Source: Desulfofundulus kuznetsovii DSM 6115 (GTDB lineage Bacteria; Bacillota; Desulfotomaculia; Desulfotomaculales; Desulfovirgulaceae). From it: a stretch of 64,000 bases of DNA. Positions 1-64,000 of this stretch are shown here, in pieces. Location of the stretch: assembly GCF_000214705.1 (NCBI RefSeq), contig NC_015573.1:2983001-3047000 (forward strand). Direction: 5' to 3'. The notes below the pieces were generated by a model. The model did not search any database and was not told where the DNA came from. It saw only the letters and a program-made list of their open reading frames with translations. Each line of letters starts with the position of its first letter. Position 1 is the first letter of the stretch. The position numbers and the translations under genes were made by a program.

Positions 1-736
1 ATATTTTGGTATCTTCACCCACACGATAACTGCTCATAGCTATATGCATGGCCCGATACTTCATCCATTCGTCAAACCAATCCACCACTTGATCTGACAA
101 ACCACCTAAACCCACCCCGTCAGGCTTACTGCGGTGAACACCTTTCCCGGAAATAGGGCTGAACAACTGAAGGTTAGCGGCCGACAAACCCTTTTCCAAA
201 TCTTGGTTACTTATTTTTTTTATTCGTTTGGCCACAATTTCTGCTATATCTTCCCTTTCCAGCAAGATCAGCAATAATGAATTATATCCATTTGAACCCA
301 TGCGCAAACTATTAAAATCCTTAAGGAGTTGTATATCATTTCTGGGTGGATCCGGACGTTTTTCCTTTGGAATGATTTGTGTCTTTTTATTTTTTGAGGT
401 TTTTTTAATTATCTTGTCAAAATCCCTGTATATAGCCTCTTTTTCTCTTTCAAGTTCATAATCGATAACTTCAATTCCGTACGGTGCACTATCGTTCTTC
501 TTGTATTTAATGTAAGGGTAGCCGGGTAGGAGCTTAACACTCCTGGCTTTTTCTAAATCGATGGCGGGGTTAAGCAAAAGCTCATAGGCATCATTTTCAT
601 CTTTAATAATCACTTCCCGTATAACCATACCTTCTTCTTCAAGCCAGGTGGAAAAAAGATCGGCCATGCCGATGGCCACTAAGGTATCTGCATAGGTCTG
701 AGTGGCTTTAGGGATTCTGTAACTTTGTAATAACAT
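1..736 (-). CDS. Probable Cas8-like large subunit of a type I CRISPR effector (N-terminal part, cut by window edge)
   Basis: An ATG at 736 begins two bases after the cas3 stop codon, behind an AGGAAGGG ribosome site, and stays open for 245 codons to the window edge. It is therefore translationally coupled to cas3 and missing its C-terminus. No HD, helicase or glycine-rich RAMP motif is visible. A charged, lysine- and proline-rich linker lies around residues 107-137. A large uncharacterised protein directly after cas3 is usually the effector large subunit (Cas8 or a Csx-type equivalent), but I do not recognise the family from the sequence, so the name rests on position. cas7, cas5 and adaptation genes, if present, must lie beyond position 1. 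Confidence 0.5.
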   Translation of the reverse strand, partial: MLLQSYRIPKATQTYADTLVAIGMADLFSTWLEEEGMVIREVIIKDENDAYELLLNPAIDLEKARSVKLLPGYPYIKYKKNDSAPYGIEVIDYELEREKEAIYRDFDKIIKKTSKNKKTQIIPKEKRPDPPRNDIQLLKDFNSLRMGSNGYNSLLLILLEREDIAEIVAKRIKKISNQDLEKGLSAANLQLFSPISGKGVHRSKPDGVGLGGLSDQVVDWFDEWMKYRAMHIAMSSYRVGEDTKI

Positions 737-738
737 GT

Positions 739-3249
739 TTATCCCTTCCTCATGAATTCACTGTTTTTCCGCTGGGAGGATTGATCCGCAAGCCTCAATA
801 AGCGGACTGTAAACCAATAAAATGGTAAATATTTCTCACCCCCTGCGCTAGGACGCAGCAATTCTTTTTCACCAAAGGTTTTTCGATCCACCGCTGATGG
901 TTTGTCGTCCAATTGCTTAACAAATGGCTCAAAACCTAATTCAATTAAACAATTATTAACATAATTTTTCATTCTCTGATCTACAACAAAATCACTCAAA
1001 TTAACTGCTCCAGCATTGTGGTGGCGTGCAATGGCCGTCCAGGCAACTAAAGCCAGTTCAGGATCGATTGAACCGTTCGGGTAATTCTCTAAAAAATCTA
1101 TTAAACTGTTTGCTACGGCAAAAGCTCCTTCCACGGCGTGCGGCCCGCGTTGATAACGCTGATCTTTTTGAAGATCCCTTTGCAACTGGTGATGTTTTTC
1201 CCAGCTGAAAGTAGAATGGGCAAGAGGTTCATTTTTCTTTAGCAAAGAGCAATCAGGATCAACAAGATATTGCCACGCACGAATAGCTTCCTGCCATTTA
1301 TTGTTAAGTTTGCCTGTGTCATGAAGCAAAAGGGTTATTCTAATTAAATCAATCAGAGCTTTGATTTCCATCCCCATTTTTGAAGAGATATTTTTAAGAG
1401 CCACTTGATGCCGTTCCAAAATTTTCATTCCTTCTTCTACCACTGAAAAAGCATGTTCCCGAAACGATTCACATTGGTATTCTGGTCGAATAATCAAAGG
1501 CTTCAGTGCGGCAGGATGGGTGATGGGTAAACCCGGCGTTCCCAAAGCCAATCCAATTTCTGGTGTATAACAGGCTATACCCGGGTGTAACGCAACCAGC
1601 CACCCGGCAGTCGTTAACTGCTTTACAGACGTCGCCTCCTTCCAATAAAAAACCCCGTTTTCCTCATTTCCGTCATCACCACTCACCAGAAATTTGGCCA
1701 CCCAGGCCTCCTTTTTATTATTAAAAAGATCTTGCAACGCCCAAAGACTGACCCGTGGCAAAGAAAGATATTCGACAGGAGAAAACAAATCGTGTTTTTC
1801 CGGATTATCATGAATTAAAACGTTAAGCGAGTCTACATCCCGGATTAAATTTCGCACCGCTGACAGCGTTCTGCCTTTTCCAGCCAATTCGATGGACAGA
1901 TTGACTTCCTGATACCGTCTTGGAAGATCTGCAATAACCCTGGCTATCTGGTCAGTTTCCTGTTTTTCAAGAACTTTTTCTAAAAACTGTTTTTCTCTCA
2001 AATAATCGACATTGCCTGAGATCTTCTGTATTTCTTGCCTGGTTTTAGTTACTATCTCGGCTTGATCACGGTAAGGACCCATCCTATACTGTCCTTTTTC
2101 GTTTTGACATAGCTCGTAAACCCATACCGTTCCCTTGCTTCTTTCTCCTTTATAACGGGCACAGCGTCCGGCTCGCTGCACCAGGGAATTAGCCGGGGCC
2201 AGTTCCGTATGGAGATTATCAGCGCTGATATCGATCCCGGCCTCCACCACCTGGGTGGCCACCAAAATAACGTCGGTTTCTTTCGCATCGGGTCCAAAAT
2301 AGTCTAATAGCTTATCTTCCACCTGCTGGCGATCACTATTAAAAAACCGGCTGTGTAAGAGAAATAACTTTGTAGTCAGGTTATTCTCTTTGATTTTTTC
2401 CTTAATTGATCTATAAACTTCCTGAGAGCGCTTGACAGAGTTACAAATCACTATTGACCGGCCACCATGGTGAACCTCCATAACGTGCCTCGCCTCAAGC
2501 GGTGTGTTTACCCAATGGTAAATTTTCTTTTTTTCCAGTTGCCCTGGAATTCGCTCCAGCTCTTCTTTGGTAACATAGATGTGTTTAGCGTTTAACTTAT
2601 TTTTTAAAAGATCTATTGCTCTTTCAGAAAGGGTAGCAGTCATCCATAGAAAAAGGGAATACCCCCTAAGCCGGGTGGCCATTTCCAGAGCTGTTCCTAA
2701 AGAGCGCTCCGGCTCCAGAAGGTGAATTTCATCCAATACAATCAAACTCCCCAGCATAGCGCCAGCGTTGATGTTTGCCATTTTTTCCGGAAGAGAAACG
2801 GGCATGTTTAAATAACTCGATAATAACTGATCTATGGTAGTAAAAATGACATCTCCCTGGAAAAAAGGATCTTCTTTCCTTTCGCCCGTTTGAATGGTAA
2901 TGCATAATTCGTCAAATAAACACCCTTTATCTCTTTGATTTGGGTCGTTTATTATTCTCCAGCCAGCTCTTTCGCAACCTTTTATGGTTGAATCATACAA
3001 ACTTGTTGCCAGTGCCCGCAAGGGAAGGGCATATATCACCCGATCGACAATTTGCTCTTCATATTTTCGGGCATATAGATAAGGTAATAATGCCGCCCAT
3101 GTTTTTCCGGCACCGGTAGGAGCAATAAGCATAACATTGTTGCCATCTAAAATGCTTCTGGTGACTTCTATTTGAAAAGGATGAGGGCTGGCATCAGGCT
3201 TGTTTATTATTTTTTGAAATAAAGATGCAAGCCTGGCTTCGTTTAGCAA
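739..3249 (-). CDS. cas3: CRISPR-associated helicase/nuclease Cas3, HD domain at the C-terminus
   Basis: This 836-residue protein is the DNA-unwinding nuclease recruited by a type I effector. The superfamily 2 helicase part comes first: Walker A APTGAGKT at about residue 43, the DEIH box near 172, WMTATLS near 203, and motif VI QRAGRCARYKG near 360. A phosphohydrolase domain with LLHDTGKLNNKW follows near residue 655. In most Cas3 proteins the HD domain is N-terminal; the reversed order is known from I-U/I-G-like and related branches, so this is not a canonical I-B, I-C or I-E Cas3. The start is TTG at 3249, after a purine-rich AGGGGGGGG stretch. It is followed at once by the Cas8-like gene. 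Confidence 0.93.
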   Translation of the reverse strand: MLNEARLASLFQKIINKPDASPHPFQIEVTRSILDGNNVMLIAPTGAGKTWAALLPYLYARKYEEQIVDRVIYALPLRALATSLYDSTIKGCERAGWRIINDPNQRDKGCLFDELCITIQTGERKEDPFFQGDVIFTTIDQLLSSYLNMPVSLPEKMANINAGAMLGSLIVLDEIHLLEPERSLGTALEMATRLRGYSLFLWMTATLSERAIDLLKNKLNAKHIYVTKEELERIPGQLEKKKIYHWVNTPLEARHVMEVHHGGRSIVICNSVKRSQEVYRSIKEKIKENNLTTKLFLLHSRFFNSDRQQVEDKLLDYFGPDAKETDVILVATQVVEAGIDISADNLHTELAPANSLVQRAGRCARYKGERSKGTVWVYELCQNEKGQYRMGPYRDQAEIVTKTRQEIQKISGNVDYLREKQFLEKVLEKQETDQIARVIADLPRRYQEVNLSIELAGKGRTLSAVRNLIRDVDSLNVLIHDNPEKHDLFSPVEYLSLPRVSLWALQDLFNNKKEAWVAKFLVSGDDGNEENGVFYWKEATSVKQLTTAGWLVALHPGIACYTPEIGLALGTPGLPITHPAALKPLIIRPEYQCESFREHAFSVVEEGMKILERHQVALKNISSKMGMEIKALIDLIRITLLLHDTGKLNNKWQEAIRAWQYLVDPDCSLLKKNEPLAHSTFSWEKHHQLQRDLQKDQRYQRGPHAVEGAFAVANSLIDFLENYPNGSIDPELALVAWTAIARHHNAGAVNLSDFVVDQRMKNYVNNCLIELGFEPFVKQLDDKPSAVDRKTFGEKELLRPSAGGEKYLPFYWFTVRLLRLADQSSQRKNSEFMRKG

Positions 3250-3360
3250 GTGTCCCCCCCCCTGGTAATTTTAGTTAAAGCAGTAGAGTAAGATAACAAC
3301 TCCCAAATGCGTAATGACTACGAAGAGAATAATCAATCTTATCACCCACAGGTCGCCCCC

Positions 3361-3379
3361 TAACTGTTTTCTACTCTTA
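3361..3379 (-). promoter_or_regulatory. Protospacer-like site in the cas3 promoter
   Basis: The minus-strand sequence TAAGAGTAGAAAACAGTTA matches the spacer-like segment of the neighbouring mini-CRISPR (3517-3535) at 16 of 19 positions. The mismatches are at guide positions 5, 12 and 18. It begins on the candidate -10 element of cas3. The bases just 5' of it read TTCT, so a TTC or TCT adjacent motif is possible. Binding of a guided effector here would block transcription of cas3 and the genes after it. Confidence 0.55.
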
Positions 3380-3401
3380 AGAATAGTTTCTTTATTGTCA
3401 A
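3374..3401 (-). promoter_or_regulatory. Candidate cas3 promoter
   Basis: On the minus strand a perfect TTGACA lies at 3401-3396, followed after 16 nt by TAAGAG at 3379-3374, a weak -10 match. It would give a 5' leader of about 120 nt before the TTG of cas3. The -35 box is convincing and the -10 box is not, so the exact start site is uncertain. Confidence 0.5.
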
Positions 3402-3497
3402 ATATATGCGGGCAGACCTGCCACTAAGCCTGTCCATTAAGATATGCATAATTTTGGTTATAAAACATAAAAATAAATATATATTCTTTGGACCTCG

Positions 3498-3569
3498 TAT
3501 AATAGGGGACTGAAACTAAGTGTAGAACACAGTCATTCTCTCTCCTTTTGACCCGACGACAAGGGGACT
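3498..3569 (+). ncRNA. Candidate crRNA-like regulatory RNA from a degenerate mini-CRISPR
   Basis: A perfect TATAAT at 3498-3503 precedes AGGGGACTGAAA (3504-3515), which matches the 3' end of the array repeat. Then come about 31 nt of unique sequence (3517-3547) and a 5'-truncated repeat, TTGACCCGACGACAAGGGG and three more bases (3548-3569), with one internal mismatch. Transcription starting six bases after the -10 box would begin exactly at ACTGAAAC, the 8-nt crRNA 5' handle with its last base changed. No good -35 box is visible. The unique part matches the cas3 promoter on the opposite strand. The layout (altered repeat, guide, altered repeat beside cas genes) is that of CreA/CreR-type guide RNAs; the function here is inferred. 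Confidence 0.55.
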
Positions 3570-3780
3570 ATCGCCAACCTTCCTTATTCTCAAATCACAT
3601 TTCGCCCAGGTACATCCCCGCCAATAGCGCCTGCAAGGGCCCAGTTCCTTTCGCTAACGGCGCGCTTCATTGTTTTCACATTAATTACCGGGCACTTATT
3701 GATTTTGAGTACAATTTGATCAGTTATCCCCGGTATAGGAAAGCAAACATCTTCACCTTTTTTTCGGAAACACTAGAAGC
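3570..3780. other. Intergenic stretch without recognisable genes
   Basis: This gap separates the mini-CRISPR from the membrane-protein gene. Open frames crossing it on the plus strand have no ribosome site and no protein-like pattern. I see nothing else in it. Confidence 0.4.
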
Positions 3781-4218
3781 TTACCCGCCATTCCCATCCC
3801 CCCACCAGTGCCCCAGTAGAAATCCAACCAATAGCCACGACCAGGGAACACAAGCTGTCCTGGATTGCACAACTTTGCCCGCATCTACCTCGTCGCCGCT
3901 CCCAGAACAAAGGGAGCCCACCATTCCTATGCCGAACAGTAGCGCCCCAAAACCGGTGAAAATCATCAAGAGCCAAAAGGGCAAACCAAGCAGGTAGTGC
4001 AGGATGGCTGCCGCAACGGCCGCCAGGCCCATGAAAAAACCAAGCACGAGTAACGCCAGAAAAGCAAGCAACCCCAGGAGGAACAGAAGGAAAAGAAACA
4101 CCGGGGAAGCAACTACCAGCCCTACCACAGCAAGGAGAACGTAACCCACAATCCGGCAGGCCAGGATAAGCCATTTCTGGGTCTGCGCCCCTGGTAGCGC
4201 CGCCATAAAAACCTGCAC
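3781..4218 (-). CDS. Hypothetical hydrophobic membrane protein
   Basis: This 145-residue frame is dominated by hydrophobic stretches: about residues 16-60 (two or three segments rich in L, V, F, A), 62-95, and a short C-terminal one near 125-135. It has no charged catalytic motif and ends in a glycine/tryptophan-rich tail. The start could be GTG at 4218 or ATG at 4206. I do not recognise a family. It lies in the CRISPR-Cas region, on the same strand as cas6 and the WYL gene, but about 200 bp after the latter, so it may be a separate unit. A strongly biased coding frame supports a real gene only moderately. Confidence 0.45.
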   Translation of the reverse strand: MQVFMAALPGAQTQKWLILACRIVGYVLLAVVGLVVASPVFLFLLFLLGLLAFLALLVLGFFMGLAAVAAAILHYLLGLPFWLLMIFTGFGALLFGIGMVGSLCSGSGDEVDAGKVVQSRTACVPWSWLLVGFLLGHWWGDGNGG

Positions 4219-4423
4219 CCCACTCTGCTTTGTAAAATAAACCTTATATTGTTGGACGGCGGTAATTTTTTATTGCTGGGTTAAATCGTTTTCCTCCAGC
4301 CGCAAAATTACAATACCATCAAACAACCCGTTTCTTCTAAGTTTAACAAGGCGCACTGCAGCCAGTGATCAGTCCCTTAGGTGGAGTAAAACTTTTTTCA
4401 GTTAGGCGGATTATTCGCGCTCA

Positions 4424-5449
4424 CTATTTGGTAATGCGGCTTTTTTCGTTCCCGGGCAAGTTTGGCGGTAAATTCGAATTTATTTGATATAGCCGCAGCA
4501 TATTCCTTATTTCCTCCTCCACCTCCTGCCTCAGCTCGGGCGGCGCCAGGACCTCGGCACGGCTGCCGTAGCCCATAACCCAGCGTTTGACCTCTTCTAA
4601 TCCTCCCACCCGCAGGCGCAAGATCAGACTACCGTCGCCGAGCTCCTCCGTCTCCTGGGTTGGGTGCCAGCATCTTTCCCGAATGTAGCGGGCCTGATGA
4701 GGATCGAATCGGATTACAACCTCCACCGGCGCATTTCCCCGTTCCGCCGAGAAAGCCTGGGCCATCCACTCTTCCGCCGAAAATCCCGGGTTGCGGGCGA
4801 AATGCTCCCGGAGAACCTCCCACTTTTCAATCCTCCCGGTGTGAAAAACCCGCATCTCCTTGCGGAAGTGGTCGAAGGCAACCAGGTACCAATCTCCCTG
4901 CAGGTTGTATAGATGATAGGGTTCCACAATCCTCTCCTGCCTGGCACCCCGGCTGGCCGTGTAGTACAAGATTTTCACCCGGAGACACTCCCTTACCGCC
5001 CGGTGCAGGTCCAGGAGTACTTCCCTTTTTACCATCACTGCGGGCGGAGCGGCAATGCTGTAGCAGGTGCGCAACTCCTCCAGATTAACCTGCACCTGCC
5101 CCTGTAACCCCATCCTGATCTTTTCCACCGCCGAGCGCAAAGGAGCCTCAAAAGCTGTTCCCAAATAACGCTGCGCCACCTCCACGCTCAAGAAAAAAGC
5201 CAGCAATTCCCCATCCGTGATCATTATCGACGGCAGGGCCCAGGTGGGGTCTTTATAGTACCATCCCCCACGGCGGCGGTCATAAGCCAGCGGCGCCTTC
5301 AGCCGGTCTACCAGGAACTGCCGGTCCTGGTAGATGGTCCGCTCGCTTACTTCCAGCTCCCTGGCCAGGCGGGTAGCGTTGGGGTACATCTTCGCCCGGA
5401 TCTGCCGGTCGATCTCCAGGATACGTTCCAATTGCTGCCTGCTTCCCAT
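4424..5449 (-). CDS. HTH/WYL-domain transcriptional regulator
   Basis: The 341-residue protein starts with a DeoR/HTH_11-type helix-turn-helix (about residues 8-60, with NATRLARELEVSERTIYQDR). It continues into a WYL domain near residues 155-235 (VEPYHLYNLQGDWYLVAFD) and a C-terminal WCX-like region. WYL proteins bind ligands, often nucleic-acid-derived, and commonly regulate CRISPR and other defence loci. The gene follows cas6 with a 65-bp gap on the same strand, so it is probably co-transcribed with cas6 and may control cas expression. The ATG at 5449 is the only start that keeps the full helix-turn-helix. The ligand is unknown. Confidence 0.88.
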   Translation of the reverse strand: MGSRQQLERILEIDRQIRAKMYPNATRLARELEVSERTIYQDRQFLVDRLKAPLAYDRRRGGWYYKDPTWALPSIMITDGELLAFFLSVEVAQRYLGTAFEAPLRSAVEKIRMGLQGQVQVNLEELRTCYSIAAPPAVMVKREVLLDLHRAVRECLRVKILYYTASRGARQERIVEPYHLYNLQGDWYLVAFDHFRKEMRVFHTGRIEKWEVLREHFARNPGFSAEEWMAQAFSAERGNAPVEVVIRFDPHQARYIRERCWHPTQETEELGDGSLILRLRVGGLEEVKRWVMGYGSRAEVLAPPELRQEVEEEIRNMLRLYQINSNLPPNLPGNEKSRITK

Positions 5450-5514
5450 CGCCAGACTCCACCTTAGTTATCTGTTCCAACCTGCTGATAGCCGGACATT
5501 TTTCTTCCTTGCAC

Positions 5515-6537
5515 TCAGACCAATTCCACCCGGTACTTCCCCATCCCGAAAACCGCTCCTTTTCCTACATGGACCAGTTCGCCCAGCCGCAAAAGGGGGA
5601 TGAATTCCGCCACCTCTCCCTCGTATACAGCCCGGCCCACCACGCCGCCCATCTTTATCCTGCTGTCCTGGCGGGCGGAAAACCGCTCCCAGTCCACCCA
5701 GCGGGTATGGTCTTCCGCCAGCCTTACCCTTGCGGCCCGGGCGATCAGCCCGGTGAAATCCAGCTTTAATTCTTCGCCGTGGTGGAAATAAGCCAGGGAG
5801 GAAAGGCGGCGCAGGAGGTTCCGGATGAGCACGTGAAATTCGATCTTACCGGCGTAGGCTTCCGCGTACTTAAGGCGGGTCATGGTCAAAAAATCGATTG
5901 CCAGGCGGCCCGGTTCTGTACCGGGCGGCTGCGGGACAAAAGACTCCGGGGACGATGGATGCAAATCACGCGGCGGCCCGTAAAACTCTGCGAGTCCCGG
6001 AATGTCGCTCCCCCGCACCGGGAGTTCTATATTTCTAACCAATCTGTCCTGGTCAAGGTATATGGACGCCCGCCGGTTTTTCAGGGGATCCACCGCCACA
6101 ATTTCTTTCAGGCGGTATTTTTTGCGCCCTTTGCCGATTCCCACCTCACCCAATTCTTTGAAAGCCACGATGAAATAGGGCAGGTAAGACACGGCTTTGC
6201 CGATGAGGATCAGCCGGAAGGCCAGTGTCTCTCCGGGGCGGTAAAAGGTCTTTTCTTCCAGGGGGGGCTCGAGAACGAACGGGCGTGGTACGTTGTCATA
6301 ATTGCGGAGAGCCTCCGAACCGGGGGGAGGACTGGTTTCGAAGATGTAGGCATAGGGGCAGTGCTGGTTTAGAAGGCAGTTCCGGCAATCTTTTTGCCGT
6401 GATGTACAGGTAATGCGCTGGAAAACCCGGCCGAATCCCCCGCGCAGGGTCGAACCCTTGTAGGGTGGCAGGATCAGCCCTTCCCGGCCGGCCACCAGGA
6501 TTATCTCGTAGATGGCAACGCGAAAATTCACCAGCAT
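5515..6537 (-). CDS. cas6: Cas6-family pre-crRNA processing endoribonuclease
   Basis: The 340-residue RAMP protein should cleave the array transcript within each repeat, leaving an 8-nt 5' handle. Near residues 26-65 it has the PPYKGSTLRGGFGR region followed by CRNCLLNQHCPYAYIFE, a cysteine-containing segment typical of this Cas6 branch. The C-terminus carries the glycine-rich GKGAVFGMGKY loop that defines the Cas6 C-terminal domain. A ribosome site (GAAGGAAG) precedes the ATG at 6537. It stands apart from cas3, with its own upstream region that contains a solitary repeat and a copy of the array leader end, so its expression may be tied to leader-type promoter sequence. Confidence 0.88.
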   Translation of the reverse strand: MLVNFRVAIYEIILVAGREGLILPPYKGSTLRGGFGRVFQRITCTSRQKDCRNCLLNQHCPYAYIFETSPPPGSEALRNYDNVPRPFVLEPPLEEKTFYRPGETLAFRLILIGKAVSYLPYFIVAFKELGEVGIGKGRKKYRLKEIVAVDPLKNRRASIYLDQDRLVRNIELPVRGSDIPGLAEFYGPPRDLHPSSPESFVPQPPGTEPGRLAIDFLTMTRLKYAEAYAGKIEFHVLIRNLLRRLSSLAYFHHGEELKLDFTGLIARAARVRLAEDHTRWVDWERFSARQDSRIKMGGVVGRAVYEGEVAEFIPLLRLGELVHVGKGAVFGMGKYRVELV

Positions 6538-6647
6538 GATACTTCCTTCAATTATCCTTCAATTATGGGTGTTTTTCTCGCATTGTTTCATTTCGACAGA
6601 AAAAGGTATATTCCTTCCTGCATTGGTCGAAAAAACCATTTTTAAAA

Positions 6648-6731
6648 GAAAAAGTCCCCTCGTCGTCGGGTCAACGGGTGCAACTCCGACCGCGAGGGTG
6701 CAGTAAAAATCCAGCTGTATTGCGGGCTGGC
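6648..6731 (-). CRISPR. Solitary degenerate repeat with a 45-bp copy of the array leader end, upstream of cas6
   Basis: Bases 6648-6684 align over 37 nt with the array repeat. Only two of the 32 bases at 6653-6684 differ, while the five at 6648-6652 (the crRNA-handle end) are all changed. Bases 6687-6731 are identical over 45 nt to 11,951-11,995, the leader side of the array's first repeat; two extra bases (TC) separate repeat and leader here. Orientation is the same as in the main array. It is either a relic of a second array or a kept regulatory repeat in the cas6 leader, 110 nt before the cas6 ATG. No second repeat follows it. Confidence 0.85.
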
Positions 6732-6823
6732 TTTTTCATCCCGTACTTCACAGAACCGCTGGCGCAATTCATCGCCGGTGATGTGCAGGTCTTTCTTAAC
6801 AAGCAACCGGTAATAAGTTCCAC

Positions 6824-7408
6824 TTACGAATCCCCGAATATCTCCTTCAGGGAAAGATTAAAGTCTTCAAAAAAACTTACTTTTACCACATCGTCGCGGG
6901 CATATATCTCGGGCCTTCCGTACCTGCCGTCAGTACCCAGCCTGTACACCATAACGATCCCGTCTACCGGGTGAACAAGCCAGTATTCCTTCACGCCGTG
7001 CTTTTCGTAAAGGGCAAGCTTTTTAATGTAATCAAGGGAAGCCGTCCCAGGGGAGGTCACCTCAACGATCAGGTCGGGGCTTCCTTTGCAACCGCGGTCG
7101 TCTAATTTGTTCTTATCGCAGACCACCACGATGTCCGGCTGCACTACGGTTTTAATCTCTTCATCTTTTTCTTCCCCTGCCGGCAGGCGGACGTCAAAGG
7201 GAGCCGCGTATACCTCGCAATCTTTCCCCTTGAGGTAATTGTAAAATTCGCCCAGGAGGGCGGTGAGCACTTTCTGGTGCCTCCGTGAGGGCGCCGGGCC
7301 AAGGCGATGGGCAAACCCTTCGATGATCTCCCACCTTTCCCCAGCAGGCCAGGTTAAATAGTCACCGTAGGTATAGCCACCGTTTGCTTGTTGTCGTGGG
7401 TAAGCCAA
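6824..7408 (-). CDS. Uma2-family (DUF820) PD-(D/E)XK nuclease-like protein
   Basis: The 194-residue protein has the family's pattern: WEIIEG near residue 27, then PDIVVVCD near 90, LIVEVTSPGT near 112 and the lysine in YIKKLALYEKHGVKEYWLV near 128. These give the acidic residues and lysine of a restriction-like nuclease fold. The molecular role of Uma2 proteins is generally unknown; they are numerous in cyanobacteria and Clostridia. The start is TTG at 7408 behind AAGGAGG with good spacing. It sits between cas6 and the array, but nothing shows that it takes part in CRISPR function. Confidence 0.85.
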   Translation of the reverse strand: MAYPRQQANGGYTYGDYLTWPAGERWEIIEGFAHRLGPAPSRRHQKVLTALLGEFYNYLKGKDCEVYAAPFDVRLPAGEEKDEEIKTVVQPDIVVVCDKNKLDDRGCKGSPDLIVEVTSPGTASLDYIKKLALYEKHGVKEYWLVHPVDGIVMVYRLGTDGRYGRPEIYARDDVVKVSFFEDFNLSLKEIFGDS

Positions 7409-7696
7409 AGATGGTTCCTCCTTTGTCGTTTTTGGTTGCCCGCTAAGTGGTAAACCGCTCTTTTATAATTTTGAACCTTCTACCCTTTCTTTCATTCTTT
7501 TCCCTTTCAAACGAATGATTCGCCACAACTCTACACTCGTTCATAGTAGCTAAATCCTTAACTCGATCTAACCAACCGGTAAAGGTAAGAGAGCCCCTTT
7601 CTGGACACTGTCTTTTCCCATGCTTTTTTCATCGCTAAGTACATTTACTTTCTCGAAAATCAGGCCTTCCCCCAATCATCCATCATCGGGGCTTGT
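7409..7696. other. AT-rich intergenic region between the Uma2 gene and the leader-distal end of the array
   Basis: The stretch presumably holds the promoter of the Uma2 gene and the end of the array transcript. It has no open frame with a ribosome site. I could not pick a convincing promoter. Confidence 0.4.
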
Positions 7697-10600
7697 CTTT
7701 CAGTCCCCTTTTCGTCGGGTCAACGGGTGTAACTTTGCGGGCTAAATATGGATGATGTAGATCTTAACTTCTTTCAGTCCCCTTTTCGTCGGGTCAGTGG
7801 GTGCAACTGTTACGCAACTCCTGGGGTTCTGGCTGGGGTATCGACTTTCAGTCCCCTTTTCGTCGGGTCAACGGGTGCAACTTCCTGGCCTCCCCCGTCC
7901 GGTCAGTCCAAGCGGCGTCTTTCAGTCCCCTTTTCGTCGGGTCAACGGGTGCAACTCAACTTCGTCTTGGCTGCGTTTGACGCCCAAATTTTTGCCTTTC
8001 AGTCCCCTTTTCGTCGGGTCAACGGGTGCAACTTGCCGTCATTTTTAAATTCCTCCTTCCCACGCCGGTCTTTCAGTCCCCTTTTCGTCGGGTCAACGGG
8101 TGCAACTCAACTTCGTCTTGGCTGCGTTTGACGCCCAAATTTTTGCCTTTCAGTCCCCTTTTCGTCGGGTCAACGGGTGCAACTTCTACTCTTTGAAATT
8201 TTCTACCAGAGGTTAATATCTTTCAGTCCCCTTTTCGTCGGGTCAACGGGTGCAACAATCCAAAGACATGATAGCCAGTCAATGTTGTTTGATACTTTCA
8301 GTCCCCTTTTCGTCGGGTCAACGGGTGCAACTTCTACTCTTTGAAATTTTCTACCAGAGGTTAATATCTTTCAGTCCCCTTTTCGTCGGGTCAACGGGTG
8401 CAACCCCTCGTGGCCGCACCCTTCGAAGTACCTGGCCGCCTGTTCCTTTCAGTCCCCTTTTCGTCGGGTCAACGGGTGCAACCGATACTGACTACATCGG
8501 CTCTCCTGCTGGCCGTACACTTTCAGTCCCCTTTTCGTCGGGTCAACGGGTGCAACCTTCTTTTAAAACCAGAAGAAGTGGCCGATATTTTCTTTCAGTC
8601 CCCTTTTCGTCGGGTCAACGGGTGCAACTTGGAAGCAAAGCTAACAAACTCATTATCTATCTCAAACTTTCAGTCCCCTTTTCGTCGGGTCAACGGGTGC
8701 AACTCCCCTGCTCCGCAACTGTCAGGACTGTCCTCTTCCTTTCAGTCCCCTTTTCGTCGGGTCAACGGGTGCAACCGGATTCGGCCCGGGCTACGGCCCG
8801 CAGCAGTGATGCTTTCAGTCCCCTTTTCGTCGGGTCAACGGGTGCAACATGACGTGGAGCGGGTACGACCTGGTGGAGACGAGACTTTCAGTCCCCTTTT
8901 CGTCGGGTCAACGGGTGCAACCGATGTCCGCCGGAGTGAGTGCATCGCTACCTCCAGCTTTCAGTCCCCTTTTCGTCGGGTCAACGGGTGCAACTAATGT
9001 GTACGAAGGTTGGGCTCAAAATTATGTAACGCTTTCAGTCCCCTTTTCGTCGGGTCAACGGGTGCAACTTGTTCGGCCCGTTCAGCATCCATCAGGTGCA
9101 GGATATTCTTTCAGTCCCCTTTTCGTCGGGTCAACGGGTGCAACAGGCGTTCCGTGTTGCTGAACGCCCCGATATGGTCCCTTTCAGTCCCCTTTTCGTC
9201 GGGTCAACGGGTGCAACAAGGATCGAGTTCAGGAGCAGGGCGGGACAACAATCTTTCAGTCCCCTTTTCGTCGGGTCAACGGGTGCAACGCCTTCTCCTT
9301 ACAGAAAATTTGAAGTCAAATAGGGCTTTCAGTCCCCTTTTCGTCGGGTCAACGGGTGCAACGCAGAAGGTACTCTTCTAAGTTTGCCGTAAAGGCACTT
9401 TCAGTCCCCTTTTCGTCGGGTCAACGGGTGCAACCTTACTTGCGCATCGCCTGACGACGATGCGCGTGCCTTTCAGTCCCCTTTTCGTCGGGTCAACGGG
9501 TGCAACTCTAATGAGTCGGCAGCAAGGTAAAGGGTGCTCTCCCCTTTCAGTCCCCTTTTCGTCGGGTCAACGGGTGCAACGGCCTGGGGCATATGTTCCG
9601 GTGCCGGTGCTGGTGCTTTCAGTCCCCTTTTCGTCGGGTCAACGGGTGCAACTGTGGAGAAGGATTTTCCGGTTGCTCTTCGCCCCCTGGCTTTCAGTCC
9701 CCTTTTCGTCGGGTCAACGGGTGCAACGCGGCCCGATTTAGACCCGCACATGCGCGTCAGGTTCTTTCAGTCCCCTTTTCGTCGGGTCAACGGGTGCAAC
9801 TACTGCAGCGGCACCCGTTAAGAAGCACGCCTACGGCTTTCAGTCCCCTTTTCGTCGGGTCAACGGGTGCAACGTTCCACCATCCCGAAGCCGTAGGCCC
9901 TCTTTTTACCCACTTTCAGTCCCCTTTTCGTCGGGTCAACGGGTGCAACCCGCCCAGGGCGAGCAGATGAGCGATTGGATCACCCCTTTCAGTCCCCTTT
10001 TCGTCGGGTCAACGGGTGCAACCGAGAACCTGATCTTCGTGGAGGACCCCGCCGAATCGACTTTCAGTCCCCTTTTCGTCGGGTCAACGGGTGCAACGAT
10101 GAGTTTCATCTTTAACGGTATAAGCAGCGACAGCTTCTTTCAGTCCCCTTTTCGTCGGGTCAACGGGTGCAACTCACCTGTACGCCGGCCCCCGGCTCCC
10201 AGCCAGGGCTTTCAGTCCCCTTTTCGTCGGGTCAACGGGTGCAACGCAGAAGGTACTCTTCTAAGTTTGCCGTAAAGGCACTTTCAGTCCCCTTTTCGTC
10301 GGGTCAACGGGTGCAACCTTACTTGCGCATCGCCTGACGACGATGCGCGTGCCTTTCAGTCCCCTTTTCGTCGGGTCAACGGGTGCAACTACCCCCGCAA
10401 TACTGCGAGGGTGTCTCTGGTGTTTATCTTTCAGTCCCCTTTTCGTCGGGTCAACGGGTGCAACGGAGCACAGTACGGGTGAATCGAACTTGACAATTTC
10501 CCTTTCAGTCCCCTTTTCGTCGGGTCAACGGGTGCAACTCATCCGCTACCAGGACCAGATCCTTGACCGTCTGGCTTTCAGTCCCCTTTTCGTCGGGTCA

Positions 10601-11950
10601 ACGGGTGCAACGTGGTTCGTACGAAAAACGGTCAGGAAAATACCGGCACTTTCAGTCCCCTTTTCGTCGGGTCAACGGGTGCAACCGTGGCCGAGGGGCC
10701 GGTTGATGAGTCTTCGGAGGCTTTCAGTCCCCTTTTCGTCGGGTCAACGGGTGCAACCGCACGATGCCCGGCATGGCCGTGATGTCGCTTTCACTTTCAG
10801 TCCCCTTTTCGTCGGGTCAACGGGTGCAACCTGTAGATGTACACATAATGGCCGTGGAACCCGGCACAAGCTTTCAGTCCCCTTTTCGTCGGGTCAACGG
10901 GTGCAACCGGGAGGAGGTTTTTAAACTCCCTGCCGCGTTGCCCTTTCAGTCCCCTTTTCGTCGGGTCAACGGGTGCAACTGGCTTGGATGAGGAAGATGA
11001 CGATAGTCTGCGTGCCCTTTCAGTCCCCTTTTCGTCGGGTCAACGGGTGCAACCTCGCGCGGCTGAAAGCGGGTTTTGTCATAGATAGCCTTTCAGTCCC
11101 CTTTTCGTCGGGTCAACGGGTGCAACGAAGCACCAGCTTGCTGGGCTGGTGCACGCATTCGACTCTTTCAGTCCCCTTTTCGTCGGGTCAACGGGTGCAA
11201 CTCCGGCGTGACCGCCCGGGTGTTTGGTCAGTTCTTAACACTTTCAGTCCCCTTTTCGTCGGGTCAACGGGTGCAACTTGAGTGTTCGTGTGACACCGTG
11301 ACACCTATTTTGACTTTCAGTCCCCTTTTCGTCGGGTCAACGGGTGCAACGACGAAGGGATAGAGTTTCTAAGGCGGCACGGGGTGAGGGCTTTCAGTCC
11401 CCTTTTCGTCGGGTCAACGGGTGCAACCTGGAGTAGGTCACTTCTGGTTTGGCGACATCCGCACTTTCAGTCCCCTTTTCGTCGGGTCAACGGGTGCAAC
11501 GGATACAAGCCCCAGTCACTGCAAATCAACACCCGGGGAGCTTTCAGTCCCCTTTTCGTCGGGTCAACGGGTGCAACGGCGGCACTCGTCCTTGGCCACC
11601 GCGTAGGTGTCCCGGACTTTCAGTCCCCTTTTCGTCGGGTCAACGGGTGCAACCTTGCGGACTGCTTGACCAGGCCCGCCAGCCTTTCACTTTCAGTCCC
11701 CTTTTCGTCGGGTCAACGGGTGCAACGCCGGTGAGTGGGTCTGGGCCGCAAGTGTGGCGCAGTACCTTTCAGTCCCCTTTTCGTCGGGTCAACGGGTGCA
11801 ACTAGGCAGTCTGGATGTTGGTGCGGAAGATGTTGTCCAGACTTTCAGTCCCCTTTTCGTCGGGTCAACGGGTGCAACTGAGAAACAATGGTTGGGGTTG
11901 ATTAATGAGCGCACTTTCAGTCCCCTTTTCGTCGGGTCAACGGGTGCAAC
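7697..11950 (-). CRISPR. CRISPR array, 58 repeats of 37 nt and 57 spacers
   Basis: The unit on the plus strand is CTTTCAGTCCCC, TTTTCGTCGGGTCA, ACGGGTGCAAC. I counted 58 copies, the first at 7697-7733 and the last at 11,914-11,950, spaced on average 74 bp, so spacers are about 35-40 nt. Read on the minus strand the repeat begins GTTGCACCC and ends GGGGACTGAAAG, the usual orientation for type I repeats. The low-coordinate repeats are degenerate (GTGTAAC in copy 1; GTCAGTGGG in copy 2), marking the old, leader-distal end; the leader is therefore at the high-coordinate end. Spacers 4 and 6 are identical, as are 7 and 9, 23 and 35, and 24 and 36. The length points to a long active history. Confidence 0.99.
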
Positions 11951-12213
11951 CGACCGCGAGGGTGCAGTAAAAATCCAGCTGTATTGCGGGCTGGCGGCTT
12001 TGTGATACCGCTCCGGAAAGCCGTTTTTTTCGAAAACTGGTTTTCTGCACAAAAACCGGGGGTATTTGCGAAAAGAACATACTTCTGCTCTCCCAGATAC
12101 TTATTCCATTTCTCCGCCGGGGAAAAAATACCTTCATTGGCAGTATATTTCCTTTGAAAAAAGGCCGCCGGAAATGCTTTTTGGAACCGGTAATGCTTAC
12201 TGGTAGAACCATT
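11951..12213 (-). promoter_or_regulatory. CRISPR leader region
   Basis: The sequence next to the undegenerated end of the array is A/T-richer, contains runs of A and T, and carries no gene. Its array-proximal 45 bp (11,951-11,995) recur exactly upstream of cas6. It should contain the array promoter and the signals for spacer integration; I could not identify a clear -35/-10 pair. The far boundary is set by the terminator of the next gene. Confidence 0.7.
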
Positions 12214-12239
12214 TAAAAAAATACCCCCTGGCGGGGGTG
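12214..12239 (-). terminator. Rho-independent terminator after the aldehyde oxidoreductase gene
   Basis: On the minus strand a GC hairpin (CACCCCCGCCAGGGGGT) is followed by ATTTTTTT. It lies about 100 bp after the stop codon and separates the operon from the CRISPR leader. Confidence 0.75.
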
Positions 12240-12340
12240 TGGTGGAGGATGGAACATTTCCCATTCGACAAGATAGGTTTTGCAGCTACTATCCCATAAA
12301 CCAGCCTGCGGAACAGTTACCCGGTCAACGGGCATCACTC

Positions 12341-14098
12341 TCAATTCCCAGGGGGAACGCCGTTTTGATCCCAGCCGCGCAGGCGGTAGTAGTCGTCCAG
12401 CATGGTATCCAGTTCCTGCCTGGTGATGATGTCCCGGCCGTCGTTAATTGGTTCGTTGAAGAACCTGGCCGGCAGCATGTCGTCCGCCCGGGTAGCACCT
12501 TCCCTGGTGTTGAAAAGGCGGGTGGCGGTGACAATCCGGTCGGCCAGCCGGGCCAGTTCCTCCCGGGTGTACTCCCAGCCGGTGGCTCCCTTTATCATGG
12601 CCACCAGGTCGTCCCAGTGGATCAGGTCGCGGAAAAAGACGCAGAAAATCATGGTGTTGAAAACCGTCAGCCGGTTTTCAAATTCAATGAAGAGGGCGGC
12701 TTTCCCCTCGGTGGTGGAGGGGTCGATCATCCCGCTCAGTTCCGGCTTGTAAAAGGTGGCCCGCAGGTGGCAGGCACCCCTGGGCGAGGTGGCGTAGGCC
12801 AGGCCCATCCCCTTCAGCACCCGGGGGTCGTAACCGGCCGGCTCCAGTCCCTTGACGTGAATGGCCAGGTCCTCCAGGCCCAGCTCAGTGGCCACCCGTT
12901 TTATGCCCTGGGCCAGCAATTCCCCCGGGCCGCGGGCGTGGGCGATATCCTCCAGCAGGCGGGCCGCTCCTTCGGCATCCCCGTAAGCTGGGTAACCTTT
13001 TACCCGGCCCCTTTCCCCGGCCTCCATCATCAAGGCCACCAGGTTCCCGGCGGTAATGGTGTCCATGCCAAGCCTGTCGCACAGGTCGTTGAGGTAGATT
13101 ACCTCGTCCAGCCTGTTAATGCCGCACAACCCGCCGAAGGCATAGATGGTTTCGTACTCGGGGCCTTCCAGCTTTAAGCCGGCATATTTACCTTCCTTTA
13201 TGGTGGTCAGCTTGCCGCAGGTCAGGAAGCAGTTGGGGCAGGCCCTGGCCCTGACTTCAAAATTCTGAAGCAACTTATCTCCGCTTAAATTTTCCCAATT
13301 GGGGTCGGTGCCCATGGACCAGTATCGGGCCGGAAACGCCATGGCGCCGTTCATGGTGCCTACCATAACAGTGGTGCCGTAGGTCTGGTAGGCCTTGACC
13401 CCCGGGTTGTCCCTGCCCTTTTCCCTGATGCGGCGGGCGGCCTCCTGCAAAAGGGCCGGATCGGCCGCCTCACAGCGGGCTTCCCCGTGGAAAACCAGGG
13501 CTTTGAGCTTTTTGGAACCCATTACGGCACCCATGCCGGTCCGCCCGGCAGAACGCCAGTAGTTGTTTTCAATGCAGGCAAACCGCACCAGGTTTTCCCC
13601 CGCCGGGCCGATGACCACGGCCTGGGCCCCCTTTTGCCCCACCTCCGCCAGCACTGCGTCTTCCGTGGCGTAAGTATCCTTTCCCCACAGGTGGGATGCA
13701 TCGCGGAAAACCACGCCCCGGTCGCTGATTTCCACGTATACGGGCGCATCAGACGCACCTTCCACAATCACCGCGTCGTAGCCGGTGCGGCGTATGGCCG
13801 GGGCCACCCGCCCGCCGGCATAGGATTCGGCGTAAAGCCCGGTCAGGGGGGATTTGCTGAACACCCCGTAGCGGCTGGACCCGGGCAGCAACGTGCCGGT
13901 GGCGGGACCGGCGGTGATAATCAGCTTGTTGGCCGGGGAGAGGGGATCTATTCCCGGCTCAACGTCGCGCAGCAACAGGTAGGTGCCCAGCCCTTTCCCC
14001 CCCAGGTAGTCCCGGTACACGCTTTCCGGCAATTCCTCCACCGCAAAGGACCGGTCCGAAAGGTTCAGGCGCAGCAACCTGCCGTAAAAACCGTACAT
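12341..14098 (-). CDS. aor: Aldehyde:ferredoxin oxidoreductase (tungsten/molybdenum pterin enzyme)
   Basis: The 585-residue protein should oxidise aldehydes to carboxylic acids with ferredoxin as acceptor, in the cytoplasm. The family signatures are the N-terminal FYGRLLRLNL start, GGKGLGTYLL near residue 33, the [4Fe-4S] ligands CPNCFLTC near residue 290, and GLEPAGYDPR near 405; a cysteine near 500 (MIFCVF) would be the fourth ligand. The start at ATG 14098 follows GGAAGGAGG; an in-frame extension upstream lacks a ribosome site. It follows the aminotransferase gene with a 31-bp gap. In this context it likely oxidises aldehydes formed from amino-acid-derived 2-oxo acids, supplying reduced ferredoxin. 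Confidence 0.93.
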   Translation of the reverse strand: MYGFYGRLLRLNLSDRSFAVEELPESVYRDYLGGKGLGTYLLLRDVEPGIDPLSPANKLIITAGPATGTLLPGSSRYGVFSKSPLTGLYAESYAGGRVAPAIRRTGYDAVIVEGASDAPVYVEISDRGVVFRDASHLWGKDTYATEDAVLAEVGQKGAQAVVIGPAGENLVRFACIENNYWRSAGRTGMGAVMGSKKLKALVFHGEARCEAADPALLQEAARRIREKGRDNPGVKAYQTYGTTVMVGTMNGAMAFPARYWSMGTDPNWENLSGDKLLQNFEVRARACPNCFLTCGKLTTIKEGKYAGLKLEGPEYETIYAFGGLCGINRLDEVIYLNDLCDRLGMDTITAGNLVALMMEAGERGRVKGYPAYGDAEGAARLLEDIAHARGPGELLAQGIKRVATELGLEDLAIHVKGLEPAGYDPRVLKGMGLAYATSPRGACHLRATFYKPELSGMIDPSTTEGKAALFIEFENRLTVFNTMIFCVFFRDLIHWDDLVAMIKGATGWEYTREELARLADRIVTATRLFNTREGATRADDMLPARFFNEPINDGRDIITRQELDTMLDDYYRLRGWDQNGVPPGN

Positions 14099-14129
14099 TT
14101 TGAGCCTCCTTCCCACTTGCCGGGCCGTT

Positions 14130-15461
14130 TTAACCGGCCACTTCGGCCACCACTTCTTCAAGGATGGAGAAGCCCAGGTCCAGCTGCTCGTCCGTAATGG
14201 TCAGGGGCATGAGCATGCGCACCACATTGCTGAATATTCCCGCCCCGATGATGATCAGGCCGCGCTTGTAGCACTCCTGGATAATGCGGCCGGCCTCCTC
14301 TTTAGCCGGTTCCTTGGTTTTTCTGTCCTTGACCAGCTCCATGGCCACCATGGCCCCCAGACCGCGTACGTCGCCAATGAGGGGGTATTTTTCTTGCATG
14401 GCCCGCAGACGCCCCAGGGCCATTTCCCCGATTCTGGCGGCCCGGTCCGCCAGCTTCTGCTCCTGCATGTAGTCAATGGTGGCCAGGGCCGCGGCACAGG
14501 AAATGGGGTTGCCGCCGTAGGTGCCGCCGATGTGACCCGGATCGGGCGCGTCCATAACTTCCGCCCGGCCGATCACCCCGCTCAGGGGCAGCCCGGAAGC
14601 AATGGACTTGGCCACGGTCATCAGGTCGGGCTGTACGCCCCAGTGCTCCACGGCGAACATTTTTCCGGTCCGGGCAAAACCGGTCTGCACTTCATCCACA
14701 ATAAAGACGATGCCGTGCTTTTCGCAGAGTTTCTGCAGGCCCGGCAGGAACTCCGGCGGGGGTACAATGAACCCACCCTCACCCTGTACCGGCTCGATAA
14801 TCAGGGCGGCGATATTTTCAGGCGGCACTTCGGCGGCAAAGAAACGGGCGAAATTCTCCAGGCAGTGCAGACCGCACTCCGGGTAAGTAGAGTTGAAGTA
14901 ACAGCGGTAACAGTATGCCGAAGGCACCTTGTAAACTTCCGGGGCAAAGGGACCAAAGCCGAACTTATAGGGCTTTACCTTGCTGGTTAAACTCATGGTC
15001 ATCAATGTCCGGCCGTGGAATGCACACTCAAATGAGATAATCCCAGGCTTTTTGGCATAAAAACGGGCAATCTTGACGGCGTTTTCCACCGCCTCCGCCC
15101 CGCTGTTGGCAAACATGACCTTTTTAGCTTCTCCCTTGACGGGACACAAAGAAGCCAGCTTTTCGGCCAGGTCCACATAGTTCTCGTACATGGTCACCAT
15201 AAAGCAGGTGTGCAGGAGCTTGTCGGCCTGGCTTTTAATGGCGGCCACCACAGGCTCGGGACAGTGGCCGGCGTTCAAGGTGCCGATGCCGCCGTAAAAG
15301 TCAATAAATTCGTTCCCGTCCACATCCTTGATCAGGGCTCCTTTTGCTTCTACTACAAAAACGGGAGTGGCATTGGAAATACCCCTGGCGACGTACTTGT
15401 TCTTCCTTTCCAGCATGCTGCTTGACTTAGGGCCGGGTACGGCAGTAACTTTTTGAAGCAT
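14130..15461 (-). CDS. Class III PLP aminotransferase (4-aminobutyrate/ornithine type)
   Basis: The protein of about 443 residues has the fold-type I class III features: FANSGAEAVENAVKIAR near residue 105, CAFHGRT near 134, IIEPVQGEGG near 220, the IVDEVQTGFARTGK segment near 256, and the PLP lysine in VAKSIASGLPLSG near 285. GABA and related omega-aminotransferases look like this; the substrate cannot be settled by sight. An AGGAGG ribosome site serves GTG at 15464 or ATG at 15461; I used the ATG. It lies between the APC permease and the aldehyde oxidoreductase, which suggests an uptake, transamination and oxidation route for an amino acid. Confidence 0.9.
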   Translation of the reverse strand: MLQKVTAVPGPKSSSMLERKNKYVARGISNATPVFVVEAKGALIKDVDGNEFIDFYGGIGTLNAGHCPEPVVAAIKSQADKLLHTCFMVTMYENYVDLAEKLASLCPVKGEAKKVMFANSGAEAVENAVKIARFYAKKPGIISFECAFHGRTLMTMSLTSKVKPYKFGFGPFAPEVYKVPSAYCYRCYFNSTYPECGLHCLENFARFFAAEVPPENIAALIIEPVQGEGGFIVPPPEFLPGLQKLCEKHGIVFIVDEVQTGFARTGKMFAVEHWGVQPDLMTVAKSIASGLPLSGVIGRAEVMDAPDPGHIGGTYGGNPISCAAALATIDYMQEQKLADRAARIGEMALGRLRAMQEKYPLIGDVRGLGAMVAMELVKDRKTKEPAKEEAGRIIQECYKRGLIIIGAGIFSNVVRMLMPLTITDEQLDLGFSILEEVVAEVAG

Positions 15462-15603
15462 CACACGCAAAACCTCCTGCTATTTTTTATTTCCGGACCG
15501 GGGGAAACCAGAGGATCCTTCACCCCGGCCGGGAGTCATTTCGCATGAATTAATAAACGCGAAGGAACCCCGGTGTTCCAACCAGGGCCCTTGCAAGGGC
15601 GTT

Positions 15604-17004
15604 CTACTTTTCAGCCTGCAACAATTCCTGCATGATGGCAGTGGTTTGCGCGTGGGAAGACCGCGCCCAGAAGTAGAAAACCACACCCAACGCGCACCAA
15701 CCCAGGAAGATTAACCACTCATATGGCCACACCAGGGCGGCGGGACTGCCGGGCAGGTACAGGAAAACCAGGGCCACGCTGAAAATTACGGCCAAAAATC
15801 CCACCGGCTTACCGTAACTAACTTTGAAGGGCCGCTCCATCTCCGGTTCGCGGTAACGCAGGATCAAAAATGATATTGCCACCATTGTCCAGGCCACGAT
15901 AGTCGCCAGGCTGCCCGCGTCCACCAGCCAGACCAGCATTTTGCGGCCCAGGAGGGGAGCCAGAGTTGATAGCACACCAACAAGCAAAATGGCGTTACCC
16001 GGTGTTTTGAACCGGGGGTGCAACTGGCCCAGGAAATCGGGGAGCAGCCTGGCCCGGGCCATGGCGAAAATAACCCGGCTGGCACCCACGAAAAAGCTGT
16101 TCCAGCTGGTAATGATGCCGCCAATGCCGCCCAGGATCAGCAACTTGGCGGCCCAACCGCCTTTAAAAAGGGCGGCCATGGCATCGGCGGTGGGCAGCTT
16201 GGAAGCGTGCATTTGTTGCTCGGTTAGCGCCACGGAAACGCTGAAAATGACCATGATGTACCATAAAGCCGCCAGGAAAATGGACAGGAGGAGTATTTTC
16301 CCGATTGACTTAAATGGAATGTTCATTTCTTCCGCTGCCTGGGGGATGACGTCAAAACCCACAAACATGAAAGGGGTCATAATCAGAACCACAAAAATTC
16401 CTTTGATGCCGCCTACGAACAGGGGCTCCATATAGCCGGGGTTGCCGTTAAACAGGGCACCGGTCATGAGCATAATGCCTACAACGGCAATTAATAATGT
16501 AAGCACTCCTTGCAAAAATGCTGCCGGCTTTATACCTACATAGTTGATTATGGTAAGGATAATGGAACCAATTATGCCTACAAGTGCCCAGGAAGCGTAC
16601 ACATCCCAGCCTGCCACAGTCCAGAGGTAACCGTGCTTGTAATCCGGTATGAGATACTCCACCACGGTCGGCAGGGCCACTGCTTCGAAGGCCACCACCG
16701 AGGTATAACCCAACGCCAGGATCCAGCCGCAAATAAAGGAAGGGGTGATACCCATCGCGCGGAAACTGAACACAAATTCACCGCCCGCCTTGGGCATGGC
16801 CGGTGTCAATTCAGCATAAGTCAACCCCACAAAAATAACCACAATGCTGCCAATGAGAAAGGCCAGCATTGCCCCTATGGAACCTGCTGATTCAACCCAT
16901 GTACCGGCCAAAACAACCCAGCCCCAGCCAATCATGGCTCCAAAGGCCAGAGCCAGCACGTCTTTGCGGGTTAAAACCCGCGCAAAGCTTTCTTTCTGAG
17001 CCAT
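15604..17004 (-). CDS. APC-family amino acid permease
   Basis: The 466-residue integral membrane protein has about 12 hydrophobic segments, beginning around residues 14-34 (LALAFGAMIGWGW), which is the conserved APC transmembrane 1 helix break, and ending near 445. It is expected to import an amino acid by proton symport or exchange. The ATG at 17004 follows an AGGAGGTTTTT ribosome site. It is the first gene of the aminotransferase/aldehyde oxidoreductase operon and has a sigma-54-type promoter upstream with two activator dyads, matching those of gdhA. The substrate is unknown; glutamate or a related amino acid fits the neighbours. Confidence 0.92.
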   Translation of the reverse strand: MAQKESFARVLTRKDVLALAFGAMIGWGWVVLAGTWVESAGSIGAMLAFLIGSIVVIFVGLTYAELTPAMPKAGGEFVFSFRAMGITPSFICGWILALGYTSVVAFEAVALPTVVEYLIPDYKHGYLWTVAGWDVYASWALVGIIGSIILTIINYVGIKPAAFLQGVLTLLIAVVGIMLMTGALFNGNPGYMEPLFVGGIKGIFVVLIMTPFMFVGFDVIPQAAEEMNIPFKSIGKILLLSIFLAALWYIMVIFSVSVALTEQQMHASKLPTADAMAALFKGGWAAKLLILGGIGGIITSWNSFFVGASRVIFAMARARLLPDFLGQLHPRFKTPGNAILLVGVLSTLAPLLGRKMLVWLVDAGSLATIVAWTMVAISFLILRYREPEMERPFKVSYGKPVGFLAVIFSVALVFLYLPGSPAALVWPYEWLIFLGWCALGVVFYFWARSSHAQTTAIMQELLQAEK

Positions 17005-17116
17005 TACTTAAAAACCTCCTGCATGCTTTAGTTTTGTCAGATGTTCAACGCCTGAATGTGCGAATTTTCCGGGATTTCACCACCTTTCGCCGACAAGCAG
17101 AAGTACAAACAGGTCT

Positions 17117-17133
17117 TGCAAACCATATTCCCG
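17117..17133 (-). promoter_or_regulatory. Sigma-54-type -24/-12 promoter of the permease operon
   Basis: The minus strand reads CGGGAATATGGTTTGCA. The GG and GC doublets are separated by exactly 10 bases, as sigma-54 requires, and the -12 part matches TTGCA; the -24 part is weaker (GGGAAT against TGGCAC). It lies about 110 bp before the permease start. Confidence 0.6.
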
Positions 17134-17195
17134 GTTTAAAATGGCGAAAAATGGACAAATTTTTGTCTTTTTGTGATTTTACAAAAACATCAGAA

Positions 17196-17209
17196 ATGCG
17201 CACCTGCAT
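17196..17209. promoter_or_regulatory. Enhancer dyad 1 of the permease promoter (ATGC-N6-GCAT)
   Basis: ATGCGCACCTGCAT, flanked by TTA on the right, lies 63 bp above the -24 element. The same dyad with the same spacing precedes gdhA. Confidence 0.6.
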
Positions 17210-17283
17210 TAAGGATTAAAAGAACGGTTCATTTTTTCTCCCGAAACCGCACCAGCCTGACTAATTCATATTGGCATTGATTA

Positions 17284-17297
17284 ATGCCATAGCGCAT
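17284..17297. promoter_or_regulatory. Enhancer dyad 2 of the permease promoter (ATGC-N6-GCAT)
   Basis: ATGCCATAGCGCAT lies 88 bp beyond dyad 1, measured start to start, and is part of a larger palindromic stretch from about 17,273. Confidence 0.55.
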
Positions 17298-17308
17298 TAG
17301 CCTAAACT

Positions 17309-17343
17309 AAAAAAACCCGAGTCAACAAATAGACCCGGGTTTT
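17309..17343 (-). terminator. Rho-independent terminator after gdhA
   Basis: On the minus strand AACCCGGGTC pairs with GACTCGGGTT across an 8-nt loop (about 9 of 10 pairs), followed by TTTTT. It separates gdhA from the permease operon, so the two are independent units. Confidence 0.85.
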
Positions 17344-17417
17344 CAAAGCACCTAAGCAAGCATGACTTTGGAGGTGCGGAGTAAAGGCAACCAACTTTTG
17401 CAGGCTTTTCAAAGCTC

Positions 17418-18713
17418 TTACGCAAGCACGGCTTCCCGCCGGTCGCTGTATTCGGCACCCTTGCCCAGCCATCCCCGCAGCCACATGGCCTCGTTCAGGC
17501 GCTGCACGGCCACCAGGTACGCACAATCCCTCATATTCAGATCCTTATGGGCCCTGTACATTTGATAAACTTCTTTAAAGGCCGCCACCATTTTTTCCTC
17601 CAAACGGCGGTTTACTTCTTCTTCAGACCAGTAATAGCCGGTATTGTTCTGTACCCACTCGAAGTAGGAAACGGTTACGCCGCCGGCATTGGCCAGAATA
17701 TCGGGAATTACAAATACTTTTTTCTCGTTCAAGATCCGGTCTGCGCCGGGAGTGGTGGGGCCGTTGGCCCCCTCGCCGATAATCCGGGCTTTAATATTCC
17801 GGGCGTTTTGTTCGGTAATCTGGTTTTCCAGGGCCGCCGGGATGAGAATGTCACAGCTTAAGGCCAGCAACTCCTCGTTGCTGATGGGACGGCTGCCCGG
17901 ATACCCCTTCACGGTTCCCGTATTCTTCTTGAATTGAAGCACCGCCACCGGGTCGAGCCCCCTGGGGTTGTAGATGCCGCCGGAAGAGTCGGATACGGCA
18001 ATAATGCGGCAGCCCATTTCGTGCAACAGCTTGGCGGCAATGCTCCCCACGTTGCCATAGCCCTGCACGGCAGCGGTGGCGCCGTTTAAGCTGATCCCCA
18101 GCGCCGCGGCCGCTTCCCGCACGGCAATGACACAACCCCTGGCCGTGGCCTCTTCCCGTCCGAGGGATCCGCCTACCACCGGCGGCTTGCCGGTAATAAC
18201 CCCAAACTCGTTATACCCTTTGATCCCGGAAAACTCGTCCATCATCCAGGTCATAACCCGGGCGTTCGTGTAAACATCCGGGGCAGGAATGTCCTTTTCC
18301 CGGCCCAGCAACGGGTACATGGCTTTGATATAACCCCGGCTCAGCCTTTCCAGTTCATCGAGGGACATCTCCCTGTGGTCGCAGGTCACTCCACCCTTGG
18401 CACCGCCGTAGGGCAGCCCCAGTACGGCGCACTTCATGGTCATCCACAGGGCGAGGGCTTTCACCTCGTCCATATCCACATCCGGGTGGAACCTTATTCC
18501 CCCCTTAAAAGGACCCAGTACACTGCAGTGCTGCACCCGGTAGCCGGTAAAAACCTTGATGCTGCCATCGTCCATTTTGACCGGTATGGCCGCCGTCAGT
18601 ACCCGCTCCGGGCTGCGCAGAATTTCGTAAACCGCCGGGTTGAGGTTGAGCCTTTTCACCGCCGACAGGACGTGGTTACATGCCAGTTCAAAACTGTTCA
18701 ACCGCTTGCTCAT
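17418..18713 (-). CDS. gdhA: Glutamate dehydrogenase (NAD(P)-dependent)
   Basis: The 431-residue enzyme deaminates glutamate to 2-oxoglutarate and ammonia, or the reverse. It contains the PFKGGIRFHPDV motif near residue 68, the catalytic-lysine segment YGGAKGGV near 104, the dinucleotide fold QGYGNVGS near 217, and the GANGPTT signature near 329. The start is ATG 18713, behind GGGGAGTG; a 51-residue in-frame extension lacks a ribosome site and family similarity. It has its own sigma-54-like promoter and terminator. With the aminotransferase next door it can recycle 2-oxoglutarate and feed NAD(P)H from amino-acid oxidation. Confidence 0.95.
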   Translation of the reverse strand: MSKRLNSFELACNHVLSAVKRLNLNPAVYEILRSPERVLTAAIPVKMDDGSIKVFTGYRVQHCSVLGPFKGGIRFHPDVDMDEVKALALWMTMKCAVLGLPYGGAKGGVTCDHREMSLDELERLSRGYIKAMYPLLGREKDIPAPDVYTNARVMTWMMDEFSGIKGYNEFGVITGKPPVVGGSLGREEATARGCVIAVREAAAALGISLNGATAAVQGYGNVGSIAAKLLHEMGCRIIAVSDSSGGIYNPRGLDPVAVLQFKKNTGTVKGYPGSRPISNEELLALSCDILIPAALENQITEQNARNIKARIIGEGANGPTTPGADRILNEKKVFVIPDILANAGGVTVSYFEWVQNNTGYYWSEEEVNRRLEEKMVAAFKEVYQMYRAHKDLNMRDCAYLVAVQRLNEAMWLRGWLGKGAEYSDRREAVLA

Positions 18714-18777
18714 CAAATCACTCCCCTTAAGGGTTTGCCCCGGAAGCTTTCCCTCCGGAGGCTTTACCCTTTGGGGG

Positions 18778-18793
18778 CGCAAGAAGCATGCCA
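18778..18793 (-). promoter_or_regulatory. Sigma-54-type -24/-12 promoter of gdhA
   Basis: The minus strand reads TGGCATGCTTCTTGCG, a close match to TGGCAC-N5-TTGCA with correct doublet spacing. The expected start is near 18,768, giving a leader of about 55 nt. Confidence 0.78.
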
Positions 18794-18856
18794 GGCTTAA
18801 TAATCTTAATTGGCGCAACATTTTTAAGACTTCTGTAATTTTTACTAAGTGAATGG

Positions 18857-18870
18857 ATGCAAACACGCAT
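18857..18870. promoter_or_regulatory. Enhancer dyad 1 of gdhA (ATGC-N6-GCAT)
   Basis: ATGCAAACACGCAT followed by TAT lies 64 bp above the gdhA -24 element, within one base of the distance seen at the permease promoter. Confidence 0.6.
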
Positions 18871-18954
18871 TATCCCGAATTAACACAAAACTAGGCACCG
18901 GGCACTTCTCCGCACTTTGTCCCTTTTTGACAATGCAACACAGGATTACACATG

Positions 18955-18968
18955 ATGCGCAATTGCAT
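18955..18968. promoter_or_regulatory. Enhancer dyad 2 of gdhA (ATGC-N6-GCAT)
   Basis: ATGCGCAATTGCAT followed by TA lies 98 bp beyond dyad 1. At the permease the spacing is 88 bp; the 10-bp difference is about one helical turn, so both sites face the same side of the DNA. It overlaps the last base of the activator gene. Confidence 0.6.
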
Positions 18969-20668
18969 TATTTTGTGTTTTTCATGAACTTCTTTTGTTT
19001 GCTCCCCGTGGGGTGCACGCGGTACTTCTGGATCTTCCTGACAATGGTTGACTGGTTGACCTGCAGGGCGCTGGCCATTTCGTAGGTGGTTTTGCAACGC
19101 TGTGACGCCAGCATAATCAGCTGCCTTTCCACCTCGTCGACGGCCTGTTTCAAGGGGCATATCCCCAGTACATATACCCTGCCGGGAAGCTCGCCGTTGG
19201 AGTTGATAATATAATCGGGAATATGCACCGTTTCAATAAGGTTGCTGTCGGTGGTAACCATCAACCGCTCCACCAGGTTTTCCACTTCCCTTACATTACC
19301 TGGCCAGTGGTATTTCACCAGTACGTCCAGGACTTCCGGTGAAAAATGTTTATTCATGTCATATTTCAGATTAAACTTATTGACGAAATGCTCAATCAAG
19401 GGCACAATATCTTCTTTGCGATACCGCAGGGGAGGAATGGTGACTGGGACTACATTCAACCGGTAGTAAAGATCCTCCCGGAACAATCCTTCCCTGACCA
19501 TCTTCTGAACATCGCGGTTGGTGGCGGCGATAAATCTCACATTCACCGCGATTTGCTGGCTTCCCCCGACACGCATTAACTTTTTTTCCTGAATTACCTG
19601 CAACAGCTTGACCTGCAGGTTCAACGGAAGGTCCGCCACCTCATCCAGAAAAACGGTTCCCCCGTCACCCATTTCAATTAGGCCCTTTTTCCCCTCACGC
19701 CTGGCCCCGGTGAAGGCCCCGGGCTCATAGCCGAACAGCTCCGATTCCAGCAGGTTCTCGGGTATGGCTCCACAGTTGATGGTGATAAAGGGACCTTTAT
19801 GCCGCTTGCTCAACCTGTGAATGCGGGAAGCAACAACGCCCTTGCCCACACCGGATTCGCCGGTGATCAGGATGGTGGAATCCACCTGGGCCACCCGGTC
19901 CACCAGGTCCAGGACCTGTTTCATCTGGGGGCTGGCCGCGATAATTTCCGTGTTTTCCAGCTTTTCCTGCCGCAGGTACATCACCAGCCGGCGGTAGTTG
20001 TCCACCAGCTGTTCGGTGTCTTCCAGGCGCTGCTTTAAATTGATCAGCTCGGAAACATCCCGCGAGTTAACCACTATACGGGTGATCCTGCCCGAATCGT
20101 CAAAGACCGGATTTCCTGTAACGATGAGAGTCTTGCCCGTCTTCGTGTGCTGAACCATGGTCACCCGCCGCCTTTCCTCAAAAACCCGGCGCGAAACGGA
20201 TGGGTTGAAATAACCCTCCTCCTCCATTTCGCTGTAATGTTTACCTATTATCTTTTCCACTTCCACCCCGTAGTAGCTTTCTCCAATCTTGTTCACCCTG
20301 CGGGTGTAGCCCTCGCCGTCGACAACGTAAATTTCGTCATAAGAAGAGTTAAAGATGGCTTCCAGCTCTTCCTTGGCTTCCCTCAAGGATTCGCACAGGG
20401 AAATGTCCTGTAAAACCAGCATCGTCCCGCCGGCGCCCTCTTCCCCCACCAGCGGGTTGACCTGCACGGCCACCTTCCGGCCGTTTATTTCCACCTTCCT
20501 GCCTGAAGGCGAACCGTCCTGCGGCCATAACTGCTCCACCAGAGCGGCGGGTAATACGTCGCCGATTTGCCTCCCCGCAACCGCACTTCTTTCTACACCC
20601 AGGAGGTCTTCGGCGGCCCGGTTCAAAAACTCCACCCTTCCCCCGGCATCAACCAGCAACAACCCCAC
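18968..20668 (-). CDS. PAS-domain sigma-54-dependent transcriptional activator
   Basis: The 566-residue protein has two PAS-like domains (about residues 1-90 and 100-215), an AAA+ domain with Walker A GESGVGKG near 266, the sigma-54-contacting GAFTGA near 325 and FLDEVADLP near 348. The C-terminal TyrR-type helix-turn-helix includes ALQVNQSTIVRKIQKY. Such proteins activate sigma-54 promoters in response to a small molecule. It sits directly upstream of gdhA and beside two sigma-54-like promoters with shared dyads, its likely targets. The GTG at 20668 falls inside PAS 1; translation more likely begins at an in-frame CTG at 20704 after AGGGGAGGG, which adds REVFALLDPVP. Confidence 0.92.
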   Translation of the reverse strand: MGLLLVDAGGRVEFLNRAAEDLLGVERSAVAGRQIGDVLPAALVEQLWPQDGSPSGRKVEINGRKVAVQVNPLVGEEGAGGTMLVLQDISLCESLREAKEELEAIFNSSYDEIYVVDGEGYTRRVNKIGESYYGVEVEKIIGKHYSEMEEEGYFNPSVSRRVFEERRRVTMVQHTKTGKTLIVTGNPVFDDSGRITRIVVNSRDVSELINLKQRLEDTEQLVDNYRRLVMYLRQEKLENTEIIAASPQMKQVLDLVDRVAQVDSTILITGESGVGKGVVASRIHRLSKRHKGPFITINCGAIPENLLESELFGYEPGAFTGARREGKKGLIEMGDGGTVFLDEVADLPLNLQVKLLQVIQEKKLMRVGGSQQIAVNVRFIAATNRDVQKMVREGLFREDLYYRLNVVPVTIPPLRYRKEDIVPLIEHFVNKFNLKYDMNKHFSPEVLDVLVKYHWPGNVREVENLVERLMVTTDSNLIETVHIPDYIINSNGELPGRVYVLGICPLKQAVDEVERQLIMLASQRCKTTYEMASALQVNQSTIVRKIQKYRVHPTGSKQKKFMKNTK

Positions 20669-20732
20669 GGGTACGGGATCAAGTAATGCAAATACCTCCC
20701 TCAGATGAATCCCTCCCCTGGACGAGCTAAGC

Positions 20733-20773
20733 GGTGCGCCGGCCGTAAGCCAGTGACTTGTGACCGGCGCACC
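20733..20773. other. Perfect 10-bp inverted repeat between fdhA and the activator gene
   Basis: GGTGCGCCGG and CCGGCGCACC enclose 21 bases and are followed on the plus strand by CTTTT. It may be a terminator-like or repeat-derived hairpin; no gene reads toward it on the plus strand. Confidence 0.4.
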
Positions 20774-20788
20774 CTTTTACAAGTCCGT

Positions 20789-20824
20789 GATAAACAGGAC
20801 CCAGCCCTGGTGAAAGCTGGGTCC
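20789..20824 (-). terminator. Terminator of the formate dehydrogenase operon
   Basis: On the minus strand GGACCCAGC pairs with GCTGGGTCC and is followed by TGTTTAT. The T-run is short but the position, 16 bp after the fdhA stop, fits. Confidence 0.7.
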
Positions 20825-20839
20825 CCTACTTAAATGCTC

Positions 20840-23527
20840 TCAGGCGATCTTCTCCACCCGCACGGCGCAGACTTTTAACTCCGGTATTCTGGCCACCGGG
20901 TCCCGGGCCGTGTTGGTCAGCTTGTTGATGGCCACCTCCGGGAAGTGGAAGGAGGTAAAGACCACGCCGGGCGGCACGGTATCTACAACCCGGGCGGTTA
21001 CTTCCACCTGTCCCCGGCGGGAGATAACCCGCACCCGCTCGCCGTCGGCAATGTTCAGGACCCGGGCGTCGGCTGGATTGATCTCCAGGTGCTCCCGGCC
21101 GTAGTACTCCTCCAGGGCCCCGGTACGCAGGGTCATGGTCCCGGTATGGTAGTGGAAGTGCCGGCGTCCCGTATTCAGGATGAGCGGATATTCTTCGTCC
21201 GGCAGCTCGGCCGGGGGTACGTATTCTACCGGGTGGAACTTGCCCAACCCCCGGGCAAACTTGCCCGCGTGCAGGATGGGCGTTCCCGGGTGATCGGGGG
21301 CGGGACAGGGCCAGACCAGGCTGCCGCTCTCCAGGCGCTGGTAGGAAATGCCGCCGTAGGAGGGGGTGAGGCGGGCAATTTCCTCCATGATTTCCGCCGG
21401 CGAACCGTACTGCATGGGATAACCCATGGCCGTAGCCACCAGGCAGATGATCTGCCAGTCGGGCTTGGCTTCCCCTAACGGCTCAATGGCCTTGCGCACC
21501 CGCTGCACCCGGCGCTCGGTATTGGTAAAGGTACCGTCCTTCTCGGCAAAACTGGCTGCGGGCAGCACCACATCAGCCAGCCTGGCCGTTTCGGAGAGGA
21601 AAATATCCTGCACAACCAGGAAATCCAGTTTTTCCAGAGCGTGAACCACGTGGTCCGCATCGGGATCGGACAGCACGGGGTTCTCGCCCATGATGTACAT
21701 CCCTTTAATTTCTCCCCGGGCTGCGGCTTCGATCATTTCGCCCACGGTTAGCCCGGGCGTGGCCGGCAGCTCGTCTACCCCCCAGGCCGCGGCAAACCTG
21801 GCCCGCACTTCCTCCAGGGTAACGCTCTGGTAGCCCGTGAGGACGTTGGGCAGGGCCCCCATGTCGCAGGCTCCCTGGACGTTGTTCTGCCCCCGCAGGG
21901 GGTTCACGCCGCTGTGGGACTTGCCGATGTGCCCGCAGAGCATGGCCAGGTTGGCCACGGCAAGGACGTTGTCGGTGCCGCAGATGTGCTGGGTGAGGCC
22001 CATGGTATAAAGAATGGTGGCGTTTCTGGCCGTGGCGTAACCCCGGGCCACTTCCCGGATCACACCGGGGCTGATACCGGTAATTTCCGCCACATATTCG
22101 GGGGTGTATCTGGCCACCGCCTCTTTCAGGGCTTCAAACCCTTCGGTACGGGTGTCCACAAATTCCTTGTTTACCAGGCCTTCGGAAATAATCACATTGG
22201 CCAGGCCGTTTAAAAGGGCGATGTCCGTGCCCGATTTCAACTGCAGGTGACGGTGGGCCAGACCGGCCACCTCTGTCCTGCGGGGGTCCACCACCACCAG
22301 GGTGGCGCCGTTGCGCACGGCCTTTTTCACCTGAAGGCCGATAACCGGGTGCGACTCGGTGGTGTTGGTCCCAATGGCCAGGATAAAGTCGGCTCCCCCA
22401 ATATCTCCGATGGGGTTGGTCATGGCACCGCTGCCAAAGGCTGCCGCCAGACCGGCGACAGTAGGCGCGTGTCAGAGACGGGCACAATGGTCGATGTTGT
22501 TGGTTCCCAGTACGGCCCTGGTGAACTTGCTCATCAAGTAATTCTCTTCGTTAGTGCACCGGGCCGAACTCAGAACCCCCAGGGCGGCGGAACCGTATTC
22601 TTTTTTAATTGCCCCCAGCCTTTCGGCCACCAGGTTGATGGCCTCTTCCCAGCTGGCTTCCTCAAAGACCCCGTTGCGCTTGATCAGGGGTTTGGTGAGG
22701 CGGTCGGGGTGGTGAATAAACCCGTAACCAAAACGGCCTTTTACGCACAGGGCCCGCCCGTTGACTTCACCGTCACAGGATGTTACCCCCACCACCCGGC
22801 CGTCCTTTACATTGAGATCAAAGGTGCAACCCGTACCGCAGTAGGGGCAGGTGGTGCGCACTTTCTTGACTTCCCAGGTGCGGGCTGCCGCACGCAGGCC
22901 CTTTTCCTGGAGGGCCCCCACCGGGCAGACGGCCACGCAGTTGCCGCAAAAAACGCAGTCGGAACCGGCCAGGGTGCTGTCCATGGCCGGGGTAACCCTG
23001 GTGTTGAAACCCCGGTAGGCAAAATCCACCACGTTTTTGCCCTGGATTTCGGCGCAGGCCCGCACGCACTTGCCGCACAGGATACATTTATTCAAGTCCC
23101 GCACTATGAAGGGGTTATCATCTTCAATGGGGTAACTGTGGCGCTCCCCGGCAAAACCGGCCTGCCGGACGCCGTACATGTAGGCGTAATCCTGCAGGCG
23201 GCAGTCGCCGTTTCTACCGCAGGTCAGGCAATCCTGCGGGTGATTGGCCAAAAGCAGCTCGATGATGGTTTTCCGGGCTTCCACTACGGCCGGCGAGGCG
23301 GTGTGCACCACCATGCCGCTGGTGGCGGTGGTGACGCAGGAAGCCGGCAGGTTGCGCATACCCTCGATTTCCACCACGCACAGGCGGCAGCCGCCCCACG
23401 GGGTGAGCTCCGGATCGTGGCACAGGGTGGGGATGAAAATTCCCGCAGACCGGGCCGCATCCAGCACGGTGGTGCCGGCCGGTACGGTCACCTGCCGGCC
23501 ATCTATGGTCAAAGTGACTTCCGCCAA
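20840..23527 (-). CDS. fdhA: NAD(P)-linked formate dehydrogenase, selenocysteine catalytic subunit
   Basis: Formate dehydrogenase interconverts formate and CO2. The 895-residue protein is interrupted by an in-frame TGA at 22472-22474, read as selenocysteine: the context [17 protein letters not shown] is the active-site sequence of Sec formate dehydrogenases. A SECIS hairpin follows. The N-terminus has a [2Fe-2S] domain (CHDP...GGCRLC), a His-Cys3 cluster ([10 protein letters not shown]), two [4Fe-4S] sites ([22 protein letters not shown]), then the pterin domain with CPYCGTGC near 255. The start is TTG 23527 after AAAGGGGG. The size and order match acetogen FdhA. Electrons should pass to the NuoF/NuoE-like subunits encoded upstream. 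Reading it as two genes would be an error. Confidence 0.96.
22441..22461 (-). promoter_or_regulatory. SECIS element of fdhA
   Basis: In the mRNA, CUGUCGCC and GGCGGCAG form an 8-bp stem (one G-U pair) closed by the loop GGUCU. The stem begins 10 nt after the UGA. The apical GGUCU is the loop recognised by SelB in E. coli fdhF, and the distance is right for a bacterial SECIS. Confidence 0.93.
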
Positions 23528-23625
23528 TTTAGGTACCCCCTTTCGGCATGATTTCTTATCACTGTTATCACCCTCACTCAGAACAGCGCCGTACCTCCGT
23601 GGTGGCGCCGAAAGCGCCATGGTGC

Positions 23626-24564
23626 CTACTTACCTTCCACTTCTTTCATCCTGGCCACGACGCCCTCCAATCCCAGGGCTTCAGCCCAGGAAACGGGCAC
23701 AAACCGGCCGTCCTTTTTCAGCATGGGGGTCATTGGTTCTTCCACGTAAAGCAGCTCCAGGCCCAGGCGGCCTTTGAGGCACAGGGGCCGGCCGGGGCCG
23801 GGTTCTTTTGCTGTAATGCCGATCACTTTCCCGTCTTTGATGTTCAGCTCAAAGGTACAGCCGCTTTCACAAAAAGTGCAGGTGACGGGTTTCTTTTGCA
23901 TTTCCCAGGTGCGCCCTTTGCCGGCCATGGGCCTGTAGGTCAACGCCCCTACCGGGCAGACGGCCACACAGCGGGCGCAGTATACACAGTCCGACTCACC
24001 CAGGGGCACGTCCATGGCCGTAACCACCCTGGTGTTAAAGCCCCGGTAGCCGAAGTCAATCACGCTGCGCCCGGGTACGGCCTGGCAGGTACGCACGCAC
24101 TTGCCGCACAGGATACACTTATTTTGATCCCTGATGATGTAGGGGTTGGAATCATCCAGGGGGTAATTTTTCCTCTCGCCGTGAAAGCTGGTCTGTCGAA
24201 CCCCGTACATGAAGGCATAATCCTGCAAACGGCAGTCGCCGTTTTTTTCGCAGGTCAGGCAGTCCTGGGGGTGGTTGGCCAGCAGCAAATCGATAATGGT
24301 ACGCCGCGCCTCAATTACCGCTTCCGAGGCGGTGTGGACCACCATCCCCTCGGCCACGGTGGTCACGCAGGAGGCCGGCAGGTTACGCATCCCCGGAATC
24401 TCCACCACACAAAGGCGGCAGGCCCCAAACCCCGGAATGACCGGGTCGTGGCACAGGGTGGGGATGAAAATCCCCGCCGACCGGGCCGCATCCAGCACGG
24501 TGGTGCCGGCCGGTACGGTCACCTTTTGCCCGTCTATGGTTAAAGTGACATTGGCCACTTGCAT
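23626..24564 (-). CDS. Iron-sulfur subunit, paralogue of the FdhA N-terminal half
   Basis: The 312-residue protein repeats the first third of FdhA almost motif for motif: [2Fe-2S] ligands (CHDP...GACRLC), [32 protein letters not shown], then CTFCESGCTF, the first cluster of the pterin domain. It stops after only about 65 more residues, with no active-site Sec or Cys and no pterin-binding domain. It is either an electron-transfer subunit like NuoG- or HylA-type small proteins, or a duplicate of fdhA that lost its catalytic part. The reading frame is intact and has a ribosome site (ATG 24564 after GAGGGGG), which favours a working subunit placed between NuoF and FdhA. Confidence 0.85.
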   Translation of the reverse strand: MQVANVTLTIDGQKVTVPAGTTVLDAARSAGIFIPTLCHDPVIPGFGACRLCVVEIPGMRNLPASCVTTVAEGMVVHTASEAVIEARRTIIDLLLANHPQDCLTCEKNGDCRLQDYAFMYGVRQTSFHGERKNYPLDDSNPYIIRDQNKCILCGKCVRTCQAVPGRSVIDFGYRGFNTRVVTAMDVPLGESDCVYCARCVAVCPVGALTYRPMAGKGRTWEMQKKPVTCTFCESGCTFELNIKDGKVIGITAKEPGPGRPLCLKGRLGLELLYVEEPMTPMLKKDGRFVPVSWAEALGLEGVVARMKEVEGK

Positions 24565-24612
24565 TCCCCCTCATTCCTCACTGAAACGGATACATCATTA
24601 CGTCCTTCCGGC

Positions 24613-24725
24613 GTAAATGTTCAGCGATCCCGCTATGGTGCCGTGTTGTCACGCGCTGACAGCACCACGGCTCGCTTTGGAAACGCGGCACCGTGCCGGT
24701 GGCGACGGTTTTACTGAACAATTAC
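24613..24725. mobile_element. Short MITE-like element with GTAA ends and 8-bp target duplication
   Basis: GTAAATGTTCAG at 24613-24624 is inverted at 24714-24725 (one mismatch). CTTCCGGC flanks both ends (24605-24612 and 24726-24733). The interior holds a second inverted pair around GGTGCCG. The ends match those of the element at 58,691. GTAA termini and 8-bp duplications are typical of the IS66 family. Confidence 0.75.
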
Positions 24726-24764
24726 CTTCCGGCAATTTAAATTATTAGACCCGTCAGCGGTCGC

Positions 24765-26717
24765 TTACGCCTTTTCCACGGCGCCGAACTTGCACTTCTG
24801 CATGCAGTTGCCGCACTTGATGCACCGGGAAATATCGATGACGTGGGGCTGTTTCTTTTCGCCGCTGATGGCCCCGGCCGGACAGGCGCGGGCACAGCTG
24901 CCGCAGCCGGTGCACTTTTCGGGGTTGATGGTGTACACCAAAAGCGCCTGGCAGACGCGGGCTGGGCAGCGTTTATCCCTGATATGGGCCTCGTATTCGT
25001 CCCGGAAGTAGCGCAATGTGGACAGGATGGGGTTGGGGCAGGTCTGTCCCAGGCCGCACAGGGCCGTGTTTTTGACCACCCGGGCCAGTCGCTCCAGGGT
25101 CTCGATGTCCTCCTCCTTACCCTGGCCTTCGCAGATGCGGGTGAGGATTTCCAGCATGCGCTTGGTGCCCTCCCGGCAGGGAGTGCATTTGCCGCAGGAT
25201 TCGGCCTGGGTGAAGTTCAAGAAGAACCGGGCCACATCCACCATGCAGGTGGTTTCATCCATGACCACCAGGCCGCCGGAACCCATGATGGCCCCTGCGG
25301 AGGTGAGGGATTCGTAGTCGATGGGCAGGTCCAGCTGTTCCTCGGGCAGGCAGCCGCCGGAGGGCCCGCCGATCTGCACGGCTTTGAACCTCTTGCCGTC
25401 CCGGATGCCGCCGCCCACGCCAAAGATGATCTCCCGCATGGTAATGCCCATGGGCACTTCCACCAGGCCGGTGTTGTTCACCTTGCCGGTCAGGGCGAAA
25501 ATCTTGGTGCCCTTGCTCTTTTCCGTGCCCATGGCGGCATACCAGGCGCCGCCGTTGCGGATGATCAGGGGTACGTTGGCAAAGGTTTCCACATTGTTGA
25601 TATTGGTGGGCTTGCCCCATAAACCTTTTTGCGCCGGGAAGGGCGGTCTCGGCCGTGGCATGCCCCGGTTGCCTTCAATGGAGGTCAAAAGGGCCGTCTC
25701 TTCGCCGCAAACAAAGGCCCCTGCCCCGGCCTTGATCTTGATGCGGAAGTTGAACCCGGAATTGAGGATGTTGTCCCCTAAAAGGCCGCATTCCTCGGCC
25801 TGGGCAATGGCTATCTTGAGCCGGTGAATGGCCAGGGGATACTCGGCCCGCACGTAAATATAGCCTTCATCGGCACCAACGGCATAGCCGCAGATCAGCA
25901 TCCCTTCCAGCACCGCGTGGGGATCCCCTTCCAGGACGCTGCGGTCCATAAAGGCGCCCGGGTCCCCTTCGTCGGCGTTGCAGACCACATACTTCTTGTC
26001 CCCTTCCGCCGCGCGGACAAAGCTCCACTTCATCCCGGTGGGAAAACCGGCGCCGCCCCTGCCCCGCAGGCCGGAGATCTTTACTTCTTCAATTACCTGT
26101 TCGGGGGTCATTTCAAACAGGGCTTTGGTCAGGGCCAGATAACCGTCACTGGCCACATAGTCGGCAATTTCTTCGGGATTGATGTGCCCGCAATTGGCGA
26201 GCACCAGGCGCTTTTGCTTGGCGTAAAAGGGAACGGTCTCGTAGGTGAGGGATTTTTCACCGGTGGCGGGATCAACGTAGAGCAGGCGCTCAACCACCTG
26301 CCCCCCAACCAGGTGGCTGGCCACAATTTCGGGGATGTCCTCCAGTTGGACACGGGTGTAGAAAACTTTCTGGGGCTCTACAATCATCAGCGGACCCTGT
26401 TCGCAAAAACCGTGGCAGCCGGTAATTTTTACCGTCACCTTGTCCTGCAGGCCGTGCCTGGCCAGCTCTTCCCGCAGAGCATCCACCAGTTTGCGGGAAC
26501 CGGAAGATGTACAGCCCGTACCGGCACATATGAGAACCTGCCGCCTGGAGCTGTCCGCAGGCAGGTGAATATTCTCCAGAAATTCCTTGAACCTGGCCCG
26601 GCAGTTTTCATCATCGTGACACAGGGGCCCCTGCTGGCGACATTTAATATAATCCTGGCAGGGGCTGGATGGAGAATGGAAGCACTTTTCACAGCATTTA
26701 TCCATTAATGACTTCAT
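24765..26717 (-). CDS. NuoF/HydB-like diaphorase subunit (FMN, NAD(P) and Fe-S) of the formate dehydrogenase complex
   Basis: The 650-residue protein has a cysteine-rich N-terminus (CCEKCF...C...C), a thioredoxin-like [2Fe-2S] domain with CAGTGC and GCHGFC, the NAD/FMN domain GLRGRGGAGFPTG near residue 230, ESCGKCTPCREG near 540 for the N3-type cluster, and a C-terminal 2x[4Fe-4S] ferredoxin domain (CTGCGSCARACP, CIKCGNCMQKC). It should bind NAD(P)H and perhaps split electrons between NAD(P) and ferredoxin. ATG 26717 follows GAGGGGG; a 12-residue extension would start inside nuoE with no ribosome site. It is a paralogue of HydB in this window. Confidence 0.93.
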   Translation of the reverse strand: MKSLMDKCCEKCFHSPSSPCQDYIKCRQQGPLCHDDENCRARFKEFLENIHLPADSSRRQVLICAGTGCTSSGSRKLVDALREELARHGLQDKVTVKITGCHGFCEQGPLMIVEPQKVFYTRVQLEDIPEIVASHLVGGQVVERLLYVDPATGEKSLTYETVPFYAKQKRLVLANCGHINPEEIADYVASDGYLALTKALFEMTPEQVIEEVKISGLRGRGGAGFPTGMKWSFVRAAEGDKKYVVCNADEGDPGAFMDRSVLEGDPHAVLEGMLICGYAVGADEGYIYVRAEYPLAIHRLKIAIAQAEECGLLGDNILNSGFNFRIKIKAGAGAFVCGEETALLTSIEGNRGMPRPRPPFPAQKGLWGKPTNINNVETFANVPLIIRNGGAWYAAMGTEKSKGTKIFALTGKVNNTGLVEVPMGITMREIIFGVGGGIRDGKRFKAVQIGGPSGGCLPEEQLDLPIDYESLTSAGAIMGSGGLVVMDETTCMVDVARFFLNFTQAESCGKCTPCREGTKRMLEILTRICEGQGKEEDIETLERLARVVKNTALCGLGQTCPNPILSTLRYFRDEYEAHIRDKRCPARVCQALLVYTINPEKCTGCGSCARACPAGAISGEKKQPHVIDISRCIKCGNCMQKCKFGAVEKA

Positions 26718-26736
26718 CTCTGGCACCGCCCCCTCA

Positions 26737-27225
26737 TTACTTGTACTGTTCAAGAACCTCAGCCGCCCGCTCTGGAGTCAGCCGGCCATGAGTATCGTCA
26801 TTAACCATCATCACCGGAGCGAGACCGCAGGCCCCCAGGCAGGCCACCGTTTCCAGGGTGTAGCGCAGGTCGGCGGTGGTTTCGTTTCTGCCCACGCCAA
26901 GCTTCTCCGATACCGATTCAAATACCCGGGCCGCCCCCCGCACGTGGCAGGCCGTCCCCTGGCAGATTCTGATAATATTCCGCCCCCGGGGTTTTAAGTG
27001 AAACTGGGCGTAAAAGGTGGCCACCCCGAAGACCTTGCTGAAGGGAACTTTTAGCTCGGCGGCTATCCTTTGCATCACTTCCCCGGGCAGGTACCCGTAA
27101 ATCTCCTGAGCTTCCTGCAACAGCGGGATGAGCGCCCCTTTAGTGCCCCGGTACTGCTCAAAAACCTTCTCCAGGGCTTCTTTTTTAGCCGCATCATCCT
27201 GACCGCATCCACACTGACAGCTCAC
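26737..27225 (-). CDS. NuoE/HydC-like [2Fe-2S] subunit of the formate dehydrogenase complex
   Basis: The 162-residue protein has the thioredoxin-like fold signature: a helical N-terminus (IPLLQEAQEIYGYLP), VATFYAQF, then ICQGTACHVRG and ACLGACGLAP, giving the four cysteines of the [2Fe-2S] cluster. It relays electrons to the NuoF-like subunit. The start is GTG 27225 after GGGAGGAGGG; its first residues SCQCGCGQD add extra cysteines not found in HydC here. It heads the four-gene formate dehydrogenase group nuoE-nuoF-FeS-fdhA, with 20 bp to the next start. Confidence 0.92.
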   Translation of the reverse strand: MSCQCGCGQDDAAKKEALEKVFEQYRGTKGALIPLLQEAQEIYGYLPGEVMQRIAAELKVPFSKVFGVATFYAQFHLKPRGRNIIRICQGTACHVRGAARVFESVSEKLGVGRNETTADLRYTLETVACLGACGLAPVMMVNDDTHGRLTPERAAEVLEQYK

Positions 27226-27320
27226 CAGAATTTCCCTCCTCCCATTGCTCTCCCTTGCAGGTGCAAACAAACCCGCTTACTAATACAGCCAACAGCCTGC
27301 GCATTACGGGTGCACAGGCT

Positions 27321-27896
27321 TTACCAGCGGGTGTAAACAACCCGCTCCTCGGTAACCAGAATGTGCACCGGGCAATCGTGGGGGCCGGCATAAACCTGCG
27401 GGCGGATCTGCAACTCAAAGGCCAGGGCCAGCCAAACAGTATCCGGCCTGGTGCGGGGCAGGAAGCGGTCATAAAAGCCACCGCCATAACCCAAACGGTT
27501 GCCTTTCAGGTCAAAGGCCACCCCGGGCACCACCACCAGATCCAGTTCCTGGGGCTCCAGAGGGCGCAGGCACTCCGGGCGGGGTTCTAAAATGCCCCAC
27601 GTTCCCGGTGCCAGATCGCCCGGGTATTCCAGCAACAAGGAGGGGGTGAGCCGCCTGCAGGCCACATCGGTCACCGGCACGGCCACCCTTTTGCCCCGGG
27701 CCATGGATTCCATGATCAGGGCGCCGGTCTGCACCTCGTTGCGGAAGTCAACATAGGCCATGAGAGTCCGGGCCCTTTGAAACTCCTCCAGGGACAGCAC
27801 GCGGCGCAAAATCCGCCCGCTTTTTTCGGCTATTTCTCCCGGAGAAAGACTGCCCCGTGCTTTTAAGACATCTTTTCTTAATTCGCCCTTGCCCAC
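27321..27896 (-). CDS. 5-formyltetrahydrofolate cyclo-ligase
   Basis: The 191-residue enzyme converts 5-formyl-THF to 5,10-methenyl-THF using ATP. The N-terminal KGELRKDVLKAR basic segment, the VPVTD stretch, DLVVVPGVAFD near residue 118 and the signature RLGYGGGFYDRFL near 132 are all present. The start is GTG 27896 behind TGGAGGA. Its place between a hydrogenase sensor module and a formate dehydrogenase fits one-carbon metabolism, where formate enters the folate branch of the Wood-Ljungdahl pathway. Confidence 0.92.
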   Translation of the reverse strand: MGKGELRKDVLKARGSLSPGEIAEKSGRILRRVLSLEEFQRARTLMAYVDFRNEVQTGALIMESMARGKRVAVPVTDVACRRLTPSLLLEYPGDLAPGTWGILEPRPECLRPLEPQELDLVVVPGVAFDLKGNRLGYGGGFYDRFLPRTRPDTVWLALAFELQIRPQVYAGPHDCPVHILVTEERVVYTRW

Positions 27897-28013
27897 CAGA
27901 AATCCTCCAGCTGTCAGATTTCAATAAAAATTTTTAATTAGTTCATGAAAAAACAATTCGCCGGCAATGAAAAAGTTCCTTCATTAATGAGCCGGCGATT
28001 CACTGGATCATAA

Positions 28014-29144
28014 TTAACGGTATTCCGCTGTGACTTCTTTCCCCTTTTTCCTGAGCAAACGGATTAATTGTTCGATAGTCCGGTGTTTGTAAGTGCAATC
28101 CCCGGCCGGGTTGACGGCCAGCCCTACGATAAAATGGATCAAGTCCGCCTCGAGCAGGGTGACCGCCAGCCGGCTGGCGCCGTCCCGGGCCTTCTGCAAA
28201 TCTTCGAGGGGCACCCCCTGGCGCAGGTGTTCCAGGGCGTAAAGCACGGTCAGGGTACCTTCGGTAACCAGGTCAATGCCGGTAATGATGCCTACCGGTG
28301 GCACCCGGTCGCTGTGGGTGGAAAGGTCCACCTCTATTTCCCTGCCCAGAACGCGGGCCACAATGCTGGCCGTGGTACCCCCGCAGACCACCTTCACCCC
28401 GGGCGAGCGCACCAGTTTTTCCACCACCAGGGCATCGGCGGACCTGTCCATGGGGGGCCCGATCATTACCGTCACCTTACGGGGGGCGAGGGCTTTCACT
28501 ACCACCACGCTGGTATCGTCACCCGGCCGGCCGGCATAAAGCTGGTGGCACCGCTGGATTAGTTCCCTGGCCCAGGCTGCTGCATCCAGGTTTTTTGCGG
28601 CAAGCTCCAGGAGAAAGCTGCGCACCCCGTCCCAGCCCCAGCCCCGGTTAAGGACGCCGCCAATACCCGCGTGCACCACCCCGTCGCTGATCAGCACCAG
28701 CCAGTCCCCTTCCCGGAAATCGAAAAAAGCTTCCGTAATTTCTTTGTCATTGATCACCCGCCGGATACGGCTGATTTCCCTCAACCGGTCCCCGTGGCCC
28801 AGGAAGGCCCTGGGGTTGTCGTATTCCACCAGATAAACCCGGCCGCCGGCCATAACCTGCAGGATGGAGAAGGTGCTGTAGGCCAGCTTGCGCACCCTGC
28901 AGGTGGGCAGGGTCTGCACCAGGGTTTCAATGACTTCCTCGATTTCCCCGCCCATGCGCAGCATGGTGGCGGCAGTTTTGGTGGTCAAAGAAGAGAGAAT
29001 ATTGGCCTTCACCCCGCTGCCCAGGCCGTCGGAGAGGACCACGATGGTGGAAGAGCGGGTTCGAACCACCTCGATGCTGTCGCCGCAGAGCTCTTCCCCG
29101 GCCTTATTTAGCTGAGCCCTCCCAATGTCAAGGGAAATTTTCAT
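28014..29144 (-). CDS. SpoIIE/PP2C-type serine phosphatase, hydrogenase-associated
   Basis: The 376-residue protein carries PP2C/SpoIIE phosphatase motifs: VLSDGLGSGVKA near residue 37, FREGDWLVLISDGV near 143, and GRPGDDTSVVVVK near 205, providing the metal-binding aspartates. A C-terminal domain of about 150 residues (from APRKVTVMIGPPMDRSAD) is not part of the phosphatase. Proteins of this build occur beside sensory [FeFe]-hydrogenases in Clostridia, as here, where the HydS-like gene lies 77 bp upstream on the same strand. The likely role is the output of a redox or hydrogen signal by dephosphorylating an unknown partner; no anti-sigma-type kinase is nearby. Confidence 0.85.
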   Translation of the reverse strand: MKISLDIGRAQLNKAGEELCGDSIEVVRTRSSTIVVLSDGLGSGVKANILSSLTTKTAATMLRMGGEIEEVIETLVQTLPTCRVRKLAYSTFSILQVMAGGRVYLVEYDNPRAFLGHGDRLREISRIRRVINDKEITEAFFDFREGDWLVLISDGVVHAGIGGVLNRGWGWDGVRSFLLELAAKNLDAAAWARELIQRCHQLYAGRPGDDTSVVVVKALAPRKVTVMIGPPMDRSADALVVEKLVRSPGVKVVCGGTTASIVARVLGREIEVDLSTHSDRVPPVGIITGIDLVTEGTLTVLYALEHLRQGVPLEDLQKARDGASRLAVTLLEADLIHFIVGLAVNPAGDCTYKHRTIEQLIRLLRKKGKEVTAEYR

Positions 29145-29221
29145 GAAAACTCGCCGCTCGCTGGAATACCCCCGATTTTATCCGGGGGAAGAGAGCGGCT
29201 CACCCCCCTTATCTACAGCCA

Positions 29222-30949
29222 CTACTCCTGCATCAGGCGAATTAACTGGCTGAGCAAAACCTTGGTCTCCGCCGTGGTTTCCCCCAGCAGGCCGGCAATT
29301 TCCTGGGCCACCTTCATTTGCTTGTTAATGACCTCCTGGGCCCGCTTGATGGTCTGGGCCTTCATTTGCCTTAACTCTTCCTGCTGGCGCTTCTCGTGGG
29401 TGATGTCCACCAGGATGCCCACCACAACCTCCCCCTTTTCCAGGGGAAAGATTACTTCCCGGATGATCCGGTCGTGTTCGTCATAGGTATGCAAAACGTT
29501 CAAGGGTTCCCCGGTGGCCAGCACCCGGCGGAAGTTGGTGGCATCGAGCAGTTGATCCAGCTTCCGCCCGGTAATTTCTTTCCCCTGCCAGCCAAACATC
29601 TCCCGGGCCGCCGGGTTTACCTCCAGGATCTCCAGGTGCCGGTTCACAATAATACAGCCGTTGGGCATGGCATTGATCACCAGGTTGGACATGGATTCCG
29701 CCCGGCGCCGCATGTAGGGGATGCACATCTGCACCTCGGCCATCCCCCAGTACACCGCCGCAGCCTTTTCCCGGCAGGAGTTGTAGCCGCAGGCACCGCA
29801 ATTTAATTCGTCCTGGGGTGTGTACTTGCCCGTTTGGGCCAGTATTTGTTTGATGGCTTCCTCAGGCGGTTCGGGCCGGTAAATCTTGCGTTCCCGGTAG
29901 CGACGCCGGAGCACGTCCAGGGGCAGGGGCTTGGTCTCCTCGTCCCCCTTGAGGGGAGCCGCGGGGGGCCTGGCCCGGAAGTATTCAATAATCCTCTGGC
30001 GGCGCACGAAAATATCCCCGGCAGTCTCCATGAGGGGGCCGGCAATACACCCGCCGTTACAGGCCAGCAATTCCATGAAGGCCGGGGGGTGTTTGATTTC
30101 CCCCCGCTGCAGCTGGGAAAGGAAATCAATGCAGTTGACCAGCCCCGAGATGGCCACCACCCGGGTATCAAGCATGTCCGTGCTTAAAGATAAAGTATGC
30201 AGCGCACCGCCTTCCACAGGAAAAAGACGCGCCCGCTGTGGATGGGGAGGGTCAAAGTCAACGGCTTCAAACCGGTCGGGGGAAAGCCCTTCCTCCTTGA
30301 ACCACTGCCAGAGTTCGTCAAATCCCAGCACCTCATCAACGGCATCGGGAAATTGCCTGGCTTCTTCTTTTTTGGCGATACAGGGTCCGACGAAGACCAC
30401 CCGGCTCTGCGGGTGGTTTTGTTTGATCCATCGCCCGTGGGCCACCATGGGGGACACCAGGGGAGCAAGCCTGGAAATTAACTCCGGGTAGTATTTTTCC
30501 ACCAGGTTCACCACCACCGGGCAGGCAGTGGAAACGTACGATGTGTCTCCGGGCAATTGCTTTTGCGCCCGGCAGACCAGTTCCGCCCCCCAGGAAGTTT
30601 CCTGCACCAGGGCAAATCCCAGGGCTTTGAGCATGGCGGGCAGGGCCAGGGCATACCCGGGGGGCAACATGGCCGCAAAGGAAGGGGCCACGCTGGCCAC
30701 CACAGGGTCGCCGCAGGCCAGCAATTTCTTAACCCGCTCCTGGCTTGAGGACACCTTTTTCGCCCCCTGGGGGCAGGTTAAAACACACCGGCCGCAAAGG
30801 ACGCAAAGGTCTTCCACAATGCGGGCACGCAGCTTGTCGTTTTCCGCCTCGATACGGATGGCCTTGACCGGACAGGAACGGATGCAGCGGTAACAGTCCC
30901 GGCAGCGGTCGGCCACGGTGGTGATGGGAAAGGATGCCTGTTCACCCAC
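29222..30949 (-). CDS. hydS: Sensory [FeFe]-hydrogenase-like protein with PAS domain (HydS/HsfB type)
   Basis: The 575-residue protein has an N-terminal 2x[4Fe-4S] ferredoxin domain (CRDCYRCIRSCP, CVLCGRCVLTCP), then an H-cluster domain with altered motifs. STACPVV stands in place of TSCCPAW, GPCIAKKEEA in place of MPCTAKK, and LLACNGGCIAGP in place of MACPGGC. A four-cysteine segment follows (CGACGYNSC near 384), then a PAS domain (about 425-530) and a helical C-terminus. This matches group C sensory hydrogenases, which likely sense H2 or redox state rather than turn over quickly. The start is GTG 30949. With the following phosphatase it forms a sensor-output pair next to two redox complexes. 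Confidence 0.9.
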   Translation of the reverse strand: MGEQASFPITTVADRCRDCYRCIRSCPVKAIRIEAENDKLRARIVEDLCVLCGRCVLTCPQGAKKVSSSQERVKKLLACGDPVVASVAPSFAAMLPPGYALALPAMLKALGFALVQETSWGAELVCRAQKQLPGDTSYVSTACPVVVNLVEKYYPELISRLAPLVSPMVAHGRWIKQNHPQSRVVFVGPCIAKKEEARQFPDAVDEVLGFDELWQWFKEEGLSPDRFEAVDFDPPHPQRARLFPVEGGALHTLSLSTDMLDTRVVAISGLVNCIDFLSQLQRGEIKHPPAFMELLACNGGCIAGPLMETAGDIFVRRQRIIEYFRARPPAAPLKGDEETKPLPLDVLRRRYRERKIYRPEPPEEAIKQILAQTGKYTPQDELNCGACGYNSCREKAAAVYWGMAEVQMCIPYMRRRAESMSNLVINAMPNGCIIVNRHLEILEVNPAAREMFGWQGKEITGRKLDQLLDATNFRRVLATGEPLNVLHTYDEHDRIIREVIFPLEKGEVVVGILVDITHEKRQQEELRQMKAQTIKRAQEVINKQMKVAQEIAGLLGETTAETKVLLSQLIRLMQE

Positions 30950-30996
30950 TAAAAGTGCCCCCCTTCAAGACCTGAGTTATCCCCACTTTCCAACTA

Positions 30997-31205
30997 CCCT
31001 GTTTTGGCTCCCGCTCGCTCCAGTGAGCCTCGCGGGCCAAACTAATGCTCGGTTCAAAGCTCCGGCAGGCTTCCCGGCAAATTCGGCATCCTGCCTCAGT
31101 TGCCGGCCTCGGGCATCCATGCCCTCGGGCCTGCCTTCGCTTTTCACCTCGCTAAGTTTGGCTGGCCGCTCGGCTCAAGTCGCTCGCTACCGAGCCAAAA
31201 CAGGG
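30997..31205. repeat. Palindromic dispersed repeat, family 3, copy A
   Basis: CCCTGTTTTGGCTC at 30997-31010 is perfectly inverted at 31192-31205. Inside lies a nested pair (GGCCAAACT near 31,038 and AAGTTTGGCTGG near 31,154) and GGCAGG/CCTGCC arms. A related copy lies at 60,863-61,069. It sits between hydA and the sensory hydrogenase gene. Confidence 0.75.
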
Positions 31206-31314
31206 GCTTGTAAAAAAACTGGGATACTTCAGCTTCAAGACAGCCTCTACCCTGAAAATAGTAATTGCCTGCAAAACGGCAGTGACGCTGAAAGCGTCAT
31301 GGGTGTCAATTCTA

Positions 31315-31345
31315 CGATAAAGGACGGGGTTCCTGCCCCGTCCCT
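31315..31345 (-). terminator. Terminator after the hydCBA operon
   Basis: GGACGGGG and CCCCGTCC form a hairpin with a 6-nt loop, followed on the minus strand by TTTATC, about 20 bp past the hydA stop. Confidence 0.8.
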
Positions 31346-31362
31346 TGTCGCACCGCCCTTCC

Positions 31363-33393
31363 TTAAACCACCCAGGGCGGCTCGGCCTTGATGGCAATCT
31401 TAGTCCTGAAGACTTCTTCGGCGTTATCCAGGGTTACGTTGGTAATGATTTCGTCGTTGACCTTAATGCTCACTCCCCGGTCGCAGTGCTCCAGGCAGAA
31501 GGTTCCCTTCAGATGCACGTAATCGGCGATGCCCATCTGCCGCGCCAGGGTCATGAACTTATTTAAAATGTCATAAGAACCTTTGAGGTAACAATTGGTA
31601 CCCACGCAAACCGCTACCTCCACCGGGCGCTCTTCCCGGCGGTCGCTCACTTCCACGGGCTTGCCGCTGATGCGCCGCCGCGGGTAGTAGCGGGTATGCA
31701 GGGCCTGGTGGGTATTGGCGTTGGCCGGGCCGCCAAACCACCGTTCCAGGGCCCTGGTGACAAAAATGTTGTCCTGGGGCCTGTGTAGCTGTTCCGCCCG
31801 GTCCAGGGCGTAAAGGCCCTTCATGCGCCCCAGCCGGGAAGCGGTATTGTTGGGGTAAGGCTGACCGCCGCCGCCAAGGCAGCCGCCGGGACAGGCCATC
31901 ACTTCCACGGCATGATAGAAGGCTTCCCCCGATTTGATACGGTTGATGAGCTTCTCAGCATTGGCCAGGCCGTTTACCACCGCCAGTTTGAGGTTTTGCC
32001 CGCCGATCTCCAGTTCCGCCTCCTTAATTCCCTGTATACCCCGCACGGGGTAAAAATCCACCCGCCCCACATCACCGGGGGACTGCTGGGCCGCAACAAA
32101 GCGCACCACCGATTCCATCACTCCGCCCGAGGCACCGTAAATGACCGCCGCGCCCGAACCCATCCCCAGGGGATTGTCAAACACTTCCGGCTCCAGCTCG
32201 TTAAAGACAATGCCCGCTTCCTTAATCATCTGGGCCAGCTCCATGGTAGTGAGGACGAAATCCACATCGGGGACGCCCCCGGTGGTAAATTCGGGCCGTC
32301 TGGCTTCAAACTTTTTAGCCGTACAGGGCATTACCGACACGCAGACCACCTGTTCCGGGCTCCTGCCAATCTCCCGGGCGTAATGCTTCTTCACCAGGGA
32401 ACCGAACATCTGCTGGGGAGACCGGCAGGTGGACAGGTTTTCCAGGAGGTCGGCGTGGAACTGCTCGGCATATTTCACCCAGGCCGGACAGCAGGAGGTG
32501 AACAGGGGCAGCCTGCCGCCCTTTTCCAGCCGGCCCAGCAGCTCCATCCCTTCCTCGATGGTGGTCATATCGGCAGTAAACAGGGTGTCAAACACGCGGT
32601 CAAAACCTATTTTCCGCAGGGCCGCCACCATTTGCCCGGTGGCCTTTTCCCCGGGCAGGAGGCCGAATTCCTCGCCGATGGCCACCCTTACCGCCGGAGC
32701 CACCTGCACCACCACCACTTTATCCGGATCGTGGATGGCGTCCCAAACCTTATCCACTTCCGACTTGACCGTCAGGGCACCGGTAGGGCACACGGCCACA
32801 CATTGACCGCAGCTGACACAGGCCACTTCCTGCAGGGGTTTGCCAAAGGCGGTAGTTACCTGGGTTTTGGAACCCCGGAAGGCAAAGTCCCAGATCCCCA
32901 GCCCCTGGACCTCCTTGCACATGCGCACGCAGTCGCCGCAGAGGATGCACTTGTTGGGGTTCTTTACCAGGGCCGGGGAAGTATTATCCACCGGCATCTT
33001 TTTATCCCGCTGGCCGAAGCGGACCTCCGTAACCCCCATCTGGCGGGCCAGCTGCTGCAGTTTGCAGCTGCCGCTGCGCCCGCAGCTGGTACATTCCCGG
33101 TCGTGGTTGGCCAGGAGCAGTTCGATAATCATGCGGCGCAACCGGCGGGTGCGGGGGGTGCTGGTGTGAATAACCATGCCGTCGGCTGGAGGCGTTGAAC
33201 AGGAGGCCACCAGCCCCCGGCCCTCCACCTCCACCATGCACATGCGGCAGGCCCCGTAAACGCTCAATTCCGAGTGGTAGCAAAAGGTAGGCAGCTTGAT
33301 ACCGGCCCGGCGCACTACTTCCAGGATGTTCCTGGCATCATTTATTTCCACCACATGACCATCTACGGTAACTTTCCCTGTAGACATACCCAT
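31363..33393 (-). CDS. hydA: [FeFe]-hydrogenase catalytic subunit of a trimeric, probably electron-bifurcating enzyme
   Basis: The 676-residue protein has an N-terminal [2Fe-2S] domain (CYHSELSVYGACRMC), the His-Cys3 cluster (CTSCGRSGSC), two [4Fe-4S] clusters (CILCGDCVRMC, CVSCGQCVAVC), and the H-cluster domain with all three canonical motifs: TSCCPAWVKY near 305, MPCTAKKFE near 360 and EVMACPGGCLGGGG near 495. A C-terminal thioredoxin-like [2Fe-2S] domain (CVGTNCYLKG, CLEHC) completes it. With HydB and HydC it should couple H2 to both ferredoxin and NAD. The start ATG 33393 follows GAGGAAAGGAAG. Every active-site residue is intact, unlike the neighbouring sensory paralogue. Confidence 0.96.
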   Translation of the reverse strand: MGMSTGKVTVDGHVVEINDARNILEVVRRAGIKLPTFCYHSELSVYGACRMCMVEVEGRGLVASCSTPPADGMVIHTSTPRTRRLRRMIIELLLANHDRECTSCGRSGSCKLQQLARQMGVTEVRFGQRDKKMPVDNTSPALVKNPNKCILCGDCVRMCKEVQGLGIWDFAFRGSKTQVTTAFGKPLQEVACVSCGQCVAVCPTGALTVKSEVDKVWDAIHDPDKVVVVQVAPAVRVAIGEEFGLLPGEKATGQMVAALRKIGFDRVFDTLFTADMTTIEEGMELLGRLEKGGRLPLFTSCCPAWVKYAEQFHADLLENLSTCRSPQQMFGSLVKKHYAREIGRSPEQVVCVSVMPCTAKKFEARRPEFTTGGVPDVDFVLTTMELAQMIKEAGIVFNELEPEVFDNPLGMGSGAAVIYGASGGVMESVVRFVAAQQSPGDVGRVDFYPVRGIQGIKEAELEIGGQNLKLAVVNGLANAEKLINRIKSGEAFYHAVEVMACPGGCLGGGGQPYPNNTASRLGRMKGLYALDRAEQLHRPQDNIFVTRALERWFGGPANANTHQALHTRYYPRRRISGKPVEVSDRREERPVEVAVCVGTNCYLKGSYDILNKFMTLARQMGIADYVHLKGTFCLEHCDRGVSIKVNDEIITNVTLDNAEEVFRTKIAIKAEPPWVV

Positions 33394-33416
33394 TGGCACT
33401 TCCTTTCCTCATGATA

Positions 33417-35297
33417 TCAGGCGGTGTAAACAGCGCCGAACTTGCATTTCTCCATGCAGGTGCCGCACTTAATGCATTTAACCAGGTCAATGGTGTGGGG
33501 CTGTTTTTTCTCACCGCTGATGGCTTCCACCGGGCAGTTCCTGGCACATAAACCGCAGCCCCTGCATTTTTCCTGGTCAATAAAGTAACTGAGCAGTGCC
33601 TTGCAGACTCCCGCCGGACATTTTTTCTCCCGCACATGGGCTTCGTATTCATCACGGAAGTAGCGCAGGGTGGTGAGCACGGGGTTGGGAGCAGTCTTGC
33701 CCAGGCCGCAGAGGGCACCGTCCTTGACCACCAGGGCCAGCTCTTCCAGAAGGTGCAGGTCATCCTCCGTGGCCTTGCCCCTGGTGATTTTGGTCAGAAG
33801 CTCCAGCATCCGCCTGGTACCTTCCCGGCAGGGAACACATTTACCGCAGGACTCGTTTTGCACGAAGGTCATGAAAAACTTGGCCACTTCCACCATACAG
33901 CTGTCCTGACCGATGACCACCATACCGCCGGAGCCAATCATCGCCCCCGCCTGCTGGAGGGAGTCGAAATCCAGGGGCAGGTCCAGGTGCTCTTCCGTCA
34001 GGCAGCCTCCGGAAGGCCCTCCGATCTGCACCGCCTTGAACTTTTTGCCTTCCCGCAGCCCACCGCCGATGGAAAAAACCACTTCCCGCAGGGTAATGCC
34101 CATGGGCACCTCCACCAGACCGGTGTGGGCCACCTGACCGGCCAGGGCAAAGGTTTTGGTACCGGGGCTCTTGGGAGTGCCGTACTGCTTGAACCAGCCC
34201 GCTCCCCGGGAGATAATAGGAGCCACGTTGGCCAGGGTTTCCACGTTATTGATGATGGTCGGGCAGCCCCAGAGGCCGCTCTGGGCCGGGAAGGGAGGAC
34301 GGGGACGGGGCATGCCGCGCTGGCCCTCAATGGAGGCAATCAAAGCTGTTTCCTCGCCGCAGACAAAGGCGCCGGCACCCTCTTTAATGTGGATGCGAAA
34401 AGCGAATCCGCTGCCCAGGATGTTATCGCCCAGAAAGCCAAGAGCTTCGGCATCAGCCACGGCCTTTTTCAACCGTTTTACCGCCAGGGGGTATTCGGCC
34501 CGGACGTAAATGTACCCTTCGTCCGCACCGATGGCATAACCAGCAATCATCATCCCTTCCAGCACCCGGTGAGGAGCGCCTTCCATCACGCTGCGGTCCA
34601 TGAAGGCCCCGGGGTCGCCTTCGTCGCCGTTACAAATGACATATTTTTTGTCCCCCGCGGCAGACCGGGCAAAGGCCCACTTCCGGCCGGTGGGAAAACC
34701 CGCTCCGCCACGGCCGCGCAGACCCGAGTCCATTACTTCCTTAATTACGTCTTCGGGAGTCATTTCAAAAAGGGCTTTTTCCAGGGCCTGATAACCGCCG
34801 TGGGCCAGGTAATCATTGATATCCTCCGGGTTAACCAGGCCGCACAATTCCAGGGCCACCCGCACCTGATTCTGGTAAAAGGGAATATCCTCCTCCCGGG
34901 CCACCACCTGGCCGGTAACCGGATGATGATAGAGCAACCTTTCTACGGGTCGTTTATGGACAATGTGCTCTTCAACGATCTCCGGGACGTCCTCTTTTTT
35001 GACCTTTAGATACAACACCCCTTCCGGCTCAAATCGCACCAGGGGACCCATCTGGCAAAACCCGTGGCAGCCGCTGATATTTAAAGCGGTCCCGGCGTTT
35101 TCCTCCTCTTGCACCAGCTCTAATTTATAAGGTAAACCTCTTTTGACCAGTTCCTCCCGGAAGGCTTCGTATACGCCCAGGGAGCCGTTGGCCACACAAC
35201 CGGTACCGGCACAGATTAAAATGCGCAGCTTTTCTTTTTCCAGGGCCCCCCTGGCCCGCTCTGTGAGCGCCTGCAAATCCTGCCTTGATTTAAGCAT
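33417..35297 (-). CDS. hydB: HydB, NAD/FMN-binding subunit of the trimeric [FeFe]-hydrogenase
   Basis: The 626-residue subunit has a thioredoxin-like domain (CAGTGC, CHGFCQMG), the NADH/FMN site LRGRGGAGFPTG near residue 205, ESCGKCVPCREG near 515, and a C-terminal ferredoxin domain (CRGCGLCARNCP, CIKCGTCMEKC). It is the diaphorase and proposed bifurcation site of HydABC. The ATG at 35297 overlaps the hydC stop by 8 bp, so the two are translationally coupled. It is clearly homologous to the NuoF-like subunit at 24,765, which points to duplication of a common module for hydrogenase and formate dehydrogenase. Confidence 0.95.
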   Translation of the reverse strand: MLKSRQDLQALTERARGALEKEKLRILICAGTGCVANGSLGVYEAFREELVKRGLPYKLELVQEEENAGTALNISGCHGFCQMGPLVRFEPEGVLYLKVKKEDVPEIVEEHIVHKRPVERLLYHHPVTGQVVAREEDIPFYQNQVRVALELCGLVNPEDINDYLAHGGYQALEKALFEMTPEDVIKEVMDSGLRGRGGAGFPTGRKWAFARSAAGDKKYVICNGDEGDPGAFMDRSVMEGAPHRVLEGMMIAGYAIGADEGYIYVRAEYPLAVKRLKKAVADAEALGFLGDNILGSGFAFRIHIKEGAGAFVCGEETALIASIEGQRGMPRPRPPFPAQSGLWGCPTIINNVETLANVAPIISRGAGWFKQYGTPKSPGTKTFALAGQVAHTGLVEVPMGITLREVVFSIGGGLREGKKFKAVQIGGPSGGCLTEEHLDLPLDFDSLQQAGAMIGSGGMVVIGQDSCMVEVAKFFMTFVQNESCGKCVPCREGTRRMLELLTKITRGKATEDDLHLLEELALVVKDGALCGLGKTAPNPVLTTLRYFRDEYEAHVREKKCPAGVCKALLSYFIDQEKCRGCGLCARNCPVEAISGEKKQPHTIDLVKCIKCGTCMEKCKFGAVYTA

Positions 35298-35802
35298 GGA
35301 CTTCCCTCCGTTCTTCTTTGCTTTCCCCCGATTTTATAGCCCGCAACACCCTTAAAACATCTTCGGGCGTCATCTGCCCGTGCACTTCCCGGTCGTTAAT
35401 GGTTACCACCGGAGCCAGCCCACAGGCCCCCAGGCAGGATACCGTTTCCACCGTAAACTGCAGGTCATCGGTTGTCTGCTGGCCTTCCGCAAGTCCCAGT
35501 TCCTTGCGCAGGGCAAAATGGATCGGTTCGGAACCCCGCACGTGGCAGGCCGTGCCGTCACAAACCCGGATGACATATTTGCCCTTGGGAACCAGGGAAA
35601 ACTGGGCGTAGAAGGTGGCCACCCCGTAGACCACCGCCGGCGGAATATTTAAAGCCGTGGCAATATAGGTCAGTACTTCTTCGGGCAGGTAGCGGTACTC
35701 TTGCTGCACTTCCTGCAGGATGGCAATCAAATGCGACACCTTACCCCCGTAACGGGCGATAATTTCCTGCAACTTTTCAAACTTTCTGCCCGTTCCCTCC
35801 AT
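35290..35802 (-). CDS. hydC: HydC, NuoE-like [2Fe-2S] subunit of the hydrogenase
   Basis: The 170-residue protein has the NuoE pattern: AILQEVQQEYRYLPEE, VATFYAQFS, CDGTACHVRG and CLGACGLAP with the four cluster cysteines. It begins at ATG 35802 after GGGAGGGG and is the first gene of hydCBA. The region upstream is A/T-rich and presumably holds the operon promoter, but no clear -35/-10 pair stood out. Confidence 0.94.
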   Translation of the reverse strand: MEGTGRKFEKLQEIIARYGGKVSHLIAILQEVQQEYRYLPEEVLTYIATALNIPPAVVYGVATFYAQFSLVPKGKYVIRVCDGTACHVRGSEPIHFALRKELGLAEGQQTTDDLQFTVETVSCLGACGLAPVVTINDREVHGQMTPEDVLRVLRAIKSGESKEERREVHA

Positions 35803-35921
35803 ACAAACCCCTCCCACTCTTCAAAAGTTTTAGACTTTACCGATTCAAATTTTAATGATTTTTCCGCATACTACAATGAAAGCTAAATAAACAACATAAA
35901 ACACATAAATCTCTTTAAAAA

Positions 35922-35945
35922 AGAAAAAAACCCGTGGCTGGGTTT
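35922..35945 (-). terminator. Terminator before hydC, serving the upstream winged-helix gene
   Basis: On the minus strand AACCC and GGGTT enclose AGCCAC and are followed by TTTTTC. It would insulate hydCBA from transcription entering through the family 1 repeat. Confidence 0.6.
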
Positions 35946-35957
35946 TGGAAGTTATCA

Positions 35958-36260
35958 GATACTGCCGCAAAACTAGAAACTAGATGGGCGGCGGTCGTCC
36001 CACAAGGAGCGACATTGCGGAGGGCCGGATACGAAACACGGCGCTGCCGAGGTTAGCGAACCGGCAGCGCGAATCGCGCTGGTAGCAGTATCGATAGAAT
36101 GATTGAGCTACTTATGCTATAACTATCCATGAGGAAAAAAGACTTTCGACGCATATGCAGCGCTGCCAGGTTCGCTCCGAGGCAAGCCGATGTTTCGTCC
36201 GGCCCGTAGCACGGAGCGACGGGGGACGACCGCCGTCCCGATAGTTATGCAACAGTATCT
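35958..36260. repeat. Dispersed palindromic repeat, family 1, copy A (303 bp)
   Basis: The element begins AGATACTG and ends CAGTATCT; GGGCGGCGGTCGTCCC near the left end is inverted as GGGACGACCGCCGTCCC at the right. Copy B at 37,141 is nearly identical through the interior. Its right end stops one base before the stop codon of the winged-helix gene. It contains no protein-like frame. Confidence 0.85.
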
Positions 36261-36261
36261 A

Positions 36262-37008
36262 TCAGGAACTGAACAGGTTGACCAGGGTATATATTTTTAA
36301 CGGCCTGCCCACGGTGCCATATCTTAAATCAACCTTGACGTAACCGATCTGCTCCAGGTAATCCATATAACGTCTTACAGTTACCCGGGAAAGCCCCACC
36401 CCGGTGGCTATTTCTTCCGAAGAAACACCCGTTTCATTATGTTCCTCCAGATATGATAAAACCTGCTTTAAAGTCACCTTATTGAGCCCTTTGGGGAAGT
36501 CCGGCCAGAATTCCTGCTCGGATTCATCTTCCCCCGTCCGCTCTCCCGGCCGGCTATCGCCGGCTCTTAAGTGCTCCCCCGGCGGGGAAACCGGGTCACA
36601 GACAGTGGTTGTACCGGCAGCTGTTTCCTGTCTGGCAGTGAGGTGCAAAACCAGCGGCTGGATAACCTCCAAAGTCTCCCTTACCGTCCGGACCAGCTCC
36701 GTCATTTGCTCGGTACAGGGCGGTGCAACCCTTTCGGCGGGGTGTTCCCCTGCATAGCCATGCCCGGTGTTATCCCGGTATTGCCTCTGTCGCAAATAAA
36801 ACCACAGGCCGGCAGCTCCCACCACCACCGACAATGCCCAGAAGGCCAGGTTGAGCCCCAAAGCATAATGTATGGCCCCGCCGACCTGCCGGGTGTTGCC
36901 GGATACCAGCATTTCGATAATTACCAGGTTATACAGCGTAGCCAGGCCGGTCCCGGCAGCAACCAGCAGGGCAAAGAGGAAGATCATATCGTGCCTTGTA
37001 AAGCGCAT
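36262..37008 (-). CDS. Membrane-anchored winged helix-turn-helix protein
   Basis: The 248-residue protein has two hydrophobic segments (about residues 8-32 and 50-72), a hydrophilic, proline-rich linker of about 100 residues, and a C-terminal winged-helix domain: VTLKQVLSYLEEH, SSEEIATGVGLSRVTVRRYMDYLEQIGYVKVDLRYGTVGRPLKIY. That domain resembles the DNA-binding part of CitB/DpiA-type response regulators, but no receiver domain is present. It may be a one-component membrane-bound regulator. ATG 37008 follows AGGGGA; GTG 37020 would sit inside the ribosome site. A family 1 repeat lies on each side of the gene, as if the segment were a cassette. Confidence 0.75.
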   Translation of the reverse strand: MRFTRHDMIFLFALLVAAGTGLATLYNLVIIEMLVSGNTRQVGGAIHYALGLNLAFWALSVVVGAAGLWFYLRQRQYRDNTGHGYAGEHPAERVAPPCTEQMTELVRTVRETLEVIQPLVLHLTARQETAAGTTTVCDPVSPPGEHLRAGDSRPGERTGEDESEQEFWPDFPKGLNKVTLKQVLSYLEEHNETGVSSEEIATGVGLSRVTVRRYMDYLEQIGYVKVDLRYGTVGRPLKIYTLVNLFSS

Positions 37009-37140
37009 GGTTCTGTCCACTCCCCTGGCTGCAAAGAAAAAGGGCGTTTATTTGCCCCCACCGCCCTACACCAGCAAAGACACGGCTAATTTGCAAAAGC
37101 AAACCTGGCTGTTGGTGCAAGCCGGGCTATTTTTTTTGCA

Positions 37141-37442
37141 AGGTACTGTCAAACCAGAAACGAAACGGGCGGCGGTCGTCCCTTAAGGAGCGACATTGCG
37201 GAGGGCCGGATACGAAACACGGCGCTGCCGAGGTTAGCGAACCGGCAGCGCGAATCGCGCTGGTAACAGTATCGATAGAATGATTGAGCTACTTATGCTA
37301 TAACTATCCATGAGGAAAAAAAACTTTCGACGCATATGCAGCGCTGCCAGGTTCGCTCCGAGGCAAGCCGATGTTTCGTCCGGCCCGTAGCACGGAGCGA
37401 CGGGGGACGACCGCCGTCCCGGGTAGCTATGCGACAGTATCT
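37141..37442. repeat. Dispersed palindromic repeat, family 1, copy B (302 bp)
   Basis: This copy differs from copy A at only scattered bases through the interior. It begins AGGTACTG and ends CAGTATCT, overlapping the first two bases of the ACT-protein stop codon. As with copy A, a gene reads into its right end. Confidence 0.85.
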
Positions 37443-37872
37443 ACAATGCGTATACCTCTTCCCCGCTCAGGATACGGATACCCTTTGCCTGCAGGGCGGC
37501 AATCGCCTCGTCCAGCTGTTCCACCCGGAACACCACCAGGGCGGCCTTGGAAGCCTTCTGCAAGAAGGCATACAGGTACTCGATGTTCAGGTTTGCCTCT
37601 TGAAGTACGGCCAGCACCCCGGCCAGGCCCCCGGGTTTATCCACCACTTCCACGGCAATGACATCGGTGGCGCTGACGGTAAAACCGGCCTCCTTAAGCA
37701 CCCGGTAAGCCCGGTCCGGGTCGTTGACAATGAGGCGCAAAATACCGAAGTCGGTGGTATCGGCTATAGCCAGGGCGCGGATGTTGATGCCGTTATCCCC
37801 CAGCACCCGCGTCACCTGAGCCAAACGCCCCGATTTGTTTTCCAGGAAGATGGAGATTTGCTTGACTTTCAT
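37441..37872 (-). CDS. Tandem ACT-domain protein
   Basis: The 143-residue protein has two ACT domains: MKVKQISIFLENKSGRLAQVTRVLGDNGINI at the N-terminus and a second from about residue 70 (VEVVDKPGGLAGVLAVLQEANLNIEYLYAF). ACT domains bind amino acids. Such stand-alone proteins regularly accompany phenylacetate-CoA ligase genes in anaerobes, as here, and may regulate or sense aromatic amino-acid breakdown. ATG 37872 follows AAAGGGGG; upstream in-frame codons lack a ribosome site. Confidence 0.88.
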   Translation of the reverse strand: MKVKQISIFLENKSGRLAQVTRVLGDNGINIRALAIADTTDFGILRLIVNDPDRAYRVLKEAGFTVSATDVIAVEVVDKPGGLAGVLAVLQEANLNIEYLYAFLQKASKAALVVFRVEQLDEAIAALQAKGIRILSGEEVYAL

Positions 37873-37907
37873 GGGAGAACCCCCTTTCCCTTCTTTAATC
37901 ATGTGGC

Positions 37908-39206
37908 TTATATCTGCCGCCGGTCGACTACCCGCTTCGCTTTGCCTTCACTTCTCGGGATGGTGTTGGGCTCCACCAGCTTCACCCTGGCGGAAATACC
38001 CAGAACGCTTTCGATCCGCTCCCGCAGGCGGTGCTCCAGGTCTTCCAGCTTGCGCACCGTGTCGCTGAACATGTGCTCCGCCACTTCCACCCAGATCTCC
38101 AGCTGATCCAGATTGGCCTTGCGGTCCACCACCAGCAGGTAGTGGGGCTCGGTTTCGCCGAATTCCAGGAGCACGCTTTCCACCTGGGAGGGAAATACGT
38201 TAACCCCGCGGATGATGAGCATGTCGTCACTGCGGCCGGTAATCCGTTTTATACGCACATGGGTGCGGCCGCAGGAACAGGGTTCCGGATCAATACGCGT
38301 GATATCCCGGGTGCGGTAGCGGATGAGGGGAAAGGCTTCCTTGGTAATGGTGGTGATCACCAGTTCTCCCTCTTCCCTGGGAGGCAGCACTTCCCCCGTT
38401 GCCGGATCGATAATTTCGGGTATAAAGTGATCTTCCCAGATATGCATGCCCTGTTTTTCAGCGCACTCCATGGCCACACCGGGACCCATTATTTCCGAAA
38501 GGCCGTATATGTCCAGAGCCATTAAGTCTAATTTTTCTTCCAGCTGCCGGCGCATGCGCTCCGACCAGGGCTCGGCGCCGAAAATACCGGCCTTTAAAGG
38601 CATCTTTTTAAAGTCCAGGCCCATTTTTTGCCCTTCCTCGGCCATGTATAGAGCATAGGACGGCGTGCAGGTGAGGATGGTGGTGCCGAAATCCTGCATG
38701 AGCATGAGCTGCCGCTGGGTATTGCCCCCGGAAACGGGCACCACCGTTGCCCCCAGGCGCTCGGCGCCAAAGTGCAGGCCCAATCCCCCGGTAAACAAAC
38801 CGTAACCGTAGGCGTTCTGGACCACATCGAATTTGGTGGCCCCGGCACAGACCAGGGAACGGGCAATCAGTTCCGCCCAGGTGTCGATATCGTTTTGAGT
38901 GTATCCCACCACGGTGGGCTTGCCCGTGGTGCCTGAAGAAGCGTGCACGCGGACCACATCGCTCATGGGTACGGCAAACAAGCCAAAGGGATAATTGTCG
39001 CGCAAATCCTGCTTGGTGGTGAAGGGTAGCCGCCGCAGGTCCTCTAATGAACGGATGGACGAGGGTTTGATACCCATTTCGGTAAACCTTTGGCGGTAAA
39101 AGGGTACGTTGCGGTAAACACGCTCGATGGTCAGCTTCAAACGCTCCAGCTGCAGCGCCTCCAGCTGCTCACGGGACATGGTTTCACACTCGCGATCCCA
39201 GTACAC
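37908..39206 (-). CDS. paaK: Phenylacetate-CoA ligase
   Basis: The 432-residue AMP-forming ligase activates arylacetates such as phenylacetate with CoA. It has the P-loop region [17 protein letters not shown] near residue 93, a YGLFTGG stretch, [10 protein letters not shown] near 235, the RTRDIT segment near 305 and the C-terminal [18 protein letters not shown] hinge near 330. The start is GTG 39206 after AAGGAGC; a longer frame adds 26 residues without similarity. It is followed 35 bp later by the ACT protein. In amino-acid-fermenting anaerobes it works with 2-oxoacid:ferredoxin oxidoreductases, none of which is in this window. Confidence 0.92.
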
Positions 39207-39457
39207 AAGCCCACTGCTCCTTTTCCATAAACTGGTTATTTGAAAGCAAATATTGAGCCAAATGCCCCTAAAATACTTCAACAACCGGTTCCGTGCATCC
39301 TGCTGAAGAAAAAATTTTTCGGTACTTCGCCATTAGCTGGTGTAAATATCTGGCAGGTCAGTAGACAAAAAGAAATCTGTTTCGGAAATATTGGACATCA
39401 ATCGACCCACAATTTCACCCACAGGCCCACCCTTTGACTGGTCAGTTATTAACAAAC

Positions 39458-39651
39458 TTATTCACATTATCCACAACCCGTAATCCACAGAACTGTCACT
39501 CATCCGACCGGAAACCGGCTTTTACAGGGAACCACTTCAACCCTGGAAGCCTTGATTTTCAAGGCTTCGCGTTTTTCAACTCCTTTTTGCCCGCCGGATT
39601 TGCTGTTCCTCAAAGGCCAAACTTTTTGTGGATAACTCGGGATAATCCACA
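39458..39651. promoter_or_regulatory. Cluster of five DnaA-box-like sites
   Basis: TTATTCACA (39458-39466) is directly followed by TTATCCACA (39467-39475); TAATCCACA lies at 39481-39489; TGTGGATAA (inverted perfect box) at 39627-39635; TAATCCACA at 39643-39651. Two sites are perfect and three have one change. All lie in the gap between tsaD and paaK, which contains no gene. Confidence 0.65.
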
Positions 39652-39687
39652 GGCAAAAAGCGATAAAATTCCTTCGACAAAGTTTGC

Positions 39688-40698
39688 TTAAGACGAGAGC
39701 AGGGGTAGGCCGGGCACGGCATTGAGGGTCAGGGGGGCCAGATCACCCCGCAGATACTTGTAATAGGCCGCACACCCGATCATGGCCGCATTATCGGTGC
39801 AGAACACCGGCGGGGGGTAGAATACTTCCCGGCCTTCCTGACACGCCCGGGACGCCAGGGCCGCCCGTAACCGGCCGTTGGCCGCCACTCCCCCGGCCAG
39901 GATTATGGTCGGGCAGTTGTAATTGCGGGCAGCTTCCACGGTTTTATCCACCAGCACGTCCACCACGGCTTTCTGAAAGCTGGCCGCCACATCGGCCAGG
40001 TTTACTTCTTCTCCCCTTTGCCGGCAGCGGTGCAGGTACTGGAGCACCGCCGTCTTCAGGCCGCTGAAGGAAAAATCAAGGCCGTTCAGATAGGCCCGGG
40101 GAAAATCAATGGCCTCTTCGTTACCCTCCCTGGCCAGGCGCTCAATTGCCGGCCCCCCGGGGTAACCCAGTTCCAGCACCCGGGCCACCTTGTCGAAGGC
40201 TTCACCGGCGGCATCATCCCGGGTACTGCCCAATAACCGGTAATCACCGTGATGCAGAACCAGCACAAGATCCGTATGGCCGCCGCTCACCACCAGGCAG
40301 ATGAGGGGAAAGGGCAAACCGGGCCGGACCAGGAAATTGGCATAGATGTGGCCTTCCAGATGATTAACGGCAATGAGGGGAATATCCAGGGCAAAGGCCA
40401 CGGCCTTGGCCGCAGCTACCCCCACCAGCAGGGCCCCTACCAGCCCGGGGCCGTGGGTGACCGCCACCGCATCCAGATCGCCAAAATCCAGCCCGGCCTG
40501 ATCCAGCGCTTCTTTAATAACATGGTTGATTAACTCCAGGTGCTTGCGGGAGGCCACTTCGGGCACGACCCCGCCAAATTTCCTGTGTACATCCACCTGC
40601 GAGGAAATAATATTTGAAAGCACTTCCACACCATCTGCCACCACGGCGGCGGAAGTTTCATCACAGGAAGTTTCGATTGCCAGAATCTTAACGCCCAT
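39688..40698 (-). CDS. tsaD: tRNA N6-adenosine threonylcarbamoyltransferase
   Basis: The 336-residue enzyme transfers the threonylcarbamoyl group to A37 of ANN-decoding tRNAs. It has [11 protein letters not shown] at the N-terminus, the metal ligands in NHLEGH near residue 110, VSGGHTDL near 133, [11 protein letters not shown] near 208 and [11 protein letters not shown] near 270. The length is normal. ATG 40698 follows a GAGAGG site. It is a single gene here, divergent from the endonuclease-like gene across a 100-bp gap holding an A/T-rich promoter region. Confidence 0.97.
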
Positions 40699-40798
40699 CT
40701 CACTACCTCTCTCAAAAGCAAGGTAACAATACTATAATAATACCACAAAAAACACCCCGGCATAACTGCCGGGGCAGCAACCAACGGGGGAACAAAAG

Positions 40799-41473
40799 AT
40801 GGAGCGCGTTGTGCGGCTGTTCACCTACAATATACACCACGGTAAGGGAGTTGACGGCAAGGTACGTTTACGGCGCGTGGCGGCGGTCCTGCAGCGGCAT
40901 AACCCCGATGCGATCGCCCTCCAGGAAGTGGACCGCCACCTGCCCCGCAGCTACCTGCGCCACCAGGCCCGGGCGCTGGCCCGGCACCTGGGCATGTACT
41001 TTGTTTTTACCCCCACCTTAAGCTGGCTGGGCATCTGCCAGTACGGCCTGGCCATTTTAAGCCGTTACCCCATATCGGAACATCAATACTACCCCCTGCC
41101 CGGCGCTCACGAGCCCCGGGGGCTGCAGTCCGCCAGTTTAGACCACGACGCAGGAACGTTTTTCCTGCTCAACACCCACCTGGGCTTAAACTACCAGGAA
41201 AGGGAAAAACAAGCGGAAGCAATAAGGGAGATCATACGCTCTTTGAGCGGGCCGGTGGTCTTGGCCGGTGATATGAACACGGAACGGCTCACCTTCCCCG
41301 AACTGCCCGTAACCCCGCCGGACCATCTGCCAACATTTCCCTCTTACCGCCCCCGGTTCGGGCTGGACCGCATATTTGCCTCGCGCCACTGGCGCATCAT
41401 CAGGGCTTTTACTCCTTCCACAGGAGCTTCCGACCATTTGCCCCTGCTGGTGGAACTGGTACCGGCGAACTGA
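40799..41473 (+). CDS. Endonuclease/exonuclease/phosphatase family protein
   Basis: The 224-residue protein has the family's conserved pieces in order: RLFTYNIHHG near residue 6, ALQEVDR near 39, LLNTHLGLN near 121, LAGDMNTE near 151, and GASDHLPLLVEL at the C-terminus. These provide the Mg-binding and catalytic Asn, Glu, Asp and His of the DNase I/sphingomyelinase fold. No signal peptide is seen, so it is probably cytoplasmic; the substrate (nucleic acid, phospholipid or inositol phosphate) is open. The ATG at 40799 follows GGGGGAA. A GC-rich hairpin (CCCCGG...CCGGGG, 40,756-40,775) lies in the leader. Confidence 0.87.
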   Translation: MERVVRLFTYNIHHGKGVDGKVRLRRVAAVLQRHNPDAIALQEVDRHLPRSYLRHQARALARHLGMYFVFTPTLSWLGICQYGLAILSRYPISEHQYYPLPGAHEPRGLQSASLDHDAGTFFLLNTHLGLNYQEREKQAEAIREIIRSLSGPVVLAGDMNTERLTFPELPVTPPDHLPTFPSYRPRFGLDRIFASRHWRIIRAFTPSTGASDHLPLLVELVPAN

Positions 41474-41682
41474 AATATTCAGAAAACCGTTATGAGGAGG
41501 ATGCGGCGCTGTCCGGAGCGAACGACGCAGCACACGCCGGTAACAGCACCCGGTTAACCCAGCACTCACTGGAATACCAGCTCTTTCCAAAACCTGATGT
41601 GTCAATTAAACCTGAAACACCGGGAGCAGAGTCATATTCAGGTGAATGCCGGGCCGCATCCAACCGGGTTCACTGAATATTT
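41473..41682. mobile_element. MITE-like element, family 2, older copy between convergent genes
   Basis: AAATATTCAG at the left is inverted as CTGAATATTT at the right, with GGATGCGGC/GCCGCATCC arms inside. The right half closely matches the element at 59,201. It fills the gap between two convergent genes exactly, running from one stop codon to the other. No target duplication is visible. Confidence 0.75.
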
Positions 41683-42447
41683 CTACTGGCCGGTGAGGGG
41701 TTCCCCCAGTTCCGCCATCAGGTCCCGGAATACCTGACCCGCACTGTGATGAATCACCAGCTCGGCCTGTTCGTCCCAGGGGGTCGGCTCCCGGTTGATG
41801 ATCACCACCTTTCGGGCAAACTGCGGCAATCCGGCAGCCGGGTAAACCTGCAGGCTGCTCCCCACCACCAGCATTAACTGGCAGCCGGACAAGGCCCTGG
41901 TGGCTTTGAAAAAGTCCTCGCTCATCCGGTCTTCAAACAGGACCACATCCGGCCGCAAAGTTCCCTTGCATATACCGCAAAGGGGCGGGTTCTGCCCCTT
42001 TTCAAACTGTTCCACCAGGTGAGAAAAGGGGTAACTTTGCTCACAGCTCATACAGTGGCAGGTGCGCAGGTGGCCGTGAACTTCCCACACCCGTTTTGAA
42101 CCCGCTTTTTGGTGCAAGCCATCGATATTCTGCGTGATTACCCCCACCAGGTAACCCAGCTCCTCCAGGCGGGCCAGTGCCCGGTGGGCATCGTTGGGCT
42201 CGGCGCCGCTAAAGGCTGTCCAGCGGGAGAGATTTATGTTGTAAAAAGTAGCCGGATCCCGCTTTAAGGCGCTCAAGCTGGCCGTTTGAATGGGATCATA
42301 CTTGGTCCACAACCCCGTTCCCGGGCTGCGGAAATCGGGAATACCGCTTTCGGTACTTACCCCGGCCCCCGTCAGGGCAAAATTGCGATCGTGGCGGCGT
42401 AGAAGTTCGGCCAGGGTACGGATTTTTTCCTGGTAGGACGTGGAAAT
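41683..42447 (-). CDS. cobB: Sir2-family NAD-dependent protein deacylase, non-ATG start
   Basis: The sirtuin removes acyl groups from lysines using NAD. Motifs: ALTGAGVSTESGIPDFRSP near residue 25, VITQNIDGLHQKAGS near 105, VHGH near 124, zinc cysteines CMSC...CGIC, LRPDVVLFED near 168 and VVGSSLQVYPAA near 198. The conserved N-terminus lies upstream of the first ATG (42312): the frame is open from a TGA directly before codon GCG-GCC to an ATT at 42447 that stands 8 nt after GGAGGT. Initiation is therefore probably at ATT (or ATC/CTG just after), giving 254 residues. AcuA, a lysine acetyltransferase, is encoded about 1.6 kb away and may oppose it. Confidence 0.88.
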   Translation of the reverse strand: MSTSYQEKIRTLAELLRRHDRNFALTGAGVSTESGIPDFRSPGTGLWTKYDPIQTASLSALKRDPATFYNINLSRWTAFSGAEPNDAHRALARLEELGYLVGVITQNIDGLHQKAGSKRVWEVHGHLRTCHCMSCEQSYPFSHLVEQFEKGQNPPLCGICKGTLRPDVVLFEDRMSEDFFKATRALSGCQLMLVVGSSLQVYPAAGLPQFARKVVIINREPTPWDEQAELVIHHSAGQVFRDLMAELGEPLTGQ

Positions 42448-42648
42448 GGCCGCTCACCTCCTGCAGAATAATTTTTGCATTATTTAGATAAATTTTCAGC
42501 AGCAGCCGTCTCCGGCCTTGCCGCATCTGTACCGGGCGACCGGTCGCCAACAACCAGCGCGTGGTTTTAAATGGCTTTGATTCTTCCTTATCAACTTATA
42601 GAAATGCCACTATACATCTATAAAACACCACTGTCCGACCTTATCATC

Positions 42649-43044
42649 TTAACTTTCTCCGGCCGGTTTTTCCGGAGCCACCTGGTTGCCGCAGTAGCTG
42701 CAGAATTTCCCTCCCGCCGGAAGTTCGATTTTGCACTGGGGACATACCAGGGGCTTGGGCTGCAGCCGGTCGATCTGCTCCTGGATGGCTAACATATCGG
42801 TTTCAATCTTCCGGGTGCTCTCACAAAGGCGTTCAATTTCCCCATCCAGTCCTGCTTCACCTTTATAACGGCGATAAACCAGTTCCCCCAAACTTAAAAA
42901 ATTGTTCTCCAACTCTTTTTCCAGCCGCGACAGCTCAAATTTTAGCCGGGTGGCCTCGAGAAATTCACCGGACCGCTTGGTCACCTCTTTGGCCTTATCA
43001 CTCAACCCCTTAGCCGTCTCACCTATTTTCTGAAAGATTTCCAT
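42649..43044 (-). CDS. Coiled-coil protein with C-terminal zinc ribbon
   Basis: The 131-residue protein is almost wholly helical and charged over residues 1-95 (heptad-like EATRLKFELSRLEKELENNF) and ends in a zinc ribbon, CPQCKIELPAGGKFCSYCG, near 101-119. Such small proteins are common in Firmicutes; their function is not known. ATG 43044. Nothing in the neighbourhood points to a role. Confidence 0.8.
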   Translation of the reverse strand: MEIFQKIGETAKGLSDKAKEVTKRSGEFLEATRLKFELSRLEKELENNFLSLGELVYRRYKGEAGLDGEIERLCESTRKIETDMLAIQEQIDRLQPKPLVCPQCKIELPAGGKFCSYCGNQVAPEKPAGES

Positions 43045-43370
43045 GTGAAGAGCCCCCTTTTAAATGTTTGGACAATATAATTTCGACAGGTACCAGGGAA
43101 AGTCCTCCCTTGCTGGCAGCATTTGTTTTTTAACCGGAGTGCATTTTGTTCTCTTCGGCCATTACCTGGGGTATAACTTCAAGGGGGTAAAATGATACCT
43201 CTTGATTCGATAAATGGAACGCAGCAGTTTTTCCGGATGCCGGTTTTGTCCCCTCCGCAGCCATTTCTCTCACCTTGTGCACGCTCATGACGGGTTAAAC
43301 CGTACCCTGGTTACACCGTTCAAGTAAAAACATGTACGGTCAAACCTGCTCCTCATAAAAAGATAACCCT
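43045..43370. other. Intergenic region without recognisable genes
   Basis: About 325 bp of mixed composition precede the zinc-ribbon gene and probably include its promoter. I see no repeat, RNA or reading frame that I can support. Confidence 0.4.
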
Positions 43371-43398
43371 ATAAAATAAACCCGCAAGATCATGCGGG
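43371..43398 (-). terminator. Rho-independent terminator directly after the 108-residue gene
   Basis: CCCGCA and TGCGGG enclose 6 nt, with TTTATTTTAT following on the minus strand. The hairpin begins at the base next to the stop codon. Confidence 0.85.
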
Positions 43399-43725
43399 TT
43401 AAGGATTTTCTCCGGTAGCATCCAGTTGAACATAAAGCGCCCGCTCGTTCTCATCGAACCTGGCTTCATACTTTCCACGGGGGCTGATGTTAAAGTGTTT
43501 AAAAAAGCCCTTGCCAAAAACCTTTGTTTTCTTGATCTGCATGCCCCCTTCTTCCATCGCCCGGATCCGGATAACACGCGCATCCCGATCATAGGCTAAT
43601 TCCACATGCTGTGCACCCAGTTTTTCCCTGGCCACATTATTTAGCACTATTGAACTTTTAGAAAAAGAAACCATGGGTGCTTTTTCTGCCCTTTCACCAC
43701 GGGGTTTATAAACTTCAAAAGGCAT
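43399..43725 (-). CDS. Conserved hypothetical small protein
   Basis: The 108-residue protein has mixed alpha/beta character, with MVSFSKSSIVLNNVAREKLG near residue 18 and GKYEARFDENERALYVQLD at the C-terminus. I do not recognise a family; the central NNVAREKLG...VELAYDRDARVIRIR resembles small DNA-binding or AbrB-like sequences only loosely. ATG 43725 follows AAGGAGATGTG, and a very good promoter and a terminator bracket it as a single-gene unit, so it is surely a real gene. Confidence 0.75.
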   Translation of the reverse strand: MPFEVYKPRGERAEKAPMVSFSKSSIVLNNVAREKLGAQHVELAYDRDARVIRIRAMEEGGMQIKKTKVFGKGFFKHFNISPRGKYEARFDENERALYVQLDATGENP

Positions 43726-43758
43726 ACATCACATCTCCTTTTTTATTTTTTTGATGGT

Positions 43759-43788
43759 ATTATAATCTATAATGCCCATTTTAGTCAA
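43759..43788 (-). promoter_or_regulatory. Sigma-A promoter of the 108-residue gene
   Basis: TTGACT (43788-43783) and TATAAT (43764-43759) on the minus strand are separated by 18 bases, about 35 bp before the ATG. Confidence 0.85.
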
Positions 43789-44001
43789 ATGCTAACTTTA
43801 ATTTTCAGTTGTACCATAAAGAAGCCTCTTGTTAAGGTAATAAAAATTAAACATCAATCCTTCCTTAATAGCAGGTAGAATTTCAGTTTTAAAATCATCA
43901 GGGTCGTAACCCGGAATAAATACGCAAGTCTATGGCAAACTAAATATGTGAATATTTTTAATATATCTATTTCATCCGCCGGGATTGAATATATTGACAG
44001 G

Positions 44002-44022
44002 GTTACCTATAATAAAGGTAAC
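44002..44022. promoter_or_regulatory. Inverted repeat in the acuA upstream region, possible operator
   Basis: GTTACC (44002-44007) and GGTAAC (44017-44022) enclose TATAATAAA. A TTGACA lies just upstream at 43,994-43,999. The dyad could be a repressor site on the acuA promoter. Confidence 0.5.
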
Positions 44023-44092
44023 TAAACGGTTGTAATCCAGGGGTAAACGGTCGATTATGACACCCGAATGGTCAGCCCGGGAGGTGGGGTCG

Positions 44093-44734
44093 ATGGCCAA
44101 ACTGGTACAGTTAAAACCCATGGAGTTGAATACTCCCAAAGGACTGGTTGTCTTCGAAGGGCCGGTAACGGACAGCTACATTGACGGGCTCTCCATGAAC
44201 AAGGGTCTTACCAATTTCCGCCCACCGGACCGCCAGAAAGAAGCCCTCAAACAGATAACCAATCTGCCCGACGGCATGATATTCATTGCCCGCCACAAAA
44301 ATGAGATTATCGGCTATGTCACCTTCCACCACCCCGATGATTTCAGCCGCTGGTCCAAACACCCGCAGGTGCTGGAAATGGGCGGCATTGAGGTAAGCCC
44401 GGCATGGCGTGGTTGTGGTGTAGCGGAAAACCTGATGAAACTGGCCTTTTCCCATCCCGCCGTGGAAAACTTCATTGTAATCACCACCGAATATTGCTGG
44501 CACTGGGACACCAGAAACACCGGCCTGGATATCTGGGCCTACCAAAAGATGCTCACCAGGCTCTTCGGGAAAGTGGGTCTGCAAAAGGTAACCACCGACG
44601 ACCCCGATATTCTGGAGCACCCCGCCAATGTGTTTATGGCCAGAATTGGCAAAAACGTGGGCAAGGAAGATATCATGCTCTTCGAAGGCATGCGGTTTCT
44701 CAGAAAGTATGGAAGGGTAGTCAATATGGCGTAA
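44093..44734 (+). CDS. acuA: AcuA-family GNAT protein acetyltransferase
   Basis: The 213-residue protein matches Bacillus AcuA, which acetylates and inactivates acetyl-CoA synthetase. Shared stretches include the TPKGLVVFEGPV start, LTNFRPPDRQKEAL near residue 48, EIIGYVTFHHPD near 78, the acetyl-CoA site MGGIEVSPAWRGCGVAENL near 103, TTEYCWHWD near 138 and HPANVFMARIGKNV near 185. ATG 44093 follows GGGAGGTGGGG; a 12-residue extension lacks a site. Its usual partners acuB, acuC and acsA are not in the window. The Sir2 gene upstream is a plausible deacetylase counterpart, an inference. Confidence 0.9.
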   Translation: MAKLVQLKPMELNTPKGLVVFEGPVTDSYIDGLSMNKGLTNFRPPDRQKEALKQITNLPDGMIFIARHKNEIIGYVTFHHPDDFSRWSKHPQVLEMGGIEVSPAWRGCGVAENLMKLAFSHPAVENFIVITTEYCWHWDTRNTGLDIWAYQKMLTRLFGKVGLQKVTTDDPDILEHPANVFMARIGKNVGKEDIMLFEGMRFLRKYGRVVNMA

Positions 44735-44741
44735 ACCCTGG

Positions 44742-44767
44742 CCCGGTTGTTAAACCGGGTTTTTTTA
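44742..44767 (+). terminator. Rho-independent terminator of acuA
   Basis: CCCGGTT and AACCGGG form a hairpin followed by TTTTTTTATTT, about 8 bp after the stop codon. Confidence 0.9.
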
Positions 44768-45097
44768 TTTAGCAAGGACACTGGCAACCAGCTGGATTGC
44801 TCTGCTCACCGCAGTAAGGTGCAACTGCCATGCCGCATTTGCAGCACCGCCAGTCCGGTCACATTACTTGCCGCGGTGCTGTGCGGTAGCCTGGGATTGA
44901 ACGTGGACCAGGCACTCGCTGGCATACCGGGTCTTCCTGAAACCGGAAATGTAATAAAAAAATTTTTGGTAACATGCTGGTAGTGGTAATCTAAAAGTAG
45001 ACCACTGCGGCAAACAAAAAGGTGCCCACCCCGACCAAAAATCCTGTACGCTATAGTTAGCAAAACTCTCTATGGCGTACGGGAGGTTGAAAGGAGA

Positions 45098-46597
45098 ATG
45101 ATCAGGGTGGACACCAAAGATCGCATCAGGGAGCTGTACTTTAAAGAAGGCCAATCCATCCGGGCCATCAGCAGGACGTTGAAGGTGGCCCGCAAAACCG
45201 TAAAGCGGGCACTGGCCGATGCCGAACCGCCCAGATACCACTTGACCAAAGAAAAGCCCAAGCCGGTTATAGGTCCTTTCCTCCCCATCATACACCAGTG
45301 GCTGGAGGAAGATCAACAGCGCCCACTCAAACAGCGCCATACAACCAAACGTATTTTTGAACGGCTAAAAGACGAGCACAACTACCAGGGCAGTGAGGAA
45401 ACCGTGCGTCGCTACGTGCGCCTCTGGCGGCAAAACCAGCCCAAAGAAATGTTTTTGCCCATGGACTTCGGCCTCAGCGGTTGGGCGCAGGCAGACTGGT
45501 TCGAGGCTTTTGTTGAACTGCAGAACACACTTATTAAAGTACGTGTTTTTGTTATGCGCTTATGCGGCTCCAGGGCCGTTTTTGCCCGGGCGTATTTAAG
45601 GGAAAATGCCGAGGCCACTTTAGACGCTCACGTACACGCTTTCCGGTTCTTTGGGGGCGTTCCGACCCATATAACTTACGACAACCCCAAAACCCTGGCA
45701 GCCCAAATATTTGCCGGTCGCCGCCGCAAGGAAAGCCAGTACCTGCACAACTTACGCCGCCATTATCTCTTTAAACCGGAGTTCTGCCTTCCCTATGAAG
45801 CGCACGAAAAAGGACTGGCGGAAAACACGGTTCGCCTGATACGGCGCAACTGCCTGGTGCCCCTACCCAAAGTACAGAGCATAGAGGAACTTAACGAGCA
45901 ATTGGAACAGTGGTGCTTGAAATATCTCCAGGAGTACTTACCCGACAAAGAGGCAACCGTAGGTGAACTGTTTAGCCGGGAAAAGCTATCGCTCCTGGCA
46001 CTGCCGGAGGCGCCCTTTGAACCGGCCATCTTCCGGCCCGTGCGGGCTACCCGTCAGGCTCTGGTTCACTTTGACAGCAACCGGTATTCGGTTCCGGTCA
46101 ATGTAGCCCACTTACCGCTAACCTTAAGGGCTTACGTAGACCGGATAGAAATATACCATGAAGGCGAGCGGGTAGCTGTACATAAGCGCTGCTATGAGCG
46201 AAAGAGGACCGTCACCTGCTATACCCACTACCTGCCACTGCTCAAGCAAAAACCCAACTATGTGCTGCATACTCTGCCTTTCCGGCAGCTTAAGCTACCG
46301 GCTCCTCTGGAACAATTCATCAATCAACTGGCAGCCAGGTCTTCCCGGCCGCCTCAAGACATAGTGGCTCTATTGGAACTAATGGACCAGCAGGGAGTAG
46401 AAGCGGTGGCAGCAGCTGCCGGGCAGGCACTGCTGATGGATACGGTAAGTGTACCCGCCCTGCGGGCTCTCCTGCCTCCGCCTGCCGAAGCGAAGGTGCA
46501 AATACCAGCCTACCTGGCTGACTGCAAGGTTCATATGCCCGCTCCCGCTGTATACGACCGTCTTCTGGTAGCTTACGGGGGAGGTGCTGCGTCATGA
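45098..46597 (+). CDS. istA: IS21-family transposase IstA
   Basis: The 499-residue transposase has an N-terminal helix-turn-helix (KEGQSIRAISRTLKVARKTVKRAL, residues about 16-39) and a DDE integrase core (GWAQADWFEAF near 125; HITYDNPKT near 187; KGLAENTVRLIRRN near 243), followed by the Mu-type C-terminal region. ATG 45098 stands after GAAAGGAG. It is full length. Its stop overlaps the istB start (ATGA). Confidence 0.96.
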   Translation: MIRVDTKDRIRELYFKEGQSIRAISRTLKVARKTVKRALADAEPPRYHLTKEKPKPVIGPFLPIIHQWLEEDQQRPLKQRHTTKRIFERLKDEHNYQGSEETVRRYVRLWRQNQPKEMFLPMDFGLSGWAQADWFEAFVELQNTLIKVRVFVMRLCGSRAVFARAYLRENAEATLDAHVHAFRFFGGVPTHITYDNPKTLAAQIFAGRRRKESQYLHNLRRHYLFKPEFCLPYEAHEKGLAENTVRLIRRNCLVPLPKVQSIEELNEQLEQWCLKYLQEYLPDKEATVGELFSREKLSLLALPEAPFEPAIFRPVRATRQALVHFDSNRYSVPVNVAHLPLTLRAYVDRIEIYHEGERVAVHKRCYERKRTVTCYTHYLPLLKQKPNYVLHTLPFRQLKLPAPLEQFINQLAARSSRPPQDIVALLELMDQQGVEAVAAAAGQALLMDTVSVPALRALLPPPAEAKVQIPAYLADCKVHMPAPAVYDRLLVAYGGGAAS

Positions 46598-47379
46598 TTA
46601 ATGAACAGAGCGAACTGGCAGTGGTGGAAAACCTGGCGAAGACACTTAAACTGCCCACTGTGGCCGCCCAGGCCGGCCCGCTGTCCCGCGAGGCCCAGGC
46701 GCAAGGCACCTCCTACCTGCGCTACCTGGCTGCGGTGCTGGAACAAGAGCTTCTCCACCGGGAAGAAGCATCCCTTAAACGACGGCTTAAAGCGGCCTGC
46801 TTCCCGGTAACCAAAACGCTGGACAGCTTTGACTTTAGCGCCGTGCCCAGCTTATCCAAAACTCAGGTGCTGGGCCTGGCCCGCGGAGAGTTTATCCGCC
46901 GGAAAGAAAACATAATTCTCATGGGCAACACGGGCATAGGTAAAACCCACCTGGCCATTGGCCTTGCCACGGCAGCCTGCCGGCAGGGCTACCGGGTGCG
47001 TTTCTTCGCCGTGCCTGAACTGGTTAACGAACTGAGAGCCGCTTACCAGGAAAATCGCTTGAACCGCTTTATACGTCAATGGCTGAAATACGACCTTGTA
47101 GTTCAGGATGAATTAGGTTACGTTCCTTTTGACCAGTTAAGCGCCCAGCTTTTATTCCAGGTGCATGCCGCCCGGTACGAACGGGGCAGTATAATCATTA
47201 CTACAAACCTGGAATTCGGCCAGTGGGTGGAGCTTTTTGGCGATGAGCGGCTAACAGCTGCGTTGATCGACCGGCTGACCCACCGGGCACACATCCTGGT
47301 ACTTAACGGGGAAAGCTACCGGTTCCGGGAAAGTCTCAGGCGGCAGGGCGCAAAGGATGCTTCTTCCGTTACCGGGTAA
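46594..47379 (+). CDS. istB: IS21-family ATP-binding helper protein IstB
   Basis: The 261-residue AAA+ protein resembles DnaC. It has Walker A GNTGIGKTH near residue 110, Walker B LVVQDELGYV near 167 and the ITTNLEF sensor segment near 207. It drives target capture for IstA. It overlaps istA by 4 bp and is intact, so the element looks active or recently inserted. Confidence 0.96.
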   Translation: MINEQSELAVVENLAKTLKLPTVAAQAGPLSREAQAQGTSYLRYLAAVLEQELLHREEASLKRRLKAACFPVTKTLDSFDFSAVPSLSKTQVLGLARGEFIRRKENIILMGNTGIGKTHLAIGLATAACRQGYRVRFFAVPELVNELRAAYQENRLNRFIRQWLKYDLVVQDELGYVPFDQLSAQLLFQVHAARYERGSIIITTNLEFGQWVELFGDERLTAALIDRLTHRAHILVLNGESYRFRESLRRQGAKDASSVTG

Positions 47380-47692
47380 TGAGCTGACTTTCGCGTGGAT
47401 TCCCGGGCGAGAACTGGAATAAATCCGGTTCCTGGCCGGCGATTTAACGAACATAATCACGATAGGAGGTGAATTCGCTCCTTAAAAAATTACTATATTT
47501 AGCAGAAGACAGTGTTAGTTCAAGAGGATTTTTATGCCCAGGGGTGGTTCCCTTTTTGATTACCGTAGTGGGTAACTTTTTGATTGACACTACCACATGC
47601 CAAGCCCCGGGAGGAATTCGCCAGAAAAAGAGCGAACATTTAAACGTATGGTGGTCATACCATCAGACAACTTCTCTCTGAGGGGGAATTAT

Positions 47693-49078
47693 ATGTCCGT
47701 CACACAGGCTATCGAAGCGTTACGCCGGGAACTGGGCGAAAATAACGTCATTACCACGACCGAAGATTTGTTCTGTTATTCCTATGACGCCACGGCTGAC
47801 CTGCCGGAGCAAAAGCCGGACGTGGTGGTTACCCCGGAAAACGTGGATCAAGTGGTGAAAGTGGTCAAAATTGCCCGCCAGTTTCGCTTGCCCATTTACC
47901 CCCGCGGTTCGGGAACAAATTTAAGCGGCGGCACAGTACCCATCAAAGGGGGAATTGTGCTCAGCACCTTAAAAATGAACCGCATTCTGGAAATAGATCC
48001 TTCCAACCTGACGGCCACGGTGCAGCCCGGAGTAATCATTCAGGACTTGAATAACGCCGTGGCCCCCTACGGTTTGATTTACCCGCCCGACCCGGGCACG
48101 GTAGCCACCGCCACCATGGGAGGAAGCGTGGCCGAGTGTTCCGGAGGACTGAGGGGGCTCAAGTACGGGGTCACCAGGCATTATGTGATGGGGCTGGAGG
48201 TAGTTTTAGCGGACGGTGAGGTAATCCGGTACGGGGGCAAGACGGTCAAGAATGTAACGGGCTACGACCTGGTCCGGTTGTTCACCGGCTCCGAAGGCAC
48301 CCTGGGGATCATTACGGAAATTATTGTCCGCCTGATCCCGGCACCCCAGGCCAGGGAAACCATGCTGGCCGGTTTCAGCCGCCTGGCCGACGCGGGAAAC
48401 GCCGTTGCTGATATCATCGGGCAAAAAGTAATCCCGGCCACCCTGGAAATTATGGACCGGGTTACGGTAGAGACCGTAGAAAATTTTGCCCACGTCGGTT
48501 TGCCCACCGATGTGGCGGCCATCCTGCTCATCGAGGTGGACGGGATTCCCGAAGTGGTTAAATCGGAGGCGGCCGCCGTCAGGCAGGTTGTCGCCAAAAA
48601 CGGCGGCTGGGTTAAAACAGCGGAAAACGATGAAGAACGGGAAAAATTATGGAGTGCCCGCCGGGCCGCCCTGCCCGCCCTGGCCCAACGCAAGCCCACC
48701 ACCATCCTGGAGGACGCCACCGTGCCCAGGAGCAAGATCACGGATATGCTCCTGGCCGTGGAAGACATCGGCAAGCGTTACAACCTGGTTATCGGCACCT
48801 TCGGGCACGCCGGTGACGGCAACCTGCACCCGACCATCCTGGCCGACGCCCGCGACGAGGAGGAGATGGAACGGGTGCGGGCGGCCGTGGAGGAAATCTT
48901 CCGTGCGGCTTTGAGCCTGGGGGGCACCCTTTCCGGGGAACACGGGATCGGCATCGCCAAAAAGCAATTTCTCCCCTGGGAGATGGGCAACCCGGGCGTG
49001 CAGGTACTCAAGAAAATTAAGCAAGCCCTGGATCCGGACAATCTCCTCAACCCGGGCAAAATTGTAGATCTAACTTGA
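47693..49078 (+). CDS. glcD: FAD-linked 2-hydroxyacid oxidase subunit (GlcD-like; glycolate or D-lactate)
   Basis: The 461-residue flavoprotein has the FAD-binding type 4 domain (PDVVVTPENVDQVVKVVKIA, then PRGSGTNLSGG near residue 72 and GGSVAECSGGLRGLKYG near 143) and the oxidase C-terminal domain ending GTLSGEHGIGIAKK and NPGKIVDL. It oxidises a 2-hydroxy acid with electrons passing to the Fe-S partner gene. The start is ATG 47693 after GAGGGGG; the longer frame begins inside the IS21 end. The IS insertion about 100 bp upstream may have replaced or altered the original promoter. Confidence 0.93.
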   Translation: MSVTQAIEALRRELGENNVITTTEDLFCYSYDATADLPEQKPDVVVTPENVDQVVKVVKIARQFRLPIYPRGSGTNLSGGTVPIKGGIVLSTLKMNRILEIDPSNLTATVQPGVIIQDLNNAVAPYGLIYPPDPGTVATATMGGSVAECSGGLRGLKYGVTRHYVMGLEVVLADGEVIRYGGKTVKNVTGYDLVRLFTGSEGTLGIITEIIVRLIPAPQARETMLAGFSRLADAGNAVADIIGQKVIPATLEIMDRVTVETVENFAHVGLPTDVAAILLIEVDGIPEVVKSEAAAVRQVVAKNGGWVKTAENDEEREKLWSARRAALPALAQRKPTTILEDATVPRSKITDMLLAVEDIGKRYNLVIGTFGHAGDGNLHPTILADARDEEEMERVRAAVEEIFRAALSLGGTLSGEHGIGIAKKQFLPWEMGNPGVQVLKKIKQALDPDNLLNPGKIVDLT

Positions 49079-49090
49079 GGAGGAGCAAGC

Positions 49091-50359
49091 ATGAGCATTT
49101 TTGACGGATTGGCGGCGGTGGAAGAAGAAATACTTAAATGCATGAAATGCGGCAACTGCCAGGCTGTTTGCCCTTTATACCAGGAATCCCGGCGGGAACC
49201 GGCCGTGGCCCGGGGAAAAATCCGCCTGGCCGCGGCGGTCCTGGAGGGCAAACTGGAACCAACGGAGGGGCTGGCCGAGCGCTTCGACCTTTGTCTCACC
49301 TGTCTGGCCTGCGTAGCTTCGTGTCCTTCCGGCGTGAAGGTGGACCGGATCATCCTGGCCGCCAGAACGGCCCTGACCCAGAAGAAAGGGCTGCCCTTCA
49401 TAAAGAAGACCGTATTTACCGGCCTCAGCCGCCCCCGCCTTTTTGATCTGGGGGTGAAAACCGCCGCCCGCATACAGGGACTGTTATTTAAACACATTGA
49501 GCCGGGAAAGATGCAGCCCCGCTTCCCCATCGGCCTGGAGCTGCGCCGGATCGTCCCTCCTCTGGCACCGGTTCCCTTCCGGGACCAGGTGGCCGAAAAA
49601 CATGCGGTCGAGCGGCCTGTGGCCACGGTGGCCTTCTTTACCGGCTGTATGACCAATTACCTGTATCCCGGGATCGGACAGGCCGCCCTGCGCGTCCTGA
49701 AGGCCCACGGAGTGGAAGTGATTATCCCCCGGCTGCAGCACTGCTGCGGCGCCCCCATCCTGTACAACGGTGCGGCGGACATGGCCCTGGAGATGGCCAG
49801 GTCCCACGTGGATTTGTTCGGCGGCATACCGGCCGACGCCATCATCACCGTGTGCGGGACGTGCGGGAAAGCCTTTAAACACCTGTACCCGGAACTGCTG
49901 GATGGCGTCTCAGGATACGGGAACAGGGCACGGGAAGTGGCCGCCAAAATCCTTGATATAACCCAGTTCCTGCACAGGCTGCCCTTTAACCCGGAACTGT
50001 TCAGAGCACCGGAACTGGCCGTCACCTACCACCAGCCCTGTCACCTGGGCCGCGGCCTGGGCGTGGTGCAGGAGCCCCTTTTCATCATCCGGAGCATTCC
50101 CGGGGTCAATTACCTCCCCCTGAAAGAACCGGCCCGGTGCTGTGGCAACGCCGGCTCCTTCAGCCTGACCCATTACGATTTGTCCTACCGGATTCTGACC
50201 CGCAAGTTAAAAGACATCGAAGGAACCGCCGCACAACTGGTGGTTACCGGCTGTCCCGCCTGCCGGATGCACCTGACCGACGGGCTGACCCAGGAGCAAA
50301 TGCCCCAGAAAGTGGTGCACACGGTGGAGCTGCTGGCCAGCTCCCTTGAGGAAAAGTAA
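49091..50359 (+). CDS. Fe-S oxidoreductase subunit with two CCG domains (GlcF-like)
   Basis: The 422-residue protein has two [4Fe-4S] motifs at the N-terminus (CMKCGNCQAVCP, CLTCLACVASCPSG) and two cysteine-rich CCG domains (LQHCCGAP near 216 and PARCCGNAGSF near 344). It takes electrons from the GlcD-like flavoprotein encoded 12 bp upstream and passes them to quinone, an electron-transfer flavoprotein or a heterodisulfide-reductase-like partner. ATG 49091 follows GAGGAGGAG. The pair forms an operon closed by a strong terminator. Confidence 0.93.
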   Translation: MSIFDGLAAVEEEILKCMKCGNCQAVCPLYQESRREPAVARGKIRLAAAVLEGKLEPTEGLAERFDLCLTCLACVASCPSGVKVDRIILAARTALTQKKGLPFIKKTVFTGLSRPRLFDLGVKTAARIQGLLFKHIEPGKMQPRFPIGLELRRIVPPLAPVPFRDQVAEKHAVERPVATVAFFTGCMTNYLYPGIGQAALRVLKAHGVEVIIPRLQHCCGAPILYNGAADMALEMARSHVDLFGGIPADAIITVCGTCGKAFKHLYPELLDGVSGYGNRAREVAAKILDITQFLHRLPFNPELFRAPELAVTYHQPCHLGRGLGVVQEPLFIIRSIPGVNYLPLKEPARCCGNAGSFSLTHYDLSYRILTRKLKDIEGTAAQLVVTGCPACRMHLTDGLTQEQMPQKVVHTVELLASSLEEK

Positions 50360-50365
50360 GTAAAA

Positions 50366-50390
50366 GAGGGGGTCCAAAGCCCCCTTTTTT
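50366..50390 (+). terminator. Terminator of the glycolate/lactate oxidase operon
   Basis: GGGGG and CCCCC enclose TCCAAAG and are followed by TTTTTT. Confidence 0.92.
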
Positions 50391-50933
50391 GCTGCCTTCA
50401 CCGCTGCAGGAGGGACTGTGCCCTGGGGTCTCCCCGCACCTCTTAACATCCTCGTTGTGTCAGTACCTGTTTCATTTTTGCTATCGACTTCTATCAAGTA
50501 GCGATAAAAGTGACAGCAAAAGCAGTTCACGCTCTCCGAGAGGCCGGGTACCCCCACCTGCCCGGCTGACGGGGCAGGCGGACCACGGGCTTCTGGAGTC
50601 CCGCCCGAAACAGTTACCGCCAAACCGGTACGTCACCCGGCAGACCCGAAAGGCCCACCGTCTTTATCCAGCCTGACGGCTTCCAAACGGCGGGGTGGTC
50701 TTATCGCCTAAAGGCTCCCACCTGAAGGACAGGGACGGTTTGGCCGACCGGAGTGCCGTTTCCCGTACACCCCAGTGCACGGCTACCCGGCAGTGCTCAA
50801 TCCCCCAAAGGAAACCTCATCGTTAAAGCCCGCTTCGCGTGCGCCACTGCCAGCCAGCGCACGTTCCGTCGGAGCTTTCTCCCACCGGGCCAGCCCCTGC
50901 CCTTTCCCGGGAACATCCCGGGAGAATAAAGGA
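50391..50933 (-). ncRNA. Non-coding right-end region after tnpB, candidate omega-RNA
   Basis: About 540 bp follow the tnpB stop with no reading frame. The stretch is GC-rich and holds hairpin-forming pairs such as CCCGGGAACATCCCGGG near 50,906. TnpB proteins of IS605/IS607 elements use a guide RNA transcribed from the end of tnpB into the right end of the element, which is what this position predicts. The element boundary is not visible (IS607 elements have no inverted ends). Confidence 0.4.
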
Positions 50934-52375
50934 TTAATTGGCCTGCTGTTTCTGATAATAACGCTGGAGTAAAAGTTCTTTTACTTTCTTATATGGCATA
51001 TACCGGGTTATTTCTTCATCGTGCAATCTCATCTTCAGGTTTATGCCCGAAACCTGGTCAGCGTCGCATGTAAAACCGCATTTTTGGCATTTGAAAACGT
51101 CCCCGTGGCGGTTCTTCGCGTCCACCCACCCGCACACGGGACACGTCTGGCTGGAGTACGCCGCGTTCACCGGACCGGGGTCGGTGACGGAGTAACGGAG
51201 TAAATGTAATTTTTGTATCCCAGCCGCTCTTTGATGATGCTGCGCTGCCAGCCGCTCACCTTGCGGGAGAGACCCTTGCTCCCGGCCTTCCCGCGCAGAT
51301 GGGCAAGGTCTTCGTAGGCAATTATCTTCGGTCGGCGTTCTTTGTAGAATTCGTTAAACGCCCGGTTGATTTCGTTCTCGCACCTGGTTCGGTATTTTTT
51401 GTTTCTTTTGGTTTGCTTGGTAAGGCCCAGGTTGTGTTTTAAGATCCGCCGGGCCTTGTTCGGGTCCTGTTCGAGGAACTTCCGGCGCAGCGCCCACAGC
51501 TTGCCGCGCTTCCGGCTCTTGTCCAGGATGTGGTCGGACATTTCTTGCAGGGCCTCACCGTATTCGGGCCGGTATTTTCTGCCCGTGTCGTCGGTGAACA
51601 CCTCAGTCACGCCCAGGTCGATGCCCGCTTCTTCTTCGCCGGGCGGGAAAGTCCGCGGTTCCCTGGTCAGGTGGATTTCCACGCAGTTTTCTTCGGGAAT
51701 CAGAACCACCCGCACGTTGCCTTCTATGGCGTGCACGCCAGCCAGCGGGATGATCACCCTCTCGCCGGGAGTTAGAGTCGCTACAGCAATGTACTGCCGC
51801 TTTTCACTGGTGAAAACCCGGTACATCTGCTGGTCGACGGTGAAGCTGCGGGCCTTCTTGACCCGGGGCTTTCTGCCCAGAACGCGCCGAAAAACGCGTT
51901 TTAAGTACTTTCTCACCCTGGCGCGGCCTCCCGCGTCCAGCTTTATCTCTTCGCTGACAATATCTTCACCGGTGAAGACCGCCCGGATGCGTTTCCAGTC
52001 GCGACCGTGCTTCACGTGCCTGTACAGCAACCAGAAGGCGTAGTGCTTTTCTTCATCGGTCAGCCCTTCGTGGCGGTAAAGGTACTCTTTGACTTCGGCA
52101 ACGGCGGCCTCCCACTGCCTCTCCAGGGTGTAAAGAGCATCTTCCAGGGCCAGCTTCCACTGCCGGGCCTGCAGGCCAAAGGGACTGACGAAACCGGCGG
52201 AAACCAGTTCGTCCCGCAGCTTGCGCTTTTCGCCCAGATAGTGCAGGTATTTTACATGCCCGTACTCCACCAGGAAGGCGTCCTTCTGCCGGGCATATGC
52301 ATCGGCAGTTTCAGTTATCCTGGCCCACTTCTCATTGTTCAGCGGCAGGCTCTTCTGTCTTACTGTCTGCTGCAT
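50934..52375 (-). pseudogene. tnpB: tnpB, IS607-type RNA-guided nuclease, frameshifted by an 8-bp tandem duplication
   Basis: Two overlapping frames together make about 480 residues. The first (52375 to 51167) holds the RuvC-like core with EAGIDLGVTEVFTDD near residue 240 and IIAYEDLAHL near 360. The second (to 50934) holds the zinc ribbon CPVCGWVDAKNRHGDVFKCQKC and the last catalytic stretch ADQVSGINLKMR. They are out of frame because ACGGAGTA (plus strand) occurs twice in tandem at 51187-51194 and 51195-51202. Removing one copy restores YSVTDPGPVNAAYSSQTC. The protein as written would lack the zinc ribbon and final active-site residue. Confidence 0.88.
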
Positions 52376-52987
52376 CTTTCAGCGCCTCCCGGACGGTTCT
52401 GGTGAGCTTTCGCGCCTTATATGTGCTCTGGCCGTACAACCTGGCCGCGAAGTGCTGGACGATGCTGATCAGGTCTTCGGTCAACTCCTGGGCCGGGGAC
52501 ATGTCTTCGGCTTTGTTGACCACCAGTATTTCGCAGCCGAACTTGGCAAACAGGTCTTCAAAAATTCAAAGCCGAACCGCACCAGACGGTCCTTGTGGGC
52601 AACGATAACAGTTTTGACTTCTCCCCGGGTGACCATGCCGCACAGCTTCAGGAAATTCTTGCGCTTATAATTGAGGGCGGAGCCGACATCGGAAAGTATT
52701 TCGTCCACGGTCAGCCCCCTGCCGGCGGCAAAGTCCTTCAGGTACTCAAGCTGGTTTTCCAGGTCCGGTTTCCGGCCGGCTGATGACACCCGGGCGTATA
52801 AAACGATTTTCTTTGGCTCCTGGCGGTTCTTTATGCCCAGTGCCCGGTAAAGCATTTCTTCAGTGTACCTACGTTTGTTAGTCGGCGTACGTAAAGCAAT
52901 CAGTTTACCTTCTTTATCCCAAGCGCGGAGCGTTGATACGCTGACGCCAAGTTTTTCGGCAAACTCGCTTATTGTGTAAAGTTTCAT
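52332..52987 (-). pseudogene. tnpA: tnpA, IS607-type serine recombinase, frameshifted
   Basis: The N-terminal 145 residues have a MerR-like helix-turn-helix (MKLYTISEFAEKLGVSVSTLRAW) and the serine recombinase domain with catalytic ARVSS near residue 66. After AHKDRLVRFGFEF the frame slips by one base, at GAATTTTTGAAG (about 52,560). The continuing frame reads EDLFAKFGCEILVVNKAEDMSPAQE and ends at 52332, overlapping the tnpB start. A single extra T would restore it, so either the gene is dead or this is a homopolymer sequencing slip. IS607 recombinases insert by a serine mechanism without target duplication. Confidence 0.88.
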
Positions 52988-52990
52988 AAA

Positions 52991-53024
52991 ACACCGCCTG
53001 ATATTAATTTATATCAGATGGTGT
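52991..53024. promoter_or_regulatory. Palindrome directly upstream of tnpA, likely recombinase site at the left end
   Basis: ACACCGCCTGATAT and ATATCAGATGGTGT are near-perfect inverted arms around TAATTT. It starts 4 bp before the tnpA ATG. A dyad here could be the TnpA binding site of the element's left end and its promoter operator. Confidence 0.5.
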
Positions 53025-53037
53025 TGGTTGGCAATGC

Positions 53038-53787
53038 CTATTTAGGATAATTATTAAAAGAGAAGAAGCTGTTTTCTACCTCCCTGTTTACCTGTGCCTG
53101 CTTTTGAACGCGCCGTTTCACGCGCCAGCCGGCAACCAGCACGAGCAGGGTTACTCCGGCCGGAATAATAATTTCCACCGGTACATAATCAATGTTCGAA
53201 ACCAGCCGGTGCACCACCCTGTCTTCCGCCAGCATTTTGCCGGCCGTCCAGGCCAGCACACCAGCCCCGGCAAAAATAAGAATGGGATACCTTTCCACCA
53301 GCAGGGAAACTAACTGGCTGCCAAAAATGACAATAGGAATACTTAAGACAAGCCCGAAGATAACCAGCGCAATGCTCCCGTGGGCCGCAGCGGCTACGGC
53401 CAGCACATTGTCCAGACTCATCACCACATCGGCTATAATAATAGTTTTGATGGCACCGGTGAGGTTCTCTGCGGCACCAACGCCCACTTCTTTGTGCGGC
53501 AACAATAATTTCAAGGCCACCCAGGTTAACAATATTCCCCCGGCCGCCTGCAGGAAGGGGACGGCAAGCAGCAAAGTCACGCCGCAAGTTAAAATGATGC
53601 GCAGGACAACTGCACCGCCCGTACCCCAAAGGAGTGCCCGGCGCTTCTGTGCCGGCGGCAAACCCCGGCAGGCCAGGCCAATGACCAGGGCGTTATCGCC
53701 GGCAAGCATCAGGTCGGCAATGATAATAGTAAGTATGGCGAACAGGTTTTGGGCGTTCAGCCATTCCATTAATTGCTGCACCTCCAA
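53038..53787 (-). CDS. TerC/YjbE-family integral membrane protein, probable Mn exporter
   Basis: The 249-residue protein has about seven transmembrane segments with the two conserved acidic motifs of the TerC family: ADLMLAGDNALVIG near residue 25 and ADVVMSLDNVLAVA near 119. Members export manganese or load it into secreted enzymes. ATG 53787 follows TGGAGG. The yybP-ykoY manganese riboswitch directly upstream supports this role and indicates induction by Mn. The gene ends close to the decayed IS607 element. Confidence 0.92.
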   Translation of the reverse strand: MEVQQLMEWLNAQNLFAILTIIIADLMLAGDNALVIGLACRGLPPAQKRRALLWGTGGAVVLRIILTCGVTLLLAVPFLQAAGGILLTWVALKLLLPHKEVGVGAAENLTGAIKTIIIADVVMSLDNVLAVAAAAHGSIALVIFGLVLSIPIVIFGSQLVSLLVERYPILIFAGAGVLAWTAGKMLAEDRVVHRLVSNIDYVPVEIIIPAGVTLLVLVAGWRVKRRVQKQAQVNREVENSFFSFNNYPK

Positions 53788-53822
53788 ATTTGGTTAATGG
53801 TTTGTAATTTCCCGCCGGCAGG

Positions 53823-53862
53823 AAAAAATAAAGACCTCCACCATTTTACAGGTGAAGGTCTT
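53823..53862 (-). terminator. Terminator in the terC leader (riboswitch expression platform)
   Basis: AAGACCTTCACC and GGTGGAGGTCTT form a hairpin with an 8-nt loop (one mismatch), followed by TATTTTTT, between the aptamer and the terC ribosome site. Confidence 0.85.
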
Positions 53863-53864
53863 GC

Positions 53865-53950
53865 AAACGGCTTAAAACCGCCCCGGCAGCGGACCCGCAG
53901 GCCGAACTGACGCCACCGGGAAAACTTGCTACTCCCCTTCTGGAATTTAG
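53865..53950 (-). promoter_or_regulatory. yybP-ykoY (manganese) riboswitch aptamer upstream of terC
   Basis: The minus strand has the conserved GGGGAGTAGC (53937-53928) followed by GGTGGCGTCAGTTCGGCC and a GC-rich stem CGGGTCCGCTGCCGGGG. These are the core and helices of the yybP-ykoY class, which normally controls TerC-type and other Mn transporters. A terminator follows. Confidence 0.88.
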
Positions 53951-54018
53951 CATAGCAGGGGCCAGGGGGTTTGTCAATGAGAAAATTGTACAGGGAGGCA
54001 TTTCCAGAAGAAGTTATT

Positions 54019-54603
54019 CTACAGGTTGCTTATTTTTTCCACAGCCTTCTCCAGCATCTCCAGGGTCATGGGCCCGGTGTGTTTGGCCTGGATGATGCCT
54101 TCCCGGTCAATAAAGAAGGTGGTGGGAATGGCCCGCACCAGGTATTCCTGGGCCGTAGTGTTGCGGGTGTCCAGCAAAACCGGGAAGGTGAAGCCGCCGG
54201 CTTTTAAAAAGTCCTTTACATGGGCGGCGGATTTTTCGCTGGCCGTGAGGTTAACCGCCAGCACCTGGATTTCCCGGCCCCTTTTTTCATAGAAACTCTG
54301 GATGGCCGGCATCTCTTCCCGGCAGGGAGGGCACCAGGTAGCCCAGAAATTGAGCACTACCGGCCGGCCCCTGAAGTTGGAAAGGGAAACCTCCTTCCCG
54401 CTGGTGGTGGTCAGGGTGAAATCGGGGGCCCGCTGGCCCACTTCCGTGCCCACAGGAACACCACTCTCCTTGTTGCCGGTTGCGGTGGGCGGTGTACCGT
54501 CCTTCCCCCTTTCCTTGCCGCCCGACCAAACGTAAGCATAAGCGGCGATAAGGCTTACAATTACCACAGAGAGGATGACCACAGAAAACAGCCTCTTATT
54601 CAC
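54019..54603 (-). CDS. Membrane-anchored thioredoxin-like protein (TlpA/ResA type)
   Basis: The 194-residue protein has one N-terminal membrane segment (about residues 6-26) and an extracytoplasmic thioredoxin domain with the redox motif [10 protein letters not shown] near residue 92 and the cis-proline region AIPTTFFID near 160. It should reduce disulfides outside the membrane, for example in cytochrome c maturation. The CcdA gene lies 18 bp upstream on the same strand and would supply electrons. ATG 54603 follows a TTAGGAGG site. Confidence 0.93.
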
Positions 54604-54621
54604 CTTTAAGCCTCCTAATCA

Positions 54622-55383
54622 TTAAAGAGTAAATGGGAAGTAGCCCGAGAGGCGGGCGAAGGAATTGGTCAGTACCAGCAAGCCCACACCAACCATCAAC
54701 CAGCCGCCCACCCTGGTCACCAGGGGCAAAAGGGAAGCATGGCGGCGCAAAGCCTGTACCATGTGGCCCAAACCCAGGGCGGCTATTAAAAAGGGCAGGG
54801 CCAGCCCCAGGGCGTAGGTTACCAGCAGGTAGGTTCCCTGGATAAGGCTTTCGCTTTGGCCGGCCAGCAGTAAAATCGAAGCGAGAATGGGGCTGACGCA
54901 GGGCACCCAGCCGGCGGAAAAAGCCATGCCCATCACAAGGGAGTTTATCCAGCTGGCCCTTTGGGGTACAAAATGAACCCTCTTTTCTCTCATCAGCCAG
55001 TTAAGGCGCAGCAGGCCCGCCATGTGCAGCCCGAAGAGGATGATCAATACACCGCTGACCTGCCGCAGCAGGTTTTGGTGGCGGAGCAGCAGTTTGCCCA
55101 GGGCGCTGGCGGAAAGACCGAGGGCTACAAAAACCAGGCTGAAACCGGTCACAAACAACAAGGCGTTGGCCAGGAGCAATAAGCGCAGGCGTGCCGTCCC
55201 CGGTGCAGTCAAATCCGTTACCGAAACTCCGGTTAAATACGCCATGTAGGTGGGTATTAAAGGGAGTACGCACGGGGACAGGAACGAAACCAGCCCGGCA
55301 AGAAAGGCCGCCCCCAGGGAAACATTCACTTCCGGCAACAACAATCCCCCTGTTCCAGCATTTGCCTCAACCTCTGGTCGCAC
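54622..55383 (-). CDS. ccdA: CcdA-type thiol:disulfide transporter
   Basis: The protein (253 residues in the longest form) has six transmembrane segments with LSPCVLPLIP near residue 36 and GWVPCVSP near 160, the cysteine pair that carries electrons across the membrane. It passes reducing power from cytoplasmic thioredoxin to the TlpA-like protein downstream. The start is uncertain: GTG 55383 is possible, but TTG codons at about 55,344-55,338 lie directly behind AGGGGGA and fit the family length better. Confidence 0.93.
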   Translation of the reverse strand: MRPEVEANAGTGGLLLPEVNVSLGAAFLAGLVSFLSPCVLPLIPTYMAYLTGVSVTDLTAPGTARLRLLLLANALLFVTGFSLVFVALGLSASALGKLLLRHQNLLRQVSGVLIILFGLHMAGLLRLNWLMREKRVHFVPQRASWINSLVMGMAFSAGWVPCVSPILASILLLAGQSESLIQGTYLLVTYALGLALPFLIAALGLGHMVQALRRHASLLPLVTRVGGWLMVGVGLLVLTNSFARLSGYFPFTL

Positions 55384-55452
55384 CGTAGGGCTTCCAGGGC
55401 AGAGAAATATCTATATATCGCAATTATACGATAGAAATGCCGGGAAGGAAAG

Positions 55453-55476
55453 AAAAAAATCCCGGTTTGACCGGGA
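55453..55476 (-). terminator. Terminator of the S-layer-homology gene
   Basis: TCCCGG and CCGGGA enclose TCAAA on the minus strand and are followed by TTTTTTT. Confidence 0.92.
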
Positions 55477-55493
55477 CAGTAAGCAGGTTCGGG

Positions 55494-57467
55494 TTAAATC
55501 ATCGTGATGCTGTTTATCTCCCCGTCCTTCAGGCGCACCTCCACCTGGTATCCTTCGACATCCTCCAGGGATACCGGTTTGCCGTTGCGGTCCAGGATGG
55601 TGACCTGGGGAGCCAGGGAATAGGTGAAGTAACGGCCGTTGATCTCCAGGGTGACCCGCAGGCGCTCCCGGTTTATACTGGACACCCGGCATCTCACAGT
55701 AAGGTTTTGATCGTCCAGCACCTCTATTTCCGTCACCCTGCCGTCTTCGACCCGGATGCCGACCTGCGAACCGGGAATGATGTCGCTTAAGTTGATCCTG
55801 TCCCCGTCCCGCAAAACCCCGGCGCTTTTGGATACTTCATATTCCAGTTCCAGACCGCCGGAGGTGACAATGGTTATCCACGGCGTGGGGTAAAATTCAA
55901 GGTATTTCAGCGTCCCCTCGAAGTCACCGTCTTCTTCGTCCAGAACCTCAATGGTGATTAGATACCCGCGGCTATCCACCTCGAAGTTTACGTAGTCTCC
56001 CCGGCGCAGCTTGTCCAGGCTTACCAGGCGGCCGTCCTTGATCACTTCCACCCGTTCATCCAGTTCATAGCGCTTTTCTTCATCTCCCACGTAGAGGTAT
56101 ACGGCCTTGCTGTGCACCCGGGAAACCATGCCGCTCTGCCCGGTAAGCACGTCGGAAAGGAGATTAATCTGGAATATGGTCTTGTTCATGACCACAACTT
56201 CCACCCGGTCGCCGCGCTTTAATTCACCGTAGCTCATCCCGCGGATGAAGTTCCTGGTTACCTGCACCCGGGGGCTTACTTCGTACTCCGTTTCTTCACC
56301 CTGCCTTCTGAGGGTGAGGGCATCTCTTTCCACTTCCACCACGGTACCGCTGATTCTTTCCGGAGGGTATACCTCAATTCTGACAATCCGGTCGTTCCCG
56401 TCCAGCCCGATTTCCACGTAGTCATTCTCCACCAGCCCGGAGGCATCGATTTCCTTGCCCGCCCGGATCAAGCGGGCATCATCTTCCACCGGGTAGGTAA
56501 GGCGGTTCCCCTCATTGGTTTCCAGGATGAGGGAGTAACCCCGGCTGCCTTTGGCAAAGGAAACGACCACCCCTTCCACCGTGGTCTTTATAGAAGCGGA
56601 ACCCTCCACTAAAGATGCATAACGGACACGGTACTGTCCATCGGTAATGCACTTCAGGCGGTCGCCGGCCTTCAGGGACCTCAGGGTAGTGGTCCCGGAG
56701 GCTGTGAACACGGACATATCCGCGGGGAAATAGACGGTTTTTTCCCCTTCCAGGTTGCGCAAAACAACCTTCCGTTTATCCACATCTATGGAGGTAATCC
56801 GGCCCACCACCAGGTTCATGGGTGCCGGCGGGGGCACCAGTTTCTGGTCAATCAAGCGGGATAAAGTGGCACATAATTGGGCCCGGGTAACGGGCTCGTC
56901 GGGCGAGAACATGTTGCCGGGCATTCCCCGCATGATATTGTGTTTCACTACGGCTCCCACGTAACCCCGGTATTTCTCTGGAATCTCACTGGTGTCGAAA
57001 AAGGTTACATAGCTGGAATCGGGGGTCAAGCCCAGGGCCAGGCAAACCAGGGCCGCCACTTCCACCCGGCTGGCCAGCCGCCGGTTATCTATCTGCGGCA
57101 GGCCCTGCCGGGTAAGCATACCCTTTTCCACCGCCAGGGCCAGGTGCCCTTTACCCCAGGTCAGCGAAGGGTGAAACTGCAGACCGGAGAGATCCGCCTG
57201 CCCGGCTTTTTCGTTCAACCCCAGGGTATTGAGGATCATCACCACCGCTTCCAGCAGGGTTACATTATTGTTAGGACGAAATTCTCCCCCGGGGTAGCCG
57301 TGCACAATATCGTAAGCGTTCATTTCCAGCATGACCTTTTCCGCCCAGTGACCCCGGATATCTTTAAATGATTCCGCTGCTAAAGCCGCATTTCCAGAAA
57401 ACAGGCCGGAGAGCAAAACCAGCACGGCCGTTAACAGGCATGTTAAGCGCAACCTCATGCGCAACAA
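55494..57467 (-). CDS. S-layer-homology domain protein, cell-surface
   Basis: The 657-residue protein starts with a signal peptide (RLRLTCLLTAVLVLLSGLF, cleavage likely after ALAAE near residue 32). Three SLH domains occupy about residues 32-210 (FKDIRGHWAEKVMLEMN; LALAVEKGMLTRQG; YVGAVVKHNIMRGMPG). They bind secondary cell-wall polymer. The remaining 440 residues are beta-rich repeats with recurring DRVEVVV- and GDRL-like turns, probably a series of small barrel domains. The TTG at 57467 follows GGGGAGGGG; ATG 57458 is an alternative. Function beyond wall attachment is not evident. Confidence 0.9.
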   Translation of the reverse strand: MLRMRLRLTCLLTAVLVLLSGLFSGNAALAAESFKDIRGHWAEKVMLEMNAYDIVHGYPGGEFRPNNNVTLLEAVVMILNTLGLNEKAGQADLSGLQFHPSLTWGKGHLALAVEKGMLTRQGLPQIDNRRLASRVEVAALVCLALGLTPDSSYVTFFDTSEIPEKYRGYVGAVVKHNIMRGMPGNMFSPDEPVTRAQLCATLSRLIDQKLVPPPAPMNLVVGRITSIDVDKRKVVLRNLEGEKTVYFPADMSVFTASGTTTLRSLKAGDRLKCITDGQYRVRYASLVEGSASIKTTVEGVVVSFAKGSRGYSLILETNEGNRLTYPVEDDARLIRAGKEIDASGLVENDYVEIGLDGNDRIVRIEVYPPERISGTVVEVERDALTLRRQGEETEYEVSPRVQVTRNFIRGMSYGELKRGDRVEVVVMNKTIFQINLLSDVLTGQSGMVSRVHSKAVYLYVGDEEKRYELDERVEVIKDGRLVSLDKLRRGDYVNFEVDSRGYLITIEVLDEEDGDFEGTLKYLEFYPTPWITIVTSGGLELEYEVSKSAGVLRDGDRINLSDIIPGSQVGIRVEDGRVTEIEVLDDQNLTVRCRVSSINRERLRVTLEINGRYFTYSLAPQVTILDRNGKPVSLEDVEGYQVEVRLKDGEINSITMI

Positions 57468-57540
57468 TAATACCCCTCCCCTTGGTTCAATTTACTTGTT
57501 TCCCTTCGACGGGGAGGAAGGAAAATCCTGCAAATTTTCT

Positions 57541-57621
57541 ATAAAAGATAGCCCGTCCCGGGCCAATCGATCAGGTGCAGGTAAGGGACTATTTAAACAG
57601 GCACCTTCCCCGGAACGGGCT
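57541..57621 (-). terminator. Long hairpin, likely terminator of the YkuS-like gene
   Basis: AGCCCGTCCCGG (57550-57561) pairs with CCGGAACGGGCT (57610-57621) with one mismatch; AGGTGC/GCACCT forms an inner stem. The minus strand continues ATCTTTTATA. Confidence 0.65.
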
Positions 57622-57642
57622 TTGACTTTACGCAAGGTACGA

Positions 57643-57909
57643 TCAGGCTTTTCTTTCCCCAACCACTTCCCGGATGCGTTGCAGGATTTCTTCCGGGGAC
57701 TTCCCGGCAGCGTTAATTACCGGAGCATAGGTGGTAATGGTCGGGTTGGTGGCCAGGGCCAGGGTCTGCTCTTCCTCCCGGGCATCGATGTCCCCGGTAA
57801 CGACCATGGCGGCCGCACCCAGGGCATTGGAAGGACTGACCACCTCGTACCCCTGGGAAGCCAGAAAATTTCTTACCTCTTCCAGGTTGTCTTGAACGGC
57901 AATTTTCAT
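57643..57909 (-). CDS. YkuS-like (UPF0180) small protein
   Basis: The 88-residue protein has the family's layout: KIAVQDNLEEVRNFLASQGYEVV at the N-terminus, a glycine/alanine stretch, then VVTGDID and INAAGKSPEEILQRIREVV. Bacillus YkuS belongs here; its function is unknown. ATG 57909 follows GAGAGGTAGG. It is a single-gene unit divergent from the zinc-ribbon gene. Confidence 0.78.
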   Translation of the reverse strand: MKIAVQDNLEEVRNFLASQGYEVVSPSNALGAAAMVVTGDIDAREEEQTLALATNPTITTYAPVINAAGKSPEEILQRIREVVGERKA

Positions 57910-58035
57910 TTCAGCACCTACCTCTCTTTTTTTGATATTTTTCCTGATCCACCGGATAGTGTGACCATACTCACAGATTTCTATTGCTCCGAAATATTAT
58001 GATCAATTCAACACCGGAAAAAGGAGGAGTGTCCC

Positions 58036-58599
58036 ATGTCCATCTGGAAGTGTCCCGGACAGGATCGCAGCTTCTGGAAACCTGAAGATATATTCGAGTC
58101 TCCCTGCCCCCACTGCGGCCAGAGCATCGAGTTCTGGAAAGATGATATAACCCTGCGCTGCCCCAATTGCAAGCAGCTGGTGGGTAATCCCCGGTTCGAT
58201 CCCGGTTGTGCCGCCTGGTGCTCCTATGCCAGCAAATGTCTTGGCGAAATGGCAAAGACAATTCAAAGCCAGCCCCAGATCATCCGGAACCGCCTGGAAG
58301 TAGCGCTGCGCAAAAAACTAAGGCCGGAGGATCATGACTTGTTGAACCGGTCCTTGAAAGCAGCCCAAAAGGCAGAAGCAATGGCCCTGGCCGAAAAAGC
58401 AGATCCCCTCATTCCAGTGGCGGCCAGCCTGGTCGGTCCGGCCGCCCGGGCGAAGGGCTGGTCCCGGGAGGAAGTGCTGGCCCTGCTGGGGGAAGCGGGT
58501 ATAGACGACAACACTGCCGGCAGGATCTACCAGTTGATCGAGTCCGGTGATGACGCCGGCAATCCCTATCGCAAGATCATCGACCAGGCCACAGCCTGA
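58036..58599 (+). CDS. Zinc-ribbon protein of unknown function
   Basis: The 187-residue protein has an N-terminal double zinc-ribbon-like segment (CPHCGQSIEFW...CPNCKQLVGN, about residues 24-50), then a cysteine pair in CAAWCSYASKC near 58-68. A helical C-terminal half ends AGNPYRKIIDQ. ATG 58036 follows AAAAAGGAGG. I recognise similar hypothetical proteins in anaerobic Clostridia but no function. The five extra cysteines could bind a second metal. Confidence 0.8.
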   Translation: MSIWKCPGQDRSFWKPEDIFESPCPHCGQSIEFWKDDITLRCPNCKQLVGNPRFDPGCAAWCSYASKCLGEMAKTIQSQPQIIRNRLEVALRKKLRPEDHDLLNRSLKAAQKAEAMALAEKADPLIPVAASLVGPAARAKGWSREEVLALLGEAGIDDNTAGRIYQLIESGDDAGNPYRKIIDQATA

Positions 58600-58690
58600 A
58601 CCAACCTTTAACCTTCATTCCCGGCCCTTTTCCCAAAGGGCCATTTTTGCTTGCCGGGGACTTCTTTCCCTGCTATGCTAAAAGGGACAG

Positions 58691-58997
58691 GTAAATATTC
58701 AGTAAAACCGTTATAACGAGGATGCGGCGCTGTCCGGAGCGAACGACTTGCGAAGCGCCGGTAACAGCACCCGGTGAAGCGAGGCTGCCGGCTCGGCTCT
58801 CGAGGACGCATGATGAACTACCCGGAAGAAGACCTTTTAAGACATATTGTTTCAAGAGGTAACAACGAAGAATGATTAGTGGCGGGCAATCCGCAGAGAG
58901 CCAGAGCCGGCCCGAAGCGAGCCGTGGTGCTGTCGGCGCGGAGCACTGGAGTGAGCGGGGACAGCGCCGCATCCAACCGGGTTCACTGAATATTTAC
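58691..58997. mobile_element. MITE-like element, family 2, intact copy with 8-bp target duplication
   Basis: GTAAATATTCAGT (58691-58703) is perfectly inverted at 58985-58997. AGGGACAG flanks both ends (58683-58690 and 58998-59005). The interior has GGATGCGGCGCTGTCC near the left and GGACAGCGCCGCATCC near the right, making long arms, and a central unique part with a 22-codon frame of doubtful meaning. GTAA ends plus an 8-bp duplication match IS66-family transposition, so it is probably moved in trans. Confidence 0.88.
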
Positions 58998-59026
58998 AGG
59001 GACAGGCTATACCGGGAGGTCCAGGC

Positions 59027-59197
59027 ATGAGGAGCAGGAGCTTTTTGCCCATGATGCTGACCGTAACTGCATCAGTGGGGGTATATTACTTCTGGTCGGT
59101 AGCCCTGGGATTGAATGATAGTGCCGGTATGGCCCTGGGCGTAGGCACGGCCGTGGTTTTATCCGCCCTCTTCGCCCGTTTTAGGGCAAAAAAATGA
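59027..59197 (+). CDS. Small two-helix membrane protein
   Basis: This 56-codon frame starts at ATG 59027 behind CGGGAGG and ends at TGA 59197. It begins MRSRSFLPMMLTVTASVGVYY and has two hydrophobic helices (about residues 7-25 and 33-50) with a basic tail RFRAKK. No family is recognised. It is flanked by two family 2 repeats and could be an older gene exposed between insertions; the ribosome site and hydrophobic pattern make it credible. Confidence 0.55.
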   Translation: MRSRSFLPMMLTVTASVGVYYFWSVALGLNDSAGMALGVGTAVVLSALFARFRAKK

Positions 59198-59200
59198 TGT

Positions 59201-59360
59201 AAATATAGCGCGCGAAGCACTGGAGTGAGCGAGGACCCAGCACTCACCGGGATACTAGCTCTTCCCAAAACCTGATGTGTCAATTAAACCTGAAACACCG
59301 GGAGCAGAGTCATATTCGGGTGAGTGCTGGGCCGCATCCAACCGGGCTCACTGAATACTT
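59201..59360. mobile_element. MITE-like element, family 2, partial copy
   Basis: The right end (GCCGCATCCAACCGGGCTCACTGAATAC, split here as it runs) and the internal hairpin CAGCACTCACC/GGTGAGTGCTG match the copy at 41,473. The left end is reduced to AAATAT, so one arm has been lost. It begins directly after the small membrane protein's stop. Confidence 0.7.
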
Positions 59361-59370
59361 ATAAAATGAT

Positions 59371-59396
59371 AAAAGGAAGGGAACCTGCCCTTCCTT
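59371..59396 (-). terminator. Terminator of the rplM-rpsI operon
   Basis: AAGGAAGGG and CCCTTCCTT enclose CAGGTT and are followed on the minus strand by TTATCATTTTAT. Confidence 0.85.
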
Positions 59397-59442
59397 AATA
59401 ACAATCTTAACTTCGCAAGCCAAACCCTTAGCCGGCAACGCA

Positions 59443-59835
59443 TTAACGCTTGGAGTACTGGGGCGCCCGGCGGGCCTTCTTCAAGCCGTACTTCCTTCTC
59501 TCCTTCATCCGCGGATCCCGGGTGAGGAAACCGGCCTTTTTCAGCACCGGCCGCAGGTTGGGATCGGCTTTGACGAGCGCCCGGGCAATACCGTGCCTTA
59601 CCGCCCCGGCCTGGCCGCTGACACCGCCGCCCCTGACGCGGGCCAGTACATCAAAACGACCTTCCGTGCCCGTCAGTTCCAGGGGCTGCCGCACCAGCAC
59701 CTCCAGGGTCTTGCGTCCTAAATATACTTCCACCGGCCGGTCATTGATGATTATCCGGCCTTCACCGGGAACAAGGTAAACCCGCGCCACGGCATTCTTA
59801 CGCCGCCCGGTACCGTAAAACTTAATAACAGACAT
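59443..59835 (-). CDS. rpsI: 30S ribosomal protein S9
   Basis: The 130-residue protein has [16 protein letters not shown] at the N-terminus, [19 protein letters not shown] near residue 65, and the C-terminal [17 protein letters not shown] tail that reaches the P site tRNA. ATG 59835 follows AAGGAGG. It lies 20 bp after rplM. Confidence 0.98.
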
Positions 59836-59855
59836 TGCTGACCTCCTTCCCCTCG

Positions 59856-60287
59856 CTACATGGACCAAACTTCAGGTTTCTGGGCCTGGTGGGGATGATT
59901 TTCTCCCCGGTAAACCCGCAATTTTTTGGCCATTCTGGCGCCAAGCCGGTTGTGGGGCAGCATGCCCACAATGGCCTTGCGTACGGCCAGTTCGGGGCGC
60001 CTGGCCAGGAGCTCGTCGTACCCCGTCACCTTTAAGCCGCCGGGATAACCGGAATGGCGGATGTACTTTTTCTTTTTGAGCTTGTTGCCAGTGAGGATTA
60101 CCTTTTCGGCATTAATCACAATAACGTGATCTCCCGTATCCACGTGGGGAGTGAACTGGGGGCGGTGCTTGCCCCGTAAGATGCGGGCGGCCTCGGCGGC
60201 CAGCCTCCCCAGGGGCTTATCCGTGGCATCAAGAATATACCACTTGCGCTGTATTTCACCTGGCTTGGCCATATACGTTTTATTCAT
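59856..60287 (-). CDS. rplM: 50S ribosomal protein L13
   Basis: The 143-residue protein has [20 protein letters not shown] near residue 14, [12 protein letters not shown] near 50, and [16 protein letters not shown] near 115. The ATG at 60287 has a weak ribosome site (CAGGTGAG). In most Firmicutes it follows truA closely; here about 900 bp of repeats lie between them, so it may rely on a promoter inside that insert. Confidence 0.98.
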
Positions 60288-60429
60288 GCCAGCTCACCTG
60301 GTACAGCCGAACATACAGGCGGCCTCCCCCCGACCAGGTTTTCGCTCCTTTCGGCTGGATTTGCCCACTCCTCTTGCGTGGGCAGTACACTGGGGAGACC
60401 CCAATCGTTTACGTCATGCCGGTGTATAA

Positions 60430-60665
60430 GCGTGAACCTCCCCCGGGACAAGACCGGGGGCTTCGTCCCGAAGGTTTCTCATGTCATCGGAATGCTGCCC
60501 GCTTTAGCACGGGTCTTACGCTTTCCTCGTGAGCTACATCCCGGTATTTGCCGGGAGGCCCGGTCCATGGGCGTCTACTACTTTGCCATTCGGCTACGTA
60601 GATACGTGCTTATTTGAAAGCACCAGTATCTTTCATCCTACGGCACAAGGCCGTAGGTTTTCAGA
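60430..60665 (-). mobile_element. Candidate non-autonomous IS200/IS605-type element
   Basis: Two hairpins with short loops bracket the stretch: CCTACGGC/GCCGTAGG (60637-60657) and CCCCCGG/CCGGGGG (60440-60460), the second followed on the minus strand by AGGTTCACG. Subterminal hairpins of this kind form the ends of IS200/IS605 elements. No transposase frame lies between them. The exact ends are not resolved. Confidence 0.45.
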
Positions 60666-60862
60666 GGCGGTTTTTCTATAAATTCCGGACAAGAAATGGC
60701 TCAACGATAAATATTAATCGCCTTTTATGCCCCCAACCCCGGGGCTCATAGGGCCGGGGCAAAATCCACATAGTAGTATTTTAATGCCTCGCTCTGCCAG
60801 TGTCAAGAATGCGATCCAATGAGGCCCGTATCAAAATTCAGTATGTAACTCTGTACTCGCCA

Positions 60863-61069
60863 GCCGTTTTGCACACGCTCGCTCCATTCGCCTCGCAGGC
60901 CAAACTAGCGCTCGACTTCGGGCTCCGGCGGGGTTCCCGGCCCATTCGGCATCCATGCCTCAGGGGCCGGCCTCGGGCATCCATGCCCTCGGCCCCGCCT
61001 CCGCCCTCGGTCTCGCTAAGTTTGGCACCTGCTCGGCTCAAGGTCGCTCGCTTCGTGCAAAACAGCGGC
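60863..61069. repeat. Palindromic dispersed repeat, family 3, copy B
   Basis: CGTTTTGCAC (60866-60874 region) is inverted as GTGCAAAACAGCGG near 61055. The internal order (CTCGCTCCA, GGCCAAACTAG, CGGGCATCCATGCCC, CGCTAAGTTTGG) follows copy A at 30,997. The outermost bases differ from copy A on both arms in a matched way. About 160 bp before it and 120 bp after it hold nothing I can name. Confidence 0.7.
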
Positions 61070-61191
61070 CATTTTATCCGTTGTTGTTGTTAGTGGCGTT
61101 GAAGGGTTATGGGCTCCTATCAAAATTTTACACGGTCATCTAATACGACTCGTCTTGAACGGGTCCGGTGCGCTGCCTGCTGCCTGCTTCT

Positions 61192-61938
61192 TCAGTACTC
61201 CACCCGCTCCAGGCACAAACCTTCGGGCGGCGCGGTGGGACCGGCCCGGGTGCGGTCCCGGGCGGCCAGAATGGCCGGTATATCATCCGGGTCCCGTTTT
61301 CCCAGCCCCACTTCAATCAGCGTACCCACCATGATCCGCACCATATTGTAAAGAAAGCCGTCGCCGCGAAAGGTTAAGTGGACCAGCTCTTTTCCTTCCC
61401 GGCAGACATCCGCAGAAAACAGTGTGCGCACGGTATGCTTTACCGGCGAGCCCGCCGCTTGAAAGGAGGCAAAATCGTGCGTCCCCACCAGCCTTTGGGC
61501 CGCCCTGGCCATGGCCTGCACGTCCAGGGGGCGGGGCACAAAGTGGCTGTACAACCGCCAGAAAGGTGAAGGGATGCGGCTGTTGTAAATGGTGTAGCGG
61601 TAGGTCTTGGCCAGGGCCGAATAGCGGGCGTGGAACTCCGGACCCACCTCCTCCGCCTTCAGGGCGGCGATGTCCCGGGGCAGCATGCCGTTTAAGGCCA
61701 GCACAATGCGCTCCGTGGGAATACTCCACCCGCAGGCGTCAAAATTCACCACCTGACCCCGGGCGTGGACCCCGGCATCGGTGCGCCCGGCACCAATTAC
61801 CCGTATTTCCCTGCCCACCAGGCGCCTCAAGCACTTTTCCAGAACCCCCTGGATGGTCACCAGACCTGTACCCCGCTGCTCCTGGAACCCGTGGTAATTG
61901 GTCCCGTCGTAGGCAATGGTCAGCTTAATGTTCCGCAA
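61192..61938 (-). CDS. truA: tRNA pseudouridine(38-40) synthase
   Basis: The 248-residue enzyme has the N-terminal [16 protein letters not shown], the catalytic-aspartate motif [11 protein letters not shown] near residue 50, and the [17 protein letters not shown] segment near 195. The start is TTG 61938, two bases after the ecfT stop, with GGTGGGGA as ribosome site; a longer frame overlaps ecfT. It ends the ecfA1-ecfA2-ecfT-truA operon. Confidence 0.96.
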
Positions 61939-61940
61939 GG

Positions 61941-62741
61941 CTATCCCCACCAGCGCAAGGCCAAAATAGCCAGAAGTAACGTCCCCACCCCAGCCAGCAC
62001 GGCGTAGTCCCGCCACTCATAGCGGAGCTGGTGCATGCGGGTGCGGTTTGCCCCAACCCGGTAGCAGCGAATTTCCATGGCCGTAGCCAGTTCCTCCGCC
62101 CGGCGAAATGCTCCGGCAAAAAGGGGCACCAGCAAAGGCACCAGCCCCCGGACGCGCTGGAGCCAACCGCCCCGGGTAAAAACCGCCCCCCGGGACTGCT
62201 GCGCCTTGATAATCTGCTGGGCCTCTTCCAGCAACGTGGGCACAAAGCGCAGGGCAATGGTCATCATCATGGCCAGGTCGAAAGCCGGCACCCCTGCCCG
62301 CTGCAGAGGTTTCAAAAGACTCTCCAGGGCGGCAGTAAGCATCAGGGGAGAAGTGGTCAGGGTTAAAAGCGAGCTGAAAACAATTAACAGGGTTAGGCGC
62401 CACAGGATTTGTCCTCCCAGGACCAGCCCTTCCCTGGTTACATGGAGGGGTCCCAGGGCCAGCAGGGCCTGCCCGGGAGTGAAAAAAAGCTGCAAAATCA
62501 GGGTTAGCGTGAGGATAATCCAAAAGGGGCGCAGGATGCCCACCAGAAGGCGCGGGGACGTGCCGGCAAACCCCAGGGCCAGCAGTGTGCCCAGGGTCAG
62601 GAAGACATACCCCGCCGGTTTGTTGCATACCAGCACGGCCATGATCATCACGGTACAGGCCAGGATTTTGGTCCGGGGATCCAGGCGGTGGACAAAGGAC
62701 CGCCCCGGGATATACTGGCCGAGGGTAATACCGCTTAACAT
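61941..62741 (-). CDS. ecfT: ECF transporter transmembrane subunit EcfT
   Basis: The 266-residue protein has about five membrane segments and the coupling-helix region with the paired short basic motifs typical of EcfT ([13 protein letters not shown] near 180; [15 protein letters not shown] near 215). It joins the two ATPases to interchangeable vitamin-binding S components. No S component is in the window. ATG 62741 has a GGTGGGAAG site. Confidence 0.95.
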
Positions 62742-62763
62742 ATTTCACTTCCCACCATGAAGC

Positions 62764-63624
62764 TTACTTACTGGAATCCATCTCATGGGGTACCAGTTTT
62801 TTGAGCTCCGTCTCGGCCTCGTCCAGGGTCAGGACGCCGGTACTAACGGGCAGGCCCCTTTGCCGCAAACGGTACATCAGCTCACAGGGCATGGGGACGT
62901 CCAGCCCCACCGCCCGCAGGCCTTCGGGATCGCCGAAAACCTGGCGCGGCGGTCCCTGGCAATATATTTTCCCCCGGTGGAGCACCACCACCCGGTCCGC
63001 ATACCGGGCGGCATCTTCCATGTGGTGGGTGATCACCACCACCGTATGGTCGTGCTGTTGCATTGCCTTGAGGAGCTGCCAGATCTGTTCCCTGCCGGCC
63101 GGGTCCAGGCCGGAAGTCGGCTCATCCAGGATTAATACCCGGGGACGGTAGGCCAGCACGCTGGCCAGGGCCACCCGGCGCCGCTGGCCCTGGCTCAAAG
63201 CAAAGGGTGACAGTGTGCCAAACTGAGCCGGATCCAGCCCCACCATTTCCAGTGCCCGGCGGACCCTGACCTCGATCGTCCCCTCATCCAGGCCCAGATT
63301 GCGGCACCCGAAGGCCACCTCGGCAAAAACATTCTCCTCAAAGAGCTGCTGTTCCGGGTTTTGAAAAAGCAACCCCACCGTGCGCCACAAATCCTGGCGC
63401 ACCAGTTTATCCCGGGTATCCCGGCCGTCGACCAGCACCCGGCCGGCAGTGGGCAAAAGCAGCCCGTTGAAGTGCTGGACCAGGGTGGTTTTGCCCGAAC
63501 CGGTAGCCCCGGCCAGAACGACAAATTCCCCTTCCTCTATACGCAGGGAAACATCCTCCAGGGATGTCAGAGCAAGGGGAGTACCGGGGGCATAAATATG
63601 GGTCAGGTGTTCCACCAGGATCAT
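62764..63624 (-). CDS. ecfA2: ECF transporter ATPase EcfA2
   Basis: The 286-residue ABC ATPase has Walker A GATGSGKTT near residue 40, LLFQNPEQQLFEE for the Q-loop, ALSQGQRRRVALA signature near 143, and Walker B VLILDEPTSGLDP. ATG 63624 overlaps the ecfA1 stop (ATGA), so the two are coupled; a start five codons earlier is possible. A 22-bp gap leads to ecfT. Confidence 0.96.
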   Translation of the reverse strand: MILVEHLTHIYAPGTPLALTSLEDVSLRIEEGEFVVLAGATGSGKTTLVQHFNGLLLPTAGRVLVDGRDTRDKLVRQDLWRTVGLLFQNPEQQLFEENVFAEVAFGCRNLGLDEGTIEVRVRRALEMVGLDPAQFGTLSPFALSQGQRRRVALASVLAYRPRVLILDEPTSGLDPAGREQIWQLLKAMQQHDHTVVVITHHMEDAARYADRVVVLHRGKIYCQGPPRQVFGDPEGLRAVGLDVPMPCELMYRLRQRGLPVSTGVLTLDEAETELKKLVPHEMDSSK

Positions 63625-64000
63625 TGCCGCTGCCCCCATTCAGTTTCAAAAAGCAAACCTGCCAGGCAGGCAAACAAGTCGTCTAAAGTCAGAATGCCGT
63701 CAGGGACGGGCCACCCGGAGTTGCGCAATCGCCAGGCCAGTTCCGCCGGCCCGGGCAGGGCCAGGCCAATTTTTTGCAGGGCTTCCCGGTGACTGAAAAC
63801 CTGCGCCGGTGTTCCCTCCAGCACCAGCCGGCCCCCGGAGAGGACCCAGACCCTGTCCGCAAGGACGGCCTCTTCCATAAAATGGGTAACCAGCACTACG
63901 GTCAGGCCTTCCTCCCGGTTCAAACTTAAGAGCGTCTGGATAACCTCCCGCCTCCCGGCAGGATCCAGCATGGCCGTAGGCTCGTCCAGTACCAGGCAGG
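63621..64000 (-). CDS. ecfA1: ECF transporter ATPase EcfA1 (C-terminal part, cut by window edge)
   Basis: The visible 126 residues start at Walker B (CLVLDEPTAMLDPAGR), followed by the switch histidine in VLVTHFMEEA and the C-terminal region ending TEWGQRQ. The N-terminal half lies beyond the window. It shares the four-base overlap with ecfA2. Confidence 0.95.
   Translation of the reverse strand, partial: CLVLDEPTAMLDPAGRREVIQTLLSLNREEGLTVVLVTHFMEEAVLADRVWVLSGGRLVLEGTPAQVFSHREALQKIGLALPGPAELAWRLRNSGWPVPDGILTLDDLFACLAGLLFETEWGQRQ

Follow-up and report, generated by a model that had tools for sequence, protein, structure and literature searches.

The window, the whole stretch of DNA analysed here (64,000 nucleotides of the Desulfofundulus kuznetsovii DSM 6115 genome), contains a CRISPR-cas locus in which a single repeat stands alone in front of cas6. 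The features from cas6 to the leader of the main array are listed below. Three relatives are used for comparison: D. thermobenzoicus, D. australicus, and a MAG titled Desulfovirgula that is listed in the same genus as the window genome.

5515..6537, minus strand: cas6 (PF10040, E 8.2e-20; Cas6 model PDLC01477, E 6.9e-108)
6538..6647, minus strand: trailer and cas6 upstream region, orthologous in D. thermobenzoicus and the MAG
6648..6684, minus strand: solitary 37-nt CRISPR repeat ending ...GGGGACTTTTTC, an ending apparently inherited and found also in relatives
6685..6685, minus strand: extra base A between leader copy and repeat
6686..6731, minus strand: 46-bp leader copy, identical to 11950-11995 at the end of leader 1 that adjoins the array
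6729..6809, minus strand: 3' fragment of csa1 (Cas4-family), 27 codons, frame open (73/83 to the genome's own csa1; tblastn E 9.5e-10)
6824..7408, minus strand: intact Uma2-family ORF (PF05685)
7534..7686, minus strand: broken 3' end of cas5, with frame changes and stops (tblastn with the MAG cas5, E 2.5e-8 and 5.6e-8)
7697..11950, minus strand: main array 1, 58 repeats, of which 56 are exact and two are variants at the trailer end
11951..12220, minus strand: leader 1, source or partner of the 46-bp copy (upstream limit approximate)

The lone repeat and the remains beside it

A sequence-only reading of this DNA had described a 45-bp exact copy of the leader, followed in array orientation by a 37-nt repeat with an altered handle end and two internal changes. 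This description is accurate. The identity between the two leader stretches in fact runs over 46 of 46 bases, the 46th being the first G of the array repeat, and the element lies on the minus strand, like array 1 and like cas6, whose start (6537) is 110 nt downstream of the repeat. The lone repeat matches the array-1 consensus at 30 of 37 positions (81%). Five of its seven differences are in the last 5 nt (TTTTC for GAAAG) and the other two are internal (AA to CG). The CCC-N8-GGG core is intact, as are the bases before the expected Cas6 cut, the position of which we take from the usual 8-nt handle. Three further features had not been described: the extra A, the 3' part of csa1 that makes up the 83 bp just before the leader copy, and the presence of the altered ending in relatives. 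The junction of leader and repeat, GGTCG followed by GTTGC in the array, is GGTCGGA followed by GTTGC at the lone repeat, and is therefore 2 nt longer.

The combination of leader and repeat is not a chance resemblance, because an 82-nt query of leader plus repeat gave 123 matches in the whole 3.6-Mb genome, of which just three cover the leader part from the first query base onward: array 1 (query 1-82), the lone site (1-77, 95%) and array 2 (1-82, 90%). The leader copy contains an inverted repeat, CCAGC...GCTGG, which on the plus strand gives a terminator-like hairpin with a T-run at 6711-6730 (0.4 expected per shuffle).

Read along the minus strand, the order is array 1, the broken end of cas5, Uma2, the end of csa1, the leader end, the extra A, the lone repeat and cas6. 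The cas5 remnant (7686-7534) lies directly behind the last repeat of array 1 (7697). The MAG gene used as query to find it is Cas5a by PADLOC (E 2.7e-63), while Pfam gave cas5 no name. The csa1 fragment is cut at GATGAAAAAGCC and the leader piece starts with GCC, and the two are therefore joined at a shared GCC. The same fragment is found in D. australicus (97% over 77 bp), with the break at the same place, and it matches a stretch of a D. thermobenzoicus contig upstream of the array of that genome (90% over 83 bp).

In the MAG, cas5 is followed by a truncated Uma2 homologue, the HIRAN-domain gene and cas1. In the window genome the order is cas5, HIRAN gene, cas1, cas4, csa1, leader 2, array 2. 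The fragments beside the lone repeat are in this canonical order, and therefore fit the tail of a second cas operon whose middle has been deleted.

The effector genes of the window best fit type I-A: PADLOC identifies Cas5a and a Cas8a with a Cas11a-like end, and Csa1 is above its cut-off. Cas3 has its best match to an I-G model, below cut-off, in NCBIfam and to Cas3a1 in PADLOC. The genome holds further CRISPR-related remains. A second, internally deleted cas6 copy (G000:C1:2962051-2962428; L033, minus strand) retains residues 2-92 at 99% and 283-316 at 94%, and is not preceded by a CRISPR repeat. Array 3, with its six varied repeats, is at G000:C1:2965685-2966088 next to an IstB/IS21-type gene pair; a lone repeat of the same form as those of array 2 is at G000:C1:2968648-2968684 near a Mu/rve-type transposase gene. 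Array 1 itself contains exact duplicated spacer-repeat blocks (7917-8034 = 8068-8185; 8147-8256 = 8295-8404; 9322-9507 = 10205-10390).

The locus in related genomes

Cas6 was searched for in nine family genomes and the genome contigs. Besides the window, two genomes have cas6 and one has a fragment. In all three family genomes with a cas6 that is whole or merely split between contigs, a repeat stands beside it on the same strand, 101-110 nt from the start codon.

In D. thermobenzoicus a lone repeat ending ACTTTTTC is found at L041:3748-3784, 102 nt before an intact cas6, where it cuts short a universal-stress-protein ORF (model positions 3-58 of 141). Neither the leader nor the csa1 fragment is present at this repeat. 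In common with the window, this genome has cas6, the WYL gene and the HIRAN gene-cas1 side, while its effectors belong to a different subtype, I-B (Cas8b, Cas5b and Cas3b by PADLOC; L041:6710-12384), so that I-B and I-A effectors stand between the same cas6-WYL and HIRAN gene-cas1 ends in the two genomes, a module swap.

The MAG has an array at the same place (G004 contig 17, L039:276-534): a long leader followed by four repeats and three 37-nt spacers. It stands behind the same aor gene, and is followed by the same trailer and by cas6. All four repeats end ACTTTTTC, where ordinary repeats end ACTGAAAG, and the array would thus yield crRNAs with a ACUUUUUC handle, which makes the acceptance of this handle by Cas5 and Cas8 testable. 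The array looks like the result of regrowth from a single variant repeat, which was apparently copied along in the process; duplication of the repeat next to the leader would have this outcome. For two of the three spacers, the parts searched (28 and 24 nt) had no exact match in viral contigs. The array and the start of cas6 are on contig 17 and the rest of cas6 is on contig 152, the two being linked by an exact overlap of 141 nt. By the contig name this is the k-mer length of the assembler and a possible branch point, so the join is likely but not proven.

In D. australicus the cas genes have been lost from the locus except for a fragment of cas6, while aor, Uma2 and the same csa1 fragment are kept. 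The remaining scar (L046:9930-10174) is made up of this csa1 fragment, 108 bp of cas6 that are identical to the window, 27 bp from the end of a leader, and a single repeat. Behind the repeat comes an iron-type alcohol dehydrogenase gene with 93% identity to a gene on the far side of the CRISPR locus in the window. This repeat is probably the end repeat of another array, because the sequence behind it also stands behind a lone repeat of the MAG (L107). Array loss down to a leader end and one repeat therefore seems, by these comparisons, to have happened more than once in the family. A further genome of the genus, for which the Cas6 search gave no relative, has three decayed ...ACAAGGGGACTGA-type repeats on the minus strand of one contig (G003, L053, approximately 1400-1600).

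Since the variant ending ACTTTTTC is common to the window, D. thermobenzoicus and the MAG, it is older than the element in the window and not a product of local decay, and was apparently already present in their common ancestor. The internal GACGAC of the lone repeat is also found in the 38-repeat array of MAG contig 77 and in the lone repeat of D. thermobenzoicus. On this comparison the lone repeat appears to be an old member of the array that once adjoined cas6, carrying a single internal change of its own. It was probably the last, trailer-end repeat of that array. Published work on E. coli and Salmonella (PMC2886076) and on S. agalactiae (PMC4466440) presents a changed 3' end as usual for end repeats. 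Of the five other arrays examined here, two (arrays 2 and 3 of the window genome) have an altered 3' end in their end repeats and three (array 1, the D. thermobenzoicus array and the array of MAG contig 77) have an ordinary one, which is why the identification as an end repeat is likely but not proven.

Does the element act on cas6 or on other cas genes?

The sequence-only reading had also proposed that a duplication might have put cas6 under a leader-like promoter, with a Cas6 target in its own mRNA leader allowing feedback. The promoter part of this proposal is not borne out. No sigma-70-like site was found in the leader copy on the cas6 strand or upstream of the repeat within 6400-6900, nor on the array strand around leader 1 itself (11900-12400), and a leader promoter for cas6 was rejected on these grounds. 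The scan points, weakly, to a start downstream of the repeat: the one promoter-like site between repeat and cas6 (6591-6562, minus strand) has 9/12 matches, with 0.4 expected per shuffle, and its second hexamer does not appear to be conserved in the relatives. The intact cas6 of D. thermobenzoicus, which lacks a leader, shows that cas6 does not need the leader copy. The repeat before cas6 is kept in three of three genomes, and the leader copy is missing from one of them.

The repeat itself might regulate, as part of the cas6 5' UTR, where Cas6 would bind or cut it and so limit its own mRNA. Its presence before cas6 in all three genomes, at nearly constant distance and on the same strand, with the stem and the pre-cut bases kept, counts in favour of such feedback. 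If the repeat controls cas6, it should also be under constraint, and none is seen in excess of synonymous sites. Between the window and D. thermobenzoicus the repeat is identical at 33 of 37 positions and the 4-fold sites of cas6 at 160 of 171 (Fisher p = 0.31); the repeat is no more conserved than synonymous cas6 sites. The core hairpin bases are unchanged in all three genomes, but four changes in 37 nt would miss ten core positions by chance in an estimated 1 in 4 cases. Folding compared with shuffled sequences gave z values of -0.29 (repeat plus tail) and -0.11 (147 nt), a test that says little because ordinary array repeats also fold no better than shuffles. The repeat with the T-run behind it was considered as an intrinsic terminator or attenuator, and was not flagged on the minus strand.

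Outside the family, the repeat before cas6 is apparently not a general feature. At the order level, 27 of 31 matching genomes were checked over up to 1.5 kb upstream of cas6, arrays being recognised by exact 20-mers. One of the 27 loci has repeats upstream, and that one (L105) is an ordinary array. Three short motifs were also looked for within 260 nt, one sequence (L091) being partly N and another (L096) having approximately 600 bases upstream. Three loci (L085, L089 and L100) have a handle-like 8-mer upstream of cas6, with no repeated sequence found in a search of their own genomes. Exact 20-mers and short motifs are such that lone divergent repeats could escape this check. Taken together, these observations make feedback by Cas6 unlikely. 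A form of it in which an array-end repeat has been kept as a sensor and Cas6 tunes its own level by binding or cutting its mRNA leader is in our judgement equally doubtful. If it did hold, which we think improbable, it would explain why the repeat alone has stayed next to cas6 through the exchange of everything on its upstream side, which in D. thermobenzoicus extended to the effector genes. Given the retention of the repeat in three of three genomes and its unchanged core, Cas6 could still cut a transcript that reads through it, and such cleavage is the only residual activity that we consider possible.

Altered repeats beside cas genes are also known from creR and creA guide genes, in which two degenerate repeats surround a spacer that partly matches a nearby promoter, and the lone repeat might by analogy produce a crRNA-like RNA that aims the effector at a cas promoter. 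The sequence behind the repeat was therefore compared, as prefixes of 12, 17, 20 and 25 nt, with cas upstream regions (16 tests, with a T-rich sequence). For the upstream regions of cas6, cas3 and cas6-WYL, the best score is also attained by between 52 and 995 of 1000 shuffles. In the leader-1 region, a match of 18/25 was obtained with one of the four prefixes and is attained by 13 of 1000 shuffles, which is unremarkable among 16 tests. With one repeat alone and matches no better than those of shuffles, a guide of the CreR type was rejected for this site, and we regard it as very improbable indeed, the least probable of the readings considered.

The same kind of test has a different outcome at another element in the window:

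3480-3569, plus strand: cas3 mini-CRISPR, with its target at 3363-3379 in the cas3 upstream region, minus strand

The start of its spacer, TAAGTGTAGAACACAGT..., matches the cas3 upstream region, a match that was seen by eye and then tested: 10/12 (reached by 30 of 1000 shuffles), 15/17 (0), 16/20 (0) and 16/25 (30). The layout matches that of a CreR-type self-regulating guide, and the mini-CRISPR looks like a candidate for one. A TATAAT sequence (3498-3503) is found inside its very degenerate first repeat, and 22 nt of its second repeat are exactly those of the array repeat of a relative. Of 113 genomes of the class, no other than that of the window has the full stretch. Two relatives match in part, one through its 22-nt array repeats and the other through 33 bp next to the mini-CRISPR. 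It is literally true, as had been pointed out from the sequence, that an altered repeat lies upstream of both cas units. The two are not to be read as a single pattern, as they differ in the guide test.

A probable remnant of a deleted array and its place among known systems

On the basis of these observations, we consider that the lone repeat and the leader end are most likely the last piece of an older, deleted CRISPR array and cas operon. The other half of the original proposal, which saw here a second array's trace or a duplication, is supported by the cas5, Uma2 and csa1 fragments in canonical order and by the array of a relative at the same place. The older unit would have had the order ...cas5-Uma2-(HIRAN gene, cas1, cas4)-csa1-leader-array-cas6. 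Its interior would then have been deleted, in an order of events that we infer: one deletion would have fused csa1 to the last 46 bp of the leader at the 3-bp microhomology (GCC), and all spacers would have been lost, leaving the leader end and one repeat. That this repeat ends ACTTTTTC would be explained by its origin in the array abutting cas6, most likely at the trailer end. It has no spacer, would make no crRNA and most likely has no effect on cas6.

As would be expected of a collapsed array, the leader end stands by the repeat in array orientation, the 3' end of the repeat is changed, and a relative has an orthologous array. D. australicus adds support: its cas genes are gone, and Uma2, the csa1 fragment, a leader end and one repeat have stayed. 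Two observations tell against a scar, namely that the repeat is kept beside cas6 in three of three genomes, even with a different upstream side in D. thermobenzoicus, and that the junction with its 2 additional nt is unlike the product of clean repeat-by-repeat recombination. The leader-repeat junction is the place of the first step of spacer integration, and the element could instead be a nascent or still usable array site, a leader end and a repeat awaiting spacers. The MAG, with its leader, identical ACTTTTTC repeats and spacers at the same place, is in favour of this; the 46 bp of leader left, the 2 extra nt exactly at the junction, and the lack of any spacer make it highly improbable in the window. 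We take the element for a real but ordinary scar. It shows how CRISPR loci get dismantled and which traces stay, and it cautions that a lone altered repeat close to a cas gene should not readily be taken for a regulator.

Elements of this sort, with a repeat-like sequence upstream of a cas gene, are reportedly what the 2023 Shmakov survey would include; the lone repeat gives no evidence of regulation. Like the CreA and CreR guide genes it is an altered repeat near cas genes; unlike them it lacks a second repeat, and the sequence behind it gave no guide-like match to the cas upstream regions tested. CreA genes are the subject of PMC8501985 and PMC9458426.

No title or abstract opening among the papers surveyed describes this element, a leader end and lone repeat before cas6. 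Solitary repeat units and RNA anti-CRISPRs, as presented in PMC10651486, are likewise single repeats outside an array. In contrast to these, the present repeat is inside a chromosomal cas locus and not on a known mobile element, has 81% identity, and has no upstream promoter that we could find. A solitary repeat unit or Racr (on a phage or plasmid, away from cas, with at least 90% identity) was rejected for a repeat that is 110 nt from cas6 and matches at 30/37, and exact patterns of the variant and ordinary repeat cores found nothing in viral contigs. The closest parallels are in PMC2886076 and PMC4466440, which describe CRISPR loci with a single repeat as well as degenerate trailer-end repeats. 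What sets the present repeat apart is its place next to cas6, with 46 bp of leader end and part of csa1 on its upstream side.
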